Origin: a virus
Virus record (IMG/VR): IMGVR_UViG_3300044970_003275
Coordinates: 1 to 25,560 of that record
DNA length: 25,560 nucleotides
Strand: one strand, 5' to 3'
The notes below the pieces were generated by a model. That model was given only the letters and a program-made list of their open reading frames with translations. It had not been told where the DNA came from and did no database searches. This document shows, piece by piece, positions 1-25,560 of this stretch. How positions within the stretch are numbered: position 1 is the stretch's first letter; each line of letters opens with the position of its first letter. The translations under genes were made by a program, and so were the position numbers.

Positions 1-3000
1 AAATTTGACGCCGAAACCGGCAACGCCACCCGCGAGGTGAACACCCTCCAGCAGAAGCTGGTGGGTCTGCGCAGCACGCTGGAGGCCGTGAGCCGGGGCA
101 TGGAGGGAGATGCGTCGGCCTGGGAGGGCCTCGCCGACATGCTCACCAAGGCGGGCAAGAGCGCCGATGGCGGCTCTGGCGGCATCTCAAAAATGGCCGG
201 TGGCCTGGCCGGCCTCAGCCGGGCGGCCGGGGTGGCGGTGCCAATCCTGGGTCAGATCGGCCTGGCGGCCATGGGCCTGCAGGCAATTTTCAACGGTGTG
301 GCCGCGGCCGTTGGCTCAATCACCGGGCCCCTGCAGGCCCTGTCCCAGCAGACGGGCGAATTCAACAAACAGGTTGCTGAGGCCAGCATCTTCACTTCAC
401 AGGCCTTTGCCGTGATCGGCCCGGACGGCAAAGCCATTGAGGGGACATCAAACCAGATGCGGGCCCTGCGCGGCCGAATCACAGGCGAATTCAAGGAAAT
501 CCAAAAGGAAGTGGCGATGATTTCAGGCGCCACCTCCAGCCAGGTGTACGACGCATTTAATATCATCAGCCAGAACAACTCTGGCCTAGGGAAGCAGGGC
601 GAAAACCTTAGCAATGTCACCAAGCTTTCGACCCGCATCGCTGCGGCAATGGCGACGCTCAACATCCCTGGTTATCAGTTGCGGGGAGAGGCCAGCAGCC
701 TGCTGAGCGGCAATGTTCAACCTGGTGATGAGCTGGCGATGAAGCTTTATGGCCAGGGTGCCGGCGAGCGGATCCGCACCTTGCAAGCAGAAGGCAAATA
801 CTATGACGACTTGATGGATAAGCTAAATAAGCTATATGACGGTCAGAAAGTATTAGCGGCATCGCTGGAGAACACGCTAAGCAACTTTCAAGATGTGATG
901 CAGTCAATAAATACCAGTGGAGGCCAGGGGTTTGAGCGTGGGTCAGCCCGTGCATTACAGGCAATTTTGAGGCCGCTGACGGAATTAAAAGACAGCTTTG
1001 GCGACATGATGCGATCCATAGGCGAAGGCCTGGAGCCAGTCATCGTGTTGGCGGGGCAGCTTGCAGGCGCACTGGTGCCCGTGTTATCAGTAGGCGCCTC
1101 AATCATTCAAATTATTAGCGACATCACAGCTCTGGTTGGAAACCTTGCCGGTGCCATACTTACGCCAATTATTCAATATGTGACGGCTGGTCTTACCACA
1201 ATCGCCAAGATGTTTCAGCTATTGGCGTCGCTGGTATCGACAATGCTGCGGCCAATCACGCTGTTTTTCCGGTTGATTGGCCAGCAGGGGGGAGACTATA
1301 GCGATAACGCCTTCGACAAAATCAACGACACCTTGGATAGCCTGATAGCGAAAAGCGACAGGCTGGGTGCAGTTATCTCAAAACCCTTCATTGAAGCCGC
1401 TAAGGCTGCCGCCTGGCTGGAGGGCAAGGCCCGGGGGCTGAGCGACAAGGAAATCATGGCGCGGCAAGCCGATATTGCCGCCGAATTTGCCGACAAAATC
1501 GGCACCAACGACAAGATCAGCCTGCGCAGCATCAATCTTTCGCCTTTGGCACGGCAGATGAATGAAGAAGCCGAAAAGCGTTATCGCGGAGCAATTCCAG
1601 AAGAGAAGCAGCTGGCCAAGTCCAGAGAGCTGGCCGACATCAAGGAGAAGATCTACAACAACGAGATCACCGCCCTTAACCAGGGGCTGGCCCTGCTGCA
1701 GGCCCAGCGGGCCGTGCAGGAGAAGCTGTTTGGCTTGGCCGATGCACGGCGCGGGCTGGAAACGCAACGGGCTCAGTTTCAGGTGTCGGTGGCGGCATCC
1801 CCCGAAGCCCGCGCCCAGGCCGAAGACCGCCGCAATCAACTGGCCAACACCCAGGAGCAGCAACGGATTCGTGAGCGGGTCAGCGCCTTGCAGTCGGAGA
1901 AGGCAATCCAGCAGCAGCAGCTGGAGATCAGCATCCGCCAGGCGGCCATCCAGCAGCAACAGCTGACCATCCAGCGGGCCGAAATCAACGTGCAGCGGCT
2001 CAAAACCCGGCTGGCGATGGAAGAAAACTATCAAAAGGCGCAAAACGCAGCTCCTAACTCTTCGGAGCAAAAGTCACTAATGGCCAAATACGAATTGCAG
2101 AGGGACATCCTGTTGATCTATCGCCAGCAGCTGGAAGCGGCCGATCGCGCCGTGGCCCTATCCGCCGAAGGCGCCACCAACCTGCGCCGCACCGGCGCCC
2201 TGCAGCAGCAAAGCCTCGACATCCAGCAGCGGGCCCTGGGCGTCCAGGTCGAAGCGGCCAACCTCTCGTTGGCCCAGCAGCGGGTGTTGACTCGGCTGAA
2301 CGAACAGGAACAGGCGATCAAAAACAACCTCGCCGAACGCACCCAGGTGGAAACCCGGTTGCAGAACGGCCGCCAGCAGGAGATCGCCATTCTCGAGCGC
2401 CAGCGCAATGCCCAAGAGAAGCTGCAGGCGATCGAAAAAAGCCGGACCGACCTGGCCAAGGCCCGCCTCGATGCCAATGCGCATGATGCCGAGCGCATGC
2501 TGTCGCTGGCCCGGGCCCAGGCCGATGCCCGCAACAACCCCACATCGGTGTCGGCGGTGATCGGCGCCCAGATCGAGGCCCTGGCACTCGGCCGCACCGG
2601 TTTGGTGAGCGAGGCCGATGCTGTCCGGGAGCTCTACGACGCCAAGGCCCGGCAGCTCAACCTGGAGCAATCGGTTGCCCGCCAGCAGCTGGAGTTCCAG
2701 CAGAAGCGGGAGGCCTCCGAGCAGCGGATCGCCCTGCTGCGCCTTCAGGTCGAGCGCACCAGCCAGAACATCGCGATCTTGAACCTGGAAGCAGCCAAGG
2801 AACAGCTGAAAAACCAGGCCCAACGCGACACCCTTAGTGGCGCCACCGGGGCCGCGGCGCCGCCAGTGGTCGCGACGGGGGGGCGCATGATTTCAGGGGC
2901 CAGGACCAATCGCACCCGCGATCCTGATGCGGAAGCAACCGGCTGGGACATCGTGGTGCCTGGTGGCCGCGGCGGTGCTGTCACCAATCCATTCGGGAAG

Positions 3001-4470
3001 CTCACGATCACCGGCACCGGCTTTCAGGGCCGCGGTGCGGGATCAACTGGCAAAGGTTACGGCAGCTGGGTCAGCGGAGAGTTCAATATCGGCGGCAAAA
3101 AATACGAAATGCTCCTCGGTCACTTCGACAGCATTGACGTTGCCAAAGGGATGACCCTGGGGCCCGGCGACCGCATTGGGAGCCAGGGCATTACGGGCCG
3201 GACCTTTGGGACCCATGTCACCACCCACGTCAACCCCAAAGGCGGGGCATCAACGGCTGACGCTTGGCAAGCGCTGGAAGCACTTACTCGTGCGTGGGAA
3301 ACGGGACGCATGGTCCCTGGGTCAGGTTCAGCCGCTCTCCCCGCCATGGCGTCAAGACCCCGCAGCGGGCCCGACATCTTCGCCGGTATCGACATGAATG
3401 GCCCCATGCCAGATGCAACACCAGCACCGCTACGGCGGCTGCCAGGTGGCTCGGCGCCGATGCTGGCCGCCCAACCCCTCGAAAAGCCGCTGAACAGCCT
3501 GGGCAACAGCCTCCAGGCCAACACCGACAGCATGGAGCAGACGCGCCAGTTGCTGGCCAACATCGACACCGCGATCAAAGACCTGCAGGAGGAATTGGGA
3601 GGGACCAGAACCCGCAATGAATTCGACACCGCAGCCCTAAGAATCAACCAGGCGGAGCAGAGCAGGGCCATGGAGGTGGAGCGGATAAGCGCCCAGCTCA
3701 AGGCTGAAATCCTTAACTCCCCCCGCGGCCGACTGGCTGCCGGCCTGACGGAGGACACCGTGGGCGGGTTGGGCGGCGGCGTCCGCCAGGCGCTTTCTAC
3801 GGCGATGCAGGGCGGCGACATCCGCGGGGCGATCGCCCAGGCCCTGGCCGGCACCGCCGATCGCCTGGCCCAGACCACCCTCAATTCCATCCTCGCCCCC
3901 CTCGAACAGCTGCTCACCGGGAACCTGTTCCAGGCCCTTAGCGGCTTCAGCGGGGCGGCCGGGCAGCAGATGACCGCTGCCCAGCTGATGCTGCGGGCGG
4001 GTCAGCTGATGGCTCAAAGCGGCGTGGGCAGTGGCTTTACACCAGGTGGCGGTGGCGGGCTGGGGTTGATCGGCGACATCTTCGGAGGCCTGGGCCCGGG
4101 TGCGGGGCTGGTCGGCGCCGGCATCAAGGGCCTAGGCAGCGCCTTCAATGTCACCGACTTCCCGATGGCCCAGTTTGCCGCCGGCGGTGTCTCCCATGGC
4201 CCCAAAAGCGGGTACGCGGCCATGTTGCATGGCACCGAGGCGATTGTTCCCCTGCCGAACGGCCGTAGCCTGCCGGTGCAGCTGCAGGGAGGGGCGGCCG
4301 GCGGCGGCTGGGGCGGCGGATCAATCACCATCCCGATCAGCGTCGACGCCACGGGCACGGCCGTCGCCGGCAACAACGAGAAGGGTTCGAGGTTGGGCGA
4401 AATGGTCGGCCAGGCGGTGAAAGAGGTGCTAATCCGCGAGAAACGCCCCGGCGGCATTCTCTACAACTGA
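1..4470 (+). CDS. H: Tail tape measure protein (lambda gpH-type), 5' end outside window
   Basis: The reading frame is open from the first base, so this is the C-terminal 1489 residues of a longer protein; the GTG at 37 is only an internal codon. Tape measure proteins fill the tail tube and set its length. Two hydrophobic Gly/Ala-rich stretches (about residues 65-115 and 340-430 of the visible part) resemble the membrane-active segments of the family. They are followed by a long Gln/Arg/Ala coiled coil (about 520-940). Residues about 985-1095 resemble a lysostaphin-like M23 peptidase fold (VTNPFG, a GYGSWV strand, LLGHFDSI, GDRIGSQGITGR, GTHV) but lack the usual HxGxD zinc-binding segment. The C-terminus carries FAAGGVSHGP and LHGTEAIVPLPNGRS, a signature common at the end of lambda-type tape measure proteins. 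Bases about 780-1340 are visibly more AT-rich than their flanks. The stop overlaps the next start by one base (TGATG). Confidence 0.9.
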   Translation, partial: KFDAETGNATREVNTLQQKLVGLRSTLEAVSRGMEGDASAWEGLADMLTKAGKSADGGSGGISKMAGGLAGLSRAAGVAVPILGQIGLAAMGLQAIFNGVAAAVGSITGPLQALSQQTGEFNKQVAEASIFTSQAFAVIGPDGKAIEGTSNQMRALRGRITGEFKEIQKEVAMISGATSSQVYDAFNIISQNNSGLGKQGENLSNVTKLSTRIAAAMATLNIPGYQLRGEASSLLSGNVQPGDELAMKLYGQGAGERIRTLQAEGKYYDDLMDKLNKLYDGQKVLAASLENTLSNFQDVMQSINTSGGQGFERGSARALQAILRPLTELKDSFGDMMRSIGEGLEPVIVLAGQLAGALVPVLSVGASIIQIISDITALVGNLAGAILTPIIQYVTAGLTTIAKMFQLLASLVSTMLRPITLFFRLIGQQGGDYSDNAFDKINDTLDSLIAKSDRLGAVISKPFIEAAKAAAWLEGKARGLSDKEIMARQADIAAEFADKIGTNDKISLRSINLSPLARQMNEEAEKRYRGAIPEEKQLAKSRELADIKEKIYNNEITALNQGLALLQAQRAVQEKLFGLADARRGLETQRAQFQVSVAASPEARAQAEDRRNQLANTQEQQRIRERVSALQSEKAIQQQQLEISIRQAAIQQQQLTIQRAEINVQRLKTRLAMEENYQKAQNAAPNSSEQKSLMAKYELQRDILLIYRQQLEAADRAVALSAEGATNLRRTGALQQQSLDIQQRALGVQVEAANLSLAQQRVLTRLNEQEQAIKNNLAERTQVETRLQNGRQQEIAILERQRNAQEKLQAIEKSRTDLAKARLDANAHDAERMLSLARAQADARNNPTSVSAVIGAQIEALALGRTGLVSEADAVRELYDAKARQLNLEQSVARQQLEFQQKREASEQRIALLRLQVERTSQNIAILNLEAAKEQLKNQAQRDTLSGATGAAAPPVVATGGRMISGARTNRTRDPDAEATGWDIVVPGGRGGAVTNPFGKLTITGTGFQGRGAGSTGKGYGSWVSGEFNIGGKKYEMLLGHFDSIDVAKGMTLGPGDRIGSQGITGRTFGTHVTTHVNPKGGASTADAWQALEALTRAWETGRMVPGSGSAALPAMASRPRSGPDIFAGIDMNGPMPDATPAPLRRLPGGSAPMLAAQPLEKPLNSLGNSLQANTDSMEQTRQLLANIDTAIKDLQEELGGTRTRNEFDTAALRINQAEQSRAMEVERISAQLKAEILNSPRGRLAAGLTEDTVGGLGGGVRQALSTAMQGGDIRGAIAQALAGTADRLAQTTLNSILAPLEQLLTGNLFQALSGFSGAAGQQMTAAQLMLRAGQLMAQSGVGSGFTPGGGGGLGLIGDIFGGLGPGAGLVGAGIKGLGSAFNVTDFPMAQFAAGGVSHGPKSGYAAMLHGTEAIVPLPNGRSLPVQLQGGAAGGGWGGGSITIPISVDATGTAVAGNNEKGSRLGEMVGQAVKEVLIREKRPGGILYN

Positions 4471-4820
4471 TGCCCTTCACCCTGCCAGCCAGCCCCCGGC
4501 CGATCTACCCGGCAACCGAAACTACCAAGCCGGAGCTGCGGGGCAGCCAATTTGACGACGGGCCAGAAGACCGCAAGGCCCTGGGCCTCAACCAGTTCCC
4601 CGTTACCCTGCCGCTGCAGTGGGCGCCGCTGCCAATGGATCAGGTCAAGATCCTCACCACCTTTTTTGAGGCGCGCCTGCGCAACAACCAGGCTTTTCTC
4701 TGGACGCCACCGGACCGCCCCCAAGCGCGTTGGCGCTGCCCGCAATGGTCGCTGGATGGGGTTGGCCGCGGCCTGTATGTGCTCAGGGCCGTCTTTGTGC
4801 AGTCGGTTGGGATCCGATGA
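4470..4820 (+). CDS. M: Minor tail protein M, first copy
   Basis: This 116-residue protein has the length and layout of lambda gpM (Phage_min_tail family), which acts at the tail tip complex around the end of the tape measure. The diagnostic FLWTPP motif lies at residues 76-81, after the central helical stretch (QVKILTTFFEARL), as in lambda where the motif reads SFLWTPP. The start is the ATG at 4470, overlapping the tape measure stop by one base; the gene ends in an ATGA overlap with the next gene, so translation is probably coupled throughout. Lambda has a single M gene, whereas here a second, longer member follows immediately. Confidence 0.88.
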   Translation: MPFTLPASPRPIYPATETTKPELRGSQFDDGPEDRKALGLNQFPVTLPLQWAPLPMDQVKILTTFFEARLRNNQAFLWTPPDRPQARWRCPQWSLDGVGRGLYVLRAVFVQSVGIR

Positions 4821-5725
4821 CCTACTCCACCTTCCCGGCGGTGCCGTTGAAAAGCGAGCTGAGCAAAGAGGTGCGCAGCCTCGCCACCAAACAGCCCTTG
4901 GGGGACGGCTACACCTACATCACCCAGTTCGGCCTCCATCCGCTGGAGGAGACCTGGCGAGTGCGGATGCTGATCAAGCTCAGTGAAGCGGCCACGGTTC
5001 GGTCGTTCCTGGAAGCTCGGGCAACCGATGGGAAACCATTCCTCTGGACGCCGCCAGACCATGCGGGGGGCAGCACTCCCATGTGGAAGGTCGAAGAATG
5101 GCCAATCGCCAGAAAATTTCAGTCCAGGGTAGAGGTTGATCTACTGCTGCGTCGGATTTGGGGGAAACTGGCACCACCTGGAGTCAGGATTGGTGGTGTA
5201 CCGCATTATTGCCGAAATCAACCTAACTTTGACCTATATCCTACTGCGGCGTTTGTTAGGTGGGTTGGAACGCAATACCAACGAAGAGGCTATGCTATCG
5301 CCACCGTTGCGCCCCCTATAACCTATCCAGTTAACACTGGCTGGCTGCCGCTACGTTCATCAAGCGGCCAACTCATAACGTACGGGTTGGGAGGAATAGA
5401 CCTAGATGGAGCGCCGTCCCTGAGATATAGCGCACAATTTTATTTGGGACCGTGGTATTCGAACATAGATGTCTACGTGGAAGCATACTTTGACGGAAGT
5501 GTTGGTGTCGGCGGCGTAGCTGATGTATTTTACCTATACACAGCCAACCCAAGTGAGTCGCTCCAAAGTAGTTTTACCAATTCAGGCATGGGGCTTGGCT
5601 TCAGCGCTCCCGAGACGCCCGACCTTGCCCGATCCAGGGGCCGCTGGGAATTTGCCAACTCTGCCTATCAACTCCAATTTACCTGGGCTGGATACTCCAG
5701 ACTGCGTTCAGGTGCCGTAATCTAA
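4817..5725 (+). CDS. Second gpM-like minor tail protein with a 200-residue C-terminal extension
   Basis: I chose the ATG at 4817 (ATGA overlap with the previous stop) rather than an earlier in-frame start at 4730 that lies inside the M gene; this gives 302 residues. The first 100 residues are gpM-like, with FLWTPP at residues 75-80, almost exactly where it sits in the first copy (76-81), so the two are probably tandem paralogues. Residues from about 105 to 302 are an added region rich in Tyr, Gly, Ser and Thr that looks beta-structured and that I do not recognise. The extension is more AT-rich than the gpM part, which suggests a separately acquired domain exposed at the tail tip. The gene ends three bases before gpL begins. 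Confidence 0.85.
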   Translation: MTYSTFPAVPLKSELSKEVRSLATKQPLGDGYTYITQFGLHPLEETWRVRMLIKLSEAATVRSFLEARATDGKPFLWTPPDHAGGSTPMWKVEEWPIARKFQSRVEVDLLLRRIWGKLAPPGVRIGGVPHYCRNQPNFDLYPTAAFVRWVGTQYQRRGYAIATVAPPITYPVNTGWLPLRSSSGQLITYGLGGIDLDGAPSLRYSAQFYLGPWYSNIDVYVEAYFDGSVGVGGVADVFYLYTANPSESLQSSFTNSGMGLGFSAPETPDLARSRGRWEFANSAYQLQFTWAGYSRLRSGAVI

Positions 5726-5728
5726 ACC

Positions 5729-6472
5729 ATGTTGAATGCAACACTCAGGGCTGAACTCGCGTCGATGGAACCTGGTTCCATCATCGAATTGTTTGAAATC
5801 GAAACCAACTGCCGAATCCACGGCGTTGATCAAACCTTTAGGTTTTCAAACACCTATAGCGCTTCCAGCACAGTGATACCAGTGATTTGGGCTGGTAATT
5901 CTTATTGGCCAATCACAATTGAAGCCGAAGGCTTTGCTTATGACGGCAAAGGGGTGCTGCCTACACCCACATTGCGGCTGGGCAATGTCAATGGTGAAAT
6001 CTCCGCAATCCTCAATGAGGTCAATGCCTTCACCCCGGGCAACGACCTGGGCATGGCCAAGTTCACCAGAATCAGGACCCTGGCCAGGTTTCTTGATGCC
6101 GCTAATTTTGATGATGGGGTGAATCCTTACGGCACACCCAATCCGGCAGCGACATTCCCGCCAGAGATTTATTACTTTGACAAGAAGGAGCTTGAATGCC
6201 GCGATGTGGTGGAATTTAAACTGGAATCAGCCTTTAGCTTGGTGGGTGAACGGGGCCCCAGGCGGCAATGCCTCAAGCAATGCACCTTTGTATTGGGAGG
6301 CGATGGCTGCGGCTACAACGGCCCTAACTTTTTTGACGAAAACAACAATCCAGTCGCATCAGCCGAATTGAGCGTCTGCAGCCAGACGCTTACTGGTTGT
6401 CGATTACGCCATGGCGAAGGCGCTGAACTTCCATACGGTGGTTATCCAGGTATTGGCAATTACAATGCCTGA
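5729..6472 (+). CDS. L: Minor tail protein L (iron-sulfur type)
   Basis: The 247-residue protein matches lambda gpL, a tail tip component that follows gpM. Its C-terminal part carries four cysteines at residues 185, 194, 217 and 224 (RQCLKQC, DGCGY, SVCSQTLTGCR). Lambda gpL is known to bind a [4Fe-4S] cluster through four C-terminal cysteines, and the spacing 9-23-7 agrees with the lambda spacing as I remember it. Extra cysteines occur at 28, 157 and 181. The N-terminal half contains the typical core (AGNSYWPITIEAEGF, LPTPTLRLGN). The ATG at 5729 follows the upstream stop by three bases. The gene lies in the expected position between M and K. Confidence 0.93.
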   Translation: MLNATLRAELASMEPGSIIELFEIETNCRIHGVDQTFRFSNTYSASSTVIPVIWAGNSYWPITIEAEGFAYDGKGVLPTPTLRLGNVNGEISAILNEVNAFTPGNDLGMAKFTRIRTLARFLDAANFDDGVNPYGTPNPAATFPPEIYYFDKKELECRDVVEFKLESAFSLVGERGPRRQCLKQCTFVLGGDGCGYNGPNFFDENNNPVASAELSVCSQTLTGCRLRHGEGAELPYGGYPGIGNYNA

Positions 6473-6481
6473 TCGCCAGCA

Positions 6482-7219
6482 ATGAACAGCCAGACCCGTG
6501 CTGCAGCGCTGCTTGCCGCAGTGGCCGAGGCCCCCCGCGAAAGCTGCGGCCTGGTGGTGGTGGTGGGCGGCAAGGAGCGCTACTGGCCCTGCCGCAACAT
6601 CAACCCGATTCAGACCGATTTCAGCATTGATCCAGCCGACTACCTGGCCGCCGCCCGGGCCGGAACAATCGTGGCGGTGATCCATTCCCATCCCGACGGC
6701 TTCCCACATCCATCTGATGCCGATCGCACCGGCTGCGAGAAGTGGGGGATCCCCTGGCACATCGTTTCCCCGCACCTGGGTGACGGCCAGGGCCAGTGGT
6801 TCAGCTTTGAGCCCAGTGGCTGGAAGCCGCCGTTGATCGGCAGGCAATGGTCATGGGGGGTTCACGACTGCTGGGCGCTAGTACGGGACTGGTACGCCGA
6901 GCAAAACCTGCACTTGCCGGACTTCGAGCGGCCCGCTGACCCAGAAGAGTTCCTGCTCCAGCCCCTGTTCGAGAGCCTGTACGCCGAGGCCGGCTTCTTT
7001 GTGGTGCCCCGGGAGCAGATCCGGGCTGGCGATGCCGTTCTGCAAAGCCGTTTCGTGCCCGGGCTCAACCATGTGGGCGTCATCCTGCCCGATGGCCGCC
7101 TGCTCCATCACGTCGAAGGCCGCCTGTCGAGCTCCGACATCTACGGCGACGGCCACCAGCGCAGCACCGGCCGGGTGCTGCGACCGCTTGCCTGGAAGGA
7201 CAAGAGCCCCTGGACTTAG
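6482..7219 (+). CDS. K: Tail tip protein K: JAMM metalloprotease plus NlpC/P60 peptidase
   Basis: This 245-residue protein has the two-domain structure of lambda gpK. The N-terminal half is a JAB/MPN (JAMM) domain with Glu20 in PRESCGLV and the zinc motif HSHPDGFPHPSDAD, giving His68, His70, Ser78 and Asp81 in exact HxH-x7-S-xx-D spacing. The C-terminal half is an NlpC/P60 papain-like peptidase with Cys130 (HDCWALVRDWY) and His197 (LNHVGVILPDGRLLHH), probably cutting peptidoglycan during DNA entry. All recognisable catalytic residues are present, so both domains look active. In lambda the next gene is I; here it is separated by 2.1 kb of opposite-strand genes. Confidence 0.93.
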   Translation: MNSQTRAAALLAAVAEAPRESCGLVVVVGGKERYWPCRNINPIQTDFSIDPADYLAAARAGTIVAVIHSHPDGFPHPSDADRTGCEKWGIPWHIVSPHLGDGQGQWFSFEPSGWKPPLIGRQWSWGVHDCWALVRDWYAEQNLHLPDFERPADPEEFLLQPLFESLYAEAGFFVVPREQIRAGDAVLQSRFVPGLNHVGVILPDGRLLHHVEGRLSSSDIYGDGHQRSTGRVLRPLAWKDKSPWT

Positions 7220-7281
7220 GGGCCCTTGGGCGCTCGCCGCCGCCCCCCGAGCGTTTGCCGTTCCCCGGGCGTTATCAAATC

Positions 7282-7308
7282 GAACTATCCGATATTTCCG
7301 GACAGTTC
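7282..7308. terminator. Inverted repeat at the 3' end of the KilA-N gene
   Basis: GAACTATCCG (7282-7291) and CGGACAGTTC (7299-7308) pair at nine of ten positions around a 7-base AT-rich loop. The structure lies between the convergent ends of gpK and the KilA-N gene and includes part of the KilA-N stop codon. There is no clear T-tract, so a terminator role is an inference from its position. Confidence 0.3.
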
Positions 7309-8398
7309 AGAGGCGCTCGAACAGCCAGCTGGGCCGCCCTGGGGGGAGGGTGCTGCCGAGATCACCGCAGCCGATTTTGCCCTGGCCGATCAGCTGCCAG
7401 CCATCGCGGCTGGCGCCGATGCCGTGGTGGCGCGACCAATCGTTGATGCGGTGGGTGGTGATTCCCAGGATCCGGGCCAGCTCCGGGCCCGCAATCTGCT
7501 CACCTCGCCGGAACCGCCGAACCTGATCAGGCTCGAGCGGCCGCAGGTGCCGGCAGACCATGGTTTCGGGTGGCTGGGCCGCCTGCCAGGGATCGGGCCC
7601 CGGCAACGGCGCCGATGAACGGCGAAGGCGCCGGACCGGCAAATCCGCTGGGGTTGGGGTGGCCGGGGTTGCCGGCAGGGCAGCCACCGAACCAGCCGCC
7701 GAGAAATCTTCGGCAACTGGTAAGGCGGGCTTACAGGTTGGGGGGAGCACCAGCTGGGCATAGCGCTGCACCAACCAGCCCATGAAATGTGTGGCCAGGG
7801 GCCGGGCATAGCGCAGCGAGCGCGGCACCTCATGCGCCGCTCGGCCCTCGATGGCAGCATCCACCTCCTTGGCATAGGCCGCAACGATCTCGTTCCAGTC
7901 CGCAGGGGCGGTCACCGCCGAAAACCCAAAAGCCGTGGCGGATCCCCCCAGGGGGGTGGCTCCCGTGCCGGCCGCGGCGGCCCTGGCCCCTTGGGTCTGA
8001 GCCCCCTGGGCACCGGCATGCTGGGCCGCGGCGCCCTGGGCCTGGGCCTGCACCACCTCCAGAAACCAGCCATCCATCCAGACGGCAAAGGCGGGACTGA
8101 TCCACCGGGCCAAATCCACGGCCAACCTGGGGTGGATCCAGGTGCCCTGAAGCTCAGGCCGGCCGCCTTGGATCGACCGAATCAAGCCCCCAATTCCCGT
8201 GGCCGGAAATCCGGTAACGGCTGCAAGCGCAGCGATATACGACTGTGTTCGGTCGTTTGCCTGATAGTGATTCCAACGGCGTTGCCCGGCTTGGCACATG
8301 GCCGTGGCGTTCACGTACCCGTCAGCTGCACTGCGATGGATCTCCACACCGTTCCAGATGCGGCAATCCATCCCCAGGGGGAAAGCCAAGCTATTCAT
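7307..8398 (-). CDS. KilA-N domain protein on the opposite strand (moron)
   Basis: The 363-residue product begins with a KilA-N DNA-binding domain at about residues 14-112 (IWNGVEIHRSAADGYVNATAM, then RWNHYQAND, TWIHPRLAVDLARWISP, FAVWMDGWFLEV). This domain is common in proteins of large DNA viruses, phages and phage antirepressors. Next comes a low-complexity Ala/Gln/Gly linker (about 115-145), a middle region with a helical WNEIVAAYAKEVDAAI segment, a Pro/Ala-rich stretch and a C-terminal segment (GPELARILGITTHRINDWSRHHGI) that looks like a helix-turn-helix. The ATG at 8398 has GGGAG five bases upstream. The gene lies inside the late tail operon but is read against it, the usual arrangement for a moron expressed from its own promoter in the lysogen. 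A regulatory or superinfection-related function is inference. Confidence 0.88.
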   Translation of the reverse strand: MNSLAFPLGMDCRIWNGVEIHRSAADGYVNATAMCQAGQRRWNHYQANDRTQSYIAALAAVTGFPATGIGGLIRSIQGGRPELQGTWIHPRLAVDLARWISPAFAVWMDGWFLEVVQAQAQGAAAQHAGAQGAQTQGARAAAAGTGATPLGGSATAFGFSAVTAPADWNEIVAAYAKEVDAAIEGRAAHEVPRSLRYARPLATHFMGWLVQRYAQLVLPPTCKPALPVAEDFSAAGSVAALPATPATPTPADLPVRRLRRSSAPLPGPDPWQAAQPPETMVCRHLRPLEPDQVRRFRRGEQIAGPELARILGITTHRINDWSRHHGIGASRDGWQLIGQGKIGCGDLGSTLPPGRPSWLFERL

Positions 8399-8729
8399 GC
8401 GTGCTCCCGCTCGAAACGGGGCTATCGGTAAGCCTCGATGTCGCCATCGAGAAACCAGACATTACTGCATCCGGCTTGTAAAGGAATTAGGTGGAGGCGG
8501 GCCTCCGATACCGGTGCCCAGGCCTGATGCCCAAGCTGAGCAGCGACCGACGACACTGCCCCCGGCGCCCTCGTTGCCGTTTGGGCCGACCCACCCCCAA
8601 GTCGAGCGTACACGGTTCAGGATGAAAGGCCGGGCAAGAAAGGGGGGGGCTGGAGGCGGTTTCAGAGGCATGGCTCTGGAGGGGCTCCAGAGGCACGGGG
8701 CTGGGTGGGCCCCAGGGCCACGGGGTTGG
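8399..8729. other. Intergenic stretch between two moron genes, with hairpins
   Basis: I see no credible gene in these 331 bases on either strand; the open frames crossing it are GC-driven shadows. It holds two clean inverted repeats, GGAGGC-GG-GCCTCC at 8493-8506 and CTCTGGAG-GGG-CTCCAGAG at 8674-8692, and a G-rich run near 8642-8649. The promoter of the KilA-N gene should lie here because that gene is read leftward from 8398, but I cannot identify a convincing -35/-10 pair. Confidence 0.6.
8674..8692. repeat. Perfect 8-bp stem hairpin downstream of the PspC gene
   Basis: CTCTGGAG (8674-8681) and CTCCAGAG (8685-8692) form a perfect 8-bp stem with a GGG loop, about 38 bases past the stop of the leftward PspC gene. 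No T-tract follows on the minus strand. It may stabilise or end the PspC transcript. Confidence 0.45.
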
Positions 8730-9098
8730 CTAGTTGATGCCCAAAGCCTTTGCTCTCAGCTTTGTGGCCTCTTCATCCGAAATCAAAAGGTCGTCCTTCA
8801 TCTTTTGAATTCTTTGCAGCTCAACTTGAAGCGTATCCAATGAAGGACCCGCAGGCAGTCTGTTGGGAGCGTCTTCAGATGCAGCTTTTTTCTGCTGCTC
8901 AAGTTGTTCCTTGCTGGCAACGGGAATAGAGATTCCCATCACGATGTAGATGATGATTCCAACGAACCAGAAAATAGAGCCAATGGCGAACAACATACGG
9001 TAGGCCACAGCAGAGCCTCTGCCACTGACCTCTAACCCTTGGCATACCCCCGCAAGAATCGCCCCTTCTTTAACGCGATACAGCTTTGATTCAGACAT
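8730..9098 (-). CDS. PspC-domain membrane protein with SHOCT-like tail (moron)
   Basis: The 122-residue product starts with a PspC-like domain: LYRVKEGAILAGVCQGLE (residues 6-23) corresponds to the family's LYR...IAGVCGGLA, followed by one hydrophobic membrane segment at about 34-60 ending in ISIP. Residues about 62-80 are a charged linker, and residues 88-122 (DTLQVELQRIQKMKDDLLI, then SDEEATKLRAKALG) resemble the SHOCT domain, a short C-terminal domain often attached to membrane proteins. PspC is known as an envelope-stress membrane protein; the fusion with SHOCT and its place in a tail operon suggest a lysogen-expressed envelope protein, perhaps altering phage entry. That role is inference. 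The start is the ATG at 9098 with only a weak ribosome site. A poor promoter match (TTGCAA, 17 bases, TAATGT on the minus strand) lies just upstream. Confidence 0.85.
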   Translation of the reverse strand: MSESKLYRVKEGAILAGVCQGLEVSGRGSAVAYRMLFAIGSIFWFVGIIIYIVMGISIPVASKEQLEQQKKAASEDAPNRLPAGPSLDTLQVELQRIQKMKDDLLISDEEATKLRAKALGIN

Positions 9099-9190
9099 GA
9101 AAACAAGACGACTTCTTCGACATTAGCGGCGCATGACTACCCTTGCAACAAAAAGTACACGGTTCCAAGGGGGCCGCGGCGGCAACTTGG

Positions 9191-9218
9191 ACCATTTGCG
9201 TGCGGCCACGAAAATGGT
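9191..9218. repeat. 28-bp hairpin between the moron island and gpI
   Basis: ACCATTT (9191-9197) pairs perfectly with AAATGGT (9212-9218); after one G/A mismatch, CGTG and CACG pair around a CGGC loop. This is the only strong structure in the 196 bases between the leftward PspC gene and the rightward gpI gene. It could be an operator for the divergent PspC promoter, a processing site, or structure in the late tail mRNA. Confidence 0.5.
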
Positions 9219-9294
9219 GCTGACCAGACCGCTCGCGCCAACCCCTGCCGTGCCACTGGAGTGGCCTCCGTAGCCTGGGGCTATTCAGTGGTCG

Positions 9295-9930
9295 GTGTCA
9301 TTGGAGCGAACGCTGCGCCTGTACGGGCCCCTGGCCGAGCGGACCGGATACACGGTTTTGAGCGCCAATATCGCCTCGATTGGCGAAGCCGTGCGGTTCC
9401 TGGTCGCCAATTGGCCCGATCTGGAGGCCCTCATCGCCGGATACGACTGGCTGCTGTCCGAGGGCAGCTACAACCTTGGCGCCGACGAGATTCACTACCC
9501 CCTCGGCAGCGAGGACATCCACCTGGTGCCGATCGTGAGCGGTTCAGGATCGGCCGGCGCCAAGATTGTGGGTGGCATTCTGCTGGTGGCCGCATCGTTT
9601 GCGGTGCCGGGCATTGGCCTGGCGGCCTTGGGGCCCACCCTGTTTGGCGCCGGCATGAGCCTGGCCCTGGGCGGTGCCGCCCAGCTGCTGACACCTTCAA
9701 CGCCCACTCCAGATCGCAACCGTGACCCCAAAGAAACCAACTCCTACTCGGTATCAGGGGTGCAGTTGACCTCAAGGGAGGGCACGCCCGTCAACATCCC
9801 AAGGGGCCGCATCGTCATGGGCGCCATCGTCATCTCAGCCGGCATCAGCACAAGTGAGTTGCCTGGGGCGGGCGCCAACAAGCGATCCATGACCCTGGTC
9901 GAAGCGATCCAGGCGACGGGCAAGCGATGA
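9295..9930 (+). CDS. I: Tail assembly protein I
   Basis: The 211-residue product matches lambda gpI (Lambda_tail_I family), needed for assembly of the tail tip. It has the ubiquitin-like N-terminal part (LRLYGPLAERTGY, IHLVPIVSGSG) followed by a Gly/Ala-rich hydrophobic region at about 88-132, as expected. An in-frame TAG at 9271-9273 limits the start. GTG at 9295 is the first candidate and TTG at 9301 the next; neither has a convincing ribosome site. In lambda-type operons this gene follows K closely. Here it follows the inverted moron island, so its original translation signals may have been disturbed. It overlaps gpJ by ATGA. Confidence 0.87.
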   Translation: MSLERTLRLYGPLAERTGYTVLSANIASIGEAVRFLVANWPDLEALIAGYDWLLSEGSYNLGADEIHYPLGSEDIHLVPIVSGSGSAGAKIVGGILLVAASFAVPGIGLAALGPTLFGAGMSLALGGAAQLLTPSTPTPDRNRDPKETNSYSVSGVQLTSREGTPVNIPRGRIVMGAIVISAGISTSELPGAGANKRSMTLVEAIQATGKR

Positions 9931-12113
9931 GGTTGATCCCCGTAGACAGCCTGGTCCAGCTGCCGCCATGGCCAGTGATCCGGGGGGCTGGCATCGGTGG
10001 CCAAAAGCAGGCCAAGGCCAGCCGGGGGGCCGCCACCGCGCCGGACACCCTCAACTCCACCCAGTACGCCCGGCTGCTGCTGCTGCTTGGCGAGGGAGAA
10101 CAAGAGGGCTGGCCGTCGGCCAGGGGCTATACGCGGGGCAGCAAGGCCTATGAAACCGCTCTGCTGAAAGATATTTATATCAACAAAACGCCAATTCTTA
10201 AGGCATCGGCAGATCCAAATAATCCGAAAACCACTGATTTTAACTTTCTAGGCGTTGTTGTTGAGCATCGCTATGGGACTGTTGACCAGTCTTCGATCAA
10301 AGGTTTCAATGCAACCGAATCACAGCGAGCGGTTGGACTGCCGGTGACAGCAGCGACACCGCTAACACGCACAATTACAGATACTGCCGTTAATGCACTC
10401 AGAATTACCCTTAGCTGGCAAGCCCTGCAGCAGTATTACGATCCTAAGAATAAGGTATCAAAATCATTGACTTCTAGCATTTTGAAAGGTGGCGTCAAGT
10501 CACCGCAGGAGGGCGATGTCATTGCAGTGGAGGTCAAATATCAGATCCAAGTGGCGACTGCAGGTGGCAGCTTCAAAACCGTGGTTGACACATCTGTGAA
10601 AGGCCGTTCTGGCGATCTGTTTCAACGCAGCCATGAAATCGAGATCTATGGCCCCTTCCCCGTAAGCGTGCGAGTGGTGCGAATCACCCCAGATTCAAAC
10701 AACTCCAAAGTCAACGACACAATGGTTTGGAGTGACTATACAGAATTAATCTATGCAAAGCTTAGATACCCATATTCAGCGTTGTTGGCGTTGCAACTAG
10801 ACGCCAAGTATTTCAGCTCCTGGCCGCAAGTATCCGAAGACCGGTTAGGTGTCAAAATTCCGATTCCTGACAATGCAACCGTCGAGCAAACCACCGGCCG
10901 GTTGATTTACTCCGGCATTTGGACGGGCAACTTTGCCGAAGCTCAATGGACGACCGATCCTGCCTGGCATTTTTACGACCAGGTCACCCATCCACGCTAT
11001 GGGTTCGGCCATCGCTGCCCGCCTGAAACCGTCGATAAGTTTGCTCTGTATTCAATATCTAAATACTGCGCAGAACTTGTGTCTGATGGCAGGGGCGGTT
11101 TTGAGCCGCGTTTCGCCTGTTCAATCAACATCCAGAGCAGTGAAGACGCATACAAAATGATCAATCAGATGGCCAGTGTCTTTCGAGGCATGCCCCATTG
11201 GGGCAAAGGCTCGGTAACTGTTACGCAAGATGCCCCTGGCGATGCAATCGTCACCGTATCAAACGCAGACATATCGCCAGAAGGCTTTCGCTATGTCGGC
11301 TCTAGCCTGCGGGAGCGCTATACCGTCGCCGTTGTGCGGTATTTCAACAACGAGAAACAAGACTATGATTTTGTAACGGTACAAGATAAAAAGGCAATTC
11401 AGTTATATGGGGCAAAGGTCGCCAATATCGACGCTTTTGCCTGCACATCACCTGGGCAAGCCCATCGCGCAGGGGAATGGCTGCTTTACACCGAACAATA
11501 CGAATCAGAAGTTGTGATGTTTGAGGGCACCGTGGCTCTGGGGGTGGAACTTCGGCCGGGCCTGCGGTTCAGAGCAGCTGATCGTCTCAAAAGCGGCGTA
11601 AGGCGAGCTGGCAAAACCATTGCAGGCACAACAACCAGCCTCACTGTTGATGATGCAACCCAGACTGATCTGCCAACCGGGGCAGATGCAACGATCACCG
11701 CCAAGCTGGTTGATGGAAATCTGGAGACACGATTCATTGGTTCTATCAGCGGTGTGGTTGTTACACCAGCCCTGCCATTCTCGGCAGCGCCATTGATTGG
11801 TGGCACTTGGTCAATTGACAACAACGCCATGCGCACAAGCCTGTGGACGGCTATTGGCATCACCGAAAGCAGTCGGACGAAATATATGGTTTCTGCATTG
11901 CGCCATAATCCAAGCAAATATGACTACATCGAGCGTGATATTCCATTAGATCTGCAAGTGTTTGCACCCCTTGAAATCAAGCCACCGGCGGCACCCTCCA
12001 GCGCAACAGCCATCGCCGTGGTGAATCCAGCCACACGGCAAACCGATATGCACCTCTCCTGGGAGGCCATCCCTGGGGCAGTCGAGTATGAGGTGGCGGT
12101 GCGCACCGTATGA
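9927..12113 (+). CDS. J: Tail tip / host specificity protein J, N-terminal part
   Basis: This 728-residue protein has the features of the N-terminal part of lambda gpJ, the central tail tip and receptor-contact protein: a Gly/Ala-rich leader, STQYARLLLLLGEGE near residue 45, KDIYINKTPIL, and the baseplate-hub-like core with TDPAWHFYDQVTHPRYGFG and QMASVFRGMPHW. It ends abruptly inside a fibronectin type III fold: the strands LSWEAIPGAVEYEVAVRT are present but the partner strands are encoded by the next frame. The ATG overlaps the gpI stop (ATGA). GC content is high at both ends and clearly lower in the middle (about 10160-11960), suggesting mosaic exchange of the core. Lambda gpJ is a single chain of more than 1100 residues. 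Confidence 0.9.
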   Translation: MRLIPVDSLVQLPPWPVIRGAGIGGQKQAKASRGAATAPDTLNSTQYARLLLLLGEGEQEGWPSARGYTRGSKAYETALLKDIYINKTPILKASADPNNPKTTDFNFLGVVVEHRYGTVDQSSIKGFNATESQRAVGLPVTAATPLTRTITDTAVNALRITLSWQALQQYYDPKNKVSKSLTSSILKGGVKSPQEGDVIAVEVKYQIQVATAGGSFKTVVDTSVKGRSGDLFQRSHEIEIYGPFPVSVRVVRITPDSNNSKVNDTMVWSDYTELIYAKLRYPYSALLALQLDAKYFSSWPQVSEDRLGVKIPIPDNATVEQTTGRLIYSGIWTGNFAEAQWTTDPAWHFYDQVTHPRYGFGHRCPPETVDKFALYSISKYCAELVSDGRGGFEPRFACSINIQSSEDAYKMINQMASVFRGMPHWGKGSVTVTQDAPGDAIVTVSNADISPEGFRYVGSSLRERYTVAVVRYFNNEKQDYDFVTVQDKKAIQLYGAKVANIDAFACTSPGQAHRAGEWLLYTEQYESEVVMFEGTVALGVELRPGLRFRAADRLKSGVRRAGKTIAGTTTSLTVDDATQTDLPTGADATITAKLVDGNLETRFIGSISGVVVTPALPFSAAPLIGGTWSIDNNAMRTSLWTAIGITESSRTKYMVSALRHNPSKYDYIERDIPLDLQVFAPLEIKPPAAPSSATAIAVVNPATRQTDMHLSWEAIPGAVEYEVAVRTV

Positions 12114-13615
12114 GCAGCAACTGGCAGACCTACACAACCTCCACGCCATCGATCGTGCTGCCAGGGGTGGCCGATGGGAGATACGAGATCCAGGTGGTGG
12201 CTATCGATGCCTTTGGCAACCGCTCGGATCCCTTTGTGCCCCCCACCCAAGAGGTAGATCGATCGGCTACCGGCGTCATCGGCATTGATGGCAGCGTCGA
12301 GCGGGTGATGGATGCGGCCGTGGTGGCGCTGGGCGAATGGGTGGTGCAGGCCAGCTGGGCCCAGGTCGACAACGATTCGCTGAGCGTGGCGATCCGGCAT
12401 TCGCCGGACCTATCAGGCGCCACCTGGTCAACCAGCAACCCCTTGGTCAAAGGGGAGGCCCCCAACGCCGAGGGCCAGATGTTGCTACCGGCTTTGACGG
12501 GGACCTACCTATTTCGCCACCAAAATGGCAGCGGGGCTGTTTCTGCAACAACATCAGTGGTATTTCATGCGCCAAAAACGGCGATGGAAGTCGTTGCCAC
12601 CATTGATGAAGCCGCAACAGGATTCACTGGTGTCAAACGAAATTGTGCCTTCGATGCCTCGATTCAGGCCCTGCGATTAAACGATGAATACTGGGACGAT
12701 CTTGCGTTGGATGGTGACTTTGATGCGTTGCCAGGGCCAATTGATGACTATGGTGCACCAAGGGTTGATACAAGAACATGGGATGAATTAGCAGAAGACG
12801 GCAATTTTGATGGATTGCCTGGCCCAATTGACGATTACGGATTTGACAGCAGGCAGGCAATTTATTACTTTGCCAATGATTTCGACGCTGGGGCTGTCAA
12901 AGATTTACAGCTAAGGCGAATAATCCGATCCCGATCCAGGTTGGTTGCATCGACATGGGATGCACTGCTGGGCCCAGTTGATGAAATTTTGAGCATTGAT
13001 AATGAAACAGCGGAAAGCGGCATTGTTCGATTGGAATATCAAGATTCACACGATGCCCTGAGTTCTGGCTTGGCAGGCAGTTGGTCGGCCTGGAAGCCGT
13101 TGACGCGCAGCATCGTCCGGGCGCGATCGGTTCGGTGTCGAGCTCTGCTTTCGGTCGCTGACATAAACCAAGACGTTGTGGTTTTTTCACTTGCTGTTGA
13201 AGTGGCTTTGGCAGCAACATCTGCAGGAGGCTTCAATACATTGGGGCCAGGCCTAAGCATTACAGATGGGCAATTGAATGCAGCGTTCCTGCCCGTAATT
13301 GATGTACCAACAACCCTTTCTTATGCTGCCACCGTGAATTTGGATATGACTGTTTTGGCTGGCAAAATGGTTACCCTAAACCTTGCCGGCCCAGTTACAT
13401 TTACCACAAGCAACCGAAGCGCAGGCAAAGAAGTTTCGATACGAATCATCTGCGATGGTACGACTCGCGCCTTCACATTTCCTGGCTGGATTTTTACTCA
13501 ATCTCCAGCCACGGGGCCATCAAGTATTGCAGCTGGCAAGACAGGGATTCTAAGCATCCGTTGTTGGGGGCCAGCCGACGCCGACGCCACAGCCGTCTAC
13601 GCGGTGCAGGGATGA
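12110..13615 (+). CDS. Tail tip protein J, C-terminal part in the -1 frame
   Basis: The 501-residue product begins with SSNWQTYTTSTPS and GRYEIQVVAIDAFGNRSDP, which completes the fibronectin type III domain left unfinished by the previous gene. The two reading frames overlap as ATGA (start 12110, stop 12111-12113). Together they would give a gpJ of about 1230 residues, close to lambda gpJ. Downstream are two near-identical 21-residue repeats (WDxLAxDGxFDxLPGPIDDYG), a partial third copy, and a C-terminal fibre-like domain (LSYAATVNLDMTV ... WIFTQSPATGPSSIAAGKTG). Either J is naturally made as two coupled chains or this is a frameshift (mutation or assembly error). I see no slippery heptamer in the overlap, so programmed frameshifting is unlikely. 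Confidence 0.82.
   Translation: MSSNWQTYTTSTPSIVLPGVADGRYEIQVVAIDAFGNRSDPFVPPTQEVDRSATGVIGIDGSVERVMDAAVVALGEWVVQASWAQVDNDSLSVAIRHSPDLSGATWSTSNPLVKGEAPNAEGQMLLPALTGTYLFRHQNGSGAVSATTSVVFHAPKTAMEVVATIDEAATGFTGVKRNCAFDASIQALRLNDEYWDDLALDGDFDALPGPIDDYGAPRVDTRTWDELAEDGNFDGLPGPIDDYGFDSRQAIYYFANDFDAGAVKDLQLRRIIRSRSRLVASTWDALLGPVDEILSIDNETAESGIVRLEYQDSHDALSSGLAGSWSAWKPLTRSIVRARSVRCRALLSVADINQDVVVFSLAVEVALAATSAGGFNTLGPGLSITDGQLNAAFLPVIDVPTTLSYAATVNLDMTVLAGKMVTLNLAGPVTFTTSNRSAGKEVSIRIICDGTTRAFTFPGWIFTQSPATGPSSIAAGKTGILSIRCWGPADADATAVYAVQG
12692..12841 (+). repeat. Two 63-bp in-frame repeats in the J C-terminal part
   Basis: Bases 12692-12754 and 12779-12841 each encode 21 residues of the form WDxLAxDGxFDxLPGPIDDYG. 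A shortened third copy (TWDALLGPVDE) follows near 12953-12985. The acidic repeats resemble the aspartate-rich segments often seen in gpJ-type proteins. Confidence 0.75.
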
Positions 13616-14295
13616 GGGGATTTGGCTTTCGCGATCAAGCTTTGCTGGGCAGCCGTGGTGTGCGGCCCGAACCATCAGTACTGACGTTTGCAACGTCTTC
13701 CATTGTTTATGTACCAATTCCCAACATAACTAGCAACACCAGGCCGTTACAGTTTAATCCGTCTGGCGGAGCTATGAATACAGGGGCAACGCCAAACCAG
13801 AGAAATTTTATATACAAAGACTTGACGTGTAACGACGCTTCTGTTATTTGGGTGCCTTCAGGCCAATCTCTGTCTGCGGCTGTGAACTATGGCAGCAACA
13901 GTAGCGCAGGGCTTTCCAATGCTAGCCAAAGGGCGCAGCGATTTGATTACTATTTTAACACCTCAACTTCGTCAGATGCCGGACCACCAGTCGTTTACAC
14001 ATGGACAAACAGGTTTGACCTGTACTTTGGCGCTTTCTACCTTGACGGTCCGTTCAGTTTTTGCGGGGCCACAAACATCGTCAGCTTAATAAGTGCCACG
14101 GCAACCGGAATAGCACAATTCACCGGAACCCATCCAGGCTGGCTAAATAAAAACGCATTGACCAGCAGCGTTTATAACATTGTCTTTGGTGCGTCTGGCA
14201 GGACTGGCACACTGCAATACACTGCGGCTACCGATGTGCAGGCCACAGGCAATCAGATAAGCGGCGGGACAATTACCATTAACATAAATCCTTAG
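13612..14295 (+). CDS. Putative tail fibre-associated protein, unknown family
   Basis: I place the start at the ATG at 13612, which overlaps the upstream stop (ATGA), rather than at an earlier in-frame position inside the J gene; this gives 227 residues. The protein is rich in Ser, Thr, Asn and Gly, contains several FxF/YxW-type beta strands, and ends in a repeat-like tail (ATGNQISGGTITININP). This composition is typical of receptor-contacting beta-sandwich domains, and the position directly after J fits a tail-tip accessory. GC content is lower than in the core tail genes. I do not recognise a family, so the function is inferred from context and composition. Confidence 0.7.
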   Translation: MRGFGFRDQALLGSRGVRPEPSVLTFATSSIVYVPIPNITSNTRPLQFNPSGGAMNTGATPNQRNFIYKDLTCNDASVIWVPSGQSLSAAVNYGSNSSAGLSNASQRAQRFDYYFNTSTSSDAGPPVVYTWTNRFDLYFGAFYLDGPFSFCGATNIVSLISATATGIAQFTGTHPGWLNKNALTSSVYNIVFGASGRTGTLQYTAATDVQATGNQISGGTITININP

Positions 14296-14327
14296 ACTGG
14301 AAAGCCTAACTCATTGTTCTTGCAAAC

Positions 14328-15041
14328 ATGGCCCAGCACGATTTAACAATTGATAGCGCCAGCGGATTGTCACTGCGGCTAGATGTACAAAATGCCCTAC
14401 AGGCATTAGCTACGCAAAATTCTGGTTCCACAGAGCCGTCGGTTACCTACCCTTTTATGCGGTGGCCAGACATGGGATCGGGCCTAATGAAAGAGCGGAA
14501 TAGCAACGATACAGATTGGAATGTTGTGGGACTGCTTAACAGCAGCGGCTACGATTACAGGTATAGGCTAAATGCTACCCTTGCTGGGGCAAACGTCAAT
14601 ACTGCTCAGAATCTGCTGGGAGTAGGTGTCACATTAGCCGCCGGCACATACGAATTCGAGATTCTGTTCAGCTTGCTGAAGACAGCGGGCACCACGGCAC
14701 ATACCCTGGCGATCGGGTTTGGTGGCACGGCCGTGCTGAGCAGCATCGCTTACCAGCTGGTATATCGATCGCTGGACGGCGGCAGCTTCCCACCGGCAGC
14801 GCTTAGCCCGGCATTCACGACCTGGCTGCAGACTGCCACTCCTGCGGTGATCTCCGGATCCCTCACCAGCGCCAGCGCCAGCCACCACGGCTCGATCCGA
14901 GGGACTGTCGCCATCAGCACTCCCGGCACTTTTACCCCCCAATACCTGCTCTCGGCGGCCCCAGGTGGCGCTTACACCACAGGTGACGGGTCCTTCATGC
15001 GAATTGCCCCAATTCAAACCAGGGCCGCCGACTGGTCGTGA
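14328..15041 (+). CDS. Putative tail fibre / tail protein
   Basis: The 237-residue product opens with LTIDSASGLSLRLDVQNALQALATQNSG, followed by YPFMRWPDMGSGLMKERNSNDTDWNVVG. The second motif resembles the 'W-D-...-GLLK-RN...W' opening found in many phage fibre proteins. The rest (ANVNTAQNLLGVGVTLAAGTYEFE ... GTFTPQYLLSAAPGGAYTTGDGSFMRI) looks like a jelly-roll type receptor-binding domain. It sits 32 bases behind the previous gene, in the fibre position downstream of J. The 5' half is more AT-rich than the 3' half. No catalytic motif is visible. Confidence 0.72.
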   Translation: MAQHDLTIDSASGLSLRLDVQNALQALATQNSGSTEPSVTYPFMRWPDMGSGLMKERNSNDTDWNVVGLLNSSGYDYRYRLNATLAGANVNTAQNLLGVGVTLAAGTYEFEILFSLLKTAGTTAHTLAIGFGGTAVLSSIAYQLVYRSLDGGSFPPAALSPAFTTWLQTATPAVISGSLTSASASHHGSIRGTVAISTPGTFTPQYLLSAAPGGAYTTGDGSFMRIAPIQTRAADWS

Positions 15042-15084
15042 CGATTGCCAGATTTGCTTAATCTGAACAAACACAAGTCATGCA

Positions 15085-15300
15085 ATGGGCGTCGGCGAAA
15101 CAATTGCCCTGGTTGCCGTAGGACTTACGGGCGTAGGAATGCTTGGGGCAGGGGTGAAATCAGCGATTGAGGCGTTGTGGAGCATCTCCAGAGGGTTGGG
15201 GGCCTTTGAAGGAAAAATTCTAGAAATTTTGAACCGCCACGATAAAGAATTGGCGAGTCTAGACGAACGATTTCGACATGTAGAAGATAAGGTTAGATGA
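15085..15300 (+). CDS. Small membrane protein with coiled-coil tail (holin-like candidate)
   Basis: The 71-residue product has a hydrophobic N-terminal segment (residues about 5-30, rich in Val, Leu and Gly) followed by a charged heptad-like helix (FEGKILEILNRHDKELASLDERFRHVEDKVR). One membrane span plus a short coiled coil fits small lysis proteins, but also other phage membrane proteins. Its 3' end overlaps the next small gene as ATGA, so the two are probably translated together. No clear ribosome site precedes the ATG at 15085. Assignment to lysis is inference from size, topology and position at the end of the rightward late genes. Confidence 0.6.
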   Translation: MGVGETIALVAVGLTGVGMLGAGVKSAIEALWSISRGLGAFEGKILEILNRHDKELASLDERFRHVEDKVR

Positions 15301-15494
15301 AACGCTATCAGATTGTGTGTTTGACATTTGTGGGGTTATTCCTGGCGGTTGGCGCAACCCACGCCTCTGTGGGCTGGTTACGTTGTACACAAAGTCATGG
15401 CGGACTAGCTTGCAGATCCTTTCAGTCGGATGCCGTAGCTGGTTGGAGTATGGTCGCAAACGTCATTCAAGGAATTGCGTTTAAGGGGGATTAA
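15297..15494 (+). CDS. Small protein with an N-terminal signal or membrane segment
   Basis: The 65-residue product begins MKRYQIVCLTFVGLFLAVGATHAS, a good secretion signal with a possible cleavage site after THA; the remaining 40 residues contain two cysteines (at about 30 and 39). There is no lipobox, so it is not an obvious outer-membrane spanin partner. It is translationally coupled (ATGA) to the preceding 71-residue membrane protein. Together they could be an unusual lysis pair, but I do not recognise either. The gene ends five bases from the oppositely oriented gene ending at 15500, without an evident terminator. Confidence 0.6.
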   Translation: MKRYQIVCLTFVGLFLAVGATHASVGWLRCTQSHGGLACRSFQSDAVAGWSMVANVIQGIAFKGD

Positions 15495-15499
15495 AATAT

Positions 15500-15820
15500 T
15501 CATTGGATCTTCTTCGATACTTTGATTAGAATAAACTCATCGTTTGGAAAGGTTTCAGTTCTGCCATCGGCATAGGTCACATCAAACTCGGCCTCATAAA
15601 CCCCGCTTGAGTTCCCTGTTTGCCATGAATACTCCACCGTGGGCGTATCCTTTGCGATCACGACCACGGCAGAATCGTTAATCAACGTAGCCCCACCAAG
15701 CGAGGGTAAGTTGCGCATTTGAAACATCACTGTTGCCCCCGTCAGATCCACCGTGGGCGGGTATAGCTCATATCGGATGGCGGGCGATGTGTTGCCCTCC
15801 TTCATGTAAAACGTATCCAT
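15500..15820 (-). CDS. BppU-N-like phage baseplate/fibre protein
   Basis: The 106-residue product opens MDTFYMKEGNTSPAIRYELY and continues PTVDLTGATVMFQMRN. This is the hallmark of a small beta-sandwich family found in many phages, similar to the N-terminal domain of the baseplate upper protein, where the segment 'D..p.i.y.L..p.vdltGatv.f.m' recurs. The middle (PTVEYSWQTGNSSGVYEAEFDVTYADGRTETFPND) also fits. It is the last gene of the leftward cassette, eight bases after the repeat protein, with GAGG five bases before the ATG. It probably joins or caps fibre components; the exact role is unknown. Confidence 0.75.
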   Translation of the reverse strand: MDTFYMKEGNTSPAIRYELYPPTVDLTGATVMFQMRNLPSLGGATLINDSAVVVIAKDTPTVEYSWQTGNSSGVYEAEFDVTYADGRTETFPNDEFILIKVSKKIQ

Positions 15821-15827
15821 CGGAACC

Positions 15828-16847
15828 TCAGATTACAATACGCCCGCCACGGCGTGATATAGCTAGCTTACCGCCATTTGCTGGATCGCCAGGGAACGCA
15901 AAGCGGGTGGAAATCATGGACGGTCCGTACCCAATCACCGTAGCCACCCCTGCAGCTGTGCCCGCAGCGCTGGTGGTCGACGCGCCCTGCCCCGATGCTG
16001 TGGCCACTCCAAAAGAAGCGCCGGCAACGGACAGAATCAGCGCCACCTGGGCCTGCACCGTGGCCGCGCCTGCCGCCGATCCAGCAGCAGCTGCAATGGC
16101 CGCGCCCTGCCCTGCTGCCGTGGCCAGGCCAGAGGCAGCCCCGGCAAAAGCCAGAATCATCGCGCCCTGGGCCTGCGCTGTGGCCAAACCGGCGGCCGAT
16201 CCTGCACCCGCAACAATTCCACCGCCCGACGGACTTTGGCCTGCCGCCGTGGCCGCGCCTGCCGCCGATCCAGTGGCGGCAGCGATGGCCGCGCCTAGCC
16301 CACTTGTTGTTGCCGTACCTGCCGAAAGCCCGGCAGCGGATGCGCTGGACTGGCCTTGCCCAGACACGGCAGCCGCACCGGTTGAAGCCCCGGCCCCGGC
16401 TGCCACCGAGCCTGCAACAGAGCCATCGCCGAGCACCGTTGCCGTGCTGGATGCCGTTCCAGTCGCAGCGGCAACGGCCTGGCCTTGCCCGGATGTTGTT
16501 GCGACACCTGCCGACAACCCTGAGGCGGATGCCACCGATCCGCCAATACCACTTGTCTCTGCAAAACCCGCGGCCGATCCAGTGGCGGCGGCGATGGCCT
16601 GGCCTTGCCCGAATGCTGTGGCACTACCTGCTGACGATCCGGTCGCAGATGCGAAAGACTCGCTCTGTGCCAGAGCGGTGGCAGTGCCCGCTGAAGAACC
16701 AGCAGCACTGATGATCCCGCCACCGCCCGAAACCACAGGCGACCAGATCGCAACCCTTCCGCCAAACCCCTTCTGGGCTGTCAGCGTGCCGGTCAGGGTT
16801 GAAACAAAAACCCGCCCGCCGTAGCCTTTCTGGGCTGCCAGCGTCAT
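15828..16847 (-). CDS. Ala/Gly-rich 20-residue repeat protein (fibre or adhesin candidate)
   Basis: The 339-residue product has a 40-residue head with two copies of QKGxGGRV, then about 13 tandem repeats with consensus SGQGxAIAAATGSAAGxATx (mostly 20 residues, two copies of 23), and a 35-residue tail ending RRGGRIVI. Residues 41-304 are almost entirely Ala, Gly, Ser and Thr with no charged clusters. Such regularity suggests a repeating solenoid or a packed polyglycine/polyproline-like bundle, as in glycine-rich phage adhesins, but the fold is inference. The ATG at 16847 overlaps the stop of the beta-helix tailspike by one base (TGATG), so the two proteins probably work together at the receptor-binding apparatus. 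The equally long open frame on the opposite strand is a composition artefact. Confidence 0.78.
   Translation of the reverse strand: MTLAAQKGYGGRVFVSTLTGTLTAQKGFGGRVAIWSPVVSGGGGIISAAGSSAGTATALAQSESFASATGSSAGSATAFGQGQAIAAATGSAAGFAETSGIGGSVASASGLSAGVATTSGQGQAVAAATGTASSTATVLGDGSVAGSVAAGAGASTGAAAVSGQGQSSASAAGLSAGTATTSGLGAAIAAATGSAAGAATAAGQSPSGGGIVAGAGSAAGLATAQAQGAMILAFAGAASGLATAAGQGAAIAAAAGSAAGAATVQAQVALILSVAGASFGVATASGQGASTTSAAGTAAGVATVIGYGPSMISTRFAFPGDPANGGKLAISRRGGRIVI
15936..16727 (-). repeat. Tandem 60-bp repeats encoding the Ala/Gly array
   Basis: About 13 imperfect units of 60 bp (two of 69 bp) encode the 20-residue repeats. The copies have diverged at the DNA level but keep the GQG...ATGSAAG...AT frame. 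Confidence 0.8.
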
Positions 16848-18832
16848 CAGGTCACCGTGATGGCTTCGAGGTATCCGTTGAAGGTGGTGCCGCCCCAGGC
16901 GACTACATCAAGGCAGATGATCTGCGTCCCGCTGCCCGTGGGGGAAAGCGAAAACGTCACCGTCTCCCATGTGTTTGCCGCCGCCGTCATCAGCGCCCGC
17001 TGCTCGGTCGTGACCCCAGGTAGACCTTCGGTTGGCATGTAGGACAGGCCCATCGAAAGACCGGCGTTGTCGCGCCGCATCCGCATGGCAATCGTTGTCG
17101 TGACCCCGCACGTAATCTCGAACTTCCCCAGGGGCAGGCGCAGCGGGCCACGGGCCACGGCGTTAGTGCTGGTGACCTGCACGCGCCAGGACGAGGCTTG
17201 CGCGTCCACCACTGCGGTCTGCCGGGTCATCCGGCCATACGAGTGGCGCAGCGTGTCATTGCCCGTGATCTTGCCCAGACTTTCGACCGACAGCAGCCCG
17301 TCATTGCCGTTCGAGACGAAGAAGATGTCGCTCGCCTCTCTCAGGTCCGCGTTCCGGAGGAGCGCATTGACACCTTGCGCAACGAAAATCCCGCCCGACT
17401 GGTTGTTGAGCGTGACCAGGTCGTCAATACAGATGTACTCGTTTCCGGGGTTGCCGTTGAAGTTAAGGCCATACCCGTTGCCGTTCCGCACGGTGAGGCC
17501 CCGCCCGAAATTGCGGCCCCCGTTATAGCTCACCGCATTCAAGTATGAGTAGATGTTTTCCAGAACGCTGCCGTTCGGCTGGTTCGTTCCGCCGAGCGAA
17601 GGGCCACCGCCCGCCGAATAACAAACATCGGCAGCACTCAGCCCACTTTGGGCGAAGCCGTTGGCTGCAAAGCCGCAGGAGGTAAGGAGGCTGTTTTCCA
17701 CCCGGCACCCGTCACTGCCGGGTAACGTGTTCCCGCCGAGCGACGCGTTCATGACGAAGTTTCGGAACGTGTGGAACCCAAACCCCCCGGCCGAATAGGC
17801 GCGGGTTGACAGCATGTACCTGGTCATGCCCGTCCGCGTGGCCATGTCCAATGCCGACCAGCCCCCCGTCCAGACGGTTTGATCTGCGGCGGTCCCGGCC
17901 TCGTTGGGCGACCAGATGCGGGGTTCGGTAAACGGGAAACACTGGTGGGCATAGGTGGCCACCGTCCCCGCCGCACCGTCATATCCCCGGCCACTGGTAT
18001 CGACACCGTTGTCTTGGTTGCCGGTGCGGTTCAGGACAACAACTGTGTCCGACGTGACCCCCATCACCCCCAGCAGCGGCTCATTGCCGGTGCCAGCGCC
18101 GCGCAACGGCGGTTCCGTGGTGCAGGCGGTCTTGCTGACCATCGTTGCCAGCGTGATTTCATCTGCACTGCCGGGGGCCTTGGATGCCCACAGGCAGTTG
18201 ATCGAAATGGTCGGGTTGCCGGGGTCTGCCGTGGTGCGCAGAGCAATGGAATTGATCGTGCCGATGCTGCCGGTGTGCGCGACCATGCCCGCAAACCATG
18301 CGGCTGTGGTGCCGGAGTCCGTGAACGGCACCGACACAATCGGCACGTCGCCGGTCGCGTCCGAACACAGGTCCAGAAACACAGTCCCCGCAGTCAGCGC
18401 AACCGATGTGCGTAACCAGACGTTTGCCTGCTGAAACGCGCTCAGGTTCACCGTCAGCGGCTTATGCGCCACCTTGCCGGTGGTGAAGGCCGCACCAACC
18501 GTAAAATTCACTGCCGCCGCGCCGATCGGCCGGGTGCCGGACGCTGCATTAAGCGTGACGTTTGCAGCTGCGACCCAGCCCGTGTTCACGGCCAGCGTGT
18601 CGATCAACCGCACCACGCCCGCAGGCACCGTGATCGAGCGCGCACTTGCCCCGGTGGTCCAGGTGCAGTTGCCGATCAGGGTAGGGGCGGGGCTTTCGAT
18701 GAAACGGATTTCGTCGCCCGGTGCCACCCGCGCCGCCGTCGGCCCGCCGTTGAGGGTCTTCCAGCGGTTGGGAAACGACTCACCGTTGTTGGCATCGTTA
18801 CCGCCGACCGGATCAAGATAGAAGATTGTCAT
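16847..18832 (-). CDS. Right-handed beta-helix tailspike-like protein
   Basis: The 661-residue product starts FYLDPVGGNDANNGESFPNRWKTLNGGP and APGDEIRF, the entry motif of parallel beta-helix proteins (pectate-lyase-like/DUF1565-like), in which phage tailspikes and depolymerases are common. Residues about 350-550 show short Asn/Gly-rich coils (FRNFVMNASLGGN, CRVENSLLTSCGF, SVLENIYSYLNAVSYNGG, GNEYICIDDLVTLNNQSGGIFV) typical of the solenoid. The last 110 residues resemble a carbohydrate-binding beta-sandwich. Substrate and activity cannot be read from the sequence. The start overlaps the upstream gene by 20 bases. It is the largest gene of the leftward cassette and probably its main receptor-binding or capsule-degrading component. 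Confidence 0.82.
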   Translation of the reverse strand: MTIFYLDPVGGNDANNGESFPNRWKTLNGGPTAARVAPGDEIRFIESPAPTLIGNCTWTTGASARSITVPAGVVRLIDTLAVNTGWVAAANVTLNAASGTRPIGAAAVNFTVGAAFTTGKVAHKPLTVNLSAFQQANVWLRTSVALTAGTVFLDLCSDATGDVPIVSVPFTDSGTTAAWFAGMVAHTGSIGTINSIALRTTADPGNPTISINCLWASKAPGSADEITLATMVSKTACTTEPPLRGAGTGNEPLLGVMGVTSDTVVVLNRTGNQDNGVDTSGRGYDGAAGTVATYAHQCFPFTEPRIWSPNEAGTAADQTVWTGGWSALDMATRTGMTRYMLSTRAYSAGGFGFHTFRNFVMNASLGGNTLPGSDGCRVENSLLTSCGFAANGFAQSGLSAADVCYSAGGGPSLGGTNQPNGSVLENIYSYLNAVSYNGGRNFGRGLTVRNGNGYGLNFNGNPGNEYICIDDLVTLNNQSGGIFVAQGVNALLRNADLREASDIFFVSNGNDGLLSVESLGKITGNDTLRHSYGRMTRQTAVVDAQASSWRVQVTSTNAVARGPLRLPLGKFEITCGVTTTIAMRMRRDNAGLSMGLSYMPTEGLPGVTTEQRALMTAAANTWETVTFSLSPTGSGTQIICLDVVAWGGTTFNGYLEAITVT

Positions 18833-19487
18833 TATTGCTCAACCATTGGTTCAGGGCAGCGGTGCGCAGAGCGGCATTGTTTGCCATCGGCAGCTTGAAG
18901 ATCACGCCAAGCTCAGTCCCATCGGTGAAGCGCAGGTTTGCTTGTTCTTCCACACCGCCCCCCGCCGCAGGGCCGTTGTTTTGCCATCCCAGCAGCATCA
19001 CCGCCTGCGCCCCCGCCCGCGCGGCGGCAACGGCAAACACGTCCACCGTCACGCCGTTTGCCTCTGCCCAGGACGGAGATCGGAAGGTCTGGGAAAGGAT
19101 TGCCGTTTTCGTTGCTGGTGAAAGCAGTCCCATCGCTTCGACGTTATCAAACATCGCTGCAACCTGGCCTTCATCCATCTCTGGGGAAACCTTCTGGCTT
19201 CTATCTACGGCGTCAAGCATTGTCAATATGACGGCAATTGCTTGCGTCGGCAATGGAATAGCCGTGTTGTTCGGTGTTAGGTCTGCCGGTATCTCCCCTC
19301 GCGCCGCCACGATTCGCAGTGTGGCAAGCTCGCCGGATAGCGCCGCCGGTACCGCAATCTCTGGACAAGAGAAGGGCACACGAACAGCGGGCAGGGACGG
19401 GTCCGGGGCGTTTAACGCGGCCACAACCTGCGCAGCATCCAGCCCGGTCATGTCTGATTGTTGCAGGCGTTCACTCAACGTCGCCAT
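18813..19487 (-). CDS. Conserved phage protein of a fibre cassette, unknown function
   Basis: The 224-residue product begins MATLSERLQQSDMTGLDAAQVVAALNAPDPSLPAVR and contains SQTFRSPSWAEANGVTV. As I recall, this pattern (repetitive helical N-terminus, 'PSWAEANG' segment) recurs in uncharacterised proteins of proteobacterial phages, located beside tail genes. The protein is acidic and Ala-rich with no catalytic motif. A GGTGA-like ribosome site precedes the ATG at 19487. Its 3' end overlaps the start of the beta-helix gene, so it may be an assembly partner; that is inferred from position only. Confidence 0.7.
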   Translation of the reverse strand: MATLSERLQQSDMTGLDAAQVVAALNAPDPSLPAVRVPFSCPEIAVPAALSGELATLRIVAARGEIPADLTPNNTAIPLPTQAIAVILTMLDAVDRSQKVSPEMDEGQVAAMFDNVEAMGLLSPATKTAILSQTFRSPSWAEANGVTVDVFAVAAARAGAQAVMLLGWQNNGPAAGGGVEEQANLRFTDGTELGVIFKLPMANNAALRTAALNQWLSNNDNLLS

Positions 19488-19550
19488 TTCTCACCCCGAT
19501 AGGCACATTTCGCACTCGGCTAGGCATGTGCTGCGAGATAGAAATAATCA

Positions 19551-19988
19551 TCATTCCTCAGTGACTGTGCTGGTCGAAAGTATGCGAGGAGTAACGCCAG
19601 GAGCTATGGCAATGGGCGGGGTGAGCGTTCCTTTGTAGAGCACCAAGGCCGCGCCTGAAGATGCAACCCCAATCGCAAAATGCGTGGCATTCCCAGTGCC
19701 CACCGTACAGTTTGGAAAATCGACATGTGCTGCAGGTGACACCGAGTTGTCCGTCACCGTGAACCCGGCGCTGGATCGCGCACCGCCGACGCGGGCATAG
19801 CCGGTGTAGGACACCTCATTGGTGGCCTGCGTGCCTACCTCACCGGGATCTGCCGTGTGCAATGAAAAGAACAGCTGCCCCGCCGTTACTGCCCCCCGCA
19901 ATCCGGTCGCGTCACCGATATTGGCGATGGGTTCATTTAGGAACACTAGCCGCATCCAGGCGTTTTCAAAGGCATTCGATTTAGACAT
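19551..19988 (-). CDS. Conserved phage tail fibre-associated structural protein
   Basis: The 145-residue product belongs to a widespread small phage family recognised by KSNAFENAWMRLVFLNEP near the start, SLHTADPGE in the middle, SYTGYARV and NATHFAIG, with a final GVTPR-containing strand. Members usually sit at the head of tail fibre gene clusters, mainly in proteobacterial phages. It is the first gene of the leftward cassette. AGGAG six bases before the ATG at 19988 is the best ribosome site of the cassette. No enzymatic residues are evident. Confidence 0.82.
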   Translation of the reverse strand: MSKSNAFENAWMRLVFLNEPIANIGDATGLRGAVTAGQLFFSLHTADPGEVGTQATNEVSYTGYARVGGARSSAGFTVTDNSVSPAAHVDFPNCTVGTGNATHFAIGVASSGAALVLYKGTLTPPIAIAPGVTPRILSTSTVTEE

Positions 19989-20004
19989 TTCAATCTCCTG
20001 TGTT

Positions 20005-20151
20005 TGGCGGCTGGATGAAGGCGGACCTAGCGGCGTTACTGGTGGTGCCTCCGGTTTTAACGGCGGCCAGGTCTACAGCATTTTACCGACTCCGACCCAA
20101 CTGAGCCGGGAATCTTCCTGCCAGGGACGCAACGGCAGCCCATTCATTTAG
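20005..20151 (+). pseudogene. Possible 3' remnant of a rightward tail fibre gene
   Basis: A plus-strand frame here reads WRLDEGGPSGVTGGASGFN, then GGQVYSILPTPTQLS, and stops at 20149-20151. The Gly/Ser/Asn-rich D-GG-x-NGG pattern resembles the C-terminal ends of phage tail proteins, and the strand matches the main tail operon. Upstream the frame only continues as antisense to the 145-residue gene. It may be what is left of an original fibre gene replaced by the leftward cassette. Evidence is compositional and weak. Confidence 0.25.
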
Positions 20152-20267
20152 AAAACCAAGACCCCGATGGGCCAGCTGATTGAGGTTGAGGCTCAAGCGG
20201 ACCGAGCAAGTCACGAACTAGGCACCGGCCAGACCAAACCCGTTGCCAGGCCTAGCTGTTGCTCAAA

Positions 20268-20309
20268 CTCATAATTCGCCTTAGCCGAGTTCGATCCTCG
20301 GGACCCCCA
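20268..20309 (+). other. attP: attP core: 3' half of a CAU-anticodon tRNA gene
   Basis: Read as tRNA, this segment gives an anticodon loop CTCATAA (20268-20274), the 3' strand of the anticodon stem TTCGC, a 5-base variable loop, a perfect T-stem/loop CCGAG-TTCGATC-CTCGG (20285-20301), the acceptor 3' strand GACCCCC and the discriminator A (20309). All spacings are canonical and CTCATAA is the loop of Met-type tRNAs. No 5' half (an acceptor strand GGGGGTC) lies upstream, so this is not a complete tRNA. Integrases of this type commonly recombine in the 3' half of a tRNA gene and carry that half on the phage. The integrase begins 130 bases downstream. Confidence 0.72.
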
Positions 20310-20382
20310 TCCCAAAAACCATAGTCAGGACAAGGGATCTTATCCTGCTGTGGCCATTCAGCCGGGCATTCAGAAGGCACAA

Positions 20383-20434
20383 AAAGGCCCGTAAAGGCCC
20401 GCAAGGGGCCAAAGTAGGCACGCTTTTAGGCACG
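20383..20434 (+). repeat. Short direct repeats upstream of integrase (arm-site candidates)
   Basis: AAAGGCCCG occurs at 20383-20391 and 20393-20401 (period 10), and TAGGCACG at 20415-20422 and 20427-20434 (period 12). Clustered short repeats between an att core and its integrase gene are typical of arm-type integrase or excisionase binding sites. This is an inference. Confidence 0.4.
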
Positions 20435-20438
20435 GTCG

Positions 20439-21545
20439 ATGCCTCCCAAGGACCCGTATCTCGCCCGAGTCAACCGGGCCCTCCGTGCACTCGGAGCCAG
20501 CGTGTCGATGGAGGTCACGCCGTCCGGCGGCCGGCTGCGGTTGCGGGGCACCCTGCCAATGGCAGATGGCACCTGGAAGCAACGCCGGATCGCCACCGCC
20601 TTTCCCTATCCAGCCGGGATTGACCAAGCCCGGGAGCTGGCCGAGCAGCTGGGCCAGGACATCGAGCTGCATCGCCGCGGCCTTCAGCCGTTCCCTTTTG
20701 ACCGCTGGGCCCAGGCTGGTGCCGGATCGAGCAACTGTGCTGCCCGGGAAAGCATCAGCGGGCATGAAGCGATTCGGCGGACCGAGATCTGGTGGCACGA
20801 GCGGCGCCAGCGTGGTCCGAAATCGGCGGTGAGCTGGGCGACGGCCTACGGGGGGCCGCTGCGGCCACTGCTGCAGCAGCAGGATGTGACGCTCAACATT
20901 CTGCGAGCCTTGGTGGCAAGCAAGCCTGTTGGTGGGTGCGCAAGGCGCAAGGCGGCATTGGCAGCGACGGCTGTGGCGCAGGCCCTGGCAATGGGGATGG
21001 AGGCTGTGCAAGAGCTGCGGGATCTCGGGAAGGGCTACAGCCCCTCGAAAGCGCGGCCGCGCAGCTTGCCCGATGACCAGGTGATCATCGATGCGATCGA
21101 TGGAATGCCCGCCAATTGGCAGTGGGTCGCCGGCATCTGCGCCACCTATGGCACCCGCCCCCACGAGGCCCTGCTGATGGCCTGTGTCGAACGCAATGGT
21201 CTGGCGGTGATCCGGGCGGGAAAAACTGGTGCTCGAAAGAGCCTGCCGCTGCCGAAGGCCTGGATCGAGCGATGGAACCTCCAGGAGCAACGGCTGCCGG
21301 CAATCAATTTCGAACGGGACAGCCGAACCGTGGGGGCGCAGCTGGCGGTGGCCTTTCGCCGGTTCCAAGTGCCGTTTCAGCCGTACGACCTTCGCCATGC
21401 CTGGGCCGTGCGGGCCATCTCCAACCCGCAGATCAGCCCATCTCTGGCAGCCAAGAGCCTGGGCCATTCCTTGATGGTCCACACCACGCTGTACCAGCGT
21501 TATTTCGACAATGACTCAATGGCATCACTTGTGGCGCAGATGTGA
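20439..21545 (+). CDS. int: Tyrosine recombinase, phage integrase
   Basis: The 368-residue product has the C-terminal catalytic layout of tyrosine recombinases: Arg240 in ATYGTRPHEALL, Arg319 in YDLRHAWAV, His343 in LGHSLMVHT and the nucleophile Tyr352 nine residues later (TTLYQRY). The usual first histidine of the H-x-x-R box is Tyr316 here, a change also seen in other phage integrases. The N-terminal part (residues 1-200) includes an arm-binding-like segment and a helical core-binding domain (NILRALVASKP ... AVAQALAMGME). The ATG at 20439 directly follows the repeat cluster. The gene is the only rightward one in the right half and ends overlapping the convergent Xis-like gene by 21 bases. 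Confidence 0.9.
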   Translation: MPPKDPYLARVNRALRALGASVSMEVTPSGGRLRLRGTLPMADGTWKQRRIATAFPYPAGIDQARELAEQLGQDIELHRRGLQPFPFDRWAQAGAGSSNCAARESISGHEAIRRTEIWWHERRQRGPKSAVSWATAYGGPLRPLLQQQDVTLNILRALVASKPVGGCARRKAALAATAVAQALAMGMEAVQELRDLGKGYSPSKARPRSLPDDQVIIDAIDGMPANWQWVAGICATYGTRPHEALLMACVERNGLAVIRAGKTGARKSLPLPKAWIERWNLQEQRLPAINFERDSRTVGAQLAVAFRRFQVPFQPYDLRHAWAVRAISNPQISPSLAAKSLGHSLMVHTTLYQRYFDNDSMASLVAQM

Positions 21546-21851
21546 GGCATAGCCCTCAACATCCACCAGCAGCCGTCGCCGCTTGCTGCTGTCCTCATTT
21601 GTGTCCCTGACGAACTTGGGAGGGATTGTGCCCCGGTCAATAGCCCCCCGCAGCGCTTTGGCACTGGAGAAATGCAAAATTCCGGCGGCAGCGGGCAGGG
21701 GCAGCCAAAGGCTTTTTGGGTTGGACGGCCTGGCATGCAGCTGGAAGCTGGCCAAAAGCCTGTCCAGCTGCTCTGCAATCTCGTCGAGGCGCTTGTTAAT
21801 CGCCTCGGCTGCAGCATCGCCCATGGCTTCAGTTGGTGAGCTGGACGCCAC
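21525..21851 (-). CDS. Small DNA-binding, excisionase-like protein
   Basis: The 108-residue product has an N-terminal helical segment (INKRLDEIAEQLDRLLASF) and a C-terminal part (GILHFSSAKALRGAIDRGTI, then PPKFVRD and RRRLLVDVEGYASHL). That part resembles the winged-helix fold of excisionases and MerR-type regulators, in which a helix-turn-helix is followed by an 'IPP...R...R.lldve.y...L' wing and helix. Its position beside the integrase, converging with it, fits Xis. I use the GTG at 21851, with GAGG three bases upstream; the ATG at 21824 is an alternative giving 99 residues. The GTG start overlaps the preceding gene by 23 bases, which suggests coupling to the early operon. Confidence 0.65.
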   Translation of the reverse strand: MASSSPTEAMGDAAAEAINKRLDEIAEQLDRLLASFQLHARPSNPKSLWLPLPAAAGILHFSSAKALRGAIDRGTIPPKFVRDTNEDSSKRRRLLVDVEGYASHLRHK

Positions 21852-22251
21852 TGGCCTCTTTCAACTCGTGGATCGTGCGCCGCGCCGGCAGGGACTGCAA
21901 CGGCAAATCAGGCTGGAAAGGATCGTTGCGGCTCAGTGACCCGGATTCTTCATCGAAGAAGAAGAACGATGGATCCACTTCAGCCGTGGGCTTGCGAAGA
22001 ACCACCTTGTCTTCGACCAGCATCTGAATGCCGCGGCCAGCCTTTTTGACCTTGATGGTGAGGGTGAGGCTGCCGGCCTTGTCGGTGGCCATCACCGCCT
22101 GGGTGAGCTCGGCCAGGGCCACGGTGAGCTCGCCGTGCAAGGCGCCCTGGCGCTGGAGAAACAGCCAGGCCGAAAAGGCTTGCAAGTTTGCGGTCTCGCC
22201 GTTGGCCGCGGCGTCATCGGTGGCTGGTAAACCTGAGGGTTCGTAAGTCAT
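21829..22251 (-). CDS. Conserved phage protein usually adjacent to DUF2303
   Basis: The 140-residue product contains NLQAFSAWLFLQRQGALHGELTV and SLTLTIKVKK, followed by DPSFFFFDEESGSLSRNDPFQPDLPLQSLP. This combination is familiar from small proteins of unknown function in many actinobacterial and proteobacterial phages and prophages, encoded next to a DUF2303 gene. The DUF2303 gene lies 85 bases upstream here. No catalytic residues are evident; the central strands and the Pro-rich tail suggest a small beta-structured domain with a flexible end. Its function is unknown, and an early or recombination role is inferred from context. Confidence 0.75.
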   Translation of the reverse strand: MTYEPSGLPATDDAAANGETANLQAFSAWLFLQRQGALHGELTVALAELTQAVMATDKAGSLTLTIKVKKAGRGIQMLVEDKVVLRKPTAEVDPSFFFFDEESGSLSRNDPFQPDLPLQSLPARRTIHELKEASGVQLTN

Positions 22252-22336
22252 TTTGAGCTTTTATGAAAGAGGAAGAAAAAGCTGATGTACTGAAGCAAAA
22301 TGGCAAAAAGAGCAATGCAAATGAGGCCTTGATCTG

Positions 22337-23242
22337 TCACAGCGGACCAGCCGGAATGCCGTGGTAGACAACTAGGTCGGTTTGTTCTTCAATCACCTTG
22401 ATGGCATCGTTAATTGAGGATCGCAAGATTTGATCCGGCCTATCCAGCAGCAGCCGCAGGGTTAATCTTTGGTCGCGCAATGAATACCTAAATCGTGCTG
22501 GGACTTTGAAGGGATCCGATCCTTCGAAAGGCGCCAAGGCCAAGGTGATGCTTTTGGGAATTTTCAGCTGGTTCTGCCTGCCGGCACTGGCGTTGTGCTC
22601 TTCGGTATATTGAAAACTTACTTCACCGGAAGCCAGCCTTAATGCCTGCTGGAATTTTACTCCAGAAGCAACAGAAAGACTGGAGGCAATCTCCAACAAG
22701 TCTGCCGCGTCTGGTTCCACAATGTCAGCCAGGTGGTCTTCCAAGAAATCGGCGAATTCATCTTGAGGATGGTTTTTCTTGCAGAATTCAAACCATTCGG
22801 ACCACGCTGCAGTGAGCTGGAATTCCAAGATTGCTCGATGAGCGCCCCAGCCAGGTTCTTGCTCTTTAAGATCCGAAGGGCTGTGGCGGCAATGGCCATC
22901 CAATACGGCCGTGATTGTGTGCTTGTTGCAATCAGCCCATAGCTCAGCCCGTGGGCCAGGATGGATGTGACTGTTGATATAGTCAATAAATCCATTTAAT
23001 TGATGAAACCTGAAAGTGCCTGATGGCCTTAATGGTGGCAAACCGATATCAAAACGGCTACGATCTCCAGTCAGATCAAGGAGATCCATAGAGCCGTTGC
23101 CGGTATGGGCCCAGTAAATCTTTCCAGGCTCAACCTCAAGCGGCCTGCAAGCTAATTGGGCAATTTCAGCGACTGCATCGGCTTCAGTCCTATTACCATT
23201 GCTTGGAGAAGCAGCACGAACAATTTGATCAGAGCTGGCCAT
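22337..23242 (-). CDS. DUF2303 family protein (YfdQ-like)
   Basis: The 301-residue product matches DUF2303, the family of E. coli prophage protein YfdQ. It shows an N-terminal segment with PLRPSGTFRFHQLNGFIDYI, a central WGAHRAILEFQLTAAWSEWF and FADFLEDHLADIVEPDAADLLEIA, then a beta-rich end with ITLALAPFEGSDPFKVPARF and RFRYSLRDQRLTLRL. These proteins occur in the early regions of temperate phages. The biochemical function is not established. Its companion gene lies just downstream, as in other phages. The ATG at 23242 has only a weak ribosome site. The 64-base gap to the upstream gene shows no obvious promoter. Confidence 0.85.
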   Translation of the reverse strand: MASSDQIVRAASPSNGNRTEADAVAEIAQLACRPLEVEPGKIYWAHTGNGSMDLLDLTGDRSRFDIGLPPLRPSGTFRFHQLNGFIDYINSHIHPGPRAELWADCNKHTITAVLDGHCRHSPSDLKEQEPGWGAHRAILEFQLTAAWSEWFEFCKKNHPQDEFADFLEDHLADIVEPDAADLLEIASSLSVASGVKFQQALRLASGEVSFQYTEEHNASAGRQNQLKIPKSITLALAPFEGSDPFKVPARFRYSLRDQRLTLRLLLDRPDQILRSSINDAIKVIEEQTDLVVYHGIPAGPL

Positions 23243-23306
23243 AATGGGAAAAGTCGAATGTGGGAAAAAAGTTGCGGGTTGTCAGGCGTGGATGATGGAA
23301 GCGGAG

Positions 23307-23702
23307 CTAACCAAAACCTTCACCGACTGCCGGGGGAAGATCGGGTGTCGCAATCTCATCGCGGAGCTTTGCTCGCAGCAGCGCTTCCCATTGCTCGGGG
23401 TGCGCTGCAATCCACTCGCGGGCGGAATTGCAATGCTCGATTGGGGGCAGCCCTTGGCGCGATCGCCAGGCATTGGCTGCACAACGCGAGCATTGGGCTC
23501 CGGTGCCGGGTTGATGGCATAGATCAAGCTGCTCCAGGGTCCAGTACCCATCCAAAACACCCATAGCCGCTCGCTGGCCCCAGTTCGTAACGCCCCTCTC
23601 AAGCCGAGAGCGGGTAACCACTCCTTCTCCAACGGAGACTGCGAAGATGTCAATCGTGGCCGCTGAAGCGACCAGATCATCCATGGTCGTGGGTGATTCC
23701 AT
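23307..23702 (-). CDS. Hypothetical early protein with a cysteine cluster
   Basis: I choose the ATG at 23702, which overlaps the upstream stop (TGATG) and has GAGG four bases before it; a GTG three bases earlier would leave only one base between GAGG and the start. The 131-residue product has a compact N-terminal domain with SRLERGVTNWGQRAAMGVLDGYWTLEQL, followed by the cysteines DLCHQPGTGAQCSRCAANAW and a later HCNSAREWIAAHPEQWEALL helix. The arrangement C-x8-C-x2-C plus a later His-Cys could bind zinc, but I do not recognise a family. It lies in the leftward early block between an unknown gene and DUF2303. Confidence 0.65.
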   Translation of the reverse strand: MESPTTMDDLVASAATIDIFAVSVGEGVVTRSRLERGVTNWGQRAAMGVLDGYWTLEQLDLCHQPGTGAQCSRCAANAWRSRQGLPPIEHCNSAREWIAAHPEQWEALLRAKLRDEIATPDLPPAVGEGFG

Positions 23703-24208
23703 CACGCCTCAGCCAGCTGGGGTTCGGCGGCCGCGGCCATTGCAGGCTCAAGCGGATTGACCACGCCAGTAGCCGCGGCCAGGGCCAACAGGGACTCGAT
23801 GCGCTCGGCCCGGGTCTTCGGTGGCGGCTGGATCGCCTGGGCAGGAGGCAGGGCAAAAGCCCGGTGCTCCGCAGGCACCGGCTGTAGAGGGGTGAAAGTC
23901 CCCGCAGCGGCCAGCCGCTGGGGCAGATCACTCCGCAGCCCGCGACCCACACACGGGGAAATGCCCTGGCAGGGATAGAGATACCGAAGCAAGGCCATGT
24001 GCAAAGCCATGTCTGGCACGGGCTCAGGATCCAGCAACAGCTGTTGTGCCGCAAAAATCAAATGAGCCTTGTTCAGCTCTTGCCGTGCCTGCTGCGGAAA
24101 GGTCAAAAACGCAAACGTGTGATCATCGCCAGTGAGCTTCTTGGCAAAGCGCTGGAGGGACGAAAGGCTCTCCAGCACGTCAAACAGGTCATCGGAACTG
24201 ATCGTCAT
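23702..24208 (-). CDS. Hypothetical early protein downstream of the replication initiator
   Basis: The 168-residue product starts MTISSDDLFDVLESLSSLQRFAKKL, a mostly helical N-terminal part (through about residue 95, including HMALLRYLYPCQGISPCVGRG), followed by a Pro/Ala-rich tail. I recognise no family. A strong ribosome site (GGAGG) lies four bases before the ATG at 24208, inside the 3' end of the upstream gene, which it overlaps by 20 bases, so it is coupled to the replication gene. In lambda the gene after O is the helicase loader P, but nothing in this sequence shows an ATPase or loader motif, so I make no such assignment. Confidence 0.7.
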   Translation of the reverse strand: MTISSDDLFDVLESLSSLQRFAKKLTGDDHTFAFLTFPQQARQELNKAHLIFAAQQLLLDPEPVPDMALHMALLRYLYPCQGISPCVGRGLRSDLPQRLAAAGTFTPLQPVPAEHRAFALPPAQAIQPPPKTRAERIESLLALAAATGVVNPLEPAMAAAAEPQLAEA

Positions 24209-25388
24209 GGGCCCTCCGTACCTCGTGGTTGATCCCCCGATTCATCGCATCCCGCTTCTGCTGGCGCAGGTCGGAAGGGTCAAAATTCGGTTTGCCGGAT
24301 CGTAGCATCCTGGATTCTGTATGGGCGAGGGCAAGCGTAAAATCGCTTGTTGTCGCTGCCTCCGCCAAGCCTGCAATCACCCGGCGGTGTCCCTCGTGGC
24401 CCAGGGACTGCCAGCCGGCTTCGGCTGCCTGTTCGAGGTAGCCCTCCAGCACGCCGTGCTCAACCGCCAGGCGAATCGCGTTCAAGGTCCGGGTTCCCAA
24501 CTGCAGCCGATCGGCCCGGGGATGGACGCGGCAGCGGCGCTGCCACCAGGTCGCCAGCAGATCCAGCAGATCTGGCTCCAACTCCGGGGCATCGCCCGGC
24601 AAGGGGCAAGCCTGCGCCGAGCGGCTTTTGGCGGTGGCCGCGGCCTTCGGTTGGGCTTTGGGTTTGCTTGCCGCTGCAGCTGCGACAACGGGTTCGGCGG
24701 TGGTTGGCCTGGAGGCCGCGGCCACCGGTGCCGGGTCAACGGGAGTGTCCGGCGAGGTCGGTTCAACCGGATCGAGGCTGATCACCTCCGTCACCTCGAT
24801 CACGCTGGCGGGTTCGTCCCCCGGTGCGCGCAGCGCAGTGGGGGATACAGGGGGTTCTAAAGGCTGTTCTTCTTTCTTCTTGTTAAGTACTTCTTGTTTG
24901 TATCCCCCATTTGGGGGAGGGGTCCCCTCCCCCGGTTGGGGTAGGGGTACCTCACCCCTTTTGGGGTATCCCCCATTTGGGGGAACCCCCCGTCCGGGGG
25001 ATACCCCTTTCGGGGGAGTTCCCCTGCCAGGGGATGGGCCACTGTTTTGACGAGGCTCTTCCCCAGTGTTCATTAAGGTTTTGCCAGATAATGCCGGCTC
25101 CGAGCGCACATGGAAAACGGTCGTGAAACCAGGCCGTTGGACACTTGTGACCCAACCCCCGGCCTCAAGCCATCGATGGGCTTGACGCACGTCATCAGCC
25201 TTCATGCCGCATTCCACGCTCTGGGTTTCAATCGACGGGTAGGCCTTGTCGTCGGTGCCGGCATGATCCCAAAGCCATGCGTAGACGAACAAATGGTTCT
25301 TCCGGTCTCTGCAATCCCGCAGCAACTGCTTAGGGATAATGACAAAATCAGTACGCTTAAGGGTTGACTGATCTGGCTGTGATGGCAT
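24189..25388 (-). CDS. Replication-initiator-like protein with winged helix and repeat-encoded linker
   Basis: I place the start at the ATG at 25388 (399 residues). An earlier in-frame start at 25541 would read through a long terminator-like hairpin and encode an unconvincing leader. The N-terminal domain (residues about 12-100: TDFVIIPKQLL, HLFVYAWLWDHAG, AYPSIETQSVECGMKADDVR, LEAGGWVTSVQRPG) is a winged helix-turn-helix of the kind (HTH_36-like) found in phage and plasmid replication initiators. Residues about 119-162 are a Pro/Gly-rich linker encoded by a hairpin array (24904-25033). Residues 163-180 are Lys/Glu-rich (NKKKEEQPL) and correspond to an AT-rich tract. A Pro/Ala-rich segment follows, and a helical C-terminal domain from about 270 (LLDLLATWWQRRCRVHP ... 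AEAGWQSLGHEGHRRVIAGLAEA). The plan resembles lambda O. Confidence 0.72.
   Translation of the reverse strand: MPSQPDQSTLKRTDFVIIPKQLLRDCRDRKNHLFVYAWLWDHAGTDDKAYPSIETQSVECGMKADDVRQAHRWLEAGGWVTSVQRPGFTTVFHVRSEPALSGKTLMNTGEEPRQNSGPSPGRGTPPKGVSPGRGVPPNGGYPKRGEVPLPQPGEGTPPPNGGYKQEVLNKKKEEQPLEPPVSPTALRAPGDEPASVIEVTEVISLDPVEPTSPDTPVDPAPVAAASRPTTAEPVVAAAAASKPKAQPKAAATAKSRSAQACPLPGDAPELEPDLLDLLATWWQRRCRVHPRADRLQLGTRTLNAIRLAVEHGVLEGYLEQAAEAGWQSLGHEGHRRVIAGLAEAATTSDFTLALAHTESRMLRSGKPNFDPSDLRQQKRDAMNRGINHEVRRAHDDQFR
24855..25033 (-). other. ori: Candidate intragenic replication origin: hairpin iterons plus AT-rich tract
   Basis: Hairpins with C4-5/G4-5 stems and 4-5-base loops begin at 24904, 24930, 24955, 24970, 24987, 25004 and 25021, with an additional AGGGG-T-CCCCT at 24918-24928. 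The last four have an exact 17-bp period. TATCCCCCATTTGGGGGA occurs identically at 24901-24918 and 24967-24984. Bases 24855-24900 are about one third GC and strongly pyrimidine-biased on the plus strand, unlike the rest of the gene. Iterons followed by an AT-rich tract inside an initiator gene is the known organisation of the lambda origin. Function as an origin is inference. Confidence 0.5.
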
Positions 25389-25483
25389 AGAATTCAGATG
25401 TTGAATGTGATGGTAGAGGGCCTGGCCTGACTGGGCTCGACGCCTTGCGGATCGCTGGGGAGCGGCTGTAAGCACACGTTCTG

Positions 25484-25517
25484 CAAAGAACCCCGGTTCG
25501 GCCCCGGGGTTTCTTTG
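25484..25517. terminator. Bidirectional terminator-like hairpin upstream of the initiator gene
   Basis: CAAAGAACCCCGG (25484-25496) pairs with CCGGGG (25504-25509) and TTCTTTG (25511-25517), giving a 13-bp stem with one bulged T and a 7-base loop. The A-rich left flank and T-rich right flank are typical of a rho-independent terminator working in either direction. It supports a start for the initiator gene downstream of it, at 25388. Bases 25389-25483 should contain that gene's promoter, but I see no convincing match. Confidence 0.65.
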
Positions 25518-25560
25518 TGGATGCAGACATAGGCCATCCATGAAACAGGATAGGGGCTTG

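Follow-up and report, generated by a model that had tools for sequence, protein, structure and literature searches.

The window analyzed in this work is a stretch of 25,560 nucleotides (IMG/VR record IMGVR_UViG_3300044970_003275) in which the tail genes K and I of a phage are separated by a minus-strand pair of genes, a KilA-N gene (7307-8398) and then a gene for a PspC-domain membrane protein (8730-9098). Between these two genes, upstream of KilA and on the same strand, lies a structured RNA element which we propose to be an antisense sRNA. The features discussed below are the following, with coordinates referring to the window unless L118 is named.

6482-7219, plus strand: tail gene K, with JAB and NlpC/P60 domains (phrog_30 minor tail protein, E = 4.7e-84), intact left border
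7307-8398, minus strand: KilA, a 363-aa protein made of a KilA-N domain (PF04383, E = 8e-21, residues 20-115), a disordered linker and a C-terminal HTH
8396-8398, minus strand: ATG start codon of KilA, from the sequence
8404-8421, minus strand: leader hairpin h2 (predicted fold) with the purine-rich (SD-like) GAGCGGGAG just 5' of the start codon, common to other KilA-N leaders
8424-8429, minus strand: ACCGAT of the KilA leader, the putative antisense target; complementary to the loop of the RNA and predicted to be single-stranded between h1 and h2
8434-8451, minus strand: leader hairpin h1, CTCGATG-GCGA-CATCGAG (predicted fold), whose arms vary with compensation in other lineages
8459-8464, minus strand: -10-like TAATGT of the KilA leader, from the sequence; weak, with no consensus -35
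8490-8600, minus strand: structured RNA element of about 110 nt, proposed antisense sRNA (covariation; covariance model R1, 70.5 bits with the window in the training set)
8546-8551, minus strand: hypervariable loop segment GTCGGT of the RNA element, complementary to 8424-8429
8605-8610, minus strand: -10-like TACGCT directly upstream of the RNA element (TA...T enrichment across 70 loci)
8730-9098, minus strand: PspC-domain membrane protein, 122 aa (PF04024, 38.3 bits against a gathering cut-off of 25), separate cargo
9295-9930, plus strand: tail gene I, GTG start at 9295 (phrog_32 tail assembly protein, E = 1.2e-34), intact right border
20266-20309, plus strand: attP core of 44 b, identical to the 3' part of the host tRNA-Met; host-phage junction in contig L121
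20439-21545, plus strand: tyrosine integrase, 368 aa, about 94% identical to the integrase beside tRNA-Met in L121 (PF00589 weak, 16.1 bits, under the cut-off)
L118:6156-6497, minus strand: 113-aa unknown protein between K and KilA, alternative island cargo
L118:8085-8342, plus strand: 85-aa protein with one TM-like stretch in place of PspC, alternative island cargo

The pair of genes represents a precise insertion, since in more distant relatives (L124, L125, L126 and L101, whose J proteins are 41-58% identical to that of the window) there is no insert and the stop codon of K overlaps the start of I by a few bases (ATGA, TAATG or similar). An earlier, sequence-only reading of this DNA had proposed that two minus-strand genes were inserted precisely into a lambda-type tail operon, and the uninterrupted overlap in the relatives bears it out. 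The comparison with related phages with and without the island, which the same reading had called for, yielded distant relatives without the insert. Within the clade the arrangement is fixed and the cargo varies: KilA is present at the site in all seven close-clade contigs spanning K to I (window counted) and PspC in six of them. Both island genes are under purifying selection (pooled dN/dS of 0.39 for KilA and 0.18 for PspC) and are therefore not chance open reading frames. The approximately 110 nt ahead of gene I (9188-9294) are highly conserved across all close relatives despite the lost I/K overlap. The gene between M and L (4730-5725) shows 70-72% identity among relatives whose flanking genes are 91-98% identical, and its C-terminal half is found between L and K in L124 and L125.

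The membrane protein had previously been labelled as a PspC-SHOCT protein; no Pfam match to SHOCT was obtained in its C-terminus at E ≤ 10. Relatives of PspC were absent from 50,697 phage records, are limited among viral contigs to this phage clade, and are rare in Cyanobiaceae (5 of 151). In L118 and L035 the gene is replaced by the unrelated plus-strand protein of 85 aa. Synonymous divergence between alleles of PspC (dS 0.51-0.64) is far above that of K (about 0.06) and I (about 0.12), which indicates that PspC has been swapped separately by recombination. Relatives of KilA occur in many phages, including dozens of lineages without PspC. The best explanation of these sequence comparisons is that PspC is a separate cargo, unrelated to the regulatory cassette of KilA.

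The KilA protein belongs to the KilA-N family (PF04383, 74.3 bits against a gathering cut-off of 23.8) and has a weak YdaS/MerR HTH match at residues 305-330. Two modules are ordered in an AlphaFold2 model (residues 10-115 and 300-340, approximately), whose confidence is low overall (pLDDT 54.8), and sequence searches returned no solved structure matching the protein. Residues 33-92, approximately, are hypervariable and mosaic, and the remainder is nearly constant within the clade. Family resemblance and anatomy suggest that KilA-N is an antirepressor-like DNA-binding protein. In four loci (L041, L076, L077 and L079) the leader is separated from KilA-N by a small open reading frame of about 60 aa, reminiscent of icd-ant in P1 immI.

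The phage is temperate, as it carries both a tyrosine integrase gene (20439-21545) and an attP core (20266-20309) with identity to the host attB; the 44-b core corresponds to a Cyanobium tRNA-Met and matches tRNA-Met exactly in 14 Cyanobiaceae genomes, and in contig L121 the tRNA-Met is joined to the phage integrase. Searches with the profiles PF00589 and PF00239 at first found no integrase in this phage clade, and a 370-aa open reading frame antisense to the gene (20370-21482, minus strand) is an annotation trap that hides it. In L131 (3729-4595, minus strand), with equivalents in L134 and L136, there is a conserved 288-aa protein whose similarity to large serine integrases is limited to the recombinase/zinc-ribbon part and in which no catalytic domain was found, perhaps a relic or a regulator; the phage itself uses the tyrosine integrase. 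The order in L121:1-3100 is tRNA-Met, phage integrase, a 94%-identical Cyanobiaceae DnaB fragment and then phage sequence from window position 8464 or thereabouts. Because of this junction of the island with a host dnaB fragment, an attachment site was at first suspected to lie between KilA and PspC, a candidate that was rejected given the real attP and integrase at 20266-21545; L121 is either a rearranged prophage or a chimeric assembly, and it was discarded as evidence for an attP in the island.

The window record is an IMG/VR fragment, and a sister contig of 69,291 b bears a 102-b terminal repeat, on the grounds of which we take it to be a complete genome of about 69.2 kb. Two further contigs are circular permutations of this sister contig, which codes for a terminase, a portal, a primase, a sigma factor and a ParB-like protein. 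The phage is best explained as a siphovirus-like, temperate phage of picocyanobacteria, and the identity of the attP core with Cyanobiaceae tRNA-Met together with the L121 junction points to a freshwater picocyanobacterium as its probable host. No relative of J was detected among 251 Cyanobiaceae genomes searched for host prophage copies, and the RNA element was found in 7 of 400 genomes.

The RNA element folds into a closing stem, a hairpin with a GNRA loop and a long arm tipped by a hypervariable loop, and no Rfam 15 family matches it. An alignment of 27 copies contains 27 pairs, with 99% of cells paired and 116 cells showing two-sided changes, where shuffles gave 37.5 and slid controls 9-23; as the aligned copies are partly related the shuffle counts alone overstate significance, whereas the slid controls keep this relatedness. 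With the covariance model the element was detected at 52 of the 55 KilA-N loci scanned in phages, and at none of 14 KilA-N loci from cyanobacterial genome contigs. A pattern scan based on the RNA only, and thus free of KilA, identified 82 copies, 62 of which are followed by KilA-N on the same strand, and the element recurs ahead of KilA-N genes in unrelated phages. One of its carriers is the cultured Synechococcus phage S-SRP02, which lies outside the training set (49.7 bits, E = 2e-8) and whose KilA-N protein (QTP86378.1) is 60% identical in the KilA-N domain; here too the loop and the leader match, although the gene sits in the early region beside a site-specific integrase and not, as in the window, in the tail operon. 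The hosts of the other element-bearing phages are probably also cyanobacteria. In L198 and L215 the gene behind the element and leader is not KilA-N but codes for a zinc-ribbon protein, whose Bro-N-like domain was called by sequence motif and not by profile. A short form of the element without the hypervariable arm was seen ahead of genes other than KilA-N in L188, L195, L218, L245 and L251.

The KilA leader is ordered as h1, a short unpaired linker and then, in many copies, h2 containing the ribosome-binding site. The hypervariable loop of the RNA element is complementary to 6-8 nt of this mRNA leader, after h1 and before the ribosome-binding site; in the window the pair is GTCGGT (8546-8551) with ACCGAT (8424-8429), a short match of 6 bp including one G-U. 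The complementarity was first seen by eye in about twenty loci and tested statistically afterwards: over 53 non-redundant pairs the observed sum was 771.5 against a permutation mean of 468.8 (sd 15.9) and a maximum of 539.5, so that none of 100,000 permutations reached it, the score per pair being 14.6 with the own partner and 8.7 with swapped partners. Three loci were omitted from this set (L040, L205 and L237, where the hairpin detected was judged not to be the leader hairpin of the gene) and the script passed over twelve others in which it could detect no loop or no h1; a first unfiltered test on 57 pairs had the same outcome. Nineteen held-out pairs with new loops gave a sum of 273 against a permutation maximum of 223.5, and each of the 15 pairs of the fixed-register class matches at six out of six positions with at most one G-U. 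The signal is confined to the 0-12 nt past h1, the positional scan being flat elsewhere, and predicted single-strandedness is 0.63 for the target (0.46 for the whole leader) and 0.73 for the loop (0.37 for the whole RNA). Loop and target diversify together, several pairs switching jointly inside one phage species. The loop does not covary with the recognition segment of KilA-N, as the window and L112 share the segment and differ in the loop. We also considered the arms of h1 as operators covarying with that segment and rejected this, since the arms vary independently of the recognition alleles. L229 has two tandem RNA elements with different loops and one KilA-N gene, and a good leader match comes only from the nearer copy.

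We consider it probable that the island is a regulatory cassette, in which a cis-encoded, trans-acting antisense RNA silences the antirepressor-like KilA-N gene, plus the unrelated PspC cargo. On the minus strand the cassette would consist, in this order, of a promoter-like site, the RNA of about 110 nt, a second promoter-like site, the leader (h1, target and h2) and the KilA-N-HTH gene. The exposed hypervariable loop would pair with the 6-8 nt target and block translation of KilA-N, translational repression being the simplest outcome because the target lies directly 5' of the ribosome-binding site. The RNA would keep the KilA-N gene silent in lysogens, and in trans it would silence the same gene of an incoming phage bearing a matching target; loop and target would then define an immunity group and co-diversify. 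We infer from these features that the RNA is a separate transcript, that it represses translation of an antirepressor and that it serves immunity; by analogy with known systems it probably sets superinfection immunity. The sequence-only reading had KilA expressed in the lysogen, but the RNA element and the leader, which it overlooked, point instead to a gene that is silent in lysogens.

The same complementarity could arise within a single molecule, if RNA element and KilA leader formed one transcript in which loop and target make an intramolecular pseudoknot, acting by attenuation or as a riboswitch-like sensor. Element and leader are indeed on the same strand and near each other in nearly all loci, and no clear terminator separates them in the window and in type-B copies, where a read-through transcript with pairing in cis is possible. 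Against this, promoter-like sites precede both element and leader, most of 70 loci having a -10-like hexamer (TA...T) 10-15 nt ahead of the element; these promoter assignments are drawn from positional enrichment across loci, and a sigma-70 consensus scan of the island returned no promoter matches. Of 54 type-A loci, 17 have terminator-like hairpins between element and leader, compared to 0.66 expected from shuffles. In L040 the element lies downstream of KilA and its loop TTAGACG still matches CGTCTA in the KilA leader, an arrangement suggestive of action in trans, and the sensing of a fixed ligand would hardly call for a loop and target that are hypervariable. The -10-like site, the terminator-like hairpins and L040 lead us to favor a separate trans-acting RNA, and we regard the single-transcript leader as unlikely.

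Three further explanations give the island a different role. Should the KilA-N protein be an abortive-infection protein like BstA, the upstream element would be its self-immunity site, and the protein does match the BstA PHROG (phrog_6287, E = 1.2e-7), the BstA locus likewise having a cognate, variant-specific element next to a KilA-N protein (PMC8585504). However, this match covers residues 13-108, i.e., the KilA-N domain, with no homology to BstA beyond it, and the PADLOC defence profiles gave no match other than PglZ at E = 0.064. The aba element of BstA is DNA-based, is 63 bp long, spans the start codon and has CCCGCC direct repeats (PMC8585504), whereas the element here is RNA-like with a loop matching the leader, and no such repeats occur around the KilA start codon in the window; a BstA-like defence is accordingly highly unlikely. 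The view that KilA-N and PspC are a single lysogen-expressed system for exclusion or competition, as put forward by the sequence-only reading, would fit two adjacent, co-oriented genes both kept in six of seven site-spanning contigs, yet the absence of PspC in L118 and L035, the different divergence histories of the two genes and the occurrence of KilA without PspC elsewhere make it very improbable. That a mobile element carries KilA-N, with the hairpins as its DNA ends or recognition sites, is suggested by the cassette being located at different genome places in different phages, but no target duplication and no transposase were seen, the RNA element is not a conserved boundary, and the loop-leader complementarity and GNRA-like loops fit an RNA, which leaves this the most improbable of explanations.

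The trans-acting antisense RNA that we favor has its closest counterpart in C4 (RF01695), which has two complementary loop/target pairs, a'/a and b'/b; in our case a single loop-target pair stands out and one target site was found, the hypervariable loop being the loop of the RNA that was examined. C4 of P1 and P7 (immI) is a small structured antisense RNA of the antirepressor operon, in which the RNA loops carry complementary sequences that pair with the ant mRNA close to its ribosome-binding site, and C4 variants differ in specificity and so bring about heteroimmunity (PMC12197685; PMC8201110). The RNA element resembles C4 in that it has a loop whose sequence complements the leader of its linked gene close to the ribosome-binding site, and by this analogy would also act in trans and confer heteroimmunity. 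It differs from C4 in its fold, with one hypervariable loop on a long arm next to the closing stem and GNRA hairpin, and in the lack of any RF01695 match (at E ≤ 1 in the window and at E ≤ 5 in L095 and L061). It also differs in its target, a KilA-N/Bro-N gene of phages that probably infect cyanobacteria, and in the dozens of specificities that are visible. The sar RNA of P22 is a phage antisense RNA which represses translation of the antirepressor ant (PMC12197685); unlike the pairing of sar with the ant mRNA, the contact here would be a short one between loop and leader, made by a hypervariable loop on a conserved scaffold.

No published description of the RNA element was found in the open-access literature searched, which is not proof of novelty, and the RNA looks like an off-switch for KilA-N, and possibly an immunity label, of a kind that has not been described before. 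To our knowledge, little is known of how temperate cyanophages maintain lysogeny and exclude their relatives. The broader proposal is that superinfection immunity in freshwater cyanophages is encoded by phage antisense RNAs of a hitherto undescribed family, in which a constant scaffold presents a hypervariable loop silencing the KilA-N or Bro-N antirepressor of any phage whose leader matches, with many RNA-coded immunity groups and several of them inside a single phage species; on this our judgement is evenly balanced. If it is true, the code of immunity specificity would be readable from sequence, as loop-leader pairing would predict which phages share immunity, and a large natural set of loop/target pairs would be available for studying how RNA-coded immunity diversifies. 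The KilA-N genes of these phages would gain a testable role, and the RNA-based control of antirepressors known from enterobacterial phages would recur in other hosts on an unrelated scaffold.

Follow-up and report, generated by a model that had tools for sequence, protein, structure and literature searches.

The window, as we call the whole stretch of 25,560 nucleotides analysed here, is a 25.56-kb contig and perhaps an incomplete piece of a phage genome. The replication-initiator-like gene noticed in a first-pass annotation lies on its minus strand, to which its location is here corrected. PHROG profiles recognise the 399-residue product as a replication initiator (phrog_270, 391 and 1032, E 1e-7 to 1e-5, with phrog_270 at 1e-7 and the O-like phrog_391 at 9e-6) and the Pfam family HTH_36 matched it at E 6e-5, just under the cut-off. 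Pfam PF04492 (Phage_rep_O) did not match the protein at E 1, whereas lambda O matches at 6e-36, and a profile comparison between the two proteins was non-significant. A PDB sequence search gave no match for the window protein and none for lambda O; in a PDB fold search with the window protein all matches were non-significant and mostly to winged-helix proteins. An AlphaFold2 model built on a 29-row alignment is fairly reliable in two parts, the winged helix (about residues 13-100) and a set of helices that starts at residue 272. The winged-helix part, where pLDDT is mostly 68-90 (residues 11-100), is modelled with helices at residues 20-25, 30-42, 53-60 and 64-77 and strands at 80-83 and 91-94. 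The linker between the two parts is predicted to be disordered (pLDDT below 50 for residues 102-259), and it is this linker that is encoded by the palindrome array and the A-rich tract, so that the gene runs from winged helix through array-bearing linker to C-terminal helical domain. The features are as follows.

24189-25388, minus strand: O-like replication initiator gene, ATG at 25388, named from its profile matches and housing the candidate origin
25089-25352, minus strand: N-terminal winged-helix domain, residues 13-100, presumed to bind the iterons (AlphaFold2, non-significant PDB fold matches)
25158-25199, minus strand: putative recognition helix, residues 64-77 (AlphaFold2; the class B to C changes in relatives centre there)
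24901-25320, minus strand: exchange cassette of winged helix plus array, about gene nt 69-488 (from window versus L007 identity)
25021-25033, minus strand: candidate iteron 1, CCCCTGGCAGGGG, distal
25004-25016, minus strand: candidate iteron 2, CCCCCGAAAGGGG
24987-25000, minus strand: candidate iteron 3, CCCCCGGACGGGGG
24970-24983, minus strand: candidate iteron 4, CCCCCAAATGGGGG
24954-24967, minus strand: candidate iteron 5, ACCCCAAAAGGGGT, first of three proximal units at 25-bp spacing
24929-24942, minus strand: candidate iteron 6, ACCCCAACCGGGGG
24904-24917, minus strand: candidate iteron 7, CCCCCAAATGGGGG, adjoining the A-rich tract and in register with lambda iteron 4
24855-24900, minus strand: A-rich tract, presumed DNA-unwinding element, with AACAAGAAG repeated; also in L007, L110 and L124
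24192-24611, minus strand: C-terminal helical domain, residues about 260-399 (AlphaFold2; common to homologues with differing iterons)
23702-24208, minus strand: downstream gene overlapping the end of the initiator gene, without a family match

The hairpin array that the first-pass annotation had described in this gene is real and can be defined as seven G/C palindromes at 24904-25033, with cores of 13-14 bp (16 bp with flanks) and centre-to-centre distances, in gene order, of 17, 16.5, 17, 16, 25 and 25 bp. Its GC content is 67.7% against 59.3% for the window, in which the unit is found nowhere else. The exact 18-bp repeat TATCCCCCATTTGGGGGA at 24901-24918 and 24967-24984 grows to 19 bp, as the preceding base matches too. 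The proposed 17-bp period is exact for the units at 24970, 24987, 25004 and 25021 (plus-strand positions) and covers only that part of the array, while the units do occupy all three codon phases, as had been claimed. The candidate sites thus stand in tandem between the DNA-binding and C-terminal domains, and the AT-rich tract adjoins the last of them, as in lambda. The GC content of this tract, given earlier as about 33%, was measured as 32.6%; its AT-richness alone is unremarkable, because 177 overlapping 46-mers of the window are equally AT-rich. Within it AACAAGAAG occurs twice at a distance of 14 nt (24890-24898 and 24876-24884), the first copy lying 12.5 nt away from the centre of the last palindrome, and the A-rich strand is the coding strand.

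The array was compared with two nulls that keep the protein fixed, synonymous re-coding by codon usage and permutation of the linker's own codons (5000 each). The eight palindromes counted are weakly unusual, since a Pro/Gly-rich linker forces runs of C and G: the null means are 4.4-5.7, and eight or more were reached in 67/5000 re-coded and 332/5000 permuted sequences. The repetition of entire units is clearly unusual, with the observed number of repeated 8-mers reached in 0/5000 and 4/5000 and an approximate-repeat score of 74, where the null reaches 49 at most. As the plain palindrome count is weak against synonymous nulls, our argument rests on repetition and on comparison with relatives, and the comparative part is the stronger of the two.

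Scans of viral contigs supplied five near relatives, relatives of cyanophage KBS-S-2A, and L110 and L124, which are remoter members of the window's group. By its replication gene the closest isolated relative is a virus of marine Synechococcus; two scans of bacterial genomes yielded no relatives and no host. An array lies at the equivalent position in all 46 winged-helix phage homologues. Its sequence, its number of units and the linker it encodes all vary; the expectation that hairpin number and 17-bp phasing would be conserved while the linker varies was therefore borne out for the place of the array and failed for unit number and phasing. The repeat score exceeds the codon-permuted nulls in nearly all of these homologues; in L029 and L030 it is not above the null maximum and the spacings are like those of the others. 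Automatic finding of palindrome centres was tried and rejected, as it placed spurious centres between units, and repeat lag was used instead. What is kept is the spacing next to the tract. With lambda included, 46 of 47 genes have 23-25 bp as the final spacing ahead of the A-rich tract, and in 45 both of the last two spacings fall in this range; these counts are non-independent since many of the genes are close relatives. The distal spacings range from 15 to 28 bp. The sole miss on the last spacing, L064, reflects a shift in tract detection (repeat analysis gives 23 and 24), and in L124 the last two spacings are 23 and then 18 bp.

The repeat sequences sort into nine classes. In a gene of class D (L058) the unit AGGTCGAAAACGACCT is translated as GRKRP, RSKTT and QVENDL, that is in all three frames, which agrees with the earlier proposal that the repeat is maintained at the DNA level and not as a protein repeat. 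The A-rich tandem behaves in the same way: it has a period of 13-15 nt with AACAAGAA and is independent of iteron class, by a tract pattern tuned on these same sequences. In L007, L110 and L124 the tract of the window is kept (AACAAGAAG, then AACAAGAA 13-14 nt on) and the iterons differ; AACAAGAACCC at 14 nt is translated as EQEP, KNKNP and RTRTQ. Judged from these translations, the A-rich tandem repeat is held at the DNA level. The tract lies 11.5-12.5 nt from the centre of the last palindrome, a distance that came out cleanly in some classes only.

Homologues L072-L104, which share the C-terminal domain and have a ribbon-helix-helix-like N-terminus, lack the intragenic array. Many of them have short repeats of about 10 or 20 bp just ahead of the initiator start codon, within about 100 nt of it, and the sequence of these repeats varies with the N-terminal type. 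In L131-L134, from the Pseudomonas phages phi2, LESphi3, MD8 and PotUPM1, the O-like genes likewise have repeated units in the linker with AGAACC-like repeats after them, as judged by eye.

Iteron class requires nine changes on the tree of the winged helix, where the minimum is eight, and 18 on the tree of the C-terminal domain. On these trees iteron type goes with the winged helix rather than with the C-terminal domain, as it should if the iterons are read by the N-terminal domain. The comparison of the window with L007 places the borders. Upstream through gene nt 68 the two are 97-100% identical, within the cassette they are 60-87% identical where aligned, with one 42-nt gap, and from nt 489 they are again mostly 97-100% identical, apart from nt 609-698, where identity drops to 87-90%. 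The border at the end of the array is sharp, and four other pairs are alike and less sharp. Over residues 10-95, KBS-S-2A and L026 (class C) differ at 11 amino acids, every one of them within residues 54-78, which by alignment cover the modelled recognition helix, and the synonymous differences are scattered over the whole domain; this stretch was picked after the differences were seen, so the Fisher values for it are descriptive. The comparisons indicate that winged helix and iterons, being side by side in one gene, are inherited and exchanged as a single specificity cassette, with the tract and the C-terminal domain constant.

The kind of origin that these features resemble is already well known from lambdoid phages. 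In lambda (NC_001416, where four iterons are annotated inside O) the origin also lies inside the initiator gene, and winged helix, iterons, AT tract and C-terminal domain follow in the order that the first-pass annotation had recognised here. Near-palindromic TCCCTCAAAACGAGGGA units, last spacings of 24 and 23 bp, an A-rich strand that is the coding strand, a repeat of about 15 nt in the tract and an overlap of O with P, like that of the window initiator with its downstream gene, are further likenesses. Unlike the window, lambda has four iterons of 18-19 bp with no distal units at 15-18 bp, an initiator that matches PF04492 and a recognised P gene after O. The units had earlier been described as unlike the iterons of lambda, which proved wrong: in an ungapped scan lambda iteron 4 with its AT tract found its best match in the window at 24870-24925, minus strand (30/56, about 5 sd above the mean). 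G003 and G004 have their best match at the corresponding position, and G005 has it elsewhere. Each lambda iteron is a near-perfect inverted repeat to which O binds as a dimer, and this binding opens the adjacent A+T-rich region (PMC5043065). According to work cited in PMC7466680, the two lambda iterons adjoining that region are enough in vitro, and the fixed proximal spacing of the present arrays is consistent with such a core.

Stx phages P27 and 933W also have an intragenic origin, in which additional distal iterons alter the length of the initiator protein (PMC7466680); their iterons are near-identical to those of lambda, whereas at least nine iteron sequences occur here. Cyanophage KBS-S-2A has the same anatomy in CPKG_00028 (HQ634187), annotated as a hypothetical protein, with TCCCCCAAAAGGTGG units at 24 bp and an A-rich tract, although its winged helix is only about 37% identical to that of the window. 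Iteron plasmids share the repeated initiator sites beside an AT-rich region, but theirs are mostly direct repeats that bind monomers (PMC5043065), whereas in most classes here, like those of lambda, the sites are palindromes. A replication origin is not a subject of the KBS2A genome announcement. An open-literature search on cyanophage origins with iterons, with most subscription journals outside its scope, brought up one unrelated paper; within that scope this group of cyanophage relatives appears to be undescribed, as do its many iteron specificities and the A-rich tandem of 13-15 nt.

Taken together, the segment is very probably a phage replication origin of the lambda type, placed inside its own initiator gene and opened by the gene product. 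In favour are the arrays in all winged-helix homologues and the absence of an intragenic array from homologues with another N-terminal domain, the fixed proximal spacing, the co-inheritance, the frame independence, the lambda match and the O-like profiles. The missing Phage_rep_O match, the non-significant profile comparison with lambda O, the mismatch in G005, the spacing in L124 and the lack of a recognised helicase loader speak against it. GC skew, proposed earlier as a check and run on G003, G004 and G005, showed no clear turning point at the gene. The intragenic origin that the first-pass annotation had suggested is thus supported by the homologues and by the co-inheritance of winged helix and iterons. 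The winged-helix domain would bind the palindromic units as iterons, the three units nearest to the tract, 23-25 bp apart, forming the core and the distal units at 15-18 bp contributing avidity. The assembled complex would then melt the neighbouring A-rich tract with its 13-15 nt repeats, and the C-terminal domain, by analogy with lambda, may recruit the helicase or a helicase loader.

The best of the other explanations, though improbable, is that the array is an operator through which the winged-helix protein autoregulates as a roadblock in its own gene, with the origin elsewhere. Co-inheritance would indicate that the protein reads the sites and not for what purpose; nevertheless an operator gives no account of the fixed 23-25 bp proximal spacing, of the class-independent A-rich repeats beside the last unit or of the lambda ori layout. 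The two roles could also exist side by side. It is very unlikely that the palindromes act as RNA or single-strand hairpins, for example in pausing transcription or ribosomes. The window array is far stabler than shuffled sequence (z -10.2), but in classes B and C, where array and spacing are retained, folding is no more stable (B, z -0.8) or little more stable (C, z -2.1) than that of shuffled sequence, which makes a hairpin doubtful as the conserved role, and iteron class tracks a DNA-binding domain. Less likely still is a Pro/Gly-rich protein repeat with palindromes as a codon by-product: such a linker does by itself give many C/G palindromes, as the null means indicate, but the spacings are not multiples of three, a single DNA unit is translated in three frames in relatives, the linker is predicted to be disordered and the repeat score exceeds the synonymous nulls. 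A dispersed REP or MITE-like element inserted into the gene would fit tandem G/C palindromes and can be practically discarded, since the unit is confined to the array within the window, CCCCN6GGGG outside the array is no commoner than its reversed control in related contigs, and each of the winged-helix homologues carries an array of its own at the equivalent place.

These comparisons extend the lambda type of origin to phages whose initiator gene is related to that of a Synechococcus virus. They also provide naturally occurring pairs of initiator and sites, some differing mainly in one helix, with which one can test directly how O-type initiators choose their sites and what the A-rich repeat does. 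As a tentative generalisation, to which we give somewhat less than an even chance, O-type initiators may combine a swappable specificity cassette (winged helix plus iterons, with at least nine specificities in this set and natural recognition-helix switches, as between classes B and C) with a constant module of three proximal sites at 23-25 bp and a 13-15 nt A-rich tandem, read by a conserved part of the initiator or by the helicase machinery.

No helicase loader was recognised downstream, where the overlapping gene has no family match. The small downstream proteins at 23307-23705 of the window and 3277-3492 of L032, from two initiator groups, share by eye a GYWTLExLDxPSPG-like motif. An integrase-like gene (phrog_1) at 20439-21545 on the plus strand suggests a temperate phage. 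On the minus strand, 7307-8398 encodes a KilA-N domain protein that weakly matches the BstA family of abortive-infection proteins, and 15828-16847 is an open frame for a repetitive Gly/Ala/Ser-rich protein.
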